Shown here piece after piece: positions 1 to 64,000 of a stretch of DNA of 64,000 nt. Origin of the DNA: Paenibacillus riograndensis SBR5 (GTDB lineage: Bacteria > Bacillota > Bacilli > Paenibacillales > Paenibacillaceae); the NCBI RefSeq assembly GCF_000981585.1, contig NZ_LN831776.1, forward strand, positions 1,069,001 through 1,133,000, in the 5' to 3' direction. Position 1 is the first letter of the stretch; every line of letters starts with the position of its first letter. The translations under genes were made by a program, and so were the position numbers. The notes under the pieces are model-generated. The model was not told where the DNA came from. It made no database searches and saw only the letters and a list, made by a program, of their open reading frames with translations.

Positions 1-1262
1 TGATCGAAAGAAAAGTCCGGACCTTCTGGTCAGGGGACTATCAAGAACAGGAGCCTATATACGAATTTCCCAATGATGTATATCTCGAAGACGGAGGTTT
101 TGATCTGACCAGACACACCGGACGCGGCGAACAGGCCATTCGGAATGCAATCATCCTTCACGCGCTGGTACGGAGATATGAAATCGCTGGTGATGAGGTG
201 GCCCTTGATTTGGCCATGGGCATTGCCAACCATCTTCTGGGTGCTTCCCGTTATTTCAATTATAAAATGGAATTTTTTGGCCATGTCCATTCAGCGGGCT
301 GGGCCGCATCCGGGCTTGTAAGGCTTGGCCGCGCCACAGGCAGTGAACGCTATATCCATGCCGGCAAAGGCATATATGACTATATCCGTTCCCTGTCGTC
401 CTCTTTTGGCTGGGTTCCCGAATATGCGCAGTGGCATCCGATGCATGAAGAACACTGTGAAACCTGTTGTATAAAAGATATGATAGAGTGTGCAAATGAG
501 TTGATCCTTGCGGGATATGAGGAATACTGGAATGATATGACCCTGTTTGCACGAAACCAGCTGGTCGAGAATCAGGTGAAGGTTTCATCCTATGTGGTTA
601 CAGACAATACACTGCCCGACAATAATGGGATAACCTACAGAGAGCTGGACAAGCGAATGATTGGCGGGTTTACCGGAGGCTCCCTGGTCAATTCCATATC
701 ATTGTCCAAGTTTCGCTCCATTGCAGGCTGCTGTGTCGGAATGGCTCCTGTGGCACTGGAAATTGTATGGGACAGATCAGTCGAGTACAAGAATGGAAAG
801 GTCATTGTAAATATGCCCATCGATAAGGAGACCGAACAAGCCTCAGTAACCATGGATTACCCGGACCGGGGCTATATTTCCGTCACTCCCAAGCAGAATT
901 GTGATGTGGCCATAAGGGTCTACCCTTGGATGGGCGGGGATATCAGAGGAACAATGAACGGGCTGGCATATGATCCTTCCATAGAAGGCAGCCTTGCAGT
1001 ATTCCGGAATGTACAGGCAGGCACAACCGTGGAACTGCAGCATCCTATAGAGACCGTAGTCATAAAAGAGACTGCACGTGATGAGGAATATTCAGTTTCA
1101 TGGAGAGGCTGCGATGTAATAGATATTTTCCCGCGGGGAGAGCATTTGCGGCTGTACCAGAGAGATTTGAGTCTGCCAAAATATTATCCGTCTGTGGAGG
1201 ATGTGCAATATTCCGGCGCCGCCAATTACGGTCCGACCCAGCAATCGCAAAATAAAAAGTGA
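1..1262 (+). CDS. GH127-like (DUF1680) glycosidase, C-terminal part
   Basis: The frame is open from base 3 to the TGA at 1260-1262, so the gene enters from outside the window and about 419 residues are visible. A helical stretch of an (alpha/alpha)-barrel kind carries HCETCC near visible residues 150-156 and GCC near 248. A beta-rich C-terminal part follows, with KNGKVIVNMPIDKE. Cysteine- and glutamate-bearing motifs followed by a beta domain resemble GH127/DUF1680 beta-L-arabinofuranosidases, which hydrolyse terminal arabinofuranosyl residues. I assign only the fold group; the substrate is inferred. No signal peptide can be judged because the N-terminus is missing. The AraC-type gene 70 bases downstream fits a sugar-utilisation locus. 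Confidence 0.5.
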   Translation, partial: IERKVRTFWSGDYQEQEPIYEFPNDVYLEDGGFDLTRHTGRGEQAIRNAIILHALVRRYEIAGDEVALDLAMGIANHLLGASRYFNYKMEFFGHVHSAGWAASGLVRLGRATGSERYIHAGKGIYDYIRSLSSSFGWVPEYAQWHPMHEEHCETCCIKDMIECANELILAGYEEYWNDMTLFARNQLVENQVKVSSYVVTDNTLPDNNGITYRELDKRMIGGFTGGSLVNSISLSKFRSIAGCCVGMAPVALEIVWDRSVEYKNGKVIVNMPIDKETEQASVTMDYPDRGYISVTPKQNCDVAIRVYPWMGGDIRGTMNGLAYDPSIEGSLAVFRNVQAGTTVELQHPIETVVIKETARDEEYSVSWRGCDVIDIFPRGEHLRLYQRDLSLPKYYPSVEDVQYSGAANYGPTQQSQNKK

Positions 1263-1331
1263 GGATTCCATTCTCTTTGCTATAATACGAAATATAGCTT
1301 ATCCATCTATCCGAAATGACAGGAGAATGCT

Positions 1332-2231
1332 ATGGCGGGTCATATTAGTGAACAAATTTCATATGATAATCCTTTGCAGCCTGTCAGGGTCCTGCATGAA
1401 TTCCGGAATGAAGAAGTCAGAGGCAAATGGCATTACCATAATGAATTGGAGCTTATAGCAGTCGTCAGAGGGGAGTTCAGCATTCACACCAAAGACAGGG
1501 TATTTAGAATGTCCGCCGGAGATGTCGCCATTATTGGTTCCTTTGAACCCCATCATTCATTCAAGGATGAGGGGGTAATGGAGTATATTGTGCTGCAGTT
1601 CGACATTTTCAAGTATCTTGGACAGGACCTCCTCTCTTACATGAAATATTTTACTGAAGCCGGACGTTTGTACAGCAAACTCAATTATATATTCACGGAG
1701 AACCCAAAGGTTAAGCAGCAGATATTCAACCATATCCGGGAAATCTCAAAGGAATATGCCCAAAGACAAAAAGGCTATGAAATTGCGATACACAGCCTTA
1801 TTTACAGGATTATACTCGCGCTTTTCCGCAATGATACAAGTTCGTTCATGGAATTAAAGAATGATTCTGAGCTTATAAAGCTGCTGCCGGTGCTGGACTA
1901 CATTGAAAAAAACATCAACGGCAGGGTAGATATGAAGGAAGCGGCCAAGTTAATGAATCTGGATTACTTTTATTTTGGCAAGTATTTTAAGAAGATTATG
2001 GGAAGGACCTTTATAGAATATGTAAATCACAAAAAAATAGTAAATGCAGAGCTTATATTATTAACGAGGGATATTTCAGTGCTGGAAACGGCATCTTTGG
2101 TGGGCATGCCGAATATGGCGAACTTTTATAAAATTTTCTACAAGTATAACCAATGCTCTCCGAAGGAATTCAGAAGGAAATTACATGGTATTACGGGAAC
2201 AAAATCATTGAACAAACGCGCCAGAAGATAG
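1332..2231 (+). CDS. AraC family transcriptional regulator with cupin sensor domain
   Basis: This 299-residue protein has an N-terminal cupin-like domain (residues about 20-90; WHYHNELELI, then GDVAIIGSFEPHHS) and a C-terminal double helix-turn-helix (about residues 195-290; MKEAAKLMNLDYFYFGKYFKK and the closing CSPKEFRR). That layout is typical of AraC/XylS regulators that sense sugars and activate glycoside-utilisation genes. ATG 1332 is preceded by AGGAGAATGCT. The neighbouring glycosidase-like gene, on the same strand, is a plausible target. Effector unknown. Confidence 0.85.
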   Translation: MAGHISEQISYDNPLQPVRVLHEFRNEEVRGKWHYHNELELIAVVRGEFSIHTKDRVFRMSAGDVAIIGSFEPHHSFKDEGVMEYIVLQFDIFKYLGQDLLSYMKYFTEAGRLYSKLNYIFTENPKVKQQIFNHIREISKEYAQRQKGYEIAIHSLIYRIILALFRNDTSSFMELKNDSELIKLLPVLDYIEKNINGRVDMKEAAKLMNLDYFYFGKYFKKIMGRTFIEYVNHKKIVNAELILLTRDISVLETASLVGMPNMANFYKIFYKYNQCSPKEFRRKLHGITGTKSLNKRARR

Positions 2232-2235
2232 ACTC

Positions 2236-2334
2236 CGTGTTCAATTGGACTATTCGGAGCGAGTGAAGAACAGCTTTGACGGAAAAAATTTCGGTGAAGG
2301 CACTACGGTGACCGTTAAGATTCCCTTTATTTAA
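2236..2334 (+). pseudogene. Relic of a YesM-type sensor histidine kinase C-terminus
   Basis: A 32-codon open stretch right after the AraC gene ends in NFGEGTTVTVKIPF and a TAA. The G-x-GTTV-x-IP pattern is the usual last strand of the HATPase_c domain in YesM-family kinases, and RVQL a little upstream fits the preceding G2-box helix. No start codon, phosphoacceptor histidine or N box is present, so this looks like the tail left by a deletion that joined the AraC gene to the end of a kinase gene. Confidence 0.5.
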
Positions 2335-2366
2335 GTAATGAGGCAATGAAAAGCAAGCTTTCAGCG

Positions 2367-2407
2367 CAAACAAGCACAGGCCTTGTATCACGGCCTGTGC
2401 TTGTTTG
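2367..2407. terminator. Perfect 16-bp hairpin between convergent genes
   Basis: CAAACAAGCACAGGCC (2367-2382) pairs perfectly with 2392-2407 around a nine-base loop. It lies between the end of the rightward AraC/relic segment and the end of the leftward ABC genes, the right place for a bidirectional terminator. Neither side has a strong T tract. Confidence 0.6.
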
Positions 2408-2426
2408 CCTTATCCAAATATGTGTT

Positions 2427-4202
2427 TTAAGCTTCCATCTTCTGCGCCGTATAGAGCTTGTGGTAGAGGCCACGGCGTGCGATCAGCTCATCATGCGAGC
2501 CGCTTTCGGCAATCCCTTTGTTCGAGACATACATGATGCGGTCGCAGTTTTTAACGGTGGAGAGCCGGTGCGCGATAATGAATGATGTGCGTCCTTTAAG
2601 CAGCTCGTTCAAGCCTTTCTGCAGCAGACGTTCTGTCTTCGCATCAATGGAAGAAGTGGCTTCGTCCAGGATGAGAATCCGCGGGTCGGCCAGAAGCGTT
2701 CTGGCAAAAGAGATGAGCTGCCGCTGTCCCTGCGACAGCTTAGAGCCGCGCTCATTGACCTCGGTCAGGTAGCCCTGGTCAAATTCACGGATGAAATCAT
2801 CGGCACACACCGCCTTGGCGGCGGCAATCACTTCCTCCTCGGTGGCATCGAGCTTCCCGTAACGGATATTGTCCAGAATGGTGCCGGAGAAAATGAAGCT
2901 GTCCTGGAGCATAATCCCCATCTGGCTGCGCAGGGACTTCAGCGTAATCTGTGAGATATCCTGTCCGTCAATTAGAATTCTGCCCCCGGTCAGGTCATAA
3001 AAGCGCGAGATCAGATTGACGACAGTGGTTTTGCCTGCTCCTGTCGGTCCTACCAGGGCAATGCTCTCCCCTGGCTGGACATCGAAGGAGATATTCTCCA
3101 GGATGTTGAGCCCCGGGTCATAGGCGAAGGTTACATGGTCAAAAGTAACCCGGCCCTGAACGGACGGAAGCTCCCGCGCATCCGGAATATCGCTGACGGT
3201 CACCGGTTCATCCAGCGTTTCAAAGATGCGCTCCAGGTAGGCTACCGCATTGATGAAGCTGTTGTACAGGTTCGACAGATTCAGAATCGGCTGCCAGAAG
3301 CGGGCGGCGTAGCTGCTCATGGCCAGAATGACGCCAAGGGTTGCATCCACGGGGTCCAGAGTCAGCAGACCCACGAGGAAAATCAGAGCCGTAACGATGG
3401 TGGACAGGTTGTCTACCGAAAAAGGAATCAGCATATTATAAGACACCGCCCGCATCCATTCCTTGCGGAAGTTGCCGGCCAGCCGTGTGAAAATCCCTGC
3501 ATTCTGCTGCTCGCGGGAGAAAATTTGGGTCACGCCAATACCGGTGATGCTCTCCTGCATGTAGGCGTTCAGATTGGAGCTTTTGTTGGACACGGCCTGC
3601 CATGCGCGGCGCTGCCGGGTTTTGATCAGCAGCATGATGCCGAGGAAAACAGGCAGTCCGGCAAGAATGACGAAGGACAGCCTTACATCCACAGCGAACA
3701 TAAAGGCGGCGATAAAGATTAAATTGACAATTTCCAGAATAAAGTTGATGATACCGTTCGATAACACATCCGAAACGGAGTTGACATAGTTTACGACCCG
3801 GATCAGAATTTTGCCCTGCGGACGGTCATCGTAATATTTAAATGGAAGCTGCTGCAAATGCGCAAACAAATCCGTACGGATGTCAAAAATAATATCCTGT
3901 CCGACGCGGGTCATGATACGCGAGCGGATGGTAGCGAGAATAACGCTGACCACAATGGTTAGCAGCATCAGCAGCGACCAGCCAAGCAGGGCCAGCTTCT
4001 CCTTGGAGGGAATGGTTACGTCAACGACATGCTGCATGATCAGCGGTGCCGACAAGGCGATGGCTGCCGAGAGCGCGCTCAGGATAAACGCGATAATCAT
4101 CGGTTTCTTTTTCCGCTTGATATAGATCATTGCCCGGCGGAAATGCCTGATGTCAAAAGGCGATTCCAGATTCTCGTCGACGTCGAATTTATTCCTGGCC
4201 AT
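2427..4202 (-). CDS. ABC exporter half-transporter, subunit 2 (degenerate signature motif)
   Basis: This 591-residue protein has a six-helix type IV exporter membrane domain (residues about 35-320) fused to an ATPase domain. Walker A is GPTGAGKTT, Walker B ILILDEATS has the catalytic Glu, and the H-loop is IIAHRLST. The signature reads LSQGQ, not LSGGQ. The start ATG overlaps the last 14 bases of the upstream exporter gene and follows AGGTGATGGCTC, so the two are translationally linked. The pair matches heterodimeric multidrug exporters such as BmrC/BmrD (YheI/YheH), where each subunit supplies half of one active and one degenerate ATP site. Substrate unknown. Confidence 0.88.
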   Translation of the reverse strand: MARNKFDVDENLESPFDIRHFRRAMIYIKRKKKPMIIAFILSALSAAIALSAPLIMQHVVDVTIPSKEKLALLGWSLLMLLTIVVSVILATIRSRIMTRVGQDIIFDIRTDLFAHLQQLPFKYYDDRPQGKILIRVVNYVNSVSDVLSNGIINFILEIVNLIFIAAFMFAVDVRLSFVILAGLPVFLGIMLLIKTRQRRAWQAVSNKSSNLNAYMQESITGIGVTQIFSREQQNAGIFTRLAGNFRKEWMRAVSYNMLIPFSVDNLSTIVTALIFLVGLLTLDPVDATLGVILAMSSYAARFWQPILNLSNLYNSFINAVAYLERIFETLDEPVTVSDIPDARELPSVQGRVTFDHVTFAYDPGLNILENISFDVQPGESIALVGPTGAGKTTVVNLISRFYDLTGGRILIDGQDISQITLKSLRSQMGIMLQDSFIFSGTILDNIRYGKLDATEEEVIAAAKAVCADDFIREFDQGYLTEVNERGSKLSQGQRQLISFARTLLADPRILILDEATSSIDAKTERLLQKGLNELLKGRTSFIIAHRLSTVKNCDRIMYVSNKGIAESGSHDELIARRGLYHKLYTAQKMEA

Positions 4203-5964
4203 GAGCCATCACCTGCCTTCCAATACCCTCGTTCTGCAGCATAAACACATCATAATAATAACCCCGCTTAGCCAGCAGCTCGGCATGGGTCCCTTCTTCG
4301 ATCAGCCTTCCGTTATCCAGAATCAGGATGCGGTCAGCCTCTGCCGTAGTGGATACCCGCTGCGCAATAATCAGCTTCGTGCAGGGGTAATCCAGCCCGC
4401 GCAGACTTTGCTGAATGTGCTCCTCGGTCTCCAGATCGACGGCAGAGGTGGTATCATCCAGGATCAGGATGGACCGGTGGACCGCCAGGGCGCGTGCGAG
4501 CGCAATCCGCTGCTTCTGGCCGCCTGACAAGCCGACCCCGCGTTCCCCGACCACCGTGTCATAGCCTTCAGGCATTTTGACTATGAAATCGTGGGCGGCT
4601 GCAAGCCCGGCATAGGCCACGACCTCTTCTTCAGGAAGCTCAGGGTCGCCATAGGCGATGTTTCCGTCGATAGTGTCGGAGAAGAGGAGAACGTCCTGGG
4701 TGGCCATGCCGATGTTGCCGCGCAGCTCGTCAAGCTCTAGCTCACGGACATCAATGCCGTCTACCAGCACACGTCCGCCGGATACATCATAGAAACGCGG
4801 AATCAGATTAATCAGTGTGGTTTTGCCTGCTCCTGTTGAGCCCATAATGGCAATCGTTTCACCGGGTTCCACCGTAAAGCTGACATCGTCCAGTACTGTA
4901 GCGCTGTCATATTTGAAGGTGACATGCTCGAACGTGATCCGGCCCTCGTAACGCCGCTTGGTCGTGGCCTGATGCTCGTTGACTATAGCGGGCCGGGCGT
5001 AATAGATTTCGACGATTTTGGTCAAGCTGGCAAAAAAGCGCTGAATGTCGTTGATAATGATCCCGATGTTGCGCATCGGGTTCGATACAGCCCAGACCAG
5101 GGAAGAAAAAGCTGCGAATTCACCAAAGGTGATCCGGCCGTCCATCAGGTACAGCCCGCCCGCCAGCATCAGAATGACGTTGAAGGCCTGAGCAAAGGTT
5201 TCGAGATAAGGAAAGTAATCAAGCCACACAAGTGCAGCTTTTTTATTTGCTGTCGAGTAGTTGACGTTCTTTTCCGTAAATTTCTCGATCTCGTACGCCT
5301 CGCGGGCAAAAGCCTTGACCACCCGGTTGCCGGAAATATTCTCCTGTGTGGTTGTATTCAGCTGGGACAGCCGCTCGCGGAGATCCACATACATGGGGCG
5401 GACATGCTTGGCAAATATGTAGGCCACGATAAAAATAAGCGGGGACAGGGTAAGCATCCACAACGTCAGGCCGGTATCGATGCTGAAGAAATAGATCACG
5501 GCCGCTGCAAAAATCGTCAACGATTCAATGATCGTTTTGAAAATCCACGCCATCGAGTGGCGGACCATGTCCAGATCCCCCGTCATCTTCGTCATGAGGT
5601 CGCCGGTCCGGTTATGATCGTAATATTCCCGGTCCTGCCCTTGAATCTTGTTGTACAGATAAATGCGAATGCGGTACAGCATGTTCTGGGAAGACCGCTC
5701 ATACTGCATGGTCGTAAAATAGGCCAGACCTGTGCGCAGCAGAGAAAAACCGATCATTCCCAGACAGAGCGCGATGAGCAGCCCCCGTTGGTCCGTCAGA
5801 TTCTGCACGGCATTGTCTCCGGCAATAAACGTATCCACAATACGCTGGCTGAGGTACGGATTCACAATCGTCAGAGAGGAGCCAATCACCGATAGGCATA
5901 GCGCCATAATGTACCGGGCCCGGTTACCCTCCAGATTCTGCCACAGCCATTTTAGTTCAAACAT
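4189..5964 (-). CDS. ABC exporter half-transporter, subunit 1 (degenerate Walker B and H-loop)
   Basis: This is the first gene of the exporter operon, 591 residues from ATG 5964, chosen because AGGTGATC lies just upstream; a GTG at 5994 would add ten residues. An N-terminal six-helix membrane domain is followed by an ATPase domain. Walker A is GSTGAGKTT and the signature is canonical (LSGGQKQR). Walker B ends ILILDDTTS, so Asp replaces the catalytic Glu, and the H-loop reads IIAQRVST with Gln for His. With the partner's LSQGQ, all non-canonical residues fall in one composite ATP site, the known arrangement in asymmetric heterodimeric exporters. Confidence 0.88.
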   Translation of the reverse strand: MFELKWLWQNLEGNRARYIMALCLSVIGSSLTIVNPYLSQRIVDTFIAGDNAVQNLTDQRGLLIALCLGMIGFSLLRTGLAYFTTMQYERSSQNMLYRIRIYLYNKIQGQDREYYDHNRTGDLMTKMTGDLDMVRHSMAWIFKTIIESLTIFAAAVIYFFSIDTGLTLWMLTLSPLIFIVAYIFAKHVRPMYVDLRERLSQLNTTTQENISGNRVVKAFAREAYEIEKFTEKNVNYSTANKKAALVWLDYFPYLETFAQAFNVILMLAGGLYLMDGRITFGEFAAFSSLVWAVSNPMRNIGIIINDIQRFFASLTKIVEIYYARPAIVNEHQATTKRRYEGRITFEHVTFKYDSATVLDDVSFTVEPGETIAIMGSTGAGKTTLINLIPRFYDVSGGRVLVDGIDVRELELDELRGNIGMATQDVLLFSDTIDGNIAYGDPELPEEEVVAYAGLAAAHDFIVKMPEGYDTVVGERGVGLSGGQKQRIALARALAVHRSILILDDTTSAVDLETEEHIQQSLRGLDYPCTKLIIAQRVSTTAEADRILILDNGRLIEEGTHAELLAKRGYYYDVFMLQNEGIGRQVMAHGQE

Positions 5965-6116
5965 CTGATCACCTGTTTCTGCGTGTTCTTTCACCCTGCC
6001 ATACAGGAAGGAGTGAACAAATCAACGTGATTATATCACTAACAGGCAGCCAGCAACCGGAATTCCAATATTTTTTGTTACAATCGATTGAACTTTTGAA
6101 TGCGTAACCAAAGTTG

Positions 6117-7106
6117 TCAGCTGGAGGAAGAAGCCGCAGCAGCCGATGCGGCGGCGGCAGCGGCAATCGAGGCCTGCTGCGCGATTACAATATTAGTAAT
6201 GTTGGTGGAGAGCATCGTGGTGACTACACCGCTTTTTGCCTTATCTACATAATTGAAGGCCACCAGGGCAGCCGACAGCAGCAGCAGCTCCTGCTTCGTA
6301 ATGGACCAATTGCCGAAGCCTTTTTGAGTGCGCAGAAATTCATAAGTTTCCGACACACCGTTCACAATGTCCTCATGAACGCAAGGCAGCAGCGATAATA
6401 CGCCCAGAGAGGATAAGGTATACTCTTTATCCAGCCGAAGCCCTCTTGCCCGGAAGGCATCCCGGAGTGCAAGGACCTGGGACGCCGTTTCGGAAGCATT
6501 ATCCCTAAGCACCAGCACCTGCGTCAGCGCCTGCACACTGTTTCCGGACAGAAACTCAGGTTTCAGCGCAGCATAGAGCTCCTCCATGCGCAGAAGTCCG
6601 CTCTCAACAGGAATACCGGAAAGGCCGAGCAGGGCAGCAAAAATATAGTCGTCCCGTCCCGTAAGGAAAGGATGTCTGGCTTTCATGCCCTCATAGAATG
6701 CTTTTGCCCGTTCTACCGTCTGCAGGTATTGATCCGGTGCTGTATTCACAGCAATCTGATAGGCGGCAATCACGAGATGATCTGATCCTCTGAACTTGGC
6801 GTCCTTAAGCAGCTCATAGACAGCCAATGTGTCCACAAGCTGCTTCTCTTGATTAGCAGACAGGGAGAGCAGGGCAGCAAGGCCAATTGCGGAAGTGCTC
6901 CGGAAGGAAGAAAAGCTTCCGGTATGCTCCTTAATCAGTTCAAAGCTGGCGCGGATCGCCTCACTGTCGGCTATCTTGTTCTCGGCAGTATACAGCAGTG
7001 CCGCCAGGCGGTTGACCTGCGCATTTTTCCAGGCAAAATCTTGTTTGACCTTCTGTGCATTTTGCGCAAACAATTCAAGTCTGGCTGTGTAGGATGGCTC
7101 TTTCAT
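6117..7106 (-). CDS. DUF4003 family protein
   Basis: This 329-residue, mainly helical protein has no signal peptide or membrane segment. I recognise the DUF4003 family by its overall pattern (N-terminal YTARLELFAQNAQKVK, RGSDHLVIAAYQI, PFLTGRDDYIFAALLGLSG). The role of that family is not known. The C-terminus ends in a low-complexity Ala/Ser tail (residues about 308-329). ATG 7106 follows GAAGGAGTG; an in-frame ATG at 7139 lacks such a site. It is transcribed away from the GT39-type gene, so the two share the 180-base region 7107-7289. Confidence 0.7.
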   Translation of the reverse strand: MKEPSYTARLELFAQNAQKVKQDFAWKNAQVNRLAALLYTAENKIADSEAIRASFELIKEHTGSFSSFRSTSAIGLAALLSLSANQEKQLVDTLAVYELLKDAKFRGSDHLVIAAYQIAVNTAPDQYLQTVERAKAFYEGMKARHPFLTGRDDYIFAALLGLSGIPVESGLLRMEELYAALKPEFLSGNSVQALTQVLVLRDNASETASQVLALRDAFRARGLRLDKEYTLSSLGVLSLLPCVHEDIVNGVSETYEFLRTQKGFGNWSITKQELLLLSAALVAFNYVDKAKSGVVTTMLSTNITNIVIAQQASIAAAAAASAAAASSSS

Positions 7107-7289
7107 AGGATACACTCCTTCATCGTCTGTATTGAACATCGTATCATCTCTTACGTAAGTTCCTTCTTCGCCGTTCCTGTTCGTTCCTGCGTGATTTTCA
7201 TCAAATTTTCAGATTAGACCCTTATACTGCTGTTAAATATTCAGGCATGTGATGATCCGAACGAAGCACTGCCAGATGGAGGTTTGTCC

Positions 7290-8843
7290 ATGGTAAAGAG
7301 AATTCAACGAACACTGTATGTGATATTGGCTTTTTTCATCGGGCTTTTTATCGCTTCGTCTTTTTTTCTCCGGGCGGAGTATAACTATTTCGCTTACGGC
7401 GACACGCCGGTTCTGGCAAAGCAAAAGCTGGTTCTTTTTATGGTGCTGATCGCAGCCGTCCTCGCCTTAAGCGCCGTTCTGTACAGAATGTGCCTGAAGC
7501 TGGATAAGTACAGCCCTAGGATTGTTATTCCGGCCACGCTGTTATTTTCCTGTGCGATCCAAATCGTAATCATTTTTCTATTTACCCGCTTGCCGACGGA
7601 TGATTCACAGACAGTGCTGTCGCTGGCCAGGGATATGCTGTACCGGAACGATTATTCCTCCTTTGACACCAGCGGTTATCTTCACATGTTCCCGTTCCAA
7701 TTCTCAATTGTCCTGTACTTAAAGACACTGCTGTACCTGTTCCCGGATAATTATCTGGTCATCAAAAGCTTCAATATCCTGTTTTCGCTCGTCACTACTT
7801 TAATGATCTACCTGCTATACAAAGAGCTCAACCCTACATCCAAGCGACAGGACTATGGAGTCCTGGTCTTTGCTGCCACTTACCTTCCTTCGCTGTTCAT
7901 GAGTAATCTCATCTATAATGACGTGATTGCTACCGCTTTTCTGACCAGTGCATTATATTTTGCTGTAAGATTCACCAGAACCACTTCATATAAAGACATC
8001 CTGCTTACAGCCATTCTGCTGGCGGCCGGGAATTATTTCCGCAGCATCGGCGTTATTTTTCTGATAACGGTTCTGCTTACCCTTCTATTTCATATGCGGA
8101 CCCTCGGATGGAAAAAGGTCATCCCTCCAGTAATCCTAACGGTTCTGCTGTTCAATGTTCCGGGCTGGACGCAAAATGCTGTGCTGCAGGGAACGCATAC
8201 CGTGGAGGAATCCCCCAACCAAAACTCAGCGCCTGTCTACATGTGGCTGAATATGGGCGTCAACCTGGAGACGTTCGGGTTCTGGGATAACCGGGAGAGC
8301 TACAGCATTTATCAGCAGGATGCGGGCTATAACAAGGCGGAAAGCACCAGGCTGTTCAAGGCGTCTATTGCCGATAAGTTCTCGAAGGCCACTGCAGGCG
8401 AATTAGTGAATATGTATTATAAAAAGCTCATTTGGACCTGGACCGAAGGCACATACCAGATAGAGAGATACGGCATAGGAAATGACGGTTCGTCCAGCAG
8501 CGGAGGCAGAATGGGCTTTGTGATGGACCGCTATGTATACACTACATTTGCTTCGGACTGGTTCAAGGGGGATTCGAATGCCAGAAGCGGGCTGCTCTGG
8601 ACGCTGTATGTCCTGAATATCCTGATGTATGCTTGTATTCTTGTGCGGTTAATCGGTGGAATAAAAGCAAAGCGGTATGCGGAAACCCCGCTGATTCTGG
8701 TCATTCTGGGGTTCATCGGGTTCTATCTGTTATGGGAAATCAAGTCCCGTTACATTTACCCGGTATATCCGCTGCTGATTGTATTTTCTTATATGGGATT
8801 TAAGGACGTATATGATTATACGTTTGGAAAGAGGGGGGCTTAG
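7290..8843 (+). CDS. GT39/PMT-like multispanning membrane glycosyltransferase
   Basis: This 517-residue protein has about eleven to twelve predicted membrane helices. A short extracytoplasmic loop after the second or third helix contains PTDDSQTVLSLARDML, the place where GT-C enzymes keep an acidic catalytic residue. A larger soluble loop (residues about 290-420) precedes the last three helices. GT39-family enzymes use a polyprenyl-phosphate sugar to glycosylate proteins or envelope polymers outside the membrane. Donor and acceptor are not deducible. ATG 7290 follows ATGGAGG. A lipoprotein gene starts one base after its stop, so the two probably form an operon. Confidence 0.65.
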   Translation: MVKRIQRTLYVILAFFIGLFIASSFFLRAEYNYFAYGDTPVLAKQKLVLFMVLIAAVLALSAVLYRMCLKLDKYSPRIVIPATLLFSCAIQIVIIFLFTRLPTDDSQTVLSLARDMLYRNDYSSFDTSGYLHMFPFQFSIVLYLKTLLYLFPDNYLVIKSFNILFSLVTTLMIYLLYKELNPTSKRQDYGVLVFAATYLPSLFMSNLIYNDVIATAFLTSALYFAVRFTRTTSYKDILLTAILLAAGNYFRSIGVIFLITVLLTLLFHMRTLGWKKVIPPVILTVLLFNVPGWTQNAVLQGTHTVEESPNQNSAPVYMWLNMGVNLETFGFWDNRESYSIYQQDAGYNKAESTRLFKASIADKFSKATAGELVNMYYKKLIWTWTEGTYQIERYGIGNDGSSSSGGRMGFVMDRYVYTTFASDWFKGDSNARSGLLWTLYVLNILMYACILVRLIGGIKAKRYAETPLILVILGFIGFYLLWEIKSRYIYPVYPLLIVFSYMGFKDVYDYTFGKRGA

Positions 8844-8844
8844 G

Positions 8845-9165
8845 ATGCGGACTCAAAAAAGCTATATCTCATTGCTGACCGCAGTGCTCAGCTGTTCCGT
8901 GCTGCTGGCCTCCTGTGACGCCATCACCTCCCAAAAAATCACGGATACGGACCCCGGCTCCGGGATGAACGGGTTTCCGGGAAGAAATGGCGGCACGGAC
9001 TTTAACGGCGGGGGCAGAGGCAACGGAAACGGCGGCTTTCCGGGGATGAACGGTGGAACGCAAAGGAACGGCGGTCAAGGGAGAGACGGCGGTCAAGGGA
9101 CGGACGATGGTCAAAGGATGGACGGCGGTCAAGGGGCTGACGGCCGGTCCAGCGGCACTAGATAA
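8845..9165 (+). CDS. Small Gly/Asn-rich lipoprotein, 3' end inside a MITE-like repeat
   Basis: This 106-residue protein has an N-terminal signal with a lipobox LLASC (lipid-attached Cys24). The rest is low complexity, rich in Gly, Asn, Asp and Gln with GFPG-N-GG repeats. The start follows GAGGGGGG and lies two bases after the GT39-like stop, so they are cotranscribed. The last codons and the TAA fall within the terminal inverted repeat of the element at 9158-9381, so the original C-terminus may be lost. It could be a surface-exposed spacer or an acceptor for the neighbouring transferase; that is inference only. Confidence 0.65.
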   Translation: MRTQKSYISLLTAVLSCSVLLASCDAITSQKITDTDPGSGMNGFPGRNGGTDFNGGGRGNGNGGFPGMNGGTQRNGGQGRDGGQGTDDGQRMDGGQGADGRSSGTR

Positions 9166-9381
9166 ATTGAACTTGAAAATATTACAAATAAGGGAAAAGT
9201 GGCGGAGGAGAAGTTTGGAACTGTAGGAGCGGTAGCGTCCGCCTTTGTCTGCGGATTTCAACCGTTAATAACGGTATACAATCAATCAAGAAATCTGCAG
9301 ACAACAGCGGCCGGAAGTCCAAACATTCTCTGGAGTCACGACCAATCCCAAATAGAAAAATCACAAGTTCAATTTATATAG
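9158..9381. mobile_element. MITE-like dispersed repeat, copy A
   Basis: This 224-bp element is bounded by 18-bp inverted repeats: left CTAGATAAATTGAACTTG (9158-9175), and right 9364-9381, which matches it in inverted orientation at 17 of 18 positions. The interior shares long blocks with copies at 28117-28333 and 50915-51129, including GGAAGTTTGGA, GCGGATTTCAACCG, AGAAATCTG and GGAAGTCCAAACATTC. There is no coding capacity. Inner inverted pairs (TTTGGA/TCCAAA, GGATTTC/GAAATC) would fold it into one long hairpin. Confidence 0.75.
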
Positions 9382-9894
9382 ATGAAGGTGTTTCTTCCAC
9401 TTTCTGATTTTTGCCCGGAAGCTTGTGAACGGGGCCACCGAATTGATATGAATCCACCGGGCCATCGGCCAGTTCTCCTTGCTGCCTGTCCATTGGCGGA
9501 TTCCCTGGATGAACAGTTCTTCTTCCGTCAGCGTGCCCACCCAATCCAGCCACTGTTGCTCAATCTGCCGGAATAAGTCCCGCAGTTCGGGCAGGGAATA
9601 CTCGGCGTATGCTTCGTAAAAAGACTGGTACAGTCCTCCAAGCTGATTCCATTTATAGCCGGGAGAAGGCATAATAACCGCTCTGCCCTCCCGTTCATCC
9701 TTGTCCCAACCCATCACAAGCTGAAGCCAGCCCAGCTGGTAGGCGATAATCTCGGCGGGCGTTTTATCCACCCCGGGAATTCTCACATCTTTTTGACTCG
9801 TATCGACATCTTCAAATTCCGCATCCAGCAGCACATATTTGCTGTGGATGGCCTCCAACAAATCCTTCTTGGACGAATATTCATAGCTTGCCAT
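9361..9894 (-). CDS. ClbS/DfsB family four-helix protein (C-terminus altered by repeat)
   Basis: This 177-residue protein has the ClbS/DfsB (DUF1706) pattern: KKDLLEAIHSKY near the N-terminus, DKTPAEIIAYQLGWLQLVMGW, and WPMARWIHINSVAPFTSFRAKIRKW near the C-terminus. Members are small helical proteins; ClbS of E. coli is a colibactin self-protection hydrolase, but most bacterial relatives are uncharacterised. The start follows GAGGTG. The last six residues (LYKLNL) and stop codon are encoded by the terminal repeat of the element at 9158-9381, so the gene has acquired a new tail. Confidence 0.75.
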   Translation of the reverse strand: MASYEYSSKKDLLEAIHSKYVLLDAEFEDVDTSQKDVRIPGVDKTPAEIIAYQLGWLQLVMGWDKDEREGRAVIMPSPGYKWNQLGGLYQSFYEAYAEYSLPELRDLFRQIEQQWLDWVGTLTEEELFIQGIRQWTGSKENWPMARWIHINSVAPFTSFRAKIRKWKKHLHLYKLNL

Positions 9895-9970
9895 AGCGGT
9901 GCACCTCGTTTTTATTTAAATATAAGCATTTATATGCTTCACGCTATAAATTATCCTTCTATTTCTCGCT

Positions 9971-10010
9971 GAAACGGGCCCCGTCCTAATAAGGACGGCG
10001 AAGCCGTTTC
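9971..10010. terminator. Nested hairpin in the gene-free stretch 9895-10228
   Basis: GAAACGG (9971-9977) pairs with CCGTTTC (10004-10010), and CCGTCCT pairs with AGGACGG inside it. The downstream T-rich run on the plus strand is weak. It lies upstream of both flanking genes, so it may be a relic or a structured leader. I see nothing else definite in this 334-base gap, which marks the left edge of the A+T-rich island. Confidence 0.4.
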
Positions 10011-10228
10011 TACTTGTGTTATAACATAGCTCAGTGACAGCAGTATGTCATATTTGTCTTAATCTTGTTAAATGCCCAGTAGTCTAATCGCGTTCCCCGA
10101 GCTTTCGGGTTCAATTTATGTAGTATGAAAATATTGGTATTGTAGACTAACGGCATATTATAATAGATTCAAAAACAGGACTTTTGTAGCAGAGCAGCCT
10201 GAATAAAATACTGAAGGGAAGTTGGTAA

Positions 10229-11017
10229 ATGATAGAGTTTAATTGTTCTTTCTACCTTGCTTCTACCCCTACACGCAGTATTGGCCGTGCACATACATAT
10301 CGTATTACAAAATCAGAATTGGGTATCTATGGAGAAGTATATACGGGCAATCTCATCAGGTCCCTCGGGGTTCATTATGGGGACTATGTGAATTCAACCG
10401 GAGCAGCGATTTGGAGAATTCATAATTTGTACTCGGGACCTTCGGTTGGAAGAATACAGATTCATTCTGAAAAACACAAATCTCAAGCGGTAACCGGAAA
10501 CATTGGCGAGGCCGTAGTTATGCCTGCTTTGGGTGCTGCTATGGGGGTTGTTCGAATCCCTTTTCAAAGAATGAAAGCTCACAATTTGAGATGTCCGGAT
10601 TTTAGGTTTTATTGTGACTGGGTACAGTTGGATAGACTGTGGATTACTTCTTGTTCCTCAATGAGTAATTTGCCCAATGATATGCCTTTGGAAGTGAAGA
10701 CGCATTTAGGGAGAGACGAGGGATATCCTCTCGATGCTCTAGAGCAGTTATTGAAGTATTGGCATGAATGCAGCAGCAACGGGTACGCGAGTGCAGTTGG
10801 TTTTGGTGTTATAGCCCGGGTAGATTTAGATGTGAACAAAAATTCAGGTTCCAATCATCACTTTATCCGCTACATATTATTTGTTCCCAGAACGGGTTTT
10901 AGCCTGGCGAGGTTCGAGAGGGGATTTAAAATTATCAAGAGTACAGATTTTAAAAAGAAATATAGAACGGAGTACAAGCAAAAATTTATCCGGTGGTTAG
11001 GCAGGTACTTTATATGA
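10229..11017 (+). CDS. Putative PD-(D/E)XK nuclease next to the type I restriction locus
   Basis: I do not recognise this 262-residue protein as a named family. It carries the spacing of a PD-(D/E)XK nuclease core: a helix Glu in GNIGEAVV (about residue 93), CPDFRF (about 125) and PLEVKTH (about 152), that is E...PD...E-x-K. Aromatic and basic residues dominate the C-terminal third. The start follows AAGGGAAG. Its stop overlaps the start of the next gene as ATGA, so the two are coupled. It is visibly richer in A+T than the genes to its left. It may be a standalone restriction nuclease or an accessory defence effector. Confidence 0.5.
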   Translation: MIEFNCSFYLASTPTRSIGRAHTYRITKSELGIYGEVYTGNLIRSLGVHYGDYVNSTGAAIWRIHNLYSGPSVGRIQIHSEKHKSQAVTGNIGEAVVMPALGAAMGVVRIPFQRMKAHNLRCPDFRFYCDWVQLDRLWITSCSSMSNLPNDMPLEVKTHLGRDEGYPLDALEQLLKYWHECSSNGYASAVGFGVIARVDLDVNKNSGSNHHFIRYILFVPRTGFSLARFERGFKIIKSTDFKKKYRTEYKQKFIRWLGRYFI

Positions 11018-11628
11018 ATGAGAGAATTCTTCACTTATTCCAAAAGATAAACTCGCTGCTATGGGTCTACGATATCAGAAAGACGGAGCCATTGCTCAAA
11101 GAGGCTAAGGCTTTGTTGGCTGAAATGAAGGACCCGTTCCTGCAGAAGATTTTTGACCAGTATAAAGACACTTATGATGAATTAAATATTAAGGAAATGC
11201 AAGTAGAGTTAGACAGTATGTACAATAATGTGAATATTGAGTCCAGTAATATTTTCTATAGTAATGCAAACTTTTCAGCATTATTGGTCATTAAAAATGA
11301 ATTTGAAGCAGACATAAGAATCGTGACTTCAAGTGAATTCTTATGGCGATTCAAGGAACACCACCAGGAAATCTCTGCTATTGATCGTGAATCACAACAC
11401 AGTATACATGCGGAAAAGGGTGAGGAAAGTGACAGCGGAGTTGTCTACGAACTTGTCTTTCCAAATCATTTGGAGCAGTTCGGCGCAATAACATTTACCA
11501 GCTCGGGAATAACCGAAGGAAGGTTCTATGCTAAGCATTTAAGCAAATTTGATTGGTCACATCACTCCGTAACATGCAAGATGTTCATTGAGCTAGCCTC
11601 TAAGGTATATAGAATATCCAATGATTAA
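11014..11628 (+). CDS. Uncharacterised protein coupled to the putative nuclease
   Basis: This 204-residue protein is unknown to me. The N-terminal 70 residues are helical and charged (INSLLWVYDIRKTEPLLKEAKALLAEM); the rest looks alpha/beta. No signal peptide, membrane segment or catalytic motif is visible. ATG 11014 overlaps the upstream TGA as ATGA, a strong sign that it acts with the PD-(D/E)XK-like protein, perhaps as immunity, specificity or regulatory partner. hsdM begins 72 bases downstream. A GTG at 10993 would add seven residues but lies inside the upstream gene. Confidence 0.5.
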   Translation: MNERILHLFQKINSLLWVYDIRKTEPLLKEAKALLAEMKDPFLQKIFDQYKDTYDELNIKEMQVELDSMYNNVNIESSNIFYSNANFSALLVIKNEFEADIRIVTSSEFLWRFKEHHQEISAIDRESQHSIHAEKGEESDSGVVYELVFPNHLEQFGAITFTSSGITEGRFYAKHLSKFDWSHHSVTCKMFIELASKVYRISND

Positions 11629-11699
11629 GGAGATAGGTGTATAATATAGGAGATATTATCGAATGAAGAATGATTATGAAATAGAATGGAGTAAGATGC

Positions 11700-13169
11700 A
11701 TGCTGACAGGAGAAGTTCGCAACAAGGTTGATAAAATATGGTCGGATATATGGGCAGGCGGAATTAGTAATCCCCTTACCGTTATTGAACAACTTACCTA
11801 TCTGATGTTTATTCGCTCTCTGGATGAGAAGGAACTGGAGAATGAGAGCTTTGAAGCTTTAAGCGGTGAAAAGATGCCGAAGATTTTCCCTGAGAACGAA
11901 GAGGGACAAGAACTGCGCTGGAGTAAATTCAAAACCAAAGATGCCCGTATCATCTATGATATTGTCAGTACGAAGGTGTTTCCGTTTATCAAAGCCATGA
12001 ATGGAGCGAACACGACGGCCTTCTCGCGCTATATGCAGGATGCCATGTTTCTGGTTCCTACCCCGCAAGTATTGCAAAAGATGATCACAGGTCTTGATGA
12101 ACTGTATGAACATGATATCAAAAACCTGGATATGCAGGGCGACCTGTACGAGTACATGCTAGGAAAGCTGGCTTCGGCTGGTCAAAACGGCCAGTTCAGA
12201 ACGCCCAAGCATATTCGCGATCTGATGGTGCGTCTGATTGCGCCTACACCAAATGACAAGATCGTTGACCCGGCTTGTGGTACAGCGGGTTTCCTTGTCT
12301 CTTCTGCCGAATATATCCGCGAAAAATATGAGGCTGAGATGACCAGCGAGCAGTGGGAGCATTTCTCGGGTGAAATGTTCTCCGGTTATGATACCGATAG
12401 AACGATGCTGCGTCTGTCCGCCATGAATCTGATGCTCCATTCCATTAGCCAGCCCCATATAGATTACGTGGACAGTGTGTCCAGACAAAATAATACAGCA
12501 TCCGCCTATGATATTGTGCTCGCCAATCCACCATTCACCGGAACAGTAGACGCGGAGAGCATCAACGAAAACTTAAGAACGATCACAGATACCAAAAAGA
12601 CAGAGCTTTTGTTCGTGGCCCTCTTCCTGCGCATTCTGCGCAAAGGCGGACGCTGTGCATGTATCGTGCCTGACGGCGTGCTGTTTGGTTCGACCAAGGC
12701 GCATAAGTCTCTTCGCAAAGAACTGGTAGAGAACCATCAGCTTCAGGCGGTGATCTCCATGCCAAGTGGCGTGTTCAAACCTTATGCTGGGGTCAGCACG
12801 GCGATTCTCTTGTTCACCAAGACAGATGCAGGCGGCACGGATAAAGTGTGGTTTTACGATATGAAAGCGGACGGTTATTCTCTCGATGATAAACGTTCTC
12901 CTATTGCGGCTAACGATATCCCGGATATCATCGCCCGTTATCATAACCTCGAAGGTGAAGCCGACCGTCAACCAACAGAGCCTAGCTTCCTGGTGGACAA
13001 GTCTGCGATTGAAGCGAATGACTATGATCTGTCGATAAATAGATATAAAGAGGTTGTGTATGAAAAGGTAGAGTATGACAAGCCAGAAGTGATTATGACT
13101 CGTCTGGATGAGTTGAGCCTTGATATTTCCTCTAAGATGGAGGAGTTGAGGGGGTTGTTGGGTGAGTAA
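11700..13169 (+). CDS. hsdM: Type I restriction-modification system, methyltransferase subunit HsdM
   Basis: This 489-residue N6-adenine DNA methyltransferase has the helical HsdM N-terminal domain (residues about 4-130), the S-adenosylmethionine motif DPACGTAGFL (about 193-202), and the catalytic motif NPPF (about 277-280). With HsdS it methylates adenines in a bipartite target; with HsdR it forms the nuclease. The start ATG 11700 follows GGAGTAAGATGC. A TATAAT at 11640-11645 could be a -10 box, but I see no convincing -35. The stop overlaps the hsdS start by eight bases. Confidence 0.95.
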   Translation: MLTGEVRNKVDKIWSDIWAGGISNPLTVIEQLTYLMFIRSLDEKELENESFEALSGEKMPKIFPENEEGQELRWSKFKTKDARIIYDIVSTKVFPFIKAMNGANTTAFSRYMQDAMFLVPTPQVLQKMITGLDELYEHDIKNLDMQGDLYEYMLGKLASAGQNGQFRTPKHIRDLMVRLIAPTPNDKIVDPACGTAGFLVSSAEYIREKYEAEMTSEQWEHFSGEMFSGYDTDRTMLRLSAMNLMLHSISQPHIDYVDSVSRQNNTASAYDIVLANPPFTGTVDAESINENLRTITDTKKTELLFVALFLRILRKGGRCACIVPDGVLFGSTKAHKSLRKELVENHQLQAVISMPSGVFKPYAGVSTAILLFTKTDAGGTDKVWFYDMKADGYSLDDKRSPIAANDIPDIIARYHNLEGEADRQPTEPSFLVDKSAIEANDYDLSINRYKEVVYEKVEYDKPEVIMTRLDELSLDISSKMEELRGLLGE

Positions 13170-14295
13170 GTGGGAGAAGGTGAAGTTGGGGGATGTTGTA
13201 ACGCTTCTAAATGGGCGTGCATATAAGCAAGATGAATTGTTGGATGAGGGGGCTACTCCTGTGTTAAGAGTGGGTAACTTCTTTTCTAACAGAGGGTGGT
13301 ACTACTCTGATTTACAACTAGAAGAAAATAAGTATTGTGATAAAGGAGATTTACTATATGCTTGGTCTGCTTCATTTGGACCGAAGATATGGGATGGACC
13401 AAGGGCTATCTACCATTATCATATATGGAAAATCGTACTTAGTGAGCATGTTGAAAAAGGATATATGTATTACTTACTTCAACAAAGTACAAAAGCCATA
13501 ATGAATCAGGGCCGGGGAATTGAAATGATTCATGCAACAAAAGGTGGTATGGAAAAAATGTTGATCCCACTTCCACCGCTCGAAACACAAAAACAAATTG
13601 CCAATACATTAGAAGTCGCCGCAGAACTGCTTGCCATGCGTAAACAGCAGCTTGCCGAGCTGGACAATCTGATCAAATCAACTTTTTACGATATGTTTGG
13701 TAATCCTGTCACTAATGAAAAGGGATGGGAATTAAAACATATTGGTGACTTTTCAATGGTGAAGATAGGCCCATTTGGTAGTTTGCTTCACGTAGAGGAT
13801 TATATAGAGGATGGATTTCCACTTGTCAATCCATCGCACATAGTTGGAAACAAGATCGTGCCGGATATGAACTTGACTTTAAGTCCTGAGAAATTTAATG
13901 AACTAAAAGGCTATGTTATGGAAAAGGGGGACATAGTCGTTGGACGTAGAGGGGAAATAGGGCGTTGCGCGGTTGTGGAGAATGAAGGTTTTCTTTGCGG
14001 GACAGGAAGTATGTTTATCAGAATAGAAAATGATTTTTTACCTATGGTTCTACAGCGCATTATTTCATCAGATCCGATGCGATCTATATTAGAACATCAA
14101 TCTGTTGGTGTAACAATGAAGAACTTGAATGCAGGTACTATTTCGAATTTGGTGGTTCCAATGATCCCCTTGTTACTCCAAACCCAATTTGCCAACATCG
14201 TAACCAAAATCGAAGAACAAAAAGCCCTCGTCAAAAAAGCCATAGACGAGACGCAGTACCTCTTCGACAGCCTAATGAGCGAGTACTTCGAATAA
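13162..14295 (+). CDS. hsdS: Type I restriction-modification system, specificity subunit HsdS
   Basis: This 377-residue protein has two target-recognition domains (residues about 1-135 and 185-330). Each is followed by a conserved helical spacer: LPPLETQKQIANTLEVAAEL, and the C-terminal IPLLLQTQFANIVTKIEEQK. The two halves recognise the two parts of an asymmetric DNA site. GTG 13162 overlaps the hsdM end, implying coupled translation. Both recognition domains are more A+T-rich than hsdM and hsdR, as expected for parts exchanged by recombination. No truncated second hsdS or inverted repeats that would signal phase variation are visible. Confidence 0.93.
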   Translation: MSKWEKVKLGDVVTLLNGRAYKQDELLDEGATPVLRVGNFFSNRGWYYSDLQLEENKYCDKGDLLYAWSASFGPKIWDGPRAIYHYHIWKIVLSEHVEKGYMYYLLQQSTKAIMNQGRGIEMIHATKGGMEKMLIPLPPLETQKQIANTLEVAAELLAMRKQQLAELDNLIKSTFYDMFGNPVTNEKGWELKHIGDFSMVKIGPFGSLLHVEDYIEDGFPLVNPSHIVGNKIVPDMNLTLSPEKFNELKGYVMEKGDIVVGRRGEIGRCAVVENEGFLCGTGSMFIRIENDFLPMVLQRIISSDPMRSILEHQSVGVTMKNLNAGTISNLVVPMIPLLLQTQFANIVTKIEEQKALVKKAIDETQYLFDSLMSEYFE

Positions 14296-14366
14296 CGAAG
14301 CATGTCCTAATCAGTTGCTCGTATTCCAACATATCTTTACCATCTTCTATCCGTGAGGTGAATCCA

Positions 14367-17300
14367 ATGCCTGCAAATTTTGAGTTCTTGCTAGGGCAAC
14401 CGGAATATAAGTTGTTTGCTAACGCCTGCATCGAAGCGGAGAGAGTGCTTGCCACCTCTCCGGCCATGGCAGCGGTGGGCAGCCGTAAGGCTTTTGAGCT
14501 TGCAGTGAAATGGGTATACGCTGCCGATAACACCATCACTATGCCCTACAAGGACAATTTGCAGGCACTTATTCATGAACCTACCTTCAAATTCGCAATG
14601 GAGAACCAGACTTGGGGGAAGCTGCCCTATATTATTAAGCTGGGGAACCTTGCGGTACATACAGACAAAGCGATTAGCTCCAGTGATGCCGTTTTGTCGC
14701 TTGCTGCATTATTTGAATTCATCCAGTGGCTTGACTATTGCTATGGTGTGAATTATGAAGAACGCCATTTCGCTGAGGATAATATCCCTGTAGAGAAGGT
14801 GGTTCTGGATGAAGCCCGTATCAAGGAGAAAGACAGCTTAATTGAGCAAAAGGAATCTGAAATCGAAGCGCTGCGCGCGCAGATCGCGGCAATGAGTGAC
14901 CGGCTTACTGCCGACAAAGAACAGCACCAGGAAGAGCGCCACTTTACGCCGGAGGATATTTCGGAGTTCCGCACGCGCAAGAAATATATAGATGTTGATT
15001 TGAAGCTGCTGGGCTGGACACTCGGGGATGATGCGAGAGAAGAAGTCGAATTGTACGGGATGCCCAATGATGAGGGGAAAGGGTATGCCGACTACGTGCT
15101 GTACGGAAAGGACGGCTTGCCTCTGGCGATCATTGAAGCCAAACGCACCTCCAAAGACCCGAAGGCGGGCACCCATCAGGCCAAGCTGTATGCGGATTGC
15201 CTGGAGCGAATGACCGGCAGAAGGCCTATGATGTTTACATCCAACGGCTTCGAAACCAATCTCTGGGATGACGTTACCTCTCCGCAGCGCAAAGTCAGCG
15301 GCGTATTTTCCAAGTCGGATCTGCAGAAGCTGATGAATCGGCGGAATGAACGCAAAGTTCTGGATGAGGTCGTCATTGACGATAACATCACAGACCGCTA
15401 CTACCAGAAGGAAGCCATACGTGCAGTTTGCGATAATATTATGACGGGTCATAGACGTTCCTTGCTGGTTATGGCGACGGGTACCGGGAAGACCAGAACC
15501 GCCTCCAGTCTAACCGATGTGTTATCCCGAGGGGGATATGTGACTAACATCCTCTTTCTGGCTGACCGAAAGGCTTTGGTCAAACAGGCAAAGGACGACT
15601 TCAAGAACTACCTGCCGGATATGTCTCTCTGCAATCTGCTCAGCAATAAGGATGACAAGACGGCCCGTATTGTGTTCTCCACCTATCCTACGATGCTGAA
15701 TGCCATTGACAGGGCCAAGAGTGATGACGGTAAGCGGCTCTTCACACCCGCCCACTTTGACTTGATTATCGTGGATGAAGCGCACCGGAGTATCTTTAAG
15801 AAATTCCGCGCCATATTTGAGTATTTTGACGGCTATGTGGTAGGGCTGACCGCAACCCCGAAGACGGATGTGGACCGCAATACGTATGACTTTTTCGAGA
15901 TGGAGAGCGGCGTGCCTACCTATGCCTATCCCTATGAGACGGCTGTAGAGATGGACCGTGTGCTGGTGCCTTATCATAATATTGAAGTGACAACGAAAGT
16001 TCTGGAACAAGGCATCACCTATGATACGCTCTCTGCAGATGACAAGGCGCGCTATGAGGAGGATTTTACAGAGGAAGATGGCGAAATGCCTGAATTCATC
16101 CCTTCTCCGGCCATTAATGATTTCATTTTTAATCAGGCCACAGTGGATCAGGTGCTTGAGGATCTAATGACCCAGGGCATCAAGGTATCAGGCGGAGACC
16201 GACTGGGCAAAACGATTATATTCGCTCAGAATAAAAATCACGCTCAATATATCGTGGAACGCTTCAACAAGCTGTATCCGCAGTATAAGGGGGATTTTGC
16301 CAAGCGAATTGTATCCGAGGATGATTACACACAAAGCCTGATTGATGACTTCAAGCTTGCGAACAAAAGCCCTTATATCGCCGTCTCGGTAGATATGCTG
16401 GATACAGGGATAGATGTGCCGGAAATCGTCAATCTGGTGTTCTTCAAACGGATTCGTTCCAAAACCAAGTTCTGGCAGATGATTGGCCGCGGGACAAGAC
16501 TTTGTAAGGACCTGTTTGGAGAAGGAGAGGACAAGACTCATTTTGTCATTTTTGATTATCTGGGCAACTTCGAATTTTTCCGTCAACACAAGGAGGGATT
16601 GCAGGGGAATGAAGCCTACAGCTTGTCCGAAGTGATCTTTGCGAAGCGTATACGATTAATCCAGCACTTGCAGCAGGCTGTGTTTATAGATGAACCCTAT
16701 CAATCCATTCGTACAGACCTGATAGAGATCGTAATCGGGCAAATTCAAGCACTCAATACGGAATTGGTATCGGTGAAAATGCAGCTGCAATACATAGAGA
16801 AGTATAAACATCAAGCTGCATTTGTCTGCCTGCTGGAGCAGGACCAGTCTAATCTAATTAAATATGTTGCCCCCATTGTTTACATGGATGATGCAGACGA
16901 GCATGCCAAACGGTTTGATAATTTGCTGTACGGCTTAATGCTTGCCCAGGCAGAGGAAGCGCCACAATACAAAAAATCGAAGAAACAACTGATCGATGTG
17001 GCAACAACTCTTTTACAGCGTGCAACTATACCGCAGGTGAGAGACAAGCTGACGTTAATTCAGACGATAGGGACGGAAGAGTTTTGGGACAGCGCTAATC
17101 TGCTGGATTTTGAAAAGGTACGTCAGGAGTTGCGTGGTCTGATTAAATTCATTGTGGATGAGGGAGGCAAGAATCCGATTTATACCAACCTTGCCGATGA
17201 GGTTCTTGAAGTTCACGAAGGGAAAGCTATGTATGAGGCCTATACTTTCGAAGATTATAAGCTTAAGGTCAACCGCTATATCGAGAAAAACCGGGACAAT

Positions 17301-17714
17301 CTGGTAATCCACAAGCTCCGCAATAATATTCCATTAACGGCGCTGGACTATGAAGCCTTGGAGAAGATTTTTACTGGCGAGCTGGGCACAGCAGAGGATT
17401 ATGAGCGGGAATTCAAGGATACTCCGTTCGGGCTGCTGGTCCGCAAAATTGCTAAGCTGGAGTATGCGGCGGCAACGGCTGCATTCTCGGAATTCATCAA
17501 TGACCAGTCACTGAGTCAGGGGCAGATCGTATTTGTGAAAAAGGTTATTGATTACATTGTGCAGAATGGTTATATCGACAACGTAACCGAACTGACCAAG
17601 CCGCCTTTTGACAAACCTCAGAGCTTTGTTAAGCTTTTCGATGGAACGAAGCAGAGAAGACTTGTAGAGACGGTTGCGCAGATTAAAGAGAATGCGGTTA
17701 AGATCATCGGGTGA
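14367..17714 (+). CDS. hsdR: Type I restriction-modification system, restriction/translocase subunit HsdR
   Basis: This 1,115-residue protein (from ATG 14367 with GAGGTG upstream) has a DUF4145-like N-terminal domain and a short coiled segment (about 150-190). The HsdR nuclease domain follows (ADYVLYG...LAIIEAKR, about 230-260). Next comes a superfamily 2 translocase with Walker A MATGTGKT (about 373), IIVDEAHRS, VGLTATP, and motif VI QMIGRGTRL (about 710). A long helical EcoEI-type C-terminal domain binds the methyltransferase core. It translocates DNA using ATP and cuts unmethylated DNA at a distance. All key motifs are intact. Confidence 0.95.
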   Translation: MPANFEFLLGQPEYKLFANACIEAERVLATSPAMAAVGSRKAFELAVKWVYAADNTITMPYKDNLQALIHEPTFKFAMENQTWGKLPYIIKLGNLAVHTDKAISSSDAVLSLAALFEFIQWLDYCYGVNYEERHFAEDNIPVEKVVLDEARIKEKDSLIEQKESEIEALRAQIAAMSDRLTADKEQHQEERHFTPEDISEFRTRKKYIDVDLKLLGWTLGDDAREEVELYGMPNDEGKGYADYVLYGKDGLPLAIIEAKRTSKDPKAGTHQAKLYADCLERMTGRRPMMFTSNGFETNLWDDVTSPQRKVSGVFSKSDLQKLMNRRNERKVLDEVVIDDNITDRYYQKEAIRAVCDNIMTGHRRSLLVMATGTGKTRTASSLTDVLSRGGYVTNILFLADRKALVKQAKDDFKNYLPDMSLCNLLSNKDDKTARIVFSTYPTMLNAIDRAKSDDGKRLFTPAHFDLIIVDEAHRSIFKKFRAIFEYFDGYVVGLTATPKTDVDRNTYDFFEMESGVPTYAYPYETAVEMDRVLVPYHNIEVTTKVLEQGITYDTLSADDKARYEEDFTEEDGEMPEFIPSPAINDFIFNQATVDQVLEDLMTQGIKVSGGDRLGKTIIFAQNKNHAQYIVERFNKLYPQYKGDFAKRIVSEDDYTQSLIDDFKLANKSPYIAVSVDMLDTGIDVPEIVNLVFFKRIRSKTKFWQMIGRGTRLCKDLFGEGEDKTHFVIFDYLGNFEFFRQHKEGLQGNEAYSLSEVIFAKRIRLIQHLQQAVFIDEPYQSIRTDLIEIVIGQIQALNTELVSVKMQLQYIEKYKHQAAFVCLLEQDQSNLIKYVAPIVYMDDADEHAKRFDNLLYGLMLAQAEEAPQYKKSKKQLIDVATTLLQRATIPQVRDKLTLIQTIGTEEFWDSANLLDFEKVRQELRGLIKFIVDEGGKNPIYTNLADEVLEVHEGKAMYEAYTFEDYKLKVNRYIEKNRDNLVIHKLRNNIPLTALDYEALEKIFTGELGTAEDYEREFKDTPFGLLVRKIAKLEYAAATAAFSEFINDQSLSQGQIVFVKKVIDYIVQNGYIDNVTELTKPPFDKPQSFVKLFDGTKQRRLVETVAQIKENAVKIIG

Positions 17715-17748
17715 AAATAAGGTAATCTAACACAAAGGAGTGAGCAGT

Positions 17749-18495
17749 GTGGACTACCCCGAATTACTGCGTAAAAAAGCCTTATACGAGCAGGCCAAAC
17801 ATACACTCCCGGAAGTAACCGTCAAAAGTTATGTACAGGCGTTTGAACTGGAGTATACCCATAATTCCACAGCAATTGAAGGTAACACGCTTACTCTTCT
17901 GGAAACCAAGGTGGTACTGGAGGAAGGGCTGTCCGTAGGTGGGAAGAAGCTGCGGGAAATTTACGAGGTCATTAACCATAACAAAGCCTACCAGCATGTA
18001 AAAGCCTGTATTGAGCAAGGGCTGCTGCTGGACGAAAACATCATCAAGGACATTCATGCCATCCTGATGGAGAATATTATGGTGGGTGGTGTCTACCGCA
18101 ATGTAGAGGTATATATTTCAGGAGCTGCACATACACCGCCAATACCAAATGAGATGTACCGACAGGTGCAAAACTTTTATGCTGATTTGGCTGATAAAAA
18201 GCCTGTTAACATCATTGAGCTCGCGGCGTGGACGCATGCGGAGTTTGTGCGCATCCATCCGTTTGCGGACGGGAACGGGAGAACATCACGGCTGATTATG
18301 AACTACCAGCTGCTGGCGAACGGCTTCTTACCCATCTCTATTGCGAAAGAAAGCAGATTGGATTATTTTAATGCTCTGGAAGCCTACGCTGTACATCGGG
18401 ACCTAAGGCCTTTTGCTGATATGATGGCTTCTTTGGAGGAGCAGCAGTTGGATCGTTACTTGGGGATGATCGAGAGGCAGCGGGAGCGGCAGTAG
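17749..18495 (+). CDS. Fic domain protein (class II, N-terminal inhibitory helix)
   Basis: This 248-residue protein has the canonical Fic active-site loop HPFADGNGRTSR (about residues 168-179), which transfers AMP or another phosphate-linked group from a nucleotide to a hydroxyl of a target. STAIEGN near residue 43 is the class II inhibitory motif (S/T-x-x-x-E-G/N), whose Glu blocks ATP until released. GTG 17749 follows AAAGGAGTGAGCA, 34 bases after hsdR on the same strand. Fic genes are often found with type I restriction operons, but the function there is not settled. Target unknown. Confidence 0.9.
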   Translation: MDYPELLRKKALYEQAKHTLPEVTVKSYVQAFELEYTHNSTAIEGNTLTLLETKVVLEEGLSVGGKKLREIYEVINHNKAYQHVKACIEQGLLLDENIIKDIHAILMENIMVGGVYRNVEVYISGAAHTPPIPNEMYRQVQNFYADLADKKPVNIIELAAWTHAEFVRIHPFADGNGRTSRLIMNYQLLANGFLPISIAKESRLDYFNALEAYAVHRDLRPFADMMASLEEQQLDRYLGMIERQRERQ

Positions 18496-18540
18496 AAGTC
18501 TCAAGTATGGTAACCAATAGCTGGCACACAATGAACAGTG

Positions 18541-18584
18541 CTATATAAAGCGAACTTGAAAAAGTAACAAAAGGGAAAAGGGTT
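18541..18584. mobile_element. Partial MITE-like repeat, copy D (left end only)
   Basis: CTATATAAAGCGAACTTGAA and the following A-rich bases match the left end of the elements at 9158 and 28117, then similarity stops at about 18584. No matching right end is visible before the MFS gene, so this is a truncated copy. Confidence 0.55.
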
Positions 18585-18594
18585 TGGCACCCGA

Positions 18595-18640
18595 AGCAGC
18601 GTTTTTCCATTAACCGGAGAAGCGCTGCTTTGCTGTTTTT
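18595..18640 (+). terminator. Rho-independent terminator after fic
   Basis: AGCAGCG (18595-18601) pairs with CGCTGCT (18623-18629) and is followed after four bases by a run of five T. It would end the hsdM-hsdS-hsdR-fic transcript. Confidence 0.6.
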
Positions 18641-18726
18641 AAAGGATGCAACCATATAATATTGACCTGTCTATGGCTTTATAGTTTAGCGTTACAGATG
18701 AAAAGCCAGATCATCAGGAGGCCAAT

Positions 18727-19947
18727 ATGAAGAAAATCAAAATCAACCCAAATCTGTCCCTTTTATTAAGCGGCCAGCTCATATCGCAGATTGGAGATAA
18801 ATTCTATGCACTTGCGCTTGCCTACTGGGTTCTCCAGACTACGGGCTCACCATCGCTGACAGGACTTGTATTATTTTTTTCCATGGCCCCGGCCATTATA
18901 ACAGGTTTATTTTCCGGAGGTATTATTGACTTCTTTAACAGAAAAAAGCTAATGGTCAACATTGATATTATCAGGGGGCTGGTTGTCTCCATAGTGGCTA
19001 TTTCATATTATGCAGGTGCATTGAATATGCCGATAATCATTACTGCACAAGTAATACTATCGATCTGTTCTGCATTCTTCGATCCTACTGTTCAAGCGGT
19101 CATACCGCAAATTGTAGAGAAAGGCGAACTGATCAGTGCCAATGCGAGAAGTCAGTTTGTTAGTGGCGTTTCGCTTGTCGTAGGGCCGTTGTTGGGCGGT
19201 ATTTGTGCAGCATGGTTGGGGTATGGTTTTATCTTTTCATTTAATGCATTCTCTTTTTTTGTAGCAGCTTTCCTTGCAGCCTCACTTGTTATCAAACCAG
19301 TTACATATACGGAGCCTTCAAAGAAAAAAATCAGGGAAAATATTCAAGAGGGTTATAAATATATTTTCAAAAACAGGAGTATAATCTTAATCGTGACAGT
19401 CGTTGCTATTTTGCACTTTTTCGTGGGTTCTGTTCAAGTAATCATGCCCGTATTTGCCCTGACTTTAAAAGGAAACGGTGCGCAAAATCTTGGGATTATT
19501 GAATCCTTTTATGGGACGGGAGTTATAGTAACAGGTTTTATTCTAAGCTTGACGAGTATAAACGGTCAGGAAAAAAAATACATGTACGGAGGCATTGGTT
19601 TTATCGGTCTGGTCTATATGGTATTCGGCATTCTTAGTAACTCGGGTGTAGATGAGGTTTTACCGTATTTTTTCATATTTTTTGCAATGAGCTCTGCGGT
19701 TGTTGTGATTAGCACTTGCTATCGCGCTATTCTACAGCAAATGGTTGAGAATGAAATGTCAGGAAGGGTCTTCGGCATAATAGGCGCTGTAGGCAATTTT
19801 ACTTATCCGGTTGCAATGCTCCTATTCGGAATAATGTTGGAATGGTTCAAATATGGTCTGCTGTTGATGTTCTGTGGATCGATAGTTATAGTTCTGGGTC
19901 TAGCTTTGTTCAAACTTAACAGAAAAAGTATTGAAGCTTCTTCATAA
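18727..19947 (+). CDS. MFS efflux transporter (DHA3 / macrolide-efflux type)
   Basis: This 406-residue protein has twelve predicted membrane helices. Opening with LLLSGQLISQIGDKFYALAL, and the loop DFFNRKKLMVNIDIIRG between helices 2 and 3, are typical of DHA3 exporters (macrolide-efflux and EntS-like). These export drugs or siderophores using the proton gradient. The start follows AGGAGG. A MerR-type gene lies 36 bases downstream and probably senses the exported compound. The pair is A+T-rich like the restriction island to its left and could have arrived with it. Confidence 0.8.
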   Translation: MKKIKINPNLSLLLSGQLISQIGDKFYALALAYWVLQTTGSPSLTGLVLFFSMAPAIITGLFSGGIIDFFNRKKLMVNIDIIRGLVVSIVAISYYAGALNMPIIITAQVILSICSAFFDPTVQAVIPQIVEKGELISANARSQFVSGVSLVVGPLLGGICAAWLGYGFIFSFNAFSFFVAAFLAASLVIKPVTYTEPSKKKIRENIQEGYKYIFKNRSIILIVTVVAILHFFVGSVQVIMPVFALTLKGNGAQNLGIIESFYGTGVIVTGFILSLTSINGQEKKYMYGGIGFIGLVYMVFGILSNSGVDEVLPYFFIFFAMSSAVVVISTCYRAILQQMVENEMSGRVFGIIGAVGNFTYPVAMLLFGIMLEWFKYGLLLMFCGSIVIVLGLALFKLNRKSIEASS

Positions 19948-19983
19948 GAGGAATGACTTCAATCCAGAAATGATGAGGTGTGT

Positions 19984-20520
19984 ATGGTAGTATCTGTGAG
20001 TAAAATAGCTGCCAGATTTGGGGTATCCAGGAGTACTTTGTTATATTATGACTCCATAAACCTGCTTAAACCATCGGCAAGGAATGAGGCGGGGTATCGG
20101 CTGTATAGTGATGCAGATGTGGAACGATTACGCAAAATCTTACTTTTCAGAAAAGCGGGCGTGTCATTGGGTGAGATTGCAAATCTATTACATGCAGAAA
20201 ACTTGGAGGTCACCGCATTGCTTTTGAAGAGAATGGGAGAACTGAACAAAGAAATAGAAGCAGTAAAAAAACAACAGGCTGTGATTATCAAATTATTAGA
20301 AAATAGTATGCTATATAAAAATTTAAAGAACCTTGATGAGTGTACATGGCTTGCAATATTGAATTCGGCAGGGATAAGCAGGAAAACGTCAGATGAATGG
20401 CATTCCGAATTTGAAAAGCATTCACCCTTACAGCATCAACTTTTCCTGGAGCTGCTCGGATTTAATGAAGAGGAAATACTTAATCAAAGGGAGCGCTATA
20501 GAGCTTTTGATAAAAGGTAG
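19984..20520 (+). CDS. MerR family transcriptional regulator
   Basis: This 178-residue protein has an N-terminal winged helix-turn-helix (ISKIAARFGVSRSTLLYYD-like, residues about 5-75, ending YRLYSDADVERLRKILLFRKAG) and a coiled helix (about 85-115). A C-terminal effector part of unknown ligand follows, without the cysteine set of metal sensors. ATG 19984 follows GATGAGGTG. It is downstream of and probably cotranscribed with the MFS exporter, which it may regulate in response to a drug. Confidence 0.82.
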   Translation: MVVSVSKIAARFGVSRSTLLYYDSINLLKPSARNEAGYRLYSDADVERLRKILLFRKAGVSLGEIANLLHAENLEVTALLLKRMGELNKEIEAVKKQQAVIIKLLENSMLYKNLKNLDECTWLAILNSAGISRKTSDEWHSEFEKHSPLQHQLFLELLGFNEEEILNQRERYRAFDKR

Positions 20521-20555
20521 TGATGTTATGAGTGAAGATGAATGAACTGGATTAA

Positions 20556-21869
20556 TTAAAGAGATTGAACAACACTATGATACTCCGCAACCACGAGTTC
20601 CCCGTCTTCAACCGCGAAAGTAAGGCTCTCTTCTGATTGGTAAAATGCCGGTTCGCTGGTTTGGGTGAGGTAAGTGATGCGCGCCGTTTTGCCCTCAATG
20701 CGGATTTCGTAATCGGCCACCCAGGGGCTGGATACACCGATGTTGTAGTTCCAGTTCTCACCGCTTCTGGCGATTTGCTCCTGCTTGAATTGTTCCTTCA
20801 TAGCTGCCGACATCATCGCATAGCGGGGGTGACCGTCACGGGAGACAAGGGCATCCGCCCAGACGGTAGCAAGCTTGTTGATCTGATCCGCTGACCCCTC
20901 CGCTTTGCCGGCCGGATTAGCCATTAATCCCACCATGAAGATTAGCGATACGATGCTGGCTGCAGCGACCGCTCCAACCTTCGGCTGTTTATAGTTCAGC
21001 ACATGTTTAATTCTGGCATGGATGCTGCTTTGGCCAAAGGCAAGCGGACTGCCGGACAGCATAGGGCCTCTTTTTACGGAAAAAGCCAGCAGCGAGTGTG
21101 AATAACCGGCCTTCGCGCCATTGCCCAGTTTGCGGAGCACGCTTTCGTCGCAGGACATCTCCATATCCTTGCTCATCAGTGTAAAAGAAATCCACATCAG
21201 CGGATTGAACCAGTGTATGACAAGCACCAGGAATGCCAACGGCTTAATCAGATAGTCCCGTCTTCGGATATGTGTCCGTTCATGCTCCAGGATATAAGTG
21301 AGCCCGTTCTCCTTGATGCCAACAGGAATCACGATTCTGGGCCGAATGAAGCCATATACAAAAGGTGTAGTGATTCGGTCCGATTCAAAAACATTTCCCT
21401 CCACCAGCGTTGCAGTTCTCAGCTTATGTATGATTTTGAGATAGGCGATCACGCTGTAGCTGAGCAGCAGAACGATGCCAACCAGCCAGACCATGGCGGC
21501 AAGCTCCATAATGAATTGCATGGGATTCACGCTTGCGGCAGGAGTGGCAGAGGGCAGAGAAGCTTTGACCGCTTGATTGATGACGTCCGTCCCGATGTTG
21601 ACCGCAGGGTTATTCATTAAGCCGATTTGAGTTGGGATATATTCCATTGCTCCGCTCCCCGCTGGAACACTAGGTGCCAAAAAGCTCAGAAAGCTGAAGC
21701 CGGAACTAAAACTAAAAGGAAGTACCAGCCGGACGAGTACTGCCACCCATAATGTATAAGCGAAGACCTTGGGCGCTTTGCGGAAAAGCAGGCGGACGAT
21801 GATCACGGCAATGGCGGCATAACTTGCGGTAATACTCATATTCAGAATGGCGATGAACCACGCGGTCAT
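20556..21869 (-). CDS. BlaR1/MecR1-type membrane metallopeptidase (M56 family)
   Basis: This 437-residue protein has three to four N-terminal membrane helices and a cytoplasmic zinc protease segment with HERTH (HExxH, about residue 197). CDESVLRKLG lies a little further on. A last helix (about 305-325) is followed by a 110-residue exported C-terminal domain. That domain does not look like the penicillin-binding sensor of true BlaR1, so the signal may not be a beta-lactam. M56 proteins cleave or inactivate their BlaI-type repressor when stimulated. Its ATG overlaps the repressor stop as ATGA. Confidence 0.82.
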   Translation of the reverse strand: MTAWFIAILNMSITASYAAIAVIIVRLLFRKAPKVFAYTLWVAVLVRLVLPFSFSSGFSFLSFLAPSVPAGSGAMEYIPTQIGLMNNPAVNIGTDVINQAVKASLPSATPAASVNPMQFIMELAAMVWLVGIVLLLSYSVIAYLKIIHKLRTATLVEGNVFESDRITTPFVYGFIRPRIVIPVGIKENGLTYILEHERTHIRRRDYLIKPLAFLVLVIHWFNPLMWISFTLMSKDMEMSCDESVLRKLGNGAKAGYSHSLLAFSVKRGPMLSGSPLAFGQSSIHARIKHVLNYKQPKVGAVAAASIVSLIFMVGLMANPAGKAEGSADQINKLATVWADALVSRDGHPRYAMMSAAMKEQFKQEQIARSGENWNYNIGVSSPWVADYEIRIEGKTARITYLTQTSEPAFYQSEESLTFAVEDGELVVAEYHSVVQSL

Positions 21870-22225
21870 TTTGTTGCCTCCTCAATAATGCGTTTGAGCT
21901 GTTCTGCTTCTTTGGGGGAGATCTGGCGGTTACCCAGAAAGGCAGTTAGAAATTTCGGCAATGAACCGTCAAAGGCTTTGTCGAGCAGGGCTTCACTCTC
22001 ATACCTCTGAGCCTCCTCGCGTTTAATCAGGGCAGACACCACGGCATTTTCATTTTGCAGAATCCCCCGTTCACATAGCTTTCTGAGCACGGTGTAGGTC
22101 GTGGATTTTTTCCAGCCCAACTTGCTGTGACACAGCTTCACCAGCCCGGTTGAATTAATCGGTTCGTTCTCCCAAATGAGCGATACAAATTTATATTCCG
22201 CATCAAACAGTTTATACGGCTCCAT
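21866..22225 (-). CDS. BlaI/MecI/CopY family repressor
   Basis: This 119-residue protein opens with DAEYKFVSLIWENEPINSTGLVKLC and has the winged-helix pattern GWKKSTTYTVLRKLCERGIL typical of BlaI repressors. A C-terminal dimerisation helix ends FLTAFLGNRQISPKEAEQLKR-like. It starts after GAGGTGAAATGA. Two 16-bp dyads at 22247 and 22275 lie just upstream of its start and are probably its operators. It is the first gene of the pair with the M56 peptidase, the usual order for this two-gene switch. Confidence 0.88.
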   Translation of the reverse strand: MEPYKLFDAEYKFVSLIWENEPINSTGLVKLCHSKLGWKKSTTYTVLRKLCERGILQNENAVVSALIKREEAQRYESEALLDKAFDGSLPKFLTAFLGNRQISPKEAEQLKRIIEEATK

Positions 22226-22246
22226 TCATTTCACCTCAAGTTCCAA

Positions 22247-22262
22247 GTTTATTGTAATAGAC
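22247..22262. promoter_or_regulatory. Probable BlaI-type operator 1
   Basis: GTTTATTGTAATAGAC is a near-perfect dyad (GTyTATT / AATArAC arms) 21 bases upstream of the blaI-like start codon. It resembles the second site at 22275. Confidence 0.55.
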
Positions 22263-22274
22263 CTTTGATTAGGA

Positions 22275-22290
22275 GCTTATTGGAGTAGAC
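22275..22290. promoter_or_regulatory. Probable BlaI-type operator 2
   Basis: GCTTATTGGAGTAGAC has the same layout as the site at 22247 and is 28 bases from it start to start. Paired sites upstream of a BlaI-type gene fit autorepression. Confidence 0.5.
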
Positions 22291-22352
22291 CTGCTTTGTC
22301 AAGCACGGGGAGCAAGAAAAAGGGTTGTAAAAAATTAAGGGAGGGTTCAAAA

Positions 22353-22958
22353 ATGGATCGGGAAGAAACGCGAAGACCACTTGATGCAGACTCCTCGGAG
22401 TTTCTGGATATCTCCATCCGGGAAATGACGGCTGAGGATCAGGGCTGCTGGACGGACATGGACGATTCCTTTATCGTAGATTCGGCTCTTGTCCTTTCAT
22501 TTATAGCGAGTCAGTTCACATATACCGTGGAAGACATTCCAATCTATGAGAAAAGATACTTGGAAGAAACCCCTGAGCAGGCAGACGAAATAGACGATTC
22601 TGAGTACATCAATAACCCCGATCAAGTGGTTTATTTGGCTTTTGCGGAACAACAGGCGGTGGGGCGAATAGTATTGAAAAAGAATTGGAACCGCTATGCC
22701 CTTATTGACATGATCCAGGTGGACAAGCCATTCAGAAGGCATGGGATCGGCAGACAACTGATGGAACAGGCCAAGTGCTGGGCGTTGGAGCGGGGATTGC
22801 CTGGAGTTATGCTGGAAACGCAGAGCATCAATGTGCGGGCATGCAGGTTCTATGAGAGCTGCGGGTTTGTAATTGGCGGGTTTGATCAATATGTGTATAA
22901 AGGAATCCCGGCAGTCAGCGGAGAGGTTGCGGTGTACTGGTATCTGCATTTTGAATAG
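22353..22958 (+). CDS. satA: GNAT acetyltransferase, streptothricin acetyltransferase (SatA) homologue
   Basis: This 201-residue GNAT enzyme has the acetyl-CoA loop RRHGIGRQLMEQA (about residues 130-142). Its C-terminal pattern LETQSINVRACRFYESCGF, then GGFDQYVYKG and EVAVYWYLHF, matches SatA/YyaR of Bacillus. Those enzymes acetylate the beta-lysine group of streptothricin and give resistance. ATG 22353 follows AAGGGAGGG; an upstream in-frame start at 22296 lacks a ribosome binding site. The match is by family pattern, so activity on streptothricin is inferred. Confidence 0.78.
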   Translation: MDREETRRPLDADSSEFLDISIREMTAEDQGCWTDMDDSFIVDSALVLSFIASQFTYTVEDIPIYEKRYLEETPEQADEIDDSEYINNPDQVVYLAFAEQQAVGRIVLKKNWNRYALIDMIQVDKPFRRHGIGRQLMEQAKCWALERGLPGVMLETQSINVRACRFYESCGFVIGGFDQYVYKGIPAVSGEVAVYWYLHFE

Positions 22959-23131
22959 AGGGGTGCAGCGTCTAGATTCAGGTAGTCAGACAGTGTGGGT
23001 GGAAAAGAGTACAAATACCAAGAAGCCGTGCGGCCAACACGGCTCCCGGAGCATGGCCGCTTTGAGGTCGGCGGCTTAAAAAAGTCTTACCTGCGGCAAT
23101 GGGAAGCTACCTTTGACCGGGTAGATTGCTT

Positions 23132-23367
23132 CAACAACGGCAGAAATGCCGTTGTTGAGCCGCCAGCGTATACGCGGGCTACATGGCGGAATGAGAGGTA
23201 AAAGTACCTCTGATTTCAGCGTACGCGGGCAATATGGCGGAATGATAGGTAAAAAGTACCTCTGATTTCGGCGCCCGGGCAGATTGCCTGGAAACAACGG
23301 TAAAAATGCCGTTGTTGGAGCACTGCGAGGCAGTTTGACCAGAAACAACGGCAAAACTGCCGTTGTT
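23132..23367. repeat. Three AACAACGGCA / TGCCGTTGTT hairpins
   Basis: Near-identical palindromes lie at 23132-23157, 23293-23316 and 23344-23367, each with a four-base loop. A lone right arm (CCGTTGTT) follows at about 23388-23395. They fill, with the tandem pair at 23164, the 462-base gap 22959-23420 between satA and the LysR gene. These look like intergenic REP/BOX-type palindromes; the last may also help end transcription of the two converging genes. Confidence 0.65.
23164..23270. repeat. Tandem pair of ~54-bp units, each with an AGGTA/TACCT hairpin
   Basis: The block beginning CAGCGTATACGCGGGC and ending CTCTGATTTC occurs twice in succession (about 23164-23218 and 23218-23270) with small differences. 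Each contains ATGGCGGAATGA followed by a hairpin (AGAGGTA/TACCTCT at 23194-23211 in the first). No coding or CRISPR character. Confidence 0.6.
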
Positions 23368-23420
23368 AGGCCGCCCCCTGGCAGTTTACCGTTGTTTTCC
23401 CCGGCCTCCCCCGGCCCACT

Positions 23421-24302
23421 CTACTTCGTAAGCTCAATAAACTTGCTGGCCGCAGTCGTCAGCGGCATGTTGCGCATGGTCATCATGCCCACCTGGGCAG
23501 GGGGGAGCTGTACGTCGAGCTGAATTTCGAAGAGGGAGCCCTCTTCCAGCTCCTTGGACACGAATTCCCGCGTGACGAAGGAGATGCCGAGTCCTTTGCG
23601 GGCAAATTCGATCAGCAGGCCCACGCTGCCTACCTCAAATTCCGGCTTCAGCTCGTAGCCGTAACCCCGGAACAAGTCTGTAATGGCCATCCGTGCACGG
23701 CTGCTGCGGGAGAAGAGGATGATGGGATATTGAAGCAGCTCTTCAATAGAGAGCACCTTCTGATTCAGCCCGGCATAGTGGCTGCCCGCAATGAAGCAGT
23801 CCTGGAGCTGAAGCCCCTGCCGCACTTCAAGCTGGGGATCGGTGATCGGCATGCGTACAACGCCCAGGTCAACTAGGCCTTCTTTTAAATAAGAGATGAC
23901 TTCGGGTGTAGTCCCGTGGATCAGATGCAGCCGGATGCCGGGGTAGCGCTGGTGAAAGACTTCGATGAAGGGCAGCAGATAATGCTTGAACAGGGAATCA
24001 CTGCCGCCAATCCGCAGCTCGCCGTTGTCGAGGTTTTTGAGCTCGGCCATCTTCTTCTCGGCCTGGGTGATGAGAATGTGCGATTGCTCAATATAGGAGT
24101 ACAAGGTGGCGCCCTCCGGTGTCAGTACCACGCCTTTGGAATTCCGGGTAAACAGGGTCAGGCCAAAGCTGTCTTCCAGTTGCTTGATCGCATGGCTGAC
24201 GCTGGGCTGGGTAATGTAGAGGGATTTGGCGGCCTGGGTCAGGCTTCCGGTCTTTGCTGCCCAGTAAAAAACCTTATACAGCTCAAAGTTGTTCATAGAC
24301 AT
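23421..24302 (-). CDS. LysR family transcriptional regulator divergent from zwf
   Basis: This 293-residue protein has an N-terminal LysR winged helix (NFELYKVFYWAAKTGSLTQA, then QPSVSHAIKQLEDSFGLTLF, residues about 4-62). A periplasmic-binding-like effector domain follows (about 90-290). The start follows CAGGAG. It is divergent from the zwf-tal-gnd operon with only about 100 bases between the starts, the classical LysR arrangement. It therefore probably controls the pentose phosphate genes and itself. Effector unknown. Confidence 0.85.
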   Translation of the reverse strand: MSMNNFELYKVFYWAAKTGSLTQAAKSLYITQPSVSHAIKQLEDSFGLTLFTRNSKGVVLTPEGATLYSYIEQSHILITQAEKKMAELKNLDNGELRIGGSDSLFKHYLLPFIEVFHQRYPGIRLHLIHGTTPEVISYLKEGLVDLGVVRMPITDPQLEVRQGLQLQDCFIAGSHYAGLNQKVLSIEELLQYPIILFSRSSRARMAITDLFRGYGYELKPEFEVGSVGLLIEFARKGLGISFVTREFVSKELEEGSLFEIQLDVQLPPAQVGMMTMRNMPLTTAASKFIELTK

Positions 24303-24401
24303 GGTCTATAGCTCCTGTGAAATATATTAATTACTTGCATGGTTCGTATTTGTATTATAGTGTACTCAGGAAAGATAAACCAGAGCAGAAGGAGAATGGA
24401 G

Positions 24402-25913
24402 ATGGAGGCAACTACATTTGTTTTGTTTGGAGCGACAGGAGACTTGGCCCGAAGAAAGATCTATCCTGCGCTGTATAATTTATATCTCGACCACAAGCTG
24501 CACCATTCATTCTCTGTGATTGGTCTTGGCAGAAGAGAAGTGGCTGATGAAGCCTTTCAGGCTATGGTGGAGCGGTCGATCCGGGACTTTTCCCGGCGGG
24601 AAGTGAATGATTCTGCGTCCGTGCGCGGCTTCCTGAAGGCCTTCCGATATAATGTGCTGGATGTGGGGCACACCGAAGATTATCTTAAGCTGCTGCAGCG
24701 GGTTGAACAGCTGGAAGCGGATATGGGCGGTTCCCCGAACCGGATGTTCTATTTATCCGTCGGTCCTGAGTTTTTTGAACCGATTGCTTTGAATATCAAG
24801 GAGAGCGGTCTGGGTGCCGCCAAAGGATGGAAACGCCTGGTGATTGAAAAGCCCTTCGGCCATGATCTGCAATCGGCCCAGGAGCTGAATCTGAAGCTGA
24901 GCGAGGCTTTTACCGAGGATGAAATTTTCCGGATCGACCATTACCTGGGCAAACCGATGGTGCAGGAGCTGGATGTGTTCCAGCAGACGAATCCGGTGCT
25001 TCATGCCCTCTGGAACAACCGCTACATTGCCAATGTGCAGATTACCGCAGGCGAAACGGTGGGCGTGGAAGAAAGAGCGGGCTATTACGATCATGTGGGT
25101 GCGCTGAGAGACATGTTCCAGAATCATATGCTGCAGCTGCTGATGATGCTGGCGATCCGCCTGCCGAAAGACAGCACAGCAGACGAAGTGCGCTTCAAAA
25201 AGAAAGAAGTGATGGAGTCCCTGGAGCCGCTGGAAGAAGCCGATGTCCAGTTCAATGTAATCCGCGGGCAGTATACCGCAGGCACAATCCAAGGTAAGCC
25301 AGTCCTGGGCTACACCTCTGAACCGGGAATTCCGGCCGATTCGCAGAACGATACCTTTATTGCCGCCAGATTGCAGATTGACGATCCCTTCTGGAAGGGT
25401 GTGCCTTTCTATATCCGGACCGGGAAGAGAATGAAAGAGAAATCGACGCGTATTGTCATTGAGTTCAAAGAGCCGCTGAAGCAGAACTCGTCAGCTGCCG
25501 AGGATGATATCCCTAATCTGCTGGTGTTCGAGATCAGTCCGAACGAGGGAATTACCCTGCAGCTCAAGGCCAGAGATCCTCAGCACAAAGGGAAGTTCAA
25601 AGCGATGCACATTGACTTTCACACCAGTTCTATTGAAGTGCCGGAGGCTTATGAGAATCTGATTTATGATGCGCTGCACGGAGATCCGTCGTTCTTTGCG
25701 CATTGGAATGAGGTAGAGCTGTCCTGGAAATGGGTGCAGCCGATCCTGAATGCTTTTGCCAAGAATAGCGTTCCTCTCTATCATTATGCAGCCGGGACGT
25801 TTGGACCTGCCGAATCAGACCAGCTGCTTGCAGAGAACGGGCATCACTGGTGGCTTGATTCTGCTGTGGAAGAAGAAGGCGAGCTTGCGCTGCCTGTTGC
25901 TTCAAATTTTTAA
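24402..25913 (+). CDS. zwf: Glucose-6-phosphate 1-dehydrogenase
   Basis: This 503-residue enzyme oxidises glucose 6-phosphate to 6-phosphogluconolactone, making NADPH, the entry step of the oxidative pentose phosphate pathway. The NADP-binding motif GATGDLARRK is at residues about 9-18. The active-site motif RIDHYLGK, with its catalytic His and Lys, lies near residue 180. A late IRTGKRM also fits the family. ATG 24402 has AAGGAG at a good distance; ATG 24396 is too close to it. It is the first gene of zwf-tal-gnd; no lactonase gene is present. Confidence 0.95.
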   Translation: MEATTFVLFGATGDLARRKIYPALYNLYLDHKLHHSFSVIGLGRREVADEAFQAMVERSIRDFSRREVNDSASVRGFLKAFRYNVLDVGHTEDYLKLLQRVEQLEADMGGSPNRMFYLSVGPEFFEPIALNIKESGLGAAKGWKRLVIEKPFGHDLQSAQELNLKLSEAFTEDEIFRIDHYLGKPMVQELDVFQQTNPVLHALWNNRYIANVQITAGETVGVEERAGYYDHVGALRDMFQNHMLQLLMMLAIRLPKDSTADEVRFKKKEVMESLEPLEEADVQFNVIRGQYTAGTIQGKPVLGYTSEPGIPADSQNDTFIAARLQIDDPFWKGVPFYIRTGKRMKEKSTRIVIEFKEPLKQNSSAAEDDIPNLLVFEISPNEGITLQLKARDPQHKGKFKAMHIDFHTSSIEVPEAYENLIYDALHGDPSFFAHWNEVELSWKWVQPILNAFAKNSVPLYHYAAGTFGPAESDQLLAENGHHWWLDSAVEEEGELALPVASNF

Positions 25914-25952
25914 TACTACAATTAGTTCAATTAAAAATGGAGGTTTAAGAAT

Positions 25953-26621
25953 ATGAAATTTTTTATCGATACCGCTAATGTGGAAGACATCAAAAAAGCA
26001 TACCAAATCGGTGTTTTGTCCGGAGTCACAACGAATCCATCACTGGTTGCCAAAGAAGGCGTGAAATTCGAAGACCGCATTGCAGAAATTCTGCGCACCG
26101 TGCCTGAGGTGGAGTCTGTGTCTGCCGAAGTGACGCCGGATGCGGTTACCGCTGAAGAGATGATCGCACAGGCGAATGAACTGATCAAGATCAACAACTA
26201 TGACAAAAACATCACGATCAAGCTCCCGATGACGCTCGCAGGTCTGGAAGCCTGCCGTTACCTCACTCAAAAAGGTGTAAAAACCAACGTGACGCTGATC
26301 TTCACTGTGAACCAGGCGCTGCTCGCTGCCCGTGCAGGAGCTACCTATGTATCGCCGTTCCTGGGCCGTCTAGATGATATCTCCGAGGATGGAGTCCAAT
26401 TGATCGTAAAAGTTGCCGAGCTGTTCCGTATTCATAACCTGGACGCGCAGATTATCGCAGCTTCGGTCCGCCATCCGGACCACGTAACCCGCGTAGCCAT
26501 GGCTGGTGCGCATATTGCCACCATTCCGTTCAGCGTGATCGAGCAAATCTCCAAGCATCCGCTGACCGATCAGGGGCTGGAGAAATTCGCTGCCGACTGG
26601 AAAAAAGCGCCGCAGGTTTAA
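25953..26621 (+). CDS. tal: Transaldolase, short (TalC/fructose-6-phosphate aldolase-like) family
   Basis: This 222-residue TIM-barrel enzyme belongs to the short transaldolase subfamily. It has an N-terminal [27 protein letters not shown], and the Schiff-base lysine in ITIKLPMT (about residue 88). It moves a three-carbon dihydroxyacetone unit between sugar phosphates in the non-oxidative pentose phosphate pathway. The start follows TGGAGG. It lies 39 bases after zwf and 30 before gnd in one operon. Confidence 0.93.
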
Positions 26622-26651
26622 TACAGCACATATCATAGGAGGTCATGGACG

Positions 26652-28067
26652 ATGGGGAAACAGCAGATTGGTGTGGTCGGCTTAGCCGTTATGGGTAAGA
26701 ATCTGGCCTTGAATATGGAGAGCAAAGGGTTTTCGGTGGCCCTCTACAACCGTTCCCGGGAGAAGACGGATGAACTGCTTGCGGAAGCAGCAGGCAAAAA
26801 CTTCACAGGTGCCTACAGCATCGAAGAGTTTGTCCAGTCCCTGGAGACGCCGCGCAAAATCATGATTATGGTCAAGGCCGGCAAGCCGACAGATGATACG
26901 ATTCAGCAACTGGTGCCGCATCTGTCGCCAGGGGATATCCTGATTGACGGCGGCAACGCCTTTTTCCCGGATACGCAAAGACGGAATAAGGAGCTTCAGG
27001 CTCAAGGCTTCCGCTTCATCGGGGCCGGGGTATCCGGCGGTGAAGAAGGGGCGCTGAAAGGACCAGCCATCATGCCGGGCGGGCAAAAGGATGCCTACGA
27101 GCTGGTAGAACCGATCCTGACGGCAATTTCGGCCAAAGTGGACGGGGACCCTTGTTCGACCTACATCGGCGAAGATGGTGCCGGGCACTATGTCAAAATG
27201 GTGCATAACGGCATTGAATACGGCGACATGCAGCTCATCGGCGAAGCGTATCAACTGCTGAAGGATGTACTCGGCCTGGATACCGCTGAATTGCATGAGA
27301 TTTTCTCGGAATGGAACCGCGGGGAGCTGAGCAGCTATCTGATTGAAATCACGGCTGATATTTTCGCCAAGGCTGACCCGGATACCGGCAAACCGATGGT
27401 TGATGTAATCCTGGATTCCGCCGGACAAAAGGGAACAGGCAAATGGACGAGCCAAAATGCCCTCGACCTGGGTGTTCCGCTGTCCATCATTACCGAATCC
27501 GTCTTTGCCCGGTTCATCTCAGCGATGAAGGAAGAACGTGTGGCTGCAAGCAAACGCCTGAAGGGTCCTGCGGTCAAGGGGTATGACGGCGATGCCAAGG
27601 AGTTCATCGAAGCGGTCCGCAAAGCGCTGTATGCCAGCAAAATCGCCTCCTACGCCCAGGGCTTTGCCCAAATGAGAGTGGCTTCGGACGAATATAACTG
27701 GAACCTCAACTATGGCAGCATTGCGATGATTTTCCGCGGGGGCTGCATTATCCGCGCAGGCTTCCTGCAAAACATCAAGGACGCCTATGACCGCGACCCT
27801 GAACTCAAGAACCTGTTCCTGGACGAATACTTCAGCAGCGTGGTGCACAACTACCAGGAAGCCTGGCGGGATGTGGTGGCGCTTGCCGTCAAAAGAGGAA
27901 TCCCGGTTCCGGCGTTTGCCTCCGGCCTGGCCTATTATGACAGCTACCGTTCCGAACGCCTTCCCGCCAACCTGCTGCAGGCGCAAAGAGATTATTTTGG
28001 AGCGCATACCTTTGAGCGGCTGGACCAGCCGGGGAGCTTCCATTTTCAATGGATGGACCAGAACTGA
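26652..28067 (+). CDS. gnd: 6-phosphogluconate dehydrogenase, decarboxylating
   Basis: This 471-residue enzyme converts 6-phosphogluconate to ribulose 5-phosphate and CO2 with formation of NAD(P)H. It shows the Rossmann motif [13 protein letters not shown] (residues about 10-22), [25 protein letters not shown] substrate loop near 130, and [15 protein letters not shown] with the catalytic Lys (about 183). [11 protein letters not shown] lies near 260. Length is standard. It ends the zwf-tal-gnd operon, followed by a strong terminator. Confidence 0.95.
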
Positions 28068-28087
28068 TCAGATAAGATTAAACCATA

Positions 28088-28113
28088 AAGCCCGGGCCTG
28101 CGCCCGGGCTTTT
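28088..28113 (+). terminator. Rho-independent terminator of zwf-tal-gnd
   Basis: AAGCCCGGGC (28088-28097) pairs perfectly with 28102-28111 around CTGC, followed by T residues. The MITE-like copy B starts four bases later. Confidence 0.85.
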
Positions 28114-28116
28114 GTG

Positions 28117-28333
28117 CTATATAAGTTGAACTTGAAAAATACATAAAAAGGGTAGAAGTGCGGAGGGGAAGTTTGGAACTGGAAGAGCGAATGCGACCGC
28201 CTTTGTCACCGGATTTCAACCGCGAAAGGCGGTTCAATCAAGAAATCTGGGGACAACAGCGGCTGGAAGTCCAAACATTCCCCGTAGTTACGACCATACC
28301 CCACAATGTAAAACTAAAGTTCAACTTATATAG
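28117..28333. mobile_element. MITE-like dispersed repeat, copy B (best preserved ends)
   Basis: This 217-bp element has perfect 17-bp terminal inverted repeats, CTATATAAGTTGAACTT (28117-28133) and its reverse complement (28317-28333). The interior matches copies A (9158) and C (50915). Inner pairs ACCGCC/GGCGGT, GGATTTC/GAAATC and TTTGGA/TCCAAA predict a rod-like fold. It fills most of the 403-base gap between gnd and the next gene and has no coding capacity. Confidence 0.8.
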
Positions 28334-28470
28334 ATCAGAAAGTTATATATTTCCGGTCCCTTTTTTTAGCAATCCATAAGAAATTAAGCCAGCTATTTGG
28401 TCTATAATGAAGAGGAACGTCTGGCAGTGGAGCATTCCAGCTGCAAAAGAATATTCGGGAGGGATCTGTT

Positions 28471-28953
28471 ATGCCGAAAATTGTTACGAATCTATGGTTC
28501 GATACGGAAGCGGAAGAAGCAGCGAAATATTACACCTCGATTTTCAAAAATTCCCGGATCACAAATACCGCATATTATGGTGAAGGCGGCAGGCGTCCTG
28601 CCGGAACGGTGCTGACAGTGACGTTTGAACTGGACGGACAAGTATACACCGCGCTGAACGGCGGCCCGGAATTCAAGTTTACGGAAGCGATTTCCCTGTT
28701 GGTGAACTGCGAAGGGCAGGAGGAAGTCGACGAGCTGTGGGAAAAGCTGTCCGCAGGCGGCACGGAAGGTCCGTGCGGATGGCTGAAAGACAGATACGGC
28801 TTATCGTGGCAGATTTTCCCGACTGTACTGGGAGAGCTGCTGAACGATCCCGATCCCGTCAAAGCACAAAGAGTCATGCAGGCGATGCTGCAGATGGGCA
28901 AGCTGGACATTGCCGCTCTGAAGCGGGCGCATGAGGGCAGCGATTTGTCTTGA
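28471..28953 (+). CDS. VOC superfamily (PhnB/glyoxalase-like) protein
   Basis: This 160-residue protein has the PhnB-type vicinal oxygen chelate pattern: [24 protein letters not shown] at the N-terminus, [16 protein letters not shown] in the middle, and [21 protein letters not shown] near residue 115. Such proteins are often annotated '3-demethylubiquinone-9 methyltransferase-like' without evidence, so I make no enzymatic claim. GGAGGG precedes the ATG. Single gene with its own terminator. Confidence 0.8.
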
Positions 28954-28978
28954 AATCCGTCAACAATCCTATCGTTCT

Positions 28979-29008
28979 AAGAATGCGGCTGTCGCATTCT
29001 TTTTTTTG
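28979..29008 (+). terminator. Rho-independent terminator after the VOC gene
   Basis: AAGAATGCG (28979-28987) pairs with CGCATTCTT around GCTGT and runs into eight T. Confidence 0.88.
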
Positions 29009-29179
29009 CTATTAAATGGCTGACCGCTCTGATGTCTGATCTATTGTCTTTCCGCATGGATTCCCGTACAATTCTACAGGGTAATCCTTCAGCGCGTTAA
29101 TGAATATCACAGCAGAGGAATTACTTACACAGTATGATAGTTAATGCGAGATCAACCAGACATGTGAAGGGGAGCGTTC

Positions 29180-30544
29180 TTGTTGGAAGCTAAGCAATTA
29201 AACAGGGGTCTTAAGACAAGGCATATTGAACTGATTGCACTCGGGGGGACCATTGGGGTGGGCCTCTTTATGGGATCGGCCAGCACGATCAAATGGGCAG
29301 GGCCTTCAGTGCTGCTGGCTTATCTGCTGGCGGGAATCATCATGTTTTTTGTTATGCGCATTATGGGGGAGATGCTGGTGCTGGAACCGGTGACCGGCTC
29401 TTTCGCTACGTTTGCTCACAAGTATATTCATCCGCTTGCGGGTTTTATGACCGCCTGGAGCTACTGGTTCCTGTGGGTTACGGTAGGGATGGCGGAAGTT
29501 ACGGCAATCGGGATCTATGTGGGCTACTGGTTTCCGGGAATACCGCAATGGCTGCCGGCATTGGCAGGTGTAGGGATTATCGCTGCGGCTAATCTGGCGG
29601 CGGTGAAGTTCTATGGAGAATTTGAATTCTGGTTCGCCATGATCAAGGTGGTGGCCATTGCGGTAATGCTCGTGCTGGGCACGGGGATGATCTTTTTTGG
29701 TCTGGGTAATGGAGGGCATCCCATAGGCCTTTCCAACCTATACAGCCACGGTGGTTTTTTTGCCGGGGGCTTGAAGGGCTTTCTGTTTGCGCTTTGTATC
29801 GTCACGGCCGCCTATCAAGGGATTGAACTGGTGGGGATTACGGCCGGAGAAGCCGAGAATCCGAAATATACGCTGCAAAAAGCGATCAAAAACATCATCT
29901 GGCGCATTCTGATTTTTTACGTGGGCGCGGTTTTTGTGATTGTCACGATCTATCCTTGGGATCAGGTGGGGGAGATTGGCAGTCCGTTCGTTTTGACCTT
30001 TGCCAAGGTGGGGATTGTGGCTGCGGCGGGCATTATCAATTTTGTGGTGCTGACGGCCGCCATGTCCGGCTGCAACAGCGGAATTTACAGTGCGGGAAGA
30101 ATGCTGTATACGCTGGCGAAAAACGGACAGGCCCCGAAATTTTTTGGCAAGGTCTCGAAGACCGGTGTACCGAGGAACAGTATTATCACGACAATCGCCC
30201 TGCTGCTGCTGGGTGTGCTGTTCAACTATCTGATGCCTGACTCCAAGCTGTTTCTGTACATATACAGTGCCAGTATTCTTCCGGGAATGGTGCCGTGGTT
30301 TGCACTCGCGGTCAGCCAGTTCCGGTTCCGGGCGAAATGGCGAAGCGAAATGGGCGCGCATCCGTTCAAGTCACTGTTCTTTCCGGTCAGCAACTATATC
30401 ATGGTAATCTTTCTGTCGCTGGTGCTGGTCGGCATGTGGTTTAATCCGGATACCCGCACTTCCCTGATTGTCGGCGCAGTCTTTATTCTAGTGGTCATTG
30501 CCGGATATTATGTGTTCGGGATTGGCAAAGGCCAGCAGCGTTAA
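29180..30544 (+). CDS. Amino acid permease (APC superfamily, AAT subfamily)
   Basis: This 454-residue protein has twelve predicted membrane helices. The opening [26 protein letters not shown] is the signature of the AAT subfamily; unwound helix 1 (GGTIGVGLF) binds the amino acid backbone. [17 protein letters not shown], and [18 protein letters not shown] in helix 6, also fit. Members import single amino acids with protons; this one could be a D-serine/D-alanine/glycine or similar permease, which I cannot decide. The start is TTG 29180 after AAGGGGAG. Confidence 0.88.
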
Positions 30545-30681
30545 CAGGGTATGCCATGCGCTGGTCAAGCCGATGCTCTGTAATTTATTAATAAATCCTG
30601 AGTGCCTGGTTCACTTTATTTAACAGCTCAATATAACCGATATTAATATGGAGCCTTGAGAAAACTCCATGAAAGGAATTA

Positions 30682-31914
30682 TTGAGCTTGAAGACTACGA
30701 TCAAAGCAGCCTTATCCAGAACTCTGCCATTTATAGTGATGGCGGCAGCCTACTTTTTGTACACAAAAATTAATAAAATGTCCAATCCGCAGGTAGAGGC
30801 TATAGGTTTTTCCCCGTATGCGATTTTTTTTGTCGGGGCCGTATTATCCTGGAAATTTAACCGGAGCCGGGAATTTTACATTCTGCTGATTCTTGCGCTT
30901 TGTATCGCGTCCATGGCCTATTTGCCGGAGATTTCAGGTACAGCCCTGCGGAGCGGAGATATTTATTCCATTATTTGTATGGTGATTCCGCTGAACATTG
31001 CACTGTTTTCCTTTTTTAAGGAGAGGGGCATCATCAGCTTATGGGGGAGTCTGCGAATGGCTCTGATCCTGGGGCAATGCCTGTTTCTGTTCTGGCAGAT
31101 GGAGTCGGGAGAAAGAGAATGGCTGCATCTGTTGAATAAAGAGGTGGTGCCTGTAAATTTCCACGCCGTAACTCCCATAGCGCAGCTGTCTGTGATTGCG
31201 TTTGTGATTGCCTTTGCCATCCTGCTAGTCAGGGCAATCGTATACCGGTCCTCTTCGCAGGAGGTTTCATTCATAAGTGTCTTATTAGCCATATTTTTCG
31301 TGCTGCACCAGAACAATAACCCGCTGCTGTATTCGATAATATTTGCTGCCTCAGGGATTGTTTTCATTATTTCGATCATTCAGGATTCGTACTCGATGGC
31401 TTTTTCCGATGAGCTGACGGGTCTGCCTTCACGGCGGGCGCTGAAGCAGGACATGATGAAGCTGGGCTTTAACTATGCAATCGCCATGCTGGACATTGAT
31501 TTTTTCAAAAAGTTCAATGATACCTATGGACATGACACGGGTGATGAAGTACTGAGACTGGTGGCTTCCAACATAAAGGAGGTTACGGGCGGAGGGAGAG
31601 CCTTCCGCTATGGCGGGGAGGAATTTACTATTCTTTTTCCGGGTAAAACCATAAGTGATGTGCTTCCCCATCTCGAAGAGCTGCGGGAGAGAATATCCAA
31701 ACAGGCCTTCACCATACGCGCCAAGGGCAGATCCAAAACCAGGTCTCCAAAAAGGTCTTTCAGTGCCAGGACCTCCAAGCAAATATACATAACCGTAAGC
31801 ATCGGGGTCTCTCAAAAGAATGAGAAATACAAAACCACGGAAACCGTGATGAAATCGGCAGACACTGCTTTATACCGCGCGAAGAAAAAGGGCAGGAATT
31901 GTGTGAGCAAATAA
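30682..31914 (+). CDS. Membrane-bound diguanylate cyclase (GGDEF)
   Basis: This 410-residue protein has six to seven N-terminal membrane helices (residues about 10-240) and a GGDEF domain (about 245-408). The domain has DELTGLPSRRALKQDM, DIDFFKKFNDTYGHDTGD and the active loop YGGEEF, which allows cyclic di-GMP synthesis. No RxxD inhibitory site precedes the loop, so product inhibition may be absent. A basic Ser/Arg/Lys-rich insert (about 347-372) interrupts the late part of the domain and is unusual. The start is TTG 30682 after AAAGGA. Monocistronic with its own terminator. Confidence 0.88.
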   Translation: MSLKTTIKAALSRTLPFIVMAAAYFLYTKINKMSNPQVEAIGFSPYAIFFVGAVLSWKFNRSREFYILLILALCIASMAYLPEISGTALRSGDIYSIICMVIPLNIALFSFFKERGIISLWGSLRMALILGQCLFLFWQMESGEREWLHLLNKEVVPVNFHAVTPIAQLSVIAFVIAFAILLVRAIVYRSSSQEVSFISVLLAIFFVLHQNNNPLLYSIIFAASGIVFIISIIQDSYSMAFSDELTGLPSRRALKQDMMKLGFNYAIAMLDIDFFKKFNDTYGHDTGDEVLRLVASNIKEVTGGGRAFRYGGEEFTILFPGKTISDVLPHLEELRERISKQAFTIRAKGRSKTRSPKRSFSARTSKQIYITVSIGVSQKNEKYKTTETVMKSADTALYRAKKKGRNCVSK

Positions 31915-31923
31915 AAGGGGATA

Positions 31924-31974
31924 AAGCGAACAGCGGAGAAGGGAGATACCCTTGCGGCTGTTCGCTTCTTTTTT
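31924..31974 (+). terminator. Rho-independent terminator after the GGDEF gene
   Basis: AAGCGAACAGC (31924-31934) pairs with GCTGTTCGCTT (31957-31967), followed by CTTTTTT. Confidence 0.85.
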
Positions 31975-32178
31975 GTGTGTGATATGAATATATAAATATA
32001 TATCCATAAAAATATCACATGTAATTAACATAGTTAAATCAAACGGCTGTTATCTAAACTCTCTTTGTTTTAACTTTTAATGGTATTAATGATTTAGTCA
32101 GGAAATACATTGGGATGAAAAGGAATTATACTACATTAAATAGAAATAAGACAAGGTAAAAAACGGTTAAAAAAGATA

Positions 32179-32207
32179 TTGACGTAAGAAAATTTAACAT
32201 GTAATAT
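32179..32207 (+). promoter_or_regulatory. oppAp: Candidate sigma-A promoter of the opp operon
   Basis: TTGACG (32179-32184) is separated by 17 bases from TAATAT (32202-32207). The -35 is near consensus, the -10 weaker. It would give a leader of about 170 bases before oppA. Confidence 0.45.
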
Positions 32208-32386
32208 AAACCATAATTTATACGGGATAGCTTAGCTTCCCAGACAGAAGTGGTCACTGCTGCTAATTGACCCCTGGTCTATTTCAGGATTGACGACTTC
32301 ATAGTAAGGAAGTTTCCTGTGAGGTATTGTTACATACCTTGAAGGCCGATGGAGAGAACGAACCTAACTAAGGAGGAGTACATCGA
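32208..32386 (+). other. Untranslated leader of oppA with small hairpins
   Basis: The rest of the A+T-rich 472-base gap 31915-32386 holds no gene. Two small hairpins are visible near the gene (GGAAGTTTCC at 32308-32317; AGGTAT/ATACCT at 32322-32339), then AAGGAGGAG before the ATG. I found no T-box sequence and no riboswitch I can name. Confidence 0.35.
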
Positions 32387-34126
32387 ATGGCAAAAAAGAG
32401 AAAATGGTGGTCTGGATTACTGGTTTTATCTCTAGTAGGGGTTCTATTCACAGGTTGCAGTACAAATAACACCGCAACTAATTCACCTAATGCTACGGCA
32501 GAGAGTTCTGCCCCTGCCGCAAGTGAAGCTCCCGCAGCTTCCGAACCGGCTGCAGGCACCCCGGTGGATGGCGGCACGCTGGTTATGAGCTCATTTTCCG
32601 ATATCGTCAATATTAATCCTCTTATGATTAACGACACTTCTTCCGGTGATATAGCGGAATTCGTATTTTCCAAACTTTATAATTTGGACCGCGAAGGAAA
32701 TGTAAAGGCAGAGCCTTGGTCTCTGGCAGCGGATGTGCCGGAAATCTCTGCGGATGGATTGACTTATACTGTGAAGTTGAAGGACGGCATCAAATGGAGC
32801 GATGGCCAGCCGGTCACTGCAGACGATGTGGTATTTACGGTTGATATGGCGAAGAATCCGGAAACCGGATCGCCGCTTACAAGTCTATTCGACAAGGTAA
32901 AGACCGTTGAGAAAGTTGATGATAAGACAGTGAAGTTCACAATGAAGCAAGTGTATGCGCCATTCTTGTACTCCTTGGTTCAGGCTATTGTACCAGCCCA
33001 TGTTCTGAAGGATGTCAAGCCGAAAGAAATGCAAACCAATCCCTATGGTACTGACCCGGCTAAAACCGTTACAAACGGACCCTGGAAATGGACTTCATGG
33101 AAACAGGGAGACAGCCACACCCTTGATGCTGATCCCAACTATTGGGGCGAAGTTAAACCTCACATCGCACAGCTGGTTTATAAAATCTATGCTGACCAGA
33201 ATACCGAGGTTCAAGCCCTTCTAAAGGGTGACACGGACCAGATCAGTGCCATTCCGGTCACGCAGGTTGAAGCCGTCAGCGCCAACAAAGACATTCATAT
33301 CATCCAAAAGCCGGGCGCACAGTATGAATATGTAATGTTCAACTTCGATTCCAAGAACTTTAAGGACAAATATGGATTATTCGCCGGACAGAAGACCAGA
33401 CAGGCCATTGCACATGCACTGAACCGTCAGGGGATGGTCGACAACATTCTGAAGGGTGTCGGCGCGCTGATGAATGCACCGTTCCTGCCGGACACTTGGG
33501 CTGATCCGGGCGATGCAGCCGTTAACTATGATTACAATGCAGAAACGGCCAAGAAGCTGCTGGCGGAAGACGGATGGGTTGCCGGCAAGGATGGCATCCT
33601 GACCAAAGATGGACACCGTTTCTCCTTCGAACTGCAATATAATGCGGGCAACAGCCGCCGTGAGCAGGTTGCTGCAGTCATTCAGCAGAACCTGAAGGAA
33701 GTCGGCATTGAAGTTACACCGAAGGCCATTGACTTTGCGGCCTGGATTGACCAGAACGTAACACCGGGCAAATTCCAAGCCCTGCTGTTAGCATGGTCTC
33801 TGAACACTCCTGACCCGGATTCAGAAAGTGTCTTCTCCTCCAAGTATTTCCCGCCTGCCGGACAGAACAGCGGCTGGTATAAGAATGAGAAGCTGGATCA
33901 GCTGTGGGTAGATGGATATTCTACGGTTGACCAGGCCAAGCGCAAAGAAATTTATAAAGAAGTAGGTAAAGAAATCTCTACCGACCTGCCTTACGTGTTC
34001 CTGTATCAATATGGGCAAGCCATTGGTACGGGGCCTAGAGTCCACTGGGCAGAGGAAGACGCTCCTGAACCTTCACTGGGTTATGGACAGTACTTCCATG
34101 CGATCAAATGGTGGGTAACCGACTAA
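32387..34126 (+). CDS. oppA: Oligopeptide/dipeptide ABC transporter, substrate-binding lipoprotein
   Basis: This 579-residue family 5 extracellular binding protein has a signal peptide with lipobox FTGC (lipid-attached Cys24). A Ser/Ala/Pro linker (25-60) follows, then the binding domain with GLTYTVKLKDGIKWSDGQPVTADDV-type signature near residues 125-150. Outside the membrane it binds peptides and delivers them to OppBC. The start follows AAGGAGGAG. It heads oppABCDF; a hairpin behind it would raise its level over the permease genes. Peptide preference is not deducible. Confidence 0.92.
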   Translation: MAKKRKWWSGLLVLSLVGVLFTGCSTNNTATNSPNATAESSAPAASEAPAASEPAAGTPVDGGTLVMSSFSDIVNINPLMINDTSSGDIAEFVFSKLYNLDREGNVKAEPWSLAADVPEISADGLTYTVKLKDGIKWSDGQPVTADDVVFTVDMAKNPETGSPLTSLFDKVKTVEKVDDKTVKFTMKQVYAPFLYSLVQAIVPAHVLKDVKPKEMQTNPYGTDPAKTVTNGPWKWTSWKQGDSHTLDADPNYWGEVKPHIAQLVYKIYADQNTEVQALLKGDTDQISAIPVTQVEAVSANKDIHIIQKPGAQYEYVMFNFDSKNFKDKYGLFAGQKTRQAIAHALNRQGMVDNILKGVGALMNAPFLPDTWADPGDAAVNYDYNAETAKKLLAEDGWVAGKDGILTKDGHRFSFELQYNAGNSRREQVAAVIQQNLKEVGIEVTPKAIDFAAWIDQNVTPGKFQALLLAWSLNTPDPDSESVFSSKYFPPAGQNSGWYKNEKLDQLWVDGYSTVDQAKRKEIYKEVGKEISTDLPYVFLYQYGQAIGTGPRVHWAEEDAPEPSLGYGQYFHAIKWWVTD

Positions 34127-34157
34127 ATGAACAGATACAGGAAATAGCATCGCGGGG

Positions 34158-34181
34158 GAGGAAAGAGAATTCTCTTTCCTC
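34158..34181 (+). terminator. Partial terminator/processing hairpin between oppA and oppB
   Basis: A 12-bp perfect palindrome, GAGGAAAGAGAA and its complement, is followed by TTCTCCTTTTG. The weak T tract suggests partial termination or 3' stabilisation of oppA mRNA, common after binding-protein genes. Confidence 0.6.
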
Positions 34182-34243
34182 TTCTCCTTTTGTCTTGAAG
34201 AGGTCCGTGATCCTATGCCTTACCATCTCTAGGAGGACATTTG

Positions 34244-35215
34244 ATGACAGAATATCTGATTCGTCGCGTACTGCAATCGGTGCTGGTGATCTTTTTGATT
34301 ACGATACTTACCTTTCTTCTAATTCATGCGGCTCCCGGAGGGCCGACCCAGATGATGCTGTCTCCGGGACTTTCACCGGAAGTCTTCAAGCAGCAAGCGC
34401 ATAATCTCGGCCTGGACCAGCCTGTTCCTGTGCAGTATGTGCGCTGGATTAGCGGCTTGCTGCAGGGAGACCTGGGTTATACTTTTAAAAATCACCTGCC
34501 GGTTGCAGATCTGCTATGGCCCCGTATCGGCAATACCTTCATTCTCATGGGGGCAGCCTGGCTGTTATCCCTAATCATTGCGATTCCCTGGGGGATCTAT
34601 AACAGCACCAAAGTATATGGGTTGTCCGACCAGTCGGCCTCCTTCATCTCTTATCTCGGCTTTGCGATGCCAACGTTCTGGTTCGGGATACTGCTGCAGC
34701 AGTGGTTTTCCCTGAAGCTGAACTGGTTTCCTCTATCCGATATGCATACAAGAGGAAAAGAAGGGGATATCGGGGACTTGCTCATGCACCTTGTGCTGCC
34801 GGTAACGGTGCTGTCACTAGGATTTCTTGCTTCCTATATGAAGTATGCGCGGGCAAGCATGCTTGAAGTGCTGGACCAGGATTATATCCGTACTGCACGC
34901 GCCAAGGGTGTCAAAGAACGGAAAGTCGTCTTCCATCATGCGCTGCGCAATGCGCTTATTCCAATCATCACCATTCTGGGCCTGGATCTTCCTATATTGG
35001 TGGCAGGGGCCGCCTTGACGGAGAGTGTGTTCAACTGGCCGGGCATGGGACGCTGGTTCGTGCAAATGGCAAGTGAGCGCGAATATTCAGTGCTCATGGC
35101 TATAACTATCGTAACGGCGGTTATGGTTGTGCTGGGCAATTTGCTCGCAGATATTTTGTATGCGATAGTAGATCCCCGCGTCAAGCTCGGCAAGCAAGGA
35201 GGGAAAGCAGCATGA
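34244..35215 (+). CDS. oppB: Oligopeptide ABC transporter permease OppB
   Basis: This 323-residue integral membrane protein has six helices. The family opening is YLIRRVLQSVLVIFLITILTF-like, and the cytoplasmic EAA loop is DYIRTARAKGVKERKVVFHHALRNAL-like (about residues 205-230), which contacts the ATPases. ATG 34244 follows AGGAGG. Its stop overlaps the oppC start as ATGA. Confidence 0.93.
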   Translation: MTEYLIRRVLQSVLVIFLITILTFLLIHAAPGGPTQMMLSPGLSPEVFKQQAHNLGLDQPVPVQYVRWISGLLQGDLGYTFKNHLPVADLLWPRIGNTFILMGAAWLLSLIIAIPWGIYNSTKVYGLSDQSASFISYLGFAMPTFWFGILLQQWFSLKLNWFPLSDMHTRGKEGDIGDLLMHLVLPVTVLSLGFLASYMKYARASMLEVLDQDYIRTARAKGVKERKVVFHHALRNALIPIITILGLDLPILVAGAALTESVFNWPGMGRWFVQMASEREYSVLMAITIVTAVMVVLGNLLADILYAIVDPRVKLGKQGGKAA

Positions 35216-36192
35216 GTACTAATCCTTCACAATTGCCCGCTGATGCCTTATCTTCAATGGAAACGAAAAAAGCAGCTGACTTGAAAAAACCTCCGGGTCC
35301 CTGGGCCATCTTGTGGAAAAAGTTCTCGCACAACCCATACGCTATGAGCGGACTTGTCGTGCTGCTTTTTTTCATAGTGATTGCTGCACTCGCTCCTTTT
35401 CTCACTAAATATAAGCCGGAAGCCATTGATTTGATGTTCGCCAACCTGAAGCCCGGAGTGGACGGGCATCTGCTGGGAACAGACGAGCTGGGACGAGATA
35501 TACTCACCAGACTGCTGTACAGTGCGAGAATCTCCCTGATGATCGGGTTTTCAGTAGCCTTTGCTTCAGTAGCCATCGGTTCGATTATCGGTGCGATTTC
35601 AGGTTATTTTGGCGGCTGGGTAGATACCGTCTTCATGCGTATTGTGGACGTGATGAACTCCGTTCCTACGCTGTTCCTGAATATACTCGTGCTGGCGATC
35701 TTCGGCTCCCGGATGGAGTATATGATCATGATTTTGGCCTTGACCAGTTGGATGAGCATCGCCCGGCTGGTGCGGGGGAACTTCCTGCAGCTTAGGGAAA
35801 TGCAGTATGTCGAGGCGGCCAAAGCGATCGGGGTATCAAGCTGGGGGATTATTTTCCGCCATCTGCTCCGAAATGCAAGCTTCCCGATTATTGTGAATGC
35901 GACCCTGATGGTTGGCGGTGCGATTCTGAGTGAATCGGCATTGTCCTATCTGGGTCTTGGTATCCAGGCTCCGGCTACAAGCTGGGGACTGATGCTCAGC
36001 AACGCACAGGAATTCATGCTGATAGATCCGCTGCAGGCCGTATATCCGGGTCTGTGCATCCTGCTCGTGGTGCTGGCGGTTAACTTTATCGGCGATGGCA
36101 TCCGGGATGGACTGGATCCCAGACAGCAATTGACCAAATCCCGGAGGAGGCTGGACAAATGGCGGAAAAATTACTCGAAATCCGGAAACTGA
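35212..36192 (+). CDS. oppC: Oligopeptide ABC transporter permease OppC
   Basis: This 326-residue permease has an N-terminal cytoplasmic extension with the OppC_N motif (ILWKKFSHNPYAMSGLVVLL). LLGTDELGRDILTRLLYSAR lies near residues 87-106, and an EAA loop (YVEAAKAIGVSSWGIIFRHLLRN-like) near 200-222. It forms the channel with OppB. The start overlaps the oppB stop; the 3' end overlaps oppD by 34 bases, so all are coupled. Confidence 0.93.
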   Translation: MSTNPSQLPADALSSMETKKAADLKKPPGPWAILWKKFSHNPYAMSGLVVLLFFIVIAALAPFLTKYKPEAIDLMFANLKPGVDGHLLGTDELGRDILTRLLYSARISLMIGFSVAFASVAIGSIIGAISGYFGGWVDTVFMRIVDVMNSVPTLFLNILVLAIFGSRMEYMIMILALTSWMSIARLVRGNFLQLREMQYVEAAKAIGVSSWGIIFRHLLRNASFPIIVNATLMVGGAILSESALSYLGLGIQAPATSWGLMLSNAQEFMLIDPLQAVYPGLCILLVVLAVNFIGDGIRDGLDPRQQLTKSRRRLDKWRKNYSKSGN

Positions 36193-37175
36193 CCACCGGC
36201 TTTGTAACGGAAAAGGGGCTCGTGAAGGCGACCGACCAAATCTCCATCAATGTGGATAAAGGACAGACGGTGTGTCTTGTCGGAGAGTCCGGCAGCGGTA
36301 AAAGCGTGACCTCACTTGCCATTATGCGGCTTATTGATTACGCCGGCGGAATGATTCTTGAAGGCAATATTAACTTTCATGGACAAGATCTGGCTGTGAA
36401 AAAGCAGGAAGAGATGCGTGATATCCGCGGCAACCGGATTGCGATGATTTTTCAGGACCCGATGTCCTCGCTGAATCCGGTATTTACGGTTGGCGAACAG
36501 ATCGCCGAGAGTCTGCAGCTGCATCAGCAGAAAAGCCCCAAAGAGGCTATGCAAATGGCCATTGATCTGCTGAAGCTGGTCGGGATTCCGGCGCCGGAGA
36601 TCCGGGCGAGACAGTATCCGCATGAGCTGTCCGGCGGGATGTGTCAACGGATTGTTATCGCTATTGCTCTGGCCTGCAATCCGGAGCTGCTGATCGCCGA
36701 TGAGCCGACAACGGCCCTTGATGTTACGGTTCAGGCGCAGATTCTGGATTTGCTGCGCAAGCTCCAGGCAGAGCTTGGCATGTCCGTTCTGCTGATCACC
36801 CATGATATGGGGGTGGCTGCCGAGATTGCGGACCGCATCGCTGTTATGTATGCGGGAGCTATTGTAGAAGAAGGTACAGTGGAAGAGATTTTTGATCATC
36901 CCAGCCATCCGTATACGATTGGTCTGCTGCAATCCATTCCCGGCTTCGAGGGAGGGCGCGGCGGAGAGTTGTATACGATTAAAGGAACGATTCCGCCGAT
37001 CGGCCAGCTTCCGCCGGGCTGCCGCTTCCATCCGCGCTGTCCGCATGCAATGGAGGTCTGCAGCATGAAGGAGCCGCCGGATTTCATGATTACGGAGGAT
37101 CACCGTACCGCCTGCTGGCTGTTTCAGGGGAAGCCGGTCCAAGCTGACAACAAAGATGGGGTGAGACAGGCATGA
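36159..37175 (+). CDS. oppD: Oligopeptide ABC transporter ATP-binding protein OppD
   Basis: This 338-residue ATPase has Walker A GESGSGKS (about residue 41), Q-loop [10 protein letters not shown], signature LSGGMCQR (about 157), Walker [13 protein letters not shown] and H-loop LITHDMG. The C-terminal oligopeptide-transporter domain carries cysteines in [15 protein letters not shown], which in this family can hold an iron-sulphur cluster. ATG 36159 lies inside oppC after GGAGGAGGC. Confidence 0.94.
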
Positions 37176-38191
37176 CCAATGAGACAGCAGTTAAACCGTT
37201 GAATAATGCTGCCGCCGCCGAAGTTCTGGTGGAAGTGAAGGACATCCGAAAATATTTCCCGATTACCAAAGGCCTGCTTAACCGGACGGTTGGCCAGGTG
37301 AAGGCCGTTGATGGTGTTTCTCTATCTATCCGCAGAGGGGAAACGTTTGGCCTGGTTGGCGAATCCGGCTGCGGCAAGTCCACCTTTGGACGGGTGCTGC
37401 TCCGGCTGCAAAGCGCCACGGGGGGAGAGGTGCTGTTTTGTGGCCGGGATATCCATTCGCTGCGCCATCAGGAGCTCAGGAAGCTGCGTGAGGAAATGCA
37501 GATTATTTTTCAGGACCCGTTCGGTTCCTTGAATCCGCGGTTTCTGGTCAAGGATATTATTGGCGAGCCGCTGAAGATTCACCGGAGCATGTCGGCCAAG
37601 GAAATTGATGCCAGAGTCGTAGAACTGATGGAGCTGGTCGGTCTGGATGCTACGCGGAGAAACCGCTACCCGCATGAATTCTCAGGCGGACAACGCCAGC
37701 GCATAGGGATCGCGCGTGCGATTGCGCTGAATCCGCAGTTCATTGTTGCCGACGAAGCGGTATCCGCGCTGGACGTATCTGTGCAGTCCCAGGTCATCAA
37801 TCTGCTGATGAAGCTGCAGAAGGAGCTTGGGCTGACCTTTCTGTTCATTGCGCATGGGCTGAATGTTGTCCGCCATATCTCGGACCGCGTAGGCGTCATG
37901 TACCTGGGCAAGCTGGTTGAGGTCGCAGAGACGGAGGCGTTGTTTGCCGCCCCGCTGCATCCGTATACGGCAGCGCTGCTCTCGGCGATTCCTAAGCCGA
38001 CACCAAGAAGGAAGCATGACCGGATTGTGCTGCAGGGAGATGTTCCTTCACCGGCGAACCCGCCGTCCGGCTGCCGGTTCCATACCCGTTGTCCGCTGGC
38101 CCAGGAGAAATGCCGCCAGCAGGAGCCGCTTCTTGAAGAACTGCAACCCGGACGAAGGGTAGCCTGCCATTTTCCGCTGGCATCTTCGTAG
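37172..38191 (+). CDS. oppF: Oligopeptide ABC transporter ATP-binding protein OppF
   Basis: This 339-residue partner ATPase of OppD has Walker [10 protein letters not shown] (about residue 66), [11 protein letters not shown], signature FSGGQRQR, Walker [13 protein letters not shown] and a [15 protein letters not shown] tail motif. The H-loop reads FIAHGLN, with Gly where Asp is usual, a minor variation. ATG overlaps the oppD stop. Last gene of the operon. Confidence 0.94.
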
Positions 38192-38227
38192 TGCCGGTTT
38201 AATCTAGCTGAAAGCATAAATAATGCC

Positions 38228-38278
38228 AAAAGGGGATGCTCCTGAAGCCGTTGTCCGGCTGCGGGAACATCCCTTTTT
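38228..38278 (+). terminator. Rho-independent terminator of opp
   Basis: AAAAGGGGATG (38228-38238) pairs with CATCCCTTTTT near 38268-38278 in a long stem-loop. Confidence 0.8.
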
Positions 38279-38449
38279 GGAAATGTAAGGATTTATATGT
38301 TTAGGGGGAAGCGAAGCTTACCCCTTAATTTAATTGTAGAGGAAACTATGATTTTTTCCACTTGCGCCGAAGGCCGAGTTCTGAGGGATTCGTCGTTCTA
38401 GGCATCCTAATTCCAACTAACACTTGCTTACCGGCTTCTTCCCAGGTGC

Positions 38450-38520
38450 TAGTTGGAAAAAGGGAACTTATTTTTCCGAAAATTAAGAAATCCTGAGATT
38501 GAAGTGGAAAAAGTAAACCT
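38450..38520. repeat. Two GTGGAAAAAG-type repeats left of the IS110 element
   Basis: TTGGAAAAAGGGAACT (38452-38467) and AAGTGGAAAAAG (38502-38513, then TAAACCTAAT) are related to two inverted copies at 40121-40140 and 40171-40191. A hairpin CCAACTA...TAGTTGG (about 38413-38456) precedes them. The 567-base gap 38192-38758 otherwise holds the opp terminator and the upstream part of the insertion element. Confidence 0.55.
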
Positions 38521-38522
38521 AA

Positions 38523-40120
38523 TCACCCATGGCCTGGCGGCCACCGTCGGTCATGAAAATCAGGTGAAGTCAGAGTATATATTTGGTAAAATCGTGCTGT
38601 GGATCAGAGGTCGATTCAATATTGGTGAAACATCCCGTAACCTAATCTGACCAACTGCAACGACGAGGATCGCCGAGTGTTGCCACGAGCACGTGTATAA
38701 AATTTCACCTCTTTAGGTTGCATGATCCACGCATACTTTTAGCTTGGAGGTAGGGAATATGGATGCCATTCGTGAACGCTGTGCCGGGTTGGATATTCAT
38801 CAGGAGACGGTGGTGGTTTGTCTACTGAGTGGCCCCCTGGAGAAGAAACCCAAGTCCGTGATCGAGACGTTTGGAACCACGACCCGCGAGCTTTTGAGAT
38901 TACAGGAGTGGCTGGAGCAGCAGGGATGTACCGAGATTGCCATGGAAAGTACAGGGGTCTTTTGGAAACCCGTGTGGAACATTCTAGAAAGCACCTGTAC
39001 GATCACGCTGGCCAACCCGCAACGCATCCGCAATATGCCCGGGAAGAAGACCGACGTCAAGGATGCCGAGTGGATCGCCAAGCTCCACCGCTGCGGCTTG
39101 ATTGAGGGAAGCTTTGTCCCGGACGAGCCCATCCGCGATTTGCGTGACCTTACCCGGTATCTGCGCAAGCTTAAGCAAAACGCGACGCAAGAAAAGAACC
39201 GGATTCACAAAATTCTACAAGATGCCAACATTAAACTGACCACGTATGTCTCCGATCTTTTTGGCGTTTCCGGTCGTGCGCTACTGGACTCGATTGTGAA
39301 TGGCGAAGTGCTGGAGGTGCATGAGGTCCGCAAGCTGGTGCATACCCGGCTGAAGATGAAGGTGCCTTCACTGGTCGAAGCGATGAACGGCCGACTACGT
39401 CTGCATCACCGGAAGATGATCCGGCGTCATTGGGATCATTTGCAGTATCTGGAGAGTGAAATGCAGACGTTGGAAGCTGAAATTGAGGAACTGGTGCAAC
39501 CATACAGGAAGGAAATTGAACTGCTGGATACCATTCCAGGCGTGAGCACGGATGCCGCGGCGAGCATCGTGGCGGAACTGGGTACCGACGTGTCTCCTTT
39601 TCCAAGTGAAGCTCATCTGGCCTCTTGGGTCGGGGTGTGTCCAGCCAACCATGAGAGCGCCGGTAAAAAAAAAGTAAAAAGAACCAACGCGGGAACCGAG
39701 GTCTGAAAGCCGTACTCGTCCAGTGCGCTTGGGCAGCGAGCAAGTCCAAGAATAATCGGCTTTCCGCTATGTACAGTCGGATCGTGAAACGGGCAGGAAA
39801 ACAGAAAGCCATCGTCGCTTTAGCCCATGCGATGATCCGAATCATGTATGTGATGCTTCGGGATAAAGTCCCCTATACCGAGCTGGGGACGGAATATCTG
39901 AACACCCCAGAGCAGACCGCAAATTACCTGATTAAAAAACTTCAAAAGCTAGGCTACCAAGTGGAACTGACACCTATTACATGATACCCACTTTTTAAAA
40001 AAATGAAGTTCCGATATAGGGGATCTTTAAAGCAAAATTTACTTTCGAGCTGTGAAGCGACAAAGTTATTTTCGTATAAATAGGGCCACATTTCTTGTCC
40101 AATGGCGAAATGAGCTGAAT
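38523..40120 (+). mobile_element. IS110-family insertion sequence (ends uncertain)
   Basis: The element is defined by its DEDD transposase gene. IS110 members usually lack terminal inverted repeats, so I cannot place the ends; the limits given are the inner edges of the GTGGAAAAAG-type repeats on each side. The 236 bases before the gene include a hairpin TGGCC/GGCCA (38530-38543). IS110 elements encode a bridge RNA in a non-coding end, and this region or the 136 bases after the gene would hold it. Confidence 0.5.
38759..39984 (+). pseudogene. IS110-family DEDD transposase, frameshifted at a nine-A run
   Basis: ATG 38759 follows GGAGGTAGGGAAT. The N-terminal DEDD domain is intact: Asp11 in GLDIH, Glu63 in AMESTG, Asp99 and Asp102 in TDVKDAEW. 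The C-terminal Transposase_20 domain starts at LDTIPGVSTDAAASIVAELG and reads NHESAGKKK, then leaves frame at nine A (39665-39673) and stops at 39706. Adding one A would restore SKKNQRGNRGLKAVLVQ and run on to 39984, a 408-residue protein of normal length. The first residue after the shift is the conserved catalytic Ser, so the short product would be inactive. Mutation, sequencing error and transcriptional slippage are all possible. Confidence 0.82.
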
Positions 40121-40191
40121 TAGTGTCCCTTTTTCCACTTAGAACTGTCGCGGATAGGTACTCCGGTAAATTAGTTAACCTTTTTCCACTT
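40121..40191. repeat. Two inverted GTGGAAAAAG-type repeats right of the IS110 element
   Basis: TAGTGTCCCTTTTTCCACTT (40121-40140) and TTAGTTAACCTTTTTCCACT (40171-40190) are related to each other and, inverted, to the copies at 38450-38520. This suggests the insertion sequence landed within a cluster of dispersed palindromic repeats. They lie in the 393-base gap 39985-40377. Confidence 0.6.
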
Positions 40192-40247
40192 AAAGAGTTG
40201 CTGTAGGATTCATGGGGAGTCGTTCTCCAGGTAACGCTAGAACCAAG

Positions 40248-40288
40248 ACGGCTGCACTGTCCAAGGGTAGACGGCACAGCCGTTTTTC
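40248..40288 (+). terminator. Hairpin with T tract upstream of the metalloprotease gene
   Basis: ACGGCTG (40248-40254) pairs with CAGCCGT (40277-40283), followed by TTTTCTT. It may close a transcript from the insertion element or from a lost gene. Confidence 0.6.
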
Positions 40289-40377
40289 TTGTCGTTGAAC
40301 ATGAGGCAGCTCAAGGCTGGACTTCATATATACATAGGACTCATGCTAAGCTTAAAGAAATCAACCTTACAGAAACG

Positions 40378-41040
40378 ATGGTGACTATGCAGATTCAACT
40401 CGGGGATCAGACCCTGCAGCTTCATGTTCAATATGGCAAACAGAAAAAAATCTCCCTGCAGATTGATATGGTGGGGCTTATTATAGTTAAGGCGCCTACA
40501 GGCGCAAGTGAAGAAATGATCCGCAGCGCAGTAGAGCGGCATGGTGAATGGATTCTGGAGAGTCTGCGCAGAAATGCGGCGGCCCGCCGGCTCCCGGCTC
40601 CGAAGGAATACCAGGGGGAAGATAAATTCCTGTACCTGGGGAAGGAGTATCTGCTGCATGAATTGATTAACACGAGTGAGCAGGACGTAGAGAAGCTGAA
40701 GCTTGAGCTGAAAAAGTTCTATTTTGCCAGCCTGAAAAAGATTGTCGCCGGGCGGATCCCCCGTTATCAAGCGGTGCTGAAGGTGAAACCCAAATCCATT
40801 GAAATCGTTGAATCCCGGACCAAATGGGGGAGCTGCAGCGCGGATAAAAAGCTGACCTTCAACTACCGGCTCGCCATGGCGCCGATGGAAGTCATTGACT
40901 ATGTAATCATTCATGAATTGTGCCATCTGCTGCATATGAATCATGACCGGTCCTTTTGGCGCCGTCTCGGCAGCGTGATGCCGGATTACAGGGAGAAGGG
41001 GGCTTTTCTCGCGCGGCAGGGGCAGTTTATGACGCTTTAG
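40378..41040 (+). CDS. SprT/YgjP-like (DUF45) metalloprotease
   Basis: This 220-residue protein has the YgjP/DUF45 pattern: an N-terminal beta part (KQKKISLQIDMVGLIIVKAP), then TKWGSCSADKKLTFNYRLAMAP and the zinc site HELCHLLHMNHDRSFW (HExxH plus a third His, about residues 181-192). It is a likely zinc-dependent protease of the SprT group; substrates are unknown. No signal peptide. The ribosome binding site is weak; ATG 40378 and in-frame ATG 40387 are both possible. Its 3' end overlaps the convergent GNAT gene by four bases. Confidence 0.85.
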   Translation: MVTMQIQLGDQTLQLHVQYGKQKKISLQIDMVGLIIVKAPTGASEEMIRSAVERHGEWILESLRRNAAARRLPAPKEYQGEDKFLYLGKEYLLHELINTSEQDVEKLKLELKKFYFASLKKIVAGRIPRYQAVLKVKPKSIEIVESRTKWGSCSADKKLTFNYRLAMAPMEVIDYVIIHELCHLLHMNHDRSFWRRLGSVMPDYREKGAFLARQGQFMTL

Positions 41041-41621
41041 TACTCCACTCCCCGGACCTTGGAAAAAAGCAGGGTATCTCTCAGTGTTCCCGCCACATCC
41101 CGCTTGTCATTACGTATAATGCCTTCCAGGGTGAAGCCCAGACGCTCAGCTACGCGTGCACTCTGTGTATTGCGTGAGTCACACCGGATTTCGATCCGGT
41201 TCGCCCCTAGCTCCCTAATTGCGTAATCTGCAATCGCAGTTACCGCCTCGCTAATATACCCTTGTCTGCTGCACGATGTCCGTACCCAATACCCGATTTC
41301 GAACTTGCGCGTCTGCCAGTCTATCCGGTGCAAGCCGCTGCTGCCCACAAGCTGTCCTGTTTCCTTATTAAATAAAAGCAGTCTAAGATCTTTACGCTCC
41401 AGGAACTGCAAATGTGACCGCCGGATGCTGGCTTCAGATTCTTCAGCAGTGGGAGCTATTTGTGCCCAGGGCATCCATGGACGCAATTCTGCAAGACTTT
41501 CGTGTACGGCCTCGTTAACAGCATCCCCGTCTCCCCATTGTGCTGCACGGATCAGCAAACGGCTGCTTGTGAAGCTCCCGGGAATATTCAATAAAATCGG
41601 CTCTATCTGATCTGGTTCCAT
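41037..41621 (-). CDS. RimJ/RimL-type GNAT acetyltransferase
   Basis: This 194-residue protein has the Acetyltransf_3 pattern: SSRLLIRAAQWGDGDAVNEAV, PWMPWAQIAP, then the acetyl-CoA region GYWVRTSCSRQGYISEAVTAI (about residues 108-128). NRIEIRCDSRNTQSARVAERLGF follows (about 139-161). Relatives acetylate N-terminal residues of ribosomal proteins or small antibiotics such as fluoroquinolone- or capreomycin-type targets; the actual substrate is unknown. It converges on the metalloprotease gene and lies divergent from the lasso cluster. Confidence 0.85.
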   Translation of the reverse strand: MEPDQIEPILLNIPGSFTSSRLLIRAAQWGDGDAVNEAVHESLAELRPWMPWAQIAPTAEESEASIRRSHLQFLERKDLRLLLFNKETGQLVGSSGLHRIDWQTRKFEIGYWVRTSCSRQGYISEAVTAIADYAIRELGANRIEIRCDSRNTQSARVAERLGFTLEGIIRNDKRDVAGTLRDTLLFSKVRGVEY

Positions 41622-41807
41622 GGTCTCAACTCCTGGAAAGGGTTTTCAATTCAATAGATTATAGTCTTTCTGCCTATGTTCATAACAAATATAAAATATA
41701 TTGTCAATACGCTAAAGGATACCAAAAAGTAGTCGGTGGTGTTATTCACAATTTTAGGGAAGGGCGTTATCTTATATATAAAGAAACGTTCTTAATTAAG
41801 AACCAGT

Positions 41808-41852
41808 AAAAAAGCTCTAATCGGTGCTTTTCAGCACCCGAAGAAGGCTTTT
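41808..41852 (+). terminator. Attenuator-like hairpin before the lasso operon
   Basis: An outer AAAAGC/GCTTTT pairing and an inner CGGTGC/GCACCCG stem end in TTTT, 20 bases before the cyclase start. It could be a conditional terminator in the leader. The rest of the gap 41622-41872 is A+T-rich; I see no confident promoter there. Confidence 0.4.
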
Positions 41853-41872
41853 GAACCAGGTGGGGGCTTGCC

Positions 41873-43801
41873 ATGAGCGCGATTGCGGGAATCTATCATT
41901 TACAGCATCAACCTCTGGACCCTAAGCAGGGACCTGATCTTATGCAGCAGCTCAGCCGCTATCCGGCCGATGAGATCAGGACATGGCAGAGCACGGATGT
42001 ATTCCTGGGCTGCCTGTCGCAGTGGGTCACGCCACAATCCCTCGGAGAGACGCTTCCTTACTATGATTCTATGCGGAAGCTGGCTATTACGGCCGACGCT
42101 ATTATTGATAACCGTGAAGAGTTGTTCGAACGGCTTCAGGTGCCGCGCGGGGATAGAGTCTCTATGCCGGACAGTCTGCTTATTTTGCTGGCCTATGAGA
42201 AATGGGGCGAGCAGGCACCGGTCTATCTGGTCGGTGACTTTGCCTTTATGATCTGGGATGAACGGAAGCGGGCGCTGTTCGGGGCCAGAGACTTCTCGGG
42301 GAACCGCACGTTGTACTTTCTCCGGTCCGGCGGGCTGTTATCTTTTTGTACTGTCATTCATCCGCTCCTGTCGATGCCGGGGGCAGACCGGACACTGAAT
42401 GAGCGGTGGGCCTCCGAGTTCCTGGCGATCCATACGCGGACCGATGTTTCGGACCAGTACTCCACAGTCTATCAGTCCATCGAACAACTGCCGCCGTCCC
42501 ATTCGATTTCCGTAAGCGGCGGTAATATCCTATTCTCCCGCTACTGTACACTGCAGGCTCCGCCCGAGCTGCGCCTGCGGTCAGATCAGGAGTATGAGGA
42601 AGCCTTCCGTGAGGTGTTCGGGCAAGCGGTCCGGGACAGGCTCCGGACGTTTCGCGCGGTTGGAGCCAACCTTAGCGGAGGCCTCGATTCCGGATCGGTA
42701 GTCAGCTTCGCCGCTGGAGAGCTTCGCCGCCAGGGCCAGCCGCTGCATACCTTCAGTTCTTATCCGGTGGATAACTTTGTCGATTTCAACATCGGCAAAC
42801 GTATCGCCGACGAGCGTCCCTATATCCAGGAAACCATCGATTATGTCGGGAATATTCAGCCTAACTTTTTGAATTTTCCCGATCTGAGCCCTTACAGTGA
42901 AATTGATGAGTGGCTGGATATTATGGAGATGCCTTATAAATTTATTGAAAATTCCTATTGGCTCAAAGGGATCTTTGAGCAGGCGCAAATGAAGAACATT
43001 GGCGTGCTGCTCAGCGGACAGAGAGGCAACTGGACCATTTCTTGGGGCCCTGCACTGGATTATCAGGCCAAGCTGATTCGTGAATTCCGCTGGATCTCCT
43101 TTTACCGGGAAAACCGGAAGTACAATGAGTCGATGGGGGCAAACCGCAGAAAAGTATTTCAAATTGTCGGCAAAAAAGCCTTCCCGTCGCTGACCGGGCT
43201 GCTGCCGGCTAAGCACGAAGCTCCGCCTGATCTGATTCACCCTGATTTCGCAAGGCGTACAGATGTGGACGAACGGCTTAAGGCGCTGGGGATTAACAGT
43301 GGCTCTTCCCAGACCATCTACGATATCCGGCGCAAGCATTTTGAACAGCCGCATGTCTGGAATGTGAATGGGACGATAGCGACAAAGCTGTCACTGAAAT
43401 ACCGGGTGTGGGATCGTGATCCCACGAATGATCTGCGGGTTATCCGTTTCTGCCTGTCCGTGCCGGAAAGCCAGTATGTGCAGCAGGGGGTGGACCGCTC
43501 GCTGATCCGCAGAGCGATGAAGGGGCTGCTGCCGGACGAGGTGCGTCTGAACCGGAAACGGCGCGGTGTCCAGGGGGCGGACGGGATTTACCGGATGCTT
43601 CCGAAGTGGGACGCTTTTATTCAGGAGCTTAGAGAGATGATCCAAGACCCCCGCACCTCTGCTTACCTCAACAATACCGGGCTCGCCGGATGTTTGGACC
43701 GGCTGGGTAGTGAGCCCGCACCAAATATGATTTTCAACTCGGATTTTCGCCTTCTGACACGTGGACTTGTGTTTTACCGTTTTCTGAAGCGTTTGTCCTG
43801 A
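41873..43801 (+). CDS. padeC: Lasso peptide macrolactam synthetase (asparagine synthetase B-like, C protein)
   Basis: This 642-residue enzyme activates a side-chain carboxylate of the precursor as an adenylate and closes the N-terminal ring. An N-terminal class II amidotransferase-like domain (residues about 2-200) has Ser at position 2 (MSAIAGIYH) instead of the catalytic Cys of true asparagine synthetases, so it cannot use glutamine. The C-terminal synthetase domain has the ATP loop SGGLDSGS (about residue 265). The start follows AGGTGGGGGC. It precedes the precursor gene, as in the paeninodin cluster of Paenibacillus dendritiformis. Confidence 0.93.
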   Translation: MSAIAGIYHLQHQPLDPKQGPDLMQQLSRYPADEIRTWQSTDVFLGCLSQWVTPQSLGETLPYYDSMRKLAITADAIIDNREELFERLQVPRGDRVSMPDSLLILLAYEKWGEQAPVYLVGDFAFMIWDERKRALFGARDFSGNRTLYFLRSGGLLSFCTVIHPLLSMPGADRTLNERWASEFLAIHTRTDVSDQYSTVYQSIEQLPPSHSISVSGGNILFSRYCTLQAPPELRLRSDQEYEEAFREVFGQAVRDRLRTFRAVGANLSGGLDSGSVVSFAAGELRRQGQPLHTFSSYPVDNFVDFNIGKRIADERPYIQETIDYVGNIQPNFLNFPDLSPYSEIDEWLDIMEMPYKFIENSYWLKGIFEQAQMKNIGVLLSGQRGNWTISWGPALDYQAKLIREFRWISFYRENRKYNESMGANRRKVFQIVGKKAFPSLTGLLPAKHEAPPDLIHPDFARRTDVDERLKALGINSGSSQTIYDIRRKHFEQPHVWNVNGTIATKLSLKYRVWDRDPTNDLRVIRFCLSVPESQYVQQGVDRSLIRRAMKGLLPDEVRLNRKRRGVQGADGIYRMLPKWDAFIQELREMIQDPRTSAYLNNTGLAGCLDRLGSEPAPNMIFNSDFRLLTRGLVFYRFLKRLS

Positions 43802-43830
43802 TGAGGGAATGCTTGAAAGGGGGTGAAAAT

Positions 43831-43956
43831 ATGAAAAAGGAATACAGCAAGCCTGCATTGGAAGTACTCGATGTGAAAATGACTATGGCTGGACCTGGTG
43901 TTGCTATCGTCGACGCGTTCCAAGATGATCCGGATGAAGTACAACACTACTCCTAG
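43831..43956 (+). CDS. padeA: Lasso peptide precursor, paeninodin-type
   Basis: This 41-residue precursor starts 29 bases after the cyclase gene, behind AAAGGGGGTG. The leader (residues 1-19) has the recognition pattern Y-x-x-P-x-L (YSKPAL) and Thr at its penultimate position, the usual maturation mark. Cleavage after Met19 would free a 22-residue core: ring part AGPGVAIVD, tail AFQDDPDEVQHYS. Ala1 would be bonded to Asp9, giving a nine-residue ring, and the last residue is Ser, the phosphorylation site in paeninodin. Compared with paeninodin as I remember it, the N-terminal AGPG, DAFQ, DPDE and HY are kept, while the ring middle and tail differ. Confidence 0.95.
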   Translation: MKKEYSKPALEVLDVKMTMAGPGVAIVDAFQDDPDEVQHYS

Positions 43957-43974
43957 GATGATTTTGTTCGCCTG

Positions 43975-44012
43975 GCCCTCGTCTCCCTAGGCTTGCTGAG
44001 GGGGACCAGGGC
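43975..44012 (+). terminator. Imperfect hairpin between the lasso precursor and kinase genes
   Basis: GCCCTCGTCTCCCT (43975-43988) pairs with 43999-44012 with two mismatches, followed by TATCCTTTTAC. It probably works as a leaky terminator or mRNA stabiliser that gives more precursor than enzymes. Confidence 0.6.
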
Positions 44013-44069
44013 TATCCTTTTACAGCAGTCTCCCGAACCCGGGCAAATCGAAGATATGGAGTGAATCGC

Positions 44070-45011
44070 ATGGCGAGTACCGTTCAAGGTTTGGCTTACA
44101 AAGCATTTGGTCTGCACATCCACAGCGAATTCCCGTTGCCGGAACTTCCGCTTACCGGTGAGCCTGGGCTTATTGGCAGTGTATCGGTGATTCAGGGAGA
44201 TTTGAAAGAACGCTGGGAAGCTATTCCGAAGATCACGCCGAGTCTTGGGGTATCCGGGCATGAGGTCATGTTCGAGTCTAAGGATACAGCCATCTTTGCT
44301 ATTGAGGACGGCAATACGATTACAGTATCACCGGCACCCGGTGCAGATCCGGATTGTATCCGTCTCTTCATTCTGGGAAGCTGCATGGGGATTCTGCTGA
44401 TGCAGAAACAGATTCTTCCGCTTCACGGCAGCGCGCTTGTTATTGATGGCAAGGCCTATGCACTGGTTGGGCGTTCAGGGGCAGGCAAATCCACGCTGGC
44501 CTCCTATTTGATGGATCAGGGAAATCCGCTGATCAGTGACGACGTTATTCCCGTTATGGTGCACAATGGCTATCCATTTGCCGTTCCAGGTTATCCGCAG
44601 CAGAAGCTGTGGCAGCAGAGCCTGGACTATTTGGGAATGAATTCGTCCCTCTACCGTCCGCTGTTTGAGCGGGAAACCAAGTTTGCCGTACCGGTGCATG
44701 ACCGCTTCCACGGTGAACCTCTGCAGCTTGCAGGGTTGTTCGAATTATCTGCGGCCCCGGAGGCTCCGGTCAGCCTGCAGCCGATTCAAGGCCTGGAGCG
44801 GTTTCACACGTTGTACCATCATACCTATCAAAGAGCGATTGTGGACCGGATCGGAATCCGCGAGTGGCATTTCGGCATGCTGGCTTCTTTTGTGGGCCGG
44901 CTGCCTATGTACCGGCTGACCCGGCCTGAGCAGGGCTTCAGCGCTCCGCAGCAAACGTCGCTTATTCTTGAAGCATTGCAGCAGCAACAAGTGAAGGAGA
45001 TGAACTCATGA
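44070..45011 (+). CDS. padeK: HprK-like lasso peptide kinase
   Basis: This 313-residue protein is related to HPr kinase/phosphorylase. Walker A is GRSGAGKST (about residue 137), followed by LISDDVIPV and PGYPQQKLW of the catalytic part. In paeninodin biosynthesis the homologous kinase phosphorylates the C-terminal Ser of the precursor, and the precursor here also ends in Ser. ATG 44070 is chosen because GGAGTG lies eight bases upstream; GTG 44061 overlaps that site. The 3' end overlaps the RRE gene by four bases. Confidence 0.9.
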   Translation: MASTVQGLAYKAFGLHIHSEFPLPELPLTGEPGLIGSVSVIQGDLKERWEAIPKITPSLGVSGHEVMFESKDTAIFAIEDGNTITVSPAPGADPDCIRLFILGSCMGILLMQKQILPLHGSALVIDGKAYALVGRSGAGKSTLASYLMDQGNPLISDDVIPVMVHNGYPFAVPGYPQQKLWQQSLDYLGMNSSLYRPLFERETKFAVPVHDRFHGEPLQLAGLFELSAAPEAPVSLQPIQGLERFHTLYHHTYQRAIVDRIGIREWHFGMLASFVGRLPMYRLTRPEQGFSAPQQTSLILEALQQQQVKEMNS

Positions 45012-45313
45012 ATATGAATACGGCGGATGTCTTGTCCCTCGAATCCCTGCTGGTACAGCGTGAGGGGAATATTGCCAGCGATATGGACGGCGAAAAGGTT
45101 ATGCTGAATGTAAAAAACGGCAAGTACTACAACCTGGGTGAGGTTGGCGGAGAAATCTGGACGGCGCTGGCGTCGCCTGTAACCGCTGGCCGGGTGGTGG
45201 AGATTATCCGGGAGACTTTTGAGGTTCCGGAGGAGATTGCCCGCCAGGATGTATTTGCTTTTTTGCAGAGCCTGCTGGATGAGGATCTTGCGGGTATTGT
45301 AAGTAAGCCATGA
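45008..45313 (+). CDS. padeB1: PqqD-like RRE protein (lasso B1)
   Basis: This 101-residue protein has the PqqD fold pattern: a beta part with GEKVMLNVKNGKYYNLGEVGGEIW (about residues 28-51) followed by a helix bundle. It is the RiPP recognition element that binds the YxxPxL motif of the leader and hands it to the peptidase and cyclase. It overlaps both its neighbours by four bases (ATGA), so kinase, B1 and B2 are translated together. Confidence 0.93.
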   Translation: MNMNTADVLSLESLLVQREGNIASDMDGEKVMLNVKNGKYYNLGEVGGEIWTALASPVTAGRVVEIIRETFEVPEEIARQDVFAFLQSLLDEDLAGIVSKP

Positions 45314-45768
45314 TTACCTTACGGCGCATACGCCTGCTGCTGACGGTAGATAAAGCCGCCTTGGCGCTCATTCCCGAGGCGCTTTGGAGGCTTTTTCTCG
45401 TTCGGATCCAACTGTTGTTCCCGTTCGCCAAAACAGCTCCGCAGCTGGGCATACAGGCGCAGGAAACGCCTATGATATCCAAGGAGGGCGATGCCGCCCG
45501 CATCCGGCATGTCACCAAGGCGATCCGTGTCATGAGCCGCTTTACGCCCTGGAAAAGCACTTGCATGGTCAGAGCGGTAGCGGGACTCAAAATGCTTGAA
45601 AAACGCGGGATTGAAAGCACTTTGTACATGGGGGTTGCCAAGGACAAGCAGGGCCGGATGATTGCCCATGCCTGGCTGCGCAGCGGGTCTTATTATGTCT
45701 CGGGCGATGATGCTATGAAGGGCTTTGTAGTGGTGGAGAAATTCGCCAAAGTGTTACATGCCGATTGA
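45310..45768 (+). CDS. padeB2: Transglutaminase-like leader peptidase (lasso B2)
   Basis: This 152-residue Transglut_core3 protein has a Cys-His-Asp triad: Cys in WKSTCMVRA (about residue 80), His in IAHAWL (about 117) and Asp in VSGDDA (about 130). It removes the leader peptide from the precursor with B1. It overlaps the B1 gene by four bases; the exporter gene starts 14 bases after its stop. Confidence 0.93.
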   Translation: MITLRRIRLLLTVDKAALALIPEALWRLFLVRIQLLFPFAKTAPQLGIQAQETPMISKEGDAARIRHVTKAIRVMSRFTPWKSTCMVRAVAGLKMLEKRGIESTLYMGVAKDKQGRMIAHAWLRSGSYYVSGDDAMKGFVVVEKFAKVLHAD

Positions 45769-45781
45769 TCGAGGTGGGTCC

Positions 45782-47581
45782 ATGCAAGCGATAATGTATT
45801 ACATCCGGCAGCTTCAGCGCTTGTCCGGAGTCAAATTATATCTGAATCTGCTCGGTATGGTGATCAGCGGCCTGCTGGAGAGCTCTGCCGTACTGCTGCT
45901 GGTGCCCATGCTGGGCATGGCCGGGATTCAGCTTGGCGGGAACGCAGCAGGCATCGATCTCCCTATGTTAGATTTCATATCGGAGCTGCCGCAGACCTCT
46001 GCGCTAGCGCTGGTGCTTGGCGCGTATGTGCTCATTGTACTCTGCCAGAATCTGATCTCCCGTTTTGTCGCCATCCGGAACGTGGACATTCAGCAGAGCT
46101 ACAGCCGGCAGCTGCGATATGAAGTGTACGGCGCCCTGCTGCGGGCCGAGTGGTCTTTTTTTCTGAAAAAGCGTACTTCGGACCTCATCAATGTAATGAC
46201 GACTGAGCTCGCGAGGGTGCTTGCGGGAATCAGCAGCTTTTTGCAGTTCCTGACTTCGCTGCTGTTCACGCTGGTACAGATCGGCTTTGCGTTCTGGCTG
46301 TCTCCCCAAATGACTCTGGCCGTCCTGGTCTGCGCCGTTCTGTTGTCCGTATTCTCCCGTCGTTTCATCCGCAAGGCGAAGAGGCTGGGCAGCCGCAGTT
46401 CCGAGCTGGGCAAGCAGTATCTGGCCGGGATTACGGATCAATTGAACGGCATCAAGGATATCAAAAGCAACAATCTGGAGGGCTCCCGGCTGAGCTGGAT
46501 GCATGAATTCACCGATGAGGTCAAAAAAGAGCAGCTGGATTATACGCGGCTGCGCACGAATTCCCAACTGCTGTACAAAATGTCGTCCACGCTGCTGATT
46601 GCGATGTTCATCTTCGTGTCGTTCCGCTTCCTGCATGTGGAGGGGCCTTATCTGCTCCTGGTCATTCTGGTGTTCGCCCGTCTATGGCCAACCTTCTCCT
46701 CCCTTCAGACCCTGCTGGAGCAGCTTGCTTCCGTGCTGCCTTCCTTCAAGATACTGCAGCAGCTGCAGGAGGAATGTCTGCAGGCTGCGGAGCATGGCGC
46801 GCACGGTGAATCCGGTGTTGTGCCTGCTCCAATGGCATTGAAGCATGGTCTCGAAGCGCGTGATGTGAATTTCCGCTACAACCCGCAGGAGGAGAATTAT
46901 TCACTGCGCGGTGTGGACGTGGTGATCCCGGCGAACCGCATGACAGCCATTGTGGGACGTTCAGGTGCCGGAAAAAGCACACTGGTGGACCTGCTCATGG
47001 GACTGATGCAGCCGGAATCGGGCGAGATTCTGGCAGACGGAGAGCCGGTTACAGGGGAGAGGCTTCTGCCTTACCGGCGTTCCATCGGCTATGTAGCGCA
47101 GGACCCGTTTCTGTACAACGCGACGATCCGTGATAATCTGACGATGATCAAGCCGGATGCGAGCGAGGCTGAGCTCTGGGAGGCGCTGGAGTTCGCCTCG
47201 TCGGCTGACTTCGTCCGCAAGCTGCCGCAAGGACTCGATACGCTGCTTGGCGACCGCGGCGTCCGCCTCTCCGGCGGAGAACGGCAGCGCCTCGTGCTGG
47301 CGCGGGCGATTATCCGCAAGCCGTCGATTCTGGTGCTGGACGAAGCGACGAGTGCGCTGGATACCGAGAACGAGAAGCGGATTCAGGAGGCGCTGGAGCG
47401 CCTGAAAGCAACAGTTACGGTCATCGTCATTGCGCACCGCCTGTCGACCATCCGGGGCGCCGACCAGATCCTGGTCATCGACCAGGGCCGGGTCATCCAG
47501 CAGGGAGTGTATAGTGGCCTGGCCTCCGAAAAAGGCGGCATGTTCAACCGCCTGCTCAGCAGCCAGGAAGAGGCGATGTAG
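45782..47581 (+). CDS. padeD: Lasso peptide ABC exporter (D protein)
   Basis: This 599-residue half-transporter has six membrane helices (residues about 20-305) and an ATPase domain with Walker A GRSGAGKST (about 398), signature LSGGERQR, Walker B ILVLDEATSALD and H-loop IAHRLST, all canonical. It probably works as a homodimer that exports the mature peptide and gives immunity. ATG 45782 follows GAGGTGGG; an upstream in-frame ATG (45758) inside B2 has no ribosome binding site. Last gene of the lasso operon. Confidence 0.92.
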   Translation: MQAIMYYIRQLQRLSGVKLYLNLLGMVISGLLESSAVLLLVPMLGMAGIQLGGNAAGIDLPMLDFISELPQTSALALVLGAYVLIVLCQNLISRFVAIRNVDIQQSYSRQLRYEVYGALLRAEWSFFLKKRTSDLINVMTTELARVLAGISSFLQFLTSLLFTLVQIGFAFWLSPQMTLAVLVCAVLLSVFSRRFIRKAKRLGSRSSELGKQYLAGITDQLNGIKDIKSNNLEGSRLSWMHEFTDEVKKEQLDYTRLRTNSQLLYKMSSTLLIAMFIFVSFRFLHVEGPYLLLVILVFARLWPTFSSLQTLLEQLASVLPSFKILQQLQEECLQAAEHGAHGESGVVPAPMALKHGLEARDVNFRYNPQEENYSLRGVDVVIPANRMTAIVGRSGAGKSTLVDLLMGLMQPESGEILADGEPVTGERLLPYRRSIGYVAQDPFLYNATIRDNLTMIKPDASEAELWEALEFASSADFVRKLPQGLDTLLGDRGVRLSGGERQRLVLARAIIRKPSILVLDEATSALDTENEKRIQEALERLKATVTVIVIAHRLSTIRGADQILVIDQGRVIQQGVYSGLASEKGGMFNRLLSSQEEAM

Positions 47582-47631
47582 CCTATTGCGATCTGGAGTT
47601 AGGTGGAATTAGGCGGTACTAGTTAGCAGTC

Positions 47632-47932
47632 TTGTGAGTGCTAAGTAAGCTAGGTACAGTGCGTAGTGTTGTGAGTGCTAAGTAAGTTAGGCATGGTGCG
47701 GAGTCTTGTGAGTGCTGAGTGAGCTAGGCATAGTGCGGAGTGTTGTGAGTGCTAAGTAAGCTAGGTACAGTGTGAGGTCTTGTGAGTGCTGAGTAAGTTA
47801 GGCATGGTGCGGAGTGTTGTGAGTGCTGAGTGAGCTAGGCATTGTGAAGTGTTGTGACTAACTAAATAAGTTTGGTATAGTGCGGAGTCTTGTGAGTACT
47901 GAGTAGGCTGGGTACAGTGCGGGGTATTGGAA
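47632..47932. repeat. Tandem array of a 37-bp repeat (eight units)
   Basis: Units start with TTGTGAGTG at 47632, 47669, 47706, 47743, 47780 and 47817, then shifted units at 47852 and 47890. Units 1 and 4 share GGTACAGTG, 2 and 5 share GGCATGGTG, and 3 and 6 share GAGTGAGCTAGGCA, so a 111-bp three-unit block has itself been duplicated. No spacers, so not CRISPR. It begins 50 bases after the lasso exporter gene. Confidence 0.9.
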
Positions 47933-47983
47933 GAGTAAGGTATGTTACCAATATTAGAGGTTCGGCTTAGTTGGGCTCTTTGA

Positions 47984-48469
47984 TTGCATTTCGTGCAATA
48001 GATTCCGCTCCAAAGGAGCAGAAACTGCATTCTATTGCACTTTGTACAATCAAATGAGGGCAAATGGCCTCAAAAAGGCAAAAGTAAAGGATTCTGCTGC
48101 ACGAAGTGCAATAGAATCCTTTTTTGCGTGCAGAAAGCAGAAATCTGCTGCACATTCTGCAATAGATGCAGCAGGAGCGTGCGCCTGGCTGCACATTCTG
48201 CAATAGATGCGGCGGGGGCGTGCGCCTGGCTGCATTTTCCGCGATCCGCGTGCCGATTTCCACGCGCCAGTCGCCTGCCTTCCGCTATAGTTGTATTTTA
48301 TACAGTTAGAATAAGCTGTAAAGGCTTATTTCAAGGTATAGTTGTAGTTTGTGCAATTAAAAACGATGAAATGAGGCCGATTAGTCGGTATCAGCCTATG
48401 TAAGTGTACAGAATGCAGTTAAAGCCTCGCTGCCTCAATAAAGTGAAGTTTTAACTGTACAAAGTGCAA
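47984..48469. repeat. Cluster of nine 15-bp imperfect palindromes (TTGCA..TTTGT..TGCAA type)
   Basis: Copies lie at 47984, 48035, 48097, 48148, 48189, 48291, 48342, 48404 and 48455, for example TTGCATTTCGTGCAA, CTGCACATTCTGCAA and TTGTATTTTATACAG. Two of them (48148 and 48189) sit in a 41-bp tandem duplication with a degenerate third start at 48230. They fill, with the 37-bp array, the 1,036-base gap between the lasso exporter and the nucleotidyltransferase gene. No gene seen. Confidence 0.75.
48088..48125 (+). terminator. Rho-independent terminator built around one palindrome copy
   Basis: AGGATTCT (48088-48095) pairs with AGAATCCT (48113-48120), the palindrome TGCAC/GTGCA extends the stem inside, and six T follow. 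It could end read-through from the lasso operon. Confidence 0.7.
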
Positions 48470-48617
48470 TTCACCCACTTACTAAGGGCATCGAGGCGAT
48501 TGACAGCGGAGTAAGTCCCGCCCACCCGGCCTCGAAGCCACGAAGGCCAGTCGCCCGCTCTCCTGAGCTGCGAAGCCACGAAGGCCAGGCCGCTCCAGCC
48601 TTCTACCCTGAAGCCTC

Positions 48618-49802
48618 CTACTTCTCCTGGCCGCTCACCTTGCGCCAGGTCCATAAAAAGGGGCGCAAAGGGAAATAAAGCACATGCAGCGGCTTTGGCA
48701 GCGGCAGTGTCTTGGCATCCACCGCATAAGGGTACAGGAAGCCGGCTACATACAAAAACTGATGCCAGCGCGTCAGAATTGCCGGCTGATAATATTTGTA
48801 ATGCCGCTCGGCCTCAGGCTCTAGGGGAGGGTTATGGAGATTGATCATGCGCGCCACATAGAAAAGCGCCAGCTGGGCAATCCGCCGGGCCTTAGGCCGC
48901 TTCGTGAAGCCCTCCAGAGCGGGCTCAACCGGCGCTGCCAGCAGATCGGCAGCCAGAAGCAGCGTCTGGCCGCCAACATCGGCGTAATTATACTGCTGTA
49001 TGAGTCCGGCCAGTTTGCCGGAGTCGGGCTTTTGCAGCAGCAGCTGACGGATATCCAGCAGCCATCTTAGCCTCGACCAGCCGTGGCGTGCGCCATGGGC
49101 CGCCAGAAAAAGAAACAGGTCTTCGCTGCCCAAATAATGAACATTCTGCCCGAAGTGGCTGCTGGTCCGCGCACATTTCCACAGCTCGTCGAACTCCGGT
49201 TCCTTGGAAGGGCCGGGGCTTAGGCGCCAATGCACCTCCACCTTAATTCCTTTGTCCGGATGATTGAACGTGGTATGATGCTCCCGCCATTTCCAGTCCC
49301 CCAGTATACTTTCGAAGTCTTCCTCCTTCACATAGCCGAGACGGACCAGCAGCGCTTCGGTTTCGGCCAGTTGTGCCATCGGCACCAGAAAATCAAGGTC
49401 ACGGGAGGTCCGCAGAGAAATGTCGCCATACAGCTCCTGGGCAAGCACCGGTCCTTTCAGGAACAGGGAACGTATTTGCAGCTTGGAAAGCTCTTCCCCG
49501 AGATAGCCCATTTCCCCGCTGAGCTGGAGCATCTGAACGGTGTTTTTCCGGTACTCCCATTTCAGGCGCTGGGTAACCGCAGACGGCACATGCTCTTCAC
49601 GCATCCGGCTAAGCTTAGGATATATATAAGGAAATACACGATGATGCAGGGACAACCGTACCCATAGCTCCCAGTCGATATCCGTGAATAATTGCGGATT
49701 CCGTTTTGCCGTTTCATCGATGTCATCAGTTTTGAGCACTTCAAGAAGAAGCCTCAGTTCCTTGGAAAAGCTTTTTTTATCCAGGGCATACCCGTCAGTC
49801 AT
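48618..49802 (-). CDS. Nucleotidyltransferase family protein (NTP_transf_5)
   Basis: This 394-residue protein has the NTP_transf_5 pattern: helical N-terminal part, then SLFLKGPVLAQELYGD and RTSRDLDFLV (about residues 145-160) with the metal-binding Asp pair, and KVEVHWRLSPGP (about 215). Related proteins are common in lasso clusters of Bacillales, where they are thought to modify the phosphorylated C-terminus further. Here the gene converges on the lasso operon from 1 kb away, on its own transcript. ATG 49802 follows AAGGAGATTTCCT. A tailoring role is inferred from context. Confidence 0.82.
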   Translation of the reverse strand: MTDGYALDKKSFSKELRLLLEVLKTDDIDETAKRNPQLFTDIDWELWVRLSLHHRVFPYIYPKLSRMREEHVPSAVTQRLKWEYRKNTVQMLQLSGEMGYLGEELSKLQIRSLFLKGPVLAQELYGDISLRTSRDLDFLVPMAQLAETEALLVRLGYVKEEDFESILGDWKWREHHTTFNHPDKGIKVEVHWRLSPGPSKEPEFDELWKCARTSSHFGQNVHYLGSEDLFLFLAAHGARHGWSRLRWLLDIRQLLLQKPDSGKLAGLIQQYNYADVGGQTLLLAADLLAAPVEPALEGFTKRPKARRIAQLALFYVARMINLHNPPLEPEAERHYKYYQPAILTRWHQFLYVAGFLYPYAVDAKTLPLPKPLHVLYFPLRPFLWTWRKVSGQEK

Positions 49803-50068
49803 AGGAAATCTCCTTACTTGGATTTGTACAGCTTCCTTCAAAAAAATGTTCGGTTTAAAGAACGCACTGTGAGCGTACCATCGAAACCCGAAATTTGTCA
49901 ATTTCCCGGCTGATGCCAAATTTAACATCCTGAATTCCTGCGGAATCCCTCTAGAAAGTATATAACATTACAGATAGACTATTGACGCAGGCAGCGTGGT
50001 TGATAGACTAGGAAAAGTACTTAGAAATACTAAGATAGGCAAAATATCTTTTCCCTGGAGGGATCAAT

Positions 50069-50851
50069 ATGCAACATCTATTAGATTCTATTAAATACAA
50101 CAAGGATCGCCGGTTTCCCCGCGAAGAGCTGGAGGAGATCATTAGCAGAAAAGAGGAGGCCATTCCCCATCTGCTGGAGATTATGCGTGAACTTCAGGCA
50201 CATCCTCAGTTGGCGGAGGACCCGGCGCGCTTAGATTTTATGTACTCTGCTTATCTGCTTTCGCAGTTCCGTGTCACGGCATTATTCCCTATTCTGGTTG
50301 AGCTGTTCTCGCTCCCGGAGGAATTATTAGATATGATCTTCGACGACATTCTGACGGATGCCGGAGGAAGAATGCTGGCATCCGTCTATGATGGCGACCT
50401 TTCTTTGTTGAAGAGGCTGATCGAAAATGGAGAAGCCAGTGAATATGCCCGGGGGCAAGGGCTTCGGGCGCTTACTATCCTCGTATATGAGGGCCAAATC
50501 TTAAGGGAGACGGCAATAAGCTATGTGAAAGAGCTGCTGACAAGTAAACGTGTGGATTCTGATTACTATTTTTATGCGGAAATTGTGTGCGATGCAGTTG
50601 ATTTGTATCCCGAAGAAGTATACGCAGATATTGAAAAGCTGTATGAAGATGAGGCACTTGACCCCTATGTCATCCTTCTGGATGAGGTGAAGGCCACCCT
50701 GCAAATGAGTCAAGCCGAAGCGATGCAGCGCAAAAGTACCCAAGAGTCTTATCAATACATTAATGATATCCATGCCGAGATGGAAAACTGGGTGTGCTTC
50801 CAACCGGAAAGCTCAGGGAAAATAGAAATGCTGCGGGAAATAGGAGGATGA
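50069..50851 (+). CDS. DUF1186-like helical repeat protein
   Basis: This 260-residue soluble, helical protein opens EELEEIISRKEEAIPHLLEIM and has repeated helix pairs, with ALFPILVELFSLPEELLDMIFDDILTDAGG-type segments in the middle. It fits DUF1186/HEAT-like proteins of unknown role. GGAGGGATCAAT precedes the ATG. No partner gene is close. A hypothetical protein in the strict sense. Confidence 0.65.
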   Translation: MQHLLDSIKYNKDRRFPREELEEIISRKEEAIPHLLEIMRELQAHPQLAEDPARLDFMYSAYLLSQFRVTALFPILVELFSLPEELLDMIFDDILTDAGGRMLASVYDGDLSLLKRLIENGEASEYARGQGLRALTILVYEGQILRETAISYVKELLTSKRVDSDYYFYAEIVCDAVDLYPEEVYADIEKLYEDEALDPYVILLDEVKATLQMSQAEAMQRKSTQESYQYINDIHAEMENWVCFQPESSGKIEMLREIGG

Positions 50852-50914
50852 AATAGCCCATTGCCCCCAGGCTCGACAAGAGAAGGAGAACTGGGGGCGA
50901 TGAAGAGACGGTAC

Positions 50915-51129
50915 TAAGAAAAGGGATGGAGGGGAAGTTTGGATACTTACGGAGCGAATGCGTCCGCTTAAAAGCTTTCCGTAGGAAAGCTTGCTGTCTT
51001 CAGCATAGGCAGTCTGCGGATTTCAACCGCGGTATCAATTGAAGAAATCTGCAGATGGGCAGCGGCCGGAAGTCCAAACATTCTGCGTAGTCCCGACGAA
51101 GTCCCTAATGTAAAGATCTTAAGTTCACA
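50915..51129. mobile_element. MITE-like dispersed repeat, copy C (degenerate ends)
   Basis: The interior matches copies A and B: GGAGGGGAAGTTTGGA, GCGGATTTCAACCG, AGAAATCTGCAGA, then CGGCCGGAAGTCCAAACATT. It carries an extra hairpin (AAAGCTTTCC/GGAAAGCTT, about 50970-50993). Terminal repeats have decayed; only AAGTTCAC remains on the right. It takes up half of the 420-base gap between the DUF1186-like and MFS genes. Confidence 0.7.
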
Positions 51130-51271
51130 CCGCAACCTCAACACTCGTTACACATACCCTGGTCAGCCTCTTATATCCTGAAGTCCGGAAGAGCCTTTTC
51201 CTTTTCCAAAACTCCCCAATCTATGCTAAGATAACTGCAAAATATCCGGAGATAGGAGTGTTCCTCTGCCC

Positions 51272-52507
51272 ATGCCTTCGAACTGGAAAAAGAACATTGT
51301 GCTCTTTCTGACCAGCCAGACAGTTTCTTTATTCGGCTCTTCATTGGTACAGTATGCGATCCTCTGGTATATCACACTGAATACCCAGTCCGGTCTTATG
51401 ATGACGATTTCGATTATTTGCGGGTTTGTGCCGACGTTTCTGCTGTCTCCGTTTGCCGGAGTATGGGCAGACCGGTACAGCCGCAAGCTGCTGATTATCC
51501 TCTCCGACTCCTGCATTGCGGCTGCGACGCTGGTTCTGGCGCTGCTGTTCCTGATGGGCTATGACGAGATGTGGCTGCTGTTTGTGGTGTCTGCGGTGCG
51601 AGCACTCGGAACTGCGGTGCAGACACCGGCTGTAGGTGCAATACTGCCCCAGCTCGTGCCGGAGGAGCACCTTACGAAGGTAAACGGAACCAATGGGAGC
51701 ATTCAAGCCCTAATTATGCTGCTGTCCCCGATGCTGAGCGGCGCGCTTCTCACCGTGGCTTCCATCGAGGTAATCTTTTTCATCGACGTGATTACGGCGG
51801 CGCTGGCGGTGGCTGCGATGCTGCTCTTTGTGAAGGTGCCGCTGCATGCCAAGGCTGCCGGAGAACAGACCCTGAGCTATTTCAACGACATGCGGCTGGG
51901 CTTCAGCTATATTAAGCAGCATAACTATATCCGTACGTTTTTTATGTTTATGGCCTTTTTCCTTGTATTGGCTGCCCCGGTTGCTTTTTTGACCCCGCTG
52001 CAGGTCACACGGACCTTTGGCGATGATATTTGGCGGCTTACGGCGATCGAAATCGCGTTCTCCATCGGGATGATGCTTGGCGGTCTGATCCTGGCCGGCT
52101 GGCAGGGCTTCCGCAACAGAGTGTATACGATGACGATGTCTTCACTCGCTATTGGAGTATTCACGTTTGCACTGGGCGTTATTCCCGTGTTTTGGATTTA
52201 CCTGCTCTTTATGGGGCTGGTTGGTCTGGCGATGCCATTCTTCAATACCCCTTCCACCGTGCTGCTGCAGGAAAAGGTGGAGCCGGATTATCTGGGCAGG
52301 GTATTCGGCGTGCTGGGCATGATCTCAAGCTCCATGATGCCGCTCGGGATGCTGATCTTCGGACCGCTGGCCGATGTGCTGAAAATTGAATGGATGCTAA
52401 TGCTCACGGGGCTGCTCATGTTCATTCAGGGCTTTTTCCTATTGGGCAGCAAAGTGCTGGTAAAAGCGGGTGAACCTGTGCCGGCGGAAGCGGACGTGAA
52501 GCAGTGA
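51272..52507 (+). CDS. MFS efflux transporter (DHA3 type)
   Basis: This 411-residue protein has twelve predicted membrane helices. FLTSQTVSLFGSSLVQYAILWYI opens it, with the loop GVWADRYSRKLLIILSD between helices 2 and 3, a DHA3 (macrolide-efflux) pattern. Exported substrate unknown. The phosphotransferase gene starts 24 bases downstream, so the pair may be a two-gene drug-resistance unit. The ATG is about 13 bases from GGAG, longer than usual. Confidence 0.8.
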   Translation: MPSNWKKNIVLFLTSQTVSLFGSSLVQYAILWYITLNTQSGLMMTISIICGFVPTFLLSPFAGVWADRYSRKLLIILSDSCIAAATLVLALLFLMGYDEMWLLFVVSAVRALGTAVQTPAVGAILPQLVPEEHLTKVNGTNGSIQALIMLLSPMLSGALLTVASIEVIFFIDVITAALAVAAMLLFVKVPLHAKAAGEQTLSYFNDMRLGFSYIKQHNYIRTFFMFMAFFLVLAAPVAFLTPLQVTRTFGDDIWRLTAIEIAFSIGMMLGGLILAGWQGFRNRVYTMTMSSLAIGVFTFALGVIPVFWIYLLFMGLVGLAMPFFNTPSTVLLQEKVEPDYLGRVFGVLGMISSSMMPLGMLIFGPLADVLKIEWMLMLTGLLMFIQGFFLLGSKVLVKAGEPVPAEADVKQ

Positions 52508-52531
52508 AATACAAGGAGGCAGAACATAATT

Positions 52532-53479
52532 ATGGATGATATAAGCGGAATACCGGGAGCAGAGTCGTGGACAACGGTCGAGCCTGTGCTGAAAGGCTGG
52601 TCGAGTGACCGGAAGTTCTTCGTTCAGGACCAGGCGGGGCGCAGGCTGCTGCTAAGGCTCTCGGCAGGCAATACGTATCACCGCAAACAGCAGGAATATG
52701 AAGGCATTCAGCGGTTTAACGGGCTGGATTTTCCGATGTCCCGGGCTGTCGATTTTGGATTATGCGGTCTAGGCGAAGACGGGGAGCAGTCCGTTTATAT
52801 GCTGCTTACATGGGTGGATGGCGTCCCGCTGGAGGAGTGTCTGCCTGGACTGCCGCCGGAGGAACAGTACCGCCTGGGTGCAGAGGCCGGAAGAATATTG
52901 AAGCAGATGCACATGATCCCGGTTGAAGAGGAGCTGCCTCATTGGGAAGCAGACATGCAATCCAAAATCCTCTCAAGAATCAGGGAATACGAAGACTGTC
53001 CCTATCACCTGGAGGGGGACCAGCAAGTGATCGCCTTTGTCAGAGAGAATATCGGCCTGATCCATAACGTGGAGAAGGTGTACCATCACGGCGACTTCCA
53101 TGTCGGCAATTTGCTCTACACCCCTGAAGGAAAGATTGGTGTGATCGATTTCAACCGCTGGGATATCGGGGATTATGCGGAGGAATTCTACAAGCTGCAG
53201 ATCTTCGACAGAGAGCGGAGCATCCCGTTTGCGGCAGGTAAGCTGGAGGGCTATTTCGGCGGACCGCCGCCGGAGGCCTTTTGGAAAAGACAGGCACTGT
53301 ACGTGGCGTATACTTCGCTGTATTCCATCAAGTGGTCGATTCCCTACGGCGCAGCCGATATTCAGGACATGATGGACCGCTGCCGCCTTGCGCTGAAGGA
53401 TTATGATGGTTTCCGGAGATCTATTCCCTGGTGGTATCCGGGAACCGGAAGTAATATTTTGTCCAAAAGATTGAAATGA
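52532..53479 (+). CDS. Aminoglycoside phosphotransferase (APH) family kinase
   Basis: This 315-residue kinase-like protein has the Brenner motif HHGDFHVGNLL (catalytic Asp, about residue 189) and VIDFNRWDIGDYAEE (metal-binding Asp, about 207). A short N-terminal nucleotide lobe precedes them. Family members phosphorylate aminoglycosides, macrolides or small metabolites; this chromosomal one cannot be assigned a substrate. AAGGAGG precedes the ATG. It follows the MFS gene by 24 bases. Confidence 0.82.
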   Translation: MDDISGIPGAESWTTVEPVLKGWSSDRKFFVQDQAGRRLLLRLSAGNTYHRKQQEYEGIQRFNGLDFPMSRAVDFGLCGLGEDGEQSVYMLLTWVDGVPLEECLPGLPPEEQYRLGAEAGRILKQMHMIPVEEELPHWEADMQSKILSRIREYEDCPYHLEGDQQVIAFVRENIGLIHNVEKVYHHGDFHVGNLLYTPEGKIGVIDFNRWDIGDYAEEFYKLQIFDRERSIPFAAGKLEGYFGGPPPEAFWKRQALYVAYTSLYSIKWSIPYGAADIQDMMDRCRLALKDYDGFRRSIPWWYPGTGSNILSKRLK

Positions 53480-53587
53480 AGGAGTCCGGTACGGTAGAAT
53501 TGCATTTATAAGCTGCGCCTTGGTTGGTTCATAATCCCGGGCCTGCGATACAACCAGCAGATTTAACCAAGAAGGGGATTGTAACGT

Positions 53588-54028
53588 TTGAATAATGAAG
53601 AATTGAACAACGGGCTGCCGGAGAATTACGAGGAACTGAAGAAGGCTGCCGGACGCTCCGCCGATTGGAGAGCGCGTCTTGAGGCCGTGGAGGAGCTTGG
53701 CCGCTTCAACCACAAACAAATTATTGATATTCTGAATCGCCTGATGGTCAGCGATCCTGTATATACCGTCCAAGAAGCTGCATACGAGAAATTGAAGGCC
53801 TTCGGTGAAGAGGTTACAGTGCCGTCGAAGAACAAGGCGGAGCTGTTCAGAGGCATTTCCAAGATTGTGCTGCGCATCAAGAAGAGTCTTCCGCGGGACC
53901 ATTCGTATGAAGAGTTCAAGGAGAAGCTGAAGAAGATGCGGATTGACGTCTACGACGCCTATGAAGGCGAAAAGGGCGAGAATTTTGACGCCTGGCTGCA
54001 CAAATTATGGGCTTCGGCCACTAAATAG
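53588..54028 (+). CDS. Small HEAT-repeat protein
   Basis: This 146-residue, helical, charged protein has one HEAT-like pair (DWRARLEAVEELGRFNHKQIIDILNRLMVSDPVYTVQEAAYEKL, quoted in part; about residues 27-70). Its tail contains FDAWLHKLWAS. Unknown function, perhaps a protein-interaction adaptor. The start is TTG 53588 after AAGGGG. It has its own terminator. Confidence 0.65.
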   Translation: MNNEELNNGLPENYEELKKAAGRSADWRARLEAVEELGRFNHKQIIDILNRLMVSDPVYTVQEAAYEKLKAFGEEVTVPSKNKAELFRGISKIVLRIKKSLPRDHSYEEFKEKLKKMRIDVYDAYEGEKGENFDAWLHKLWASATK

Positions 54029-54040
54029 GTTATGCAATAG

Positions 54041-54082
54041 AGCGGAGAGACGGGGAAGATTCCCTATCGCTCCGCTTTTTTT
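54041..54082 (+). terminator. Rho-independent terminator after the HEAT-repeat gene
   Basis: AGCGGAG (54041-54047) pairs with CTCCGCT (54070-54076), followed by seven T. Confidence 0.85.
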
Positions 54083-54118
54083 GGCGATACCCAAATCCAA
54101 TCAAACAAAGGAGATCAT

Positions 54119-54715
54119 ATGTATAAATCTTCAGCTACTGAATCATTAATACGATTATTTCAGGAATATCTTGAACTGTCTGCCCGGTTGCGCCCCGATT
54201 ATACCGCCAGCTTAGGGAGCGGACAAGGAGAGGGGCAGCCTGCGGTCAGCGACATCGTGCCGGATGCGCCGCAGCTTTTGCAGGCCATTTACAGCCAGGT
54301 TTCCGGTACAAGCAGCGATGAAGAAGAACCTAGTCTGATTGAGTTCATTCCGGGCTACCGGCTGATTCATATTCAGGAGTATGCGCAGGAAGTTAAGGTG
54401 CTGGAAAGTATTCTGGAGGAAAAGGGCTACAGCGGCGGCGGAACTGTACTGCCCGTTCTGACCAATTACGGAAGTGATTTTATCTGTTATTACCAAAGTG
54501 AGGACGGAACAGAGCGGATCTGCGATCTGCTGCATGACTACGGCGACCTGGTTGTGATGTACGATTCCCCGGAGAAGTTCCTGGAGACTCTGTGTGAATT
54601 CTACAAGCAGGAAGTTTATTTTTTGGATGAGGAAGGTTATCTGGACTGCGATCTGGTGCTGGAAGGGGAAGTTGGGGCAGCACTGAATCCGTCGGCAAAC
54701 TATTGGTCGGAGTAA
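54119..54715 (+). CDS. SMI1/KNR4-like family protein
   Basis: This 198-residue acidic soluble protein has the pattern of SMI1/KNR4 (SUKH)-type proteins: ESLIRLFQEY near the start, VLTNYGSDFICYYQSEDGTERICDLLHDYGDLVVMYDSPEKFLETLCEFY-type core (about residues 115-160; quoted as a pattern). Relatives include immunity proteins of contact-dependent toxins, but no toxin gene is near, so function is open. GGAGATCAT precedes the ATG. Confidence 0.55.
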   Translation: MYKSSATESLIRLFQEYLELSARLRPDYTASLGSGQGEGQPAVSDIVPDAPQLLQAIYSQVSGTSSDEEEPSLIEFIPGYRLIHIQEYAQEVKVLESILEEKGYSGGGTVLPVLTNYGSDFICYYQSEDGTERICDLLHDYGDLVVMYDSPEKFLETLCEFYKQEVYFLDEEGYLDCDLVLEGEVGAALNPSANYWSE

Positions 54716-54788
54716 TTTTGCAGATCTTGCAGTGCTCCATCCCTTTTAAACTGTCTAATGGTCAGATTAATTAGGGAAGGTGAACGGG

Positions 54789-55673
54789 ATGCATTACATA
54801 TTCCGCAATAGAAAGCGCCAGCTGCGGGCGGGGTGGGAGCTTCTGCTTGTAGCCGCAGCTATTTTTATGCTTACCATGCTGATGTCCTTTGGTTTATCTC
54901 TGCGGGTGAATTCCAGACAGCTGTTTGATCCGGATGGCTGGGTACAGGTATTCAAATCAAGCGGGCTTTACATGCTGATCGTCGTTTGTTTCATAGTACG
55001 TGTTATCCGGCGGCAGCCGCTCAGCACTATAGGCCTGACACGGCCGGATGTGAAGCGGTTCGCGCAAGGGCTCCTGAGCGGTGCTCTGTTAATGGCTATT
55101 ATTGTTATGGTCCTATGGGCGCTGGGGAATGCGGTCTTTCAGAATGAGGGATGGACGCCCCGGTTCAGTCAATTGGACCTGCCCGGCCTGGTGCTCACTG
55201 CATGTATAGCGGGAATCTGCGAAGAGGCTTTATTCAGGGGATACATCCAGCATTTGCTGACCAGCCGTCTGGGAACTGTGTGGGCTGTAGTTATAACCTC
55301 TGTCTTATTCTCGGCGGCCCATATGGCCAATCCAGGCTATAACTGGATCAGTGCCTTGAATATTGTGCTGATTGCCTTGATTTTTTCGTGGGCGACCCTT
55401 CGGGCAGGGAATCTGTATTTTGCAATGGCACTGCATCTCTCCTGGAACCTGGTTCAGGGCTATGGGTTCGGTGTCTCAGTCAGCGGAAACATCCAGCAGG
55501 GACTATACTCCGTGATGCTGGAAGGGCCGGACTGGATTACTGGCGGAAGCTTCGGTCTGGAGGCGAGCATCCTGACGACAATCCTGCTTGGATTAATCTG
55601 TGCAGGCTTGCTGCTTGTGCCTGTGATGAAGCAGCGCGGACGAACGCAGCAGACGAAAATTTCAATTCGTTAA
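54789..55673 (+). CDS. CPBP (CAAX/Abi) intramembrane metalloprotease
   Basis: This 294-residue protein has about eight membrane helices and the CPBP motifs: EEALFRGY (EExxxR, about residues 143-150), HMANPGYNW (about 177) and HLSWNLVQGY (about 216). Family members cleave membrane substrates or take part in bacteriocin immunity and prenyl-protein processing; the client is unknown. ATG 54789 follows GGAAGGTG. A strong terminator separates it from the convergent synthetase gene. Confidence 0.87.
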   Translation: MHYIFRNRKRQLRAGWELLLVAAAIFMLTMLMSFGLSLRVNSRQLFDPDGWVQVFKSSGLYMLIVVCFIVRVIRRQPLSTIGLTRPDVKRFAQGLLSGALLMAIIVMVLWALGNAVFQNEGWTPRFSQLDLPGLVLTACIAGICEEALFRGYIQHLLTSRLGTVWAVVITSVLFSAAHMANPGYNWISALNIVLIALIFSWATLRAGNLYFAMALHLSWNLVQGYGFGVSVSGNIQQGLYSVMLEGPDWITGGSFGLEASILTTILLGLICAGLLLVPVMKQRGRTQQTKISIR

Positions 55674-55706
55674 TTAGAGCCATTCAGAAATATAAGCCAG
55701 AAGGAA

Positions 55707-55744
55707 TAAAACGGGTGTCATCCAGAAGGATGGCACCCGTTTTA
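55707..55744. terminator. Bidirectional terminator between convergent genes
   Basis: TAAAACGGGTG (55707-55717) pairs with CACCCGTTTTA (55734-55744), with CATCC/GGATG inside. A runs on the left and T runs on the right suit both strands. Confidence 0.88.
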
Positions 55745-55773
55745 TTGAGTATTCTCCGTGTCTTCCGCAGCTG

Positions 55774-57366
55774 TTATTCCTGTGCAGCCTTCTTTTCCTG
55801 GTCCCGCAATTCCACGCGCCGGATCTTGCCGGAGGCCGTTTTGGGGAGATCCGCAATAAATTCGATTTTGCGCGGGTATTTGTAAGGCGCGGTCCATTCT
55901 TTGACATGGGACTGCAGCTCTTTTACCAGTTCAGGTGTACCGGCACTGTGGTCCTTCAATACAACAAAGGCTTTAACCACCGAGCCGCGAATTTCGTCAG
56001 GGCTTGCTACCACGGCGCATTCCTTGACCAGTGCATGTTTCATCAGGGCTTCTTCCACTTCAAACGGCCCGATGGTATAGCCTGAGCTGATGATGATATC
56101 GTCGCCCCGGCCTTCGAACCAGAAATAGCCGTCCTCATCCTTGCGTGCCCGGTCTCCGGTGACAAAATATTCCCCATGGGAGCAGTTCACCTTGCGTTCA
56201 GGGTCCTTGTAGTAGTTCTTGAACAAGGCTGGCATGCTTAAGTGTACGGCAATATCTCCTACGACGCCCGCAGGCAGGGGGTTTCCCTCCCCGTCAATGA
56301 CCTCGACAATGCCTGGAGCGATGGATTTGCCCATGGAGCCGACCCGGATCGGCTGATCCTTGAGCGCCGCGATGATCAGTGTGCTCTCCGTCTGCCCGTA
56401 GCCGTCCCGGATGGTAATGTCAAAATGCTCCCGGAAGGTGTTGATGACCTCCTGGTTCAGCGGCTCGCCTGCAGATACGGCGCAGCGCAGCTTCGACAGA
56501 TCATAACGCGCCAGACCTTCAGTTTTGGCCATCAGGCGGTACTCGGTCGGCGTGCAGCACAATACCTGGATGCCTTGATCCTGGAGCAGCTGCAAAAAAC
56601 GGTCGGGGTGGAACGGCCCATTGTAGACAAAGCCGGTTGCGCCGTTGCCGAGAACGGTCAGGAAAGGACTCCAGATCCATTTCTGCCAGCCCGGTGCGGC
56701 TGTGGCCCAGACTGTATCGGATTCCCGGATATCCAGCCACAGGGACGACACAATTTTAAGATGAGCATATCCCCAGCCGTGCGTGTGTACCACAGCTTTG
56801 GGATTACCCGTGGTGCCTGAGGTATATGCCAGAATGGCGATATCGTCGCGGCGGCTGGCAACGGCTGGGAAGGATTCCGGCTGGCCTTCCATCAGGCCCT
56901 CCAGGCCGGCCCATCCGCTGCCAAGCTCTTCTTCCTTGCCGCCAACAGCGAGACGGTAATCGAGCGCAGGCAGATCCCCGGTGATTTTATTAACTTCCCC
57001 GGTCACTTCAGACCAGACAATGACGGCTCTGGCTTCGGAATGGCGTAGCCGGTAGGCCAAATCCTTGGCCCGCAGCATTTCGGAGGAAGGGATGACGGCA
57101 AGCCCCAGCTTCAGGCAGGCCAGATAAATAACGTAGGCAATAATACGGCGCGGGACCATAACGAGCACACGGTCGCCCTGCGTAAGGCCCAGCCCGGACA
57201 ATCCGCCCGCCAGGCGGTTGGCCTGCTTCATGAGGTCACCGTAAGTGATTTCTTCGTAATTTCCGTTCTCCTGCAGCCACTTCAGCGCAATCCTATCGGC
57301 TGGATGATGCTCCATTTCCGAAGTGAGATTGTAGAATTCAGGTGCAATCCACTGCTGATTGTCCAA
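55774..57366 (-). CDS. mbcS: Acyl-CoA synthetase, MbcS type
   Basis: This 530-residue adenylate-forming enzyme joins a medium or branched-chain carboxylic acid to CoA at the cost of ATP. Core motifs are YTSGTTGNPKAV (phosphate loop, about residue 193), DGYGQTES (about 348), GDRARKDEDGYFWFEGRGDD-type hinge (about 430), and PKTASGKIRR with the catalytic Lys near the C-terminus. The start is TTG 57366, because TTAGGAGAG lies six bases upstream; an upstream in-frame TTG (57405) lacks a site. MbcS enzymes feed exogenous acids into branched-chain fatty acid synthesis. Confidence 0.85.
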   Translation of the reverse strand: MDNQQWIAPEFYNLTSEMEHHPADRIALKWLQENGNYEEITYGDLMKQANRLAGGLSGLGLTQGDRVLVMVPRRIIAYVIYLACLKLGLAVIPSSEMLRAKDLAYRLRHSEARAVIVWSEVTGEVNKITGDLPALDYRLAVGGKEEELGSGWAGLEGLMEGQPESFPAVASRRDDIAILAYTSGTTGNPKAVVHTHGWGYAHLKIVSSLWLDIRESDTVWATAAPGWQKWIWSPFLTVLGNGATGFVYNGPFHPDRFLQLLQDQGIQVLCCTPTEYRLMAKTEGLARYDLSKLRCAVSAGEPLNQEVINTFREHFDITIRDGYGQTESTLIIAALKDQPIRVGSMGKSIAPGIVEVIDGEGNPLPAGVVGDIAVHLSMPALFKNYYKDPERKVNCSHGEYFVTGDRARKDEDGYFWFEGRGDDIIISSGYTIGPFEVEEALMKHALVKECAVVASPDEIRGSVVKAFVVLKDHSAGTPELVKELQSHVKEWTAPYKYPRKIEFIADLPKTASGKIRRVELRDQEKKAAQE

Positions 57367-57645
57367 ATGAATCTCTCCTAATGTAAACGTGATGGTTTTT
57401 TTCAATAGGTATAGTATAGCACGTTATCCTAGTACCAGATGCTAAACTGGAGGAATCATAGTAGAGAATGTTCTGTGTACGGTTCCTCAAGTACCTTTGA
57501 AGGAGTACACGAAAGAACAGCCGCCTGTTTCAAGGAGGAATGGAATCATACAAAGTTGAAACCACTTGTCCGTAGCAGCCATCTATAATAGTGGAATCAG
57601 TGTACAGACAGTCAGACAGTCATTAAGGAGGAGAGATCATCCGCT

Positions 57646-58554
57646 ATGCATCGAAAAGAAACCTTCCGGCTGGCAGCAGGGCTTGCCGGCTTGCTAGCAA
57701 TAGCCTTAACGGCGGCCTGTAGTGGCGGTCAGGCGGGCACTGTTCATCCTGCAGCAGAGGCTTCAGCCGCTCGAATTGGCTCACAGGGCATGTCTAGCTC
57801 CAATGCTCTCCCCACTCCGGCAGCCTCTGCCGAACCCGCAGCACAGGGGAATTCCGCCGTCCCATCTTCCGCTGCCCCGGCCAGTTCAGCCAGTCTTCCG
57901 GAAGTACGGCATTCAGTCTCGATTGATCTGCAGGGGAAATCTTATGTTTTTCCTGCCGGAATTCCGGGAACGGAGCGGTATAACTTCGCCACAGTAACTG
58001 CCAAGGGCATTGTCTGGTCCCCTGCGCCGAAGCTGGAAAGGGAGGGAAGCAATCCGGTATGGATTCCGCTTGAACCTTTCAGTCTCTATCTCAGTGACCC
58101 GGCCAATCCGCAGTTGGGCATCTCCGCAGCCAGGAAGCTTTTTACACAGCCTCTGCCGGAGAAGTCTAATGAATATACGAAGCTGGGCAGCCTGCGGGGG
58201 GTTGGTGATTATGTCATATACCATACGTATACGATGTTTCGGGGCGGTGCCCAGGCGCTTAAGAGCCAGGCATGGGCGATGAAGATTGGCGATTCTGCAC
58301 AGCCCGCCGAGATTCTTTCGTTCCACGCAGCCGGCGGCTATCTCTACTTTTGGGGAATAGAAGAACAGGAGAAGCTGTATGTTTCGGTTAGCCAAATCCC
58401 TGGCAATGCAGATGGAAGCTATACCTATGAGGTGTATGTATACTCCATGGCGGATAAACGTAAGGAGAAATTGCACAAGTTCTCTCTGAAGGGCAGCCAG
58501 CTTAAGTTCAGCTTTCATAATCAGTCTTATGAGGTGAAGCTGCAGCAGGGCTAA
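57646..58554 (+). CDS. Uncharacterised lipoprotein
   Basis: This 302-residue protein has a lipoprotein signal with lipid-attached Cys25 (LTAAC). A Ser/Ala/Pro-rich linker (26-90) follows, then a beta-rich domain (KSYVFPAG, WSPAPKLE, FHAAGGYLYFWGI, YTYEVYVYSMADK) that resembles a propeller or sensor domain. I do not recognise a family. AAGGAGGAG precedes the ATG. The 279-base gap upstream holds no feature I can name. Confidence 0.6.
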   Translation: MHRKETFRLAAGLAGLLAIALTAACSGGQAGTVHPAAEASAARIGSQGMSSSNALPTPAASAEPAAQGNSAVPSSAAPASSASLPEVRHSVSIDLQGKSYVFPAGIPGTERYNFATVTAKGIVWSPAPKLEREGSNPVWIPLEPFSLYLSDPANPQLGISAARKLFTQPLPEKSNEYTKLGSLRGVGDYVIYHTYTMFRGGAQALKSQAWAMKIGDSAQPAEILSFHAAGGYLYFWGIEEQEKLYVSVSQIPGNADGSYTYEVYVYSMADKRKEKLHKFSLKGSQLKFSFHNQSYEVKLQQG

Positions 58555-58653
58555 CCTCCCCGCGATTTTACCAAGCCCAAGCCCAATTAAGGGTAAAATA
58601 TATTAGGACCCTGAGCCAAGAAGCGGCAACGATCCAGAAAGAAGGGAAAGACT

Positions 58654-59178
58654 ATGAACTCTACAGCGTTTGACGAGATATATGCAATTATGGAAGCTTC
58701 CTTTCCTGACAATGAGTATAGAACCTATAGCGGACAAAAGGGATTGCTGAGCCTTCCCCGCTACCGGCTGTACACCGAGCGCGGTGCGGATAACCGCATC
58801 CTGGCTTTTCTGGCCGCATGGGAGTTCCCGGAGCTGAGGTTTGTTGAGCATCTTGCAGTCAACCCGGACATCCGCGGGGGCGGCATCGGCAAAAAGCTGA
58901 TGCAGGATTATCTCGTTCACTCGGACAAACCCGTTGTGCTGGAGGTGGAGCCGCCGGTGAATGAGCTGGCAGCGCGCAGAATCGGCTTTTATGAACGGCT
59001 GGGTTTTCACCTGAATCCCTTTGATTATGTGCAGCCCCCACTGCGGAAAGGGCAGGCGGAGCTGCCGCTGCTGATCATGACTTATCCCCGTCCGGCAGCG
59101 CAGCAGGAATTCCGGCGGTTCCGGGATATCCTCTACAGCGAAGTCTATAACATACCGCATCCTGGCCGCCCCCGTTAA
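58654..59178 (+). CDS. GNAT family acetyltransferase
   Basis: This 174-residue protein has a GNAT core: LRFVEHLAVNPDIRGGGIGKKLMQDYL with the acetyl-CoA loop RGGGIGKK (about residues 76-83). LEVEPPVNELAARRIGFYERLGFH follows (about 96-118). Substrate unknown. GAAAGAAGGGAAAG precedes the ATG. Single gene between a lipoprotein and a stalk-domain protein. Confidence 0.85.
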   Translation: MNSTAFDEIYAIMEASFPDNEYRTYSGQKGLLSLPRYRLYTERGADNRILAFLAAWEFPELRFVEHLAVNPDIRGGGIGKKLMQDYLVHSDKPVVLEVEPPVNELAARRIGFYERLGFHLNPFDYVQPPLRKGQAELPLLIMTYPRPAAQQEFRRFRDILYSEVYNIPHPGRPR

Positions 59179-59305
59179 CTGCGGATTCTGCTTAATCGTT
59201 GGATGTACTTCTTTACAATCACGATACAAGTTGGAAACAAGTTCATGATTAAATGAACTATAGCAAGGGACCTACAACAAACGAACCTATAAGGAGACGA
59301 TAATA

Positions 59306-60022
59306 ATGAAAAGCAAAAAAATGATCATAGCAACCATGGTATTCGGAATGGCAGTCACCGGCTCAGCGGGGGTGTATGCAGGGACCAATCTGCAGAAGAT
59401 CAGCGCCTACCTCAACCACAGCATCGGGTTCAAAGTAAACGGAGCCGCGTACACACCGGTAGACAATAATGGAAAGAAGCTTGCGCCAATCACGTATAAT
59501 GATACAACTTACCTGCCTGTCCGTGCGATGGCGGATGCGCTCAAGGTGCCGGTAACCTTCGATCCTTCAACCAATCAGGTTGTACTGGGTTCTGGAGCGG
59601 GAACAACGACGCCGGGTAACGGTTCAGCGGTCACATTAGCTGCCGTTCAATACAGTGCCGCCCAAAAAGAAGCCATCACCAAGGCATTTTCCGCCTTCCA
59701 GGGCTTCGAAACTGCCTATGCGCCGCTGCAAATGACCAGTGGGGACAGCTTCCAGAAGGTGGCCGGAGGCTCCGATGGCGTCAGATTCCTCTTCAGCCAT
59801 ATGAGCGTGGATATCTCGCCACGGGATTACGCTTATGAGTACGATGGCACGACAGTAAAGCTTTCGACCGGGGCTGCCGGCAAATGGTATACGCCTTCGG
59901 ATATCCCGATGCTGACCTTTAAGCTGGATGACCGTTATGTTACTCTCAGCTCGCCGGACAAAACGCTGAGCAAAGCCCAGCTTGAACAAGTAGCGGCAGG
60001 TGTAGCCAAACTAAGCAAATAA
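59306..60022 (+). CDS. Secreted protein with copper amine oxidase-like N-terminal (stalk) domain
   Basis: This 238-residue protein has a signal peptide (about 1-26, ending VYAG) and a copper amine oxidase N-terminal-like domain (KISAYLNHSIGFKVNG, then TTYLPVRAMADALKVPVTFDPSTNQVVLG, residues about 33-97; quoted in part). A Gly/Thr hinge and a unique C-terminal domain follow. The domain is common in Paenibacillus envelope proteins and has no oxidase activity alone. AAGGAGACG precedes the ATG. Confidence 0.8.
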   Translation: MKSKKMIIATMVFGMAVTGSAGVYAGTNLQKISAYLNHSIGFKVNGAAYTPVDNNGKKLAPITYNDTTYLPVRAMADALKVPVTFDPSTNQVVLGSGAGTTTPGNGSAVTLAAVQYSAAQKEAITKAFSAFQGFETAYAPLQMTSGDSFQKVAGGSDGVRFLFSHMSVDISPRDYAYEYDGTTVKLSTGAAGKWYTPSDIPMLTFKLDDRYVTLSSPDKTLSKAQLEQVAAGVAKLSK

Positions 60023-60047
60023 CCAAATTGCTGCACAGTACGATGAA

Positions 60048-60091
60048 AAGGGGATGTCCGTCCAAGCCGACCGGCTTGCGGGCATCCCCTT
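60048..60091. terminator. Terminator hairpin between the stalk-domain and DUF4023 genes
   Basis: AAGGGGATG (60048-60056) pairs with CATCCCCTT (60083-60091), with AAGCCG/CGGCTT inside. The genes on both sides converge here. Confidence 0.75.
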
Positions 60092-60101
60092 GTGCGTTGG
60101 A

Positions 60102-60227
60102 CTATTTATTCGTGCCGTGCTGCTTGGTGGCCAGTTTGGCTTCCGGTGAGCCTTTGCCGCGGCGCTTGTTTTTCTCCGCCTTTTTCATGTTCTCCTGAAA
60201 CTTTTCCACGAACTCGTGAGTGTCCAT
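60102..60227 (-). CDS. DUF4023 micro-protein
   Basis: This 41-residue protein starts at ATG 60227 behind a perfect AGGAGG and reads MDTHEFVEKFQENMKKAEKN at its N-terminus, then a basic stretch and a QHGTNK end. The pattern, and the high content of Lys, Glu and Gly, match the DUF4023 family of Bacillales, whose role is unknown. It is highly charged and without membrane segment. Clear ribosome binding site and family match make it a real gene despite its size. Confidence 0.85.
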   Translation of the reverse strand: MDTHEFVEKFQENMKKAEKNKRRGKGSPEAKLATKQHGTNK

Positions 60228-60329
60228 TGACATCCTCCTAAAAGTTTATAAGCTGCGACAGCATGCACTTTAATTTTTGTGAACCGTATTTCTCAGACCT
60301 GCTGTTACTGTGTCCACTTTTGCGGAGGA

Positions 60330-61157
60330 TCATTCCTGGCCTGGCCGTGTCTGATCCGGGGAGGCTTGATAAAGGGCCAGTGCCTTCAAAGCGGATTCCC
60401 GCATGCGTTTTTTTAGCCAGCTCCCTTCCACGATCCTTACCCGTTTGCCCAAAAAGCGCATTTTGGACAGGACATATTCCCCTTCATTGCCCAGATAGGT
60501 TAAGGAGATGAAATAGGTGTCCTTTTCCTCATCATACCGGACTTCCTTCTCAAAGCAGGAAAAGGCGTAGAGAATCCGCGACAATTCCTTGTTGTAGCCG
60601 GGGAGAACTTCAATCACGACGCTCTGTCTGCGGCTTTCCAGAATTCGCTGAATCTCAGCTTGAGTCGTGCGGACAAGCTCAGGAGAGGCCGGGATTTCGC
60701 ATACTGCTGCTATTTTTTGGAGCCGGATGCTCATAAAGTCGCGGCGTGTCCAGCTGTACCACAGCAGATACCATTCCCTTTTGACCATGGAATATTCCAG
60801 GCGGTAGGGGAGACCGGACTGCTCCGGTCCGGGTTGCCCGTTGGTCAGGCCAAAACTCACCTGAATGCCTTGGTGATGCTGAATACTGCGGCGCAGCACG
60901 CGCACCAGCGGATGATAGACCTGTACCTCTGTGGTCGGAGCCTTATGGATCAAATCCTCTGCGATCTCCATAGCCTCTTCCTGCTCCACCAGCGACCTCA
61001 GCTTATCAAGCGTCACCCCGGAAAACGCTTCGGCCGCAGACGGATGGCCCAGCATCAGCTTCAGCCAGGAGCGTTCATGTGAAGTTGAGAGAAAGACACC
61101 GGTATCCTCCATACGGGAGATGACGCGGTAATTAAAGATTTTCTCAAAAGGATTCAT
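60330..61157 (-). CDS. WYL domain regulator 2
   Basis: This 275-residue protein starts at ATG 61157, inside the end of the upstream WYL gene (14-base overlap). It has an N-terminal helical part, a WYL domain (VKREWYLLWYSWTRRDFMSIRLQKI, quoted as a pattern; about residues 155-180) and a C-terminal WCX-like part (FLGKRVRIVEGSWLKKRM). No N-terminal DNA-binding helix-turn-helix is obvious, so it may need its partner. WYL domains often bind nucleic acid or nucleotides in defence and RNA-related regulators. Confidence 0.78.
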   Translation of the reverse strand: MNPFEKIFNYRVISRMEDTGVFLSTSHERSWLKLMLGHPSAAEAFSGVTLDKLRSLVEQEEAMEIAEDLIHKAPTTEVQVYHPLVRVLRRSIQHHQGIQVSFGLTNGQPGPEQSGLPYRLEYSMVKREWYLLWYSWTRRDFMSIRLQKIAAVCEIPASPELVRTTQAEIQRILESRRQSVVIEVLPGYNKELSRILYAFSCFEKEVRYDEEKDTYFISLTYLGNEGEYVLSKMRFLGKRVRIVEGSWLKKRMRESALKALALYQASPDQTRPGQE

Positions 61158-62466
61158 AGTAGTCCAGAATCTCCTTCCATTCGGCCACCAGCTCCTCACG
61201 GAGCTGTCTTGGAGCCAGCACTTCACAGCTTGAGCCAAAGCTGCGCAGCCAGGGTTTGATTTCTGTCGTTCCGTTCACAGTGATTTCATAGATGAAAAAG
61301 TGCAGAGCTTCCTCTGTAATCGTCCCCCACTGCCCTTGCAGCAGCACACGCTCCTTCACAAAATTACGGGCGGAGTCCCTGCGCTGCGGATTGAGGAATT
61401 TGGCACGGACAGTAACGGGACGCCCGGTGTCGATCAGCCAGCTGGTGGAGATTTTCTGCTCCAGAGCAGATTTTTCGGCCAAGAACAACTCTTCGGCAAC
61501 GGTCTCACCTGCTTCAATTTGCATCATGCCTTCCAGCCGGTATTTACGGATACCCTGGTGTTTGCTATGGGTGAGTAAATACCATCTGCCGTACTGATGA
61601 TCGTAGACGATCTTGAGCGGCAGCGCTGTTTCAGTTCGGCCGCTGGATTCACGCTCGAAAAGGGGATTGGTGTTTTGGGAGGCATAGCTGGTGCTGGCTT
61701 TTGGTGAGAAGTAGAGAAACTGAACTTTGCGGCGGCCCCTGATCGCTGAGAGCAGTACAGACAAGTGGGCTTCATCCAGAATTCTGGAATAATAATGGTA
61801 TTTATATAGAAAAGGCTCAATCGCCTGCTTCTCCTCATCCTGCCGGACCAGCTCTTTTTTCAGACTGTCGCGCAGCAAATAGCCTTGGACAGAGGGCAGC
61901 TGGGTATTGGCCATAATATCCACGAAGTCGAACAGATCCAGCAGTTCCTCCCTGGACAATTGCCTAACCAGATCATTGTTGAGCCGGTAGCGGTAAGGGC
62001 GCGGACCTGCCCCTTTGACAATCGCCCCTACTTCCTCCAAATATTTCAGATCGCCGCGGATCGTTTTTTCATCGGGAAAAGCGCTGTCCAGGTCCAGTCC
62101 GCTGCAGCAAATGTCCAGCAGATCTCTCATGCTCAGCTCTTGACTGTCGTTCAGGGCAGCAAGAATCCGTGAGATTCTCAGACTTTCGGTTTCCTTGAGT
62201 GACTTGGCCTGAAAAAGAAACAGCAGCAGAGGATCGGCGGATTCATAGTAATTAGACCGGAACGCATCGGTGAAGACTTGGCCTTGTGCTTCCGGCGGCT
62301 GTTCCAGCAGAGTGTTAGCGACTTCCTTCAGCTTCTTCAGGGTTTTATCGAAGGTATGGACCGAGATGCCGAGACGTTCGGCAAACTGCTGGCGGCTGTA
62401 AGCACCGCTGGTCAATACCAGCATCCGCAGAAACTGGATTTCCTTATCAAAGCTTTCCTTGGCCAT
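61144..62466 (-). CDS. WYL domain regulator 1 with helix-turn-helix
   Basis: This 440-residue protein has an N-terminal helix-turn-helix (SRQQFAERLGISVHTFDKTL, about residues 24-43), a second winged part (about 115-165), and a WYL domain (PLKIVYDHQYGRWYLLTHSK, about 295-315, then IRKYRLEGM). A C-terminal WCX region follows. GGAGGCTGCC precedes the ATG. It is divergent from the Y RNA/rsr unit and shares its upstream region, so it is a good candidate regulator of that unit; this is inference from position. Confidence 0.83.
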   Translation of the reverse strand: MAKESFDKEIQFLRMLVLTSGAYSRQQFAERLGISVHTFDKTLKKLKEVANTLLEQPPEAQGQVFTDAFRSNYYESADPLLLFLFQAKSLKETESLRISRILAALNDSQELSMRDLLDICCSGLDLDSAFPDEKTIRGDLKYLEEVGAIVKGAGPRPYRYRLNNDLVRQLSREELLDLFDFVDIMANTQLPSVQGYLLRDSLKKELVRQDEEKQAIEPFLYKYHYYSRILDEAHLSVLLSAIRGRRKVQFLYFSPKASTSYASQNTNPLFERESSGRTETALPLKIVYDHQYGRWYLLTHSKHQGIRKYRLEGMMQIEAGETVAEELFLAEKSALEQKISTSWLIDTGRPVTVRAKFLNPQRRDSARNFVKERVLLQGQWGTITEEALHFFIYEITVNGTTEIKPWLRSFGSSCEVLAPRQLREELVAEWKEILDYYESF

Positions 62467-62642
62467 GGCAGCCTCCGATCATACGTAATAGACAGCTAAC
62501 TTCTATTGTACCAGCGGAGGCAAATGGAGAAAATGGAGAAGTTTCTCTGTAGTCGTAATACTTCCGCCATGTTCGCCGGGAAGAAAATAAGCGAAGATGA
62601 ATACAAGAAAGCCAAAGCTGCAAAGCGGAGCTGACTTGAAAA

Positions 62643-62782
62643 GATTCTCCGAGGCGCACGGACGGGGTACTTCGCCTTTTAAGCGACCTGTCGCTGGTTC
62701 GACTCCAGCTTTCTTCAATAGAAGGAATAGCTCAGTGGTAGAGCAGTCTGTGCCTGTCCAATCTTGTTTTCCTCGGAGGATC
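62643..62782 (+). ncRNA. Y RNA 1 (YrlA-like) with circularly permuted tRNA mimic
   Basis: The ends form a 12-bp stem: GATTCTCCGAGG (62643-62654) with CCTCGGAGGATC (62771-62782), one wobble. An internal loop CGCAC versus a T-rich strand follows, then a second helix GGACGGGGTAC/GTGCCTGTCC (62660-62670/62750-62759) with a bulged G. A small hairpin TCGC/GCGA (62672-62685) comes next. The inner module reads: T-arm GCTGGTTCGACTCCAGC (62693-62709), acceptor 3' strand TTTCTTC, loop AATA, acceptor 5' strand GAAGGAA, TA, D-arm GCTCAGTGGTAGAGC (62730-62744). This is a tRNA opened in the anticodon and joined at the acceptor, as in YrlA RNAs. The adjacent Ro60 gene supports it. Confidence 0.85.
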
Positions 62783-62790
62783 AGGCTAGA

Positions 62791-62895
62791 CGCAAAGCGA
62801 GGCGTCTGAAAGGGATCCTTCGACTATTAAGGGAATAGAATTGACAGTGCCTGATGGCACTGACAGGCCTTTTCAACTCTATTCCTCGCTTTGTG
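62791..62895 (+). ncRNA. Y RNA-like module 2 (no tRNA mimic)
   Basis: The terminal stem is CGCAAAGCGAGG (62791-62802) with CCTCGCTTTGTG (62884-62895), one wobble, again ending GAGG/CCTC and followed by CG. The second helix is TGAAAGG/CCTTTTCA with a bulged U. An apical hairpin CCTT/AAGG (TTCGACTATTAAGG) aligns with the TTCGCC...AAGCGA hairpin of module 1. In place of the tRNA part there is a hairpin CAGTGCC/GGCACTG. An alternative AGACGC/GCGTCT hairpin could compete with the terminal stem. Confidence 0.6.
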
Positions 62896-62906
62896 CAAAC
62901 CATCAA

Positions 62907-63022
62907 GCCGGTGAGGCGCCGGGTCGGGTTACTTCACACTCCAACGTGACCAATGAATTACCCTGGGCAATACGGCAGGTTCGACTCCTGCAAGACACCT
63001 GTCCCGCCTTTTCCTCACCGGC
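62907..63022 (+). ncRNA. Y RNA-like module 3, abutting the rsr ribosome binding site
   Basis: A perfect 10-bp terminal stem GCCGGTGAGG/CCTCACCGGC (62907-62916/63013-63022) is followed by CGCC and a second helix GGGTCGGG/CCTGTCCC. GTTACTTCAC...GTGA matches the apical hairpin of module 1. A T-arm-like hairpin GCAGGTTCGACTCCTGC lies at about 62976-62992, but no acceptor or D-arm follows. The 3' strand CCTGTCC...TTTTCCTC is nearly identical to module 1. The stem ends ten bases before GGAGG of rsr. Confidence 0.72.
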
Positions 63023-63045
63023 ATTGAATTTAGGAGGTTATGAAT

Positions 63046-64000
63046 ATGAGCTTTGCTTCCAAGCTGTTTAGTTCCAAGAAGCCAAATGCCCGGAACCAGG
63101 AAGGGTATCCTGCTTATACGCGTTCTGTGGAAGAGCAGTATCTGCAGATGCTTTTAACTAACACAATGAGTAACACGTTCTATGCCGACCAGCAGGAGCT
63201 TCTAGATAATGCGGCGGAGCTGCATGAGCAAATGGCCCTTGAACAGCCGGAGTTTATGGCTAAAGCGCTGATCTATGCCCGCAGCGAAGGGTTCATGAGA
63301 CTTCAGCCGCTGTTCGGGCTGGCGGTGCTGTCCGGCACCCGTCCGGATGTGTTCGCTAAAGTCTTCAAGAAGGTTGTGCAAATCCCGTCAGACCTGTCCG
63401 ATTTCCTGACGATCCTGCAAGGATTGGGACGCGGGGAGGGGGGCCGTGCGGTGAAGCGGCAGGTCAATCTGTTCCTGGCGGGAATCAGCGAATACTGGGC
63501 GCTGAAATACAATGGCCGCGGCCGTGGCCGTGGCTACAGTCTCGGCGATGCCATTGCCACGGCTCATCCGAAGCCGGCCGATCTCAAGCAGCAGGCCTTG
63601 TTCCGTTACTTGCGCGGCCAGGAGGCTAATCTGGCGCTTCTGCCTCAGGTGGAAGCCATGGAGAAGCTGAAGCAGGCCGGGTCTGCCGAGGAGCAGATCG
63701 CCTGGATCGAGCGGGGCAAGCTTCCTTACTCAGCCGTAACGGGGGCGATCAAACCTTCACAGGAAGTCTGGAATGCCATCCTGTACCAGATGCCGACGTT
63801 TGCGCTGCTCCGCCATTTGAATACGCTCTTGCGGTCCGGCGTGCTTGCAGATCAGAAGAACTTGGATTATGTTGTGGGCAGGCTGGTGGACCAGGATGCA
63901 CTGCGCAAGGCAAGAATTCTGCCTTTCCGTTTTGCCACGGCGTTCCGTCAGGTCAGCGAGCCCGAGCTTCGGGATGCGCTGAGGGAAGCTGTTGACCTGA
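63046..64000 (+). CDS. rsr: Ro60 orthologue Rsr (TROVE domain), N-terminal part
   Basis: The frame is open from ATG 63046 to the window end, so 318 residues are visible. It is the TROVE ring of helical repeats: YTRSVEEQYLQMLLTNTMSNTFYA near the start (pattern), FMAKALIYARSEGFMRLQPL, and the conserved LKYNGRGRGRGYSLGDAIATAHPKP-type segment (about residues 150-180; Gly/Arg-rich insert GRGRGRG). TROVE proteins hold misfolded RNA ends in the ring and Y RNA on the outside, and act with exonucleases. The start follows TAGGAGG at eight bases. The von Willebrand A-like C-terminal domain would lie beyond the window. Confidence 0.92.
   Translation, partial: MSFASKLFSSKKPNARNQEGYPAYTRSVEEQYLQMLLTNTMSNTFYADQQELLDNAAELHEQMALEQPEFMAKALIYARSEGFMRLQPLFGLAVLSGTRPDVFAKVFKKVVQIPSDLSDFLTILQGLGRGEGGRAVKRQVNLFLAGISEYWALKYNGRGRGRGYSLGDAIATAHPKPADLKQQALFRYLRGQEANLALLPQVEAMEKLKQAGSAEEQIAWIERGKLPYSAVTGAIKPSQEVWNAILYQMPTFALLRHLNTLLRSGVLADQKNLDYVVGRLVDQDALRKARILPFRFATAFRQVSEPELRDALREAVDL

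Follow-up and report, generated by a model that had tools for sequence, protein, structure and literature searches.

Which RNAs are encoded directly upstream of the Ro60 gene (rsr) of Paenibacillus riograndensis SBR5, and what would one Ro60 protein do with three of them? A sequence-only reading of the window (the whole 64,000-nucleotide stretch of DNA analysed here, contig positions 1069001-1133000 in a genome of 7.92 Mb) had proposed three tandem Y RNA modules immediately before rsr. The reading we prefer, at a probability of roughly three in four, is that three Y RNAs arise from the locus and act as adaptors bound by Rsr, with one docking stem and three heads, one of which would be a full tRNA mimic. 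The common stem, the separate heads, the covariation, the co-occurrence with rsr and the four tRNA arms in the head of module 1 are demonstrated below at the level of sequence. The features of the locus are the following.

60330..61238, minus strand: second, weakly WYL-like gene, behind the first WYL gene (15.3 bits against a Pfam cut-off of 21.8)
61144..62466, minus strand: WYL/WCX-domain regulator gene, divergent from the array
62553..62575, plus strand: conserved upstream element TCGTAATACTTnCGCCATGTTCG, followed by a -10-like site (GATGA at 62596-62600)
62643..62782, plus strand: module 1, YrlA-type Y RNA with Y stem and permuted tRNA domain (script parse and covariance models)
62651..62654, plus strand: module 1 Y stem, 5' GAGG, partner CCTC at 62771-62774, nearly unvarying in 76 relatives
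62660..62666, plus strand: module 1 second helix, 5' strand GGACGGG, partner CCTGTCC at 62753-62759
62673..62687, plus strand: module 1 anticodon-arm equivalent (tRNA positions 29-43)
62676-62682, plus strand: module 1 anticodon-like loop CTTTTAA, triplet TTT at 62678-62680
62693..62709, plus strand: module 1 T arm (tRNA positions 49-65)
62710..62727, plus strand: module 1 acceptor stem, 3' strand 62710-62716 and 5' strand 62721-62727 with a 4-nt loop between, no CCA end
62728..62747, plus strand: module 1 U8, A9, D arm (62730-62744), position 26 and positions 27-28, the last two pairing with 42-43
62791..62895, plus strand: module 2, Y-type stem, head without a tRNA part
62907..63022, plus strand: module 3, Y-type stem, small hairpin after CUUC; of the tRNA parts, the T arm only
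63040..63999, plus strand: rsr (Ro60 orthologue, TROVE and vWA_Ro60), cut by the window end

The rsr gene starts at 63040 or 63046, and its full frame of 501 aa is present in a relative (L002). The protein carries the Pfam domains TROVE and vWA_Ro60 and matches the solved Rsr 2nvo (E 4.1e-21). Its score of 90.7 against the NCBI Rsr equivalog cut-off of 900, taken with these matches, marks it as a divergent Ro60 orthologue. The closest named relatives by Rsr are P. jilunlii (97%) and P. helianthi (90%).

All three modules have a terminal stem with GAGG/CCTC, a U-rich 3' run, GG-rich and CC-rich second strands and then CUUC, as the common plan proposed earlier had it. In module 2 the 5' internal-loop motif is CGU instead of the CGC of modules 1 and 3, and the second helix is missing from the consensus fold. 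The second strand pair of module 1 is GGACGGG/CCUGUCC, and the 3' strands said to be shared by modules 1 and 3 (CCUGUCC..UUUUCCUC) are indeed present in both. A covariance model, R1, was built from 76 module-1-type RNAs only, with modules 2 and 3 left out. It matched these two modules at E 3.5e-7 and 2.1e-7, respectively (104,566 bases searched). As neither belonged to its training set, the likeness of the three modules is not due to chance.

The suggested check with the Rfam bacterial Y RNA model stayed below the cut-off. At the gathering threshold Rfam gave zero matches in the window; RF02553 (YrlA) reached 35.8 bits on module 1 against a cut-off of 69, over model positions 23-89 only, and did not match module 2 or module 3 even when E values as high as 10 were allowed. 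The Rfam test alone would therefore have failed here, and R1 finds Y RNAs below the Rfam cut-off. A motif test on the Y stem also failed, the Paenibacillus strands being CGAGGCGC../UUUUCCUCG and those of the RF02553 model CGAAUGC../CUUGUCG. Because of the score below cut-off and the different stem motif, module 1 stands beside RF02553 and is not a curated member of it.

For the conservation analysis, module DNA was taken from the region 5' of rsr in 35 named loci and in further family genomes. The distinct parsed modules of types 1, 2 and 3 numbered 77, 60 and 48, of which 76, 50 and 45 entered sequence-only MAFFT alignments: A1 (76 module-1 RNAs), A2 (45 of module-3 type) and A3 (50 of module-2 type). 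A1 omits the misparsed first module of L033. A2 omits L026, with a misparsed end, and L057 and L095, which were wrongly filed as type 3. A3 omits the false starts L074 and L075, the second modules of L103, L105 and L111, and five modules in third place whose T arm was not recognised (L017, L024, L025, L030 and L071).

Unguided RNAalifold predicted 34, 21 and 16 pairs in A1, A2 and A3, of which 18, 11 and 7 were kept through double changes. The named structures kept 98.2, 98.0 and 95.3% of pair cells among relatives for types 1, 3 and 2, with 20, 11 and 7 pairs changed on both sides; the type-2 count covers 13 pairs in two helices only. When partners were slid by one to three columns, 37-59% of cells paired. 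The real number of paired cells and the covariation score were never reached in 500 shuffles of A1, A2 or A3, and the count of double-changed pairs was reached in 1/500, 0/500 and 29/500, respectively. Related sequences can beat shuffles without any structure, so the slide control and the double changes were given more weight.

The four GAGG/CCTC pairs hardly vary, and the covariation consequently sits in the flanking and inner pairs. For the GAGG/CCTC pairs themselves, covariation speaks neither for nor against pairing. In module 2 the consensus fold of A3 has a small local AAG/CUU hairpin in place of the second Y helix, and a CCTT(T/C) strand lies near the 3' end in 55 of 57 parsed copies. 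The terminal helix with its internal-loop motif is conserved as structure, as expected of a bacterial Y RNA in the broad sense.

Co-occurrence was assessed in 394 family genomes. A genome was counted as rsr-positive at E below 1e-15, four weak matches (E 5.8e-5 to 5.9e-4) being dropped, and module 1 was called from R1 at 79 bits or more with the stricter Infernal filters. By these rules rsr occurs in 82 genomes and module 1 in 76 of those 82, against 0 of the 312 others; the next-best R1 match below the 79-bit set scored 56.4 bits. The six rsr-positive genomes without a full module 1 are G084, G249, G263, G264, G284 and G389, and G263, G264 and G284 hold rsr fragments only. In this set, the predicted module 1 gene adjoins rsr and is found only together with it. 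RtcB was considered as a marker of rsr-positive genomes and rejected as not specific, since 275 of the 394 family genomes carry it. The parse, the TROVE/vWA_Ro60 neighbour, the YrlA-like core, the covarying stems and the restriction of module 1 to rsr-positive genomes bear out the original proposal: the array is genuine and conserved, and Y RNAs, taken broadly, is the right name for its modules.

The array varies among the window and the 35 named loci. Three modules are present in 20 of the 36 arrays, two in 15 and one in a single array. By type there are fifteen '123', four '122', seven '12', six '13', two '23', one '1' and one '11' arrays; the first module of L029 was dropped from this tally as a duplicate sequence, and L029 is counted among the threes. 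Modules 2 and 3 are each absent from some arrays, the array of P. jilunlii (L009) for example having no module 2, and the T arm in the third module of the '122' arrays is degenerate or interrupted. In P. helianthi (L010, counted as two-module) the first module retains the tRNA-like part and has lost the 5' Y strand; no exact copy of the upstream element was seen at that locus (L010:3581-4006). In genome G131 a further YrlA stands alone some 7 kb upstream of the rsr array and is accompanied by an element copy of its own (L230:1982-2201).

This variation bears on whether the three structures are separate RNAs at all, or a cis-acting leader of the rsr mRNA through which Rsr would control its own synthesis. 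The modules and rsr lie on the same strand, and in the window 17 bases separate the end of module 3 from the earliest possible start of rsr, a closeness seen in many relatives. The distance is variable, however, and reaches about 390 bases in L042, while the lone YrlA of G131 stands kilobases away from rsr and, in Rhizobium, YrlA lies downstream of rsr. A leader would moreover have no need of a full tRNA mimic, and we regard this explanation as improbable. Separate RNA ends are an assumption of the adaptor reading, because a simple scan showed no sigma-70-type promoter and just one terminator-like site, the T arm itself.

Each module was said to carry a different inner part, and this proved correct: a permuted tRNA in module 1, no tRNA part in module 2 and a T arm in module 3. 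That the inner part of module 1 is an entire permuted tRNA, and that module 3 has a T arm, had been missed. In tRNA numbering, the columns of A1 run 29-31, a 7-nt loop 32-38, 39-43, the variable region 44-48 ending in C48, the T arm 49-65, the acceptor strand 66-72, a short loop (AATA in the window), 1-7, U8, A9, the D arm 10-25, 26 and 27-28. The head therefore has all four tRNA arms in circularly permuted order (29-72, short loop, 1-28). The Y stem enters the tRNA between positions 28 and 29, so that, given this order, it exits where the anticodon stem is interrupted in its 5' strand. The T arm, the hairpin-closed acceptor stem and the D arm occur in RF02553 order in module 1 and 75 relatives, and U8, U33 and most signature bases of the T loop and D arm are invariant or nearly so in A1.

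RNAalifold recovered the anticodon arm of module 1 unprompted. At pair 31-39, 51 sequences have A-U and another 22 show a double change (21 C-G, 1 U-A), and pair 28-42 is A-U in 33, G-C in 33 and C-G in 9, with 42 cells doubly changed. An arm of standard length is present in 62 of the 76 rows, 60 of which have all five stem pairs. The five counted arm pairs together with U33 and a purine at 37 are found in 71 of 76 rows, and five rows fail. By eye, the anticodon-like hairpin is absent from L033 and L057, both outside A1.

On a FastTree phylogeny built without the loop, position 33 changed 0 times, positions 34, 35 and 36 changed 13, 19 and 9 times and the triplet 29 times, and U33 is present in all 76 RNAs. 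Written as DNA, the triplets are TTT (23), GTT (16), TCT (15), CTT (9), others (12) and one gapped; they are mostly of Lys, Asn and Arg type. In 67 of 76 loops the triplet is NNU (U36), the class of tRNAs that decode ANN codons. The changes at 34-36 beside none at 33 indicate that the frame of the loop is kept and its 'meaning' drifts mostly within NNU. tRNAs with U36-A37 carry t6A.

RF00005 in gene order scored 25 bits at 62661-62717, short of its gathering score of 29, and ARAGORN called no tRNA in the window. Once un-permuted, 76 of 76 module-1 RNAs were called by ARAGORN, against none of 760 full shuffles, none of the 76 once the arm was taken out and none of the 76 left in gene order. Un-permutation was set aside as proof of the anticodon arm, as 61-69 of 76 were still called with positions 27-43 shuffled and 72-76 of 76 with only the stem letters shuffled; the calls thus attest the D, T and acceptor part and not the anticodon arm. 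A search for a particular tRNA of the same genome as parent gave no clear candidate (30 loci for 87 tRNA matches), with a best local score of 35, to a tRNA-Asn.

The order 3' half before 5' half could also arise if module 1 were what decay has left of the junction between two tandem tRNA genes, its other features being coincidence. Such junctions do give a permuted order, and R1 positions 28-110 match one in the same genome at 44.4 bits. Against this stand the 76 relatives in which the RNA is conserved next to rsr, with a Y stem that covaries, and the lack of any match at 79 bits or more in the 312 rsr-negative genomes, which leave the idea barely credible. A survey of 299 genomes of the class with RF02553 was set aside: 166 had a match, none lay above the cut-off and 6 of 14 control genomes matched as well, and on reading, the matches appeared to be a mix of true Y RNAs and tRNA junctions.

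Beyond the family, searches with R1 and Rfam turn up YrlA-like RNAs next to rsr on plasmids and in phages. The run of three had been thought unusual. Arrays of several Y-like RNAs are not unique to this family, since a Novosphingobium plasmid (L161:3010-3760) has four R1 matches in a row after rsr (49.2, 45.6, 27.1 and 30.6 bits) and L145, L156 and L162 have three each after rsr, some of them weak. Going by the Novosphingobium plasmid, alphaproteobacteria may have Y RNA arrays as well.

The anticodon-like hairpin takes the form of a 13-nt insertion relative to the Rfam model in two RNAs, one from Rhizobium and one from Shinella. The loop of this Rhizobium hairpin reads UCGUUAA, without U33 in the register used, and the hairpin is absent from a second Rhizobium YrlA (96.5 bits). 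A script found 18 distinct YrlA cores in 39 loci, some of them close relatives (e.g. L144/L163), and a hairpin with U33 and purine 37 at a fixed place was present in 11 of these 18, against 0.94 +/- 0.96 in 2000 shuffles. By this count the anticodon arm is more widespread among YrlA RNAs, as an optional part. Anticodon-like hairpins that have U33 and purine 37 were noticed in the YrlA RNAs of L144, L150, L154, L168 and L170, which come from a mycobacteriophage, from Shinella, from a cyanobacterial plasmid and from uncultured viral contigs. A flexible un-permutation scan of the 18 cores was uninformative and was rejected (18/18 real and 16-18/18 shuffled cores called).

Comparison with known systems places module 1 close to YrlA (RF02553; Salmonella structure 6CU1, known here from part of PMC8394870), with which it shares the Y-stem closure, the T arm, the hairpin-closed acceptor stem, the D arm and the position beside rsr. 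According to the part of PMC8394870 drawn on here, the YrlA domain resembles the D, T and acceptor arms. Module 1 differs in having the anticodon arm that completes the tRNA, for which the RF02553 model has no counterpart. Red algal permuted tRNA genes also place the 3' half before the 5' half, and their product is a working tRNA. Module 1 shares this 3'-half-first order and differs in that its acceptor end is closed by a 4-nt loop and a Y stem is attached. The RYPER complex of Deinococcus radiodurans (Rsr-Y RNA-PNPase), in which a Y RNA tethers Rsr to PNPase (PMC7790460, in part), offers an Rsr-bound Y RNA and the idea of a scaffold; compared by description and not by sequence, the tRNA mimicry of modules 1 and 3 sets them apart from the Deinococcus Y RNA.

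By analogy with the known bacterial Ro RNPs, the outer face of Rsr would hold the Y stem and the head would dock a partner, which may be PNPase or another tRNA-binding protein. If the head docks the partner, an exchange of RNAs would give a single Rsr ring alternative partners. The locus would also offer three natural adaptors of one Ro60 for comparison within one organism.

The DNA between the WYL genes and module 1 holds TCGTAATACTTnCGCCATGTTCG and a -10-like site, for which the consensus in relatives is GATGATA; the element is exact in 27 of the 35 named loci, and both WYL-type genes stand divergent before the array, within 4 kb, in 30 of 35. Copies were counted by pattern scans of selected genomes with a reversed-pattern control. 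With up to three mismatches there were 23 element matches in 15 genomes (12 rsr-positive, 3 rsr-negative) and one for the reversed control; with up to two mismatches, 27 in 25 genomes (16 rsr-positive, 9 rsr-negative) and none for the control. At two mismatches or fewer the rsr-positive genomes G249 and G255 have no element, and the genome of the window has no second copy at three or fewer; its RtcB gene lies about 617 kb from the array.

For all 26 copies outside rsr arrays and outside the lone YrlA of G131, the first same-strand downstream genes were assigned by Pfam, and the slipin of L228 by tblastn. Ten copies lie before slipin (Band_7) and/or RtcB genes and five before Hen1, Hen1-Pnkp, RlaP or RlaP-Hen1; behind eight comes a single family of proteins, about 700 aa long, that sources name TerD family, and three were left unassigned. 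In a check of 14 genomes, the WYL gene (E below 1e-30) was present in 6 of 6 with the element and 2 of 8 without. Four rsr-negative genomes with both have the WYL gene divergent beside an element copy, before Hen1-Pnkp, slipin or RlaP.

The promoter-like element (62553-62600 in the window; L224-L250 in relatives), common to Y RNA/rsr, slipin-RtcB, Hen1/Pnkp/RlaP and TerD-like genes, thus defines a candidate WYL-controlled RNA-repair regulon, in which the WYL protein presumably binds the element. In Salmonella, rsr, the Y RNAs and rtcBA form one operon (PMC7790460, in part). The likeness to this RtcR-controlled rsr-yrlBA-rtcBA operon lies in Y RNAs, Rsr and an RNA ligase under one control; here a WYL-type gene would take the place of RtcR, and the candidate regulon spans several operons that vary between genomes and include Hen1, Pnkp and RlaP. 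The shared element suggests that the Y RNAs are made along with the RNA-repair enzymes on activation by the WYL regulator, for which damage to RNA or tRNA is the probable trigger.

Another possibility is that the anticodon loop of module 1 is bait, either a decoy or a damage sensor for anticodon nucleases. Cleavage of the loop might protect genuine tRNAs or flag the Rsr particle, and co-regulated ligases might reseal it, a sequence of events that we put forward tentatively. The full tRNA shape with its loop, the fast triplet (29 changes) beside a fixed U33 and a U36 in 67 of 76, and the same element before Hen1, Pnkp, RlaP and RtcB genes in relatives all fit the bait idea. In PMC7790460 (in part), the YrlA tRNA-like domain is suggested to act as a competitive inhibitor of an anticodon nuclease, but Salmonella YrlA, which may or may not have an anticodon arm, is described there as no substrate of that nuclease. 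We hold the bait explanation to be possible and rather doubtful; it is compatible with the adaptor model and does not exclude it.

A wider conjecture, which we advance with reserve, is that many bacterial Y RNAs, bound to Ro60, contain a complete, circularly permuted tRNA whose anticodon loop looks functional. In the Paenibacillaceae such an RNA would operate within a WYL-controlled tRNA/RNA-repair regulon, as a bait for anticodon damage, a sensor of it or a docking model, with the sister heads giving the Ro60 ring other partners. Through a U33-constrained, fast-triplet anticodon arm and an element common to RtcB, Hen1, Pnkp and RlaP, the purpose of the tRNA-like part of Y RNAs becomes directly testable.

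A literature search with partial coverage of bacterial Y RNA papers (drawing further on parts of PMC4726728, PMC12282133, PMC9569102 and PMC4012209) returned no report of an anticodon arm in any Y RNA and no link of Ro60 or Y RNA to WYL, slipin or Pnkp-Hen1. As far as checked, three things are new: a permuted tRNA in complete form, a single type of stem that carries three different heads, and a promoter-like element that RNA-repair genes have as well. The novelty of the anticodon arm is uncertain because of this partial coverage.

PADLOC gave no matches for six proteins. One study reportedly concerns a Pnkp1-Rnl-Hen1 complex. The TerD-named protein of about 700 aa (L225:1715-3835 and seven relatives) has no Pfam match, and in the P. 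jilunlii-like genome G015 the gene between the element and RtcB (L226:2077-3641) seems to be split by a frameshift when compared with L224.
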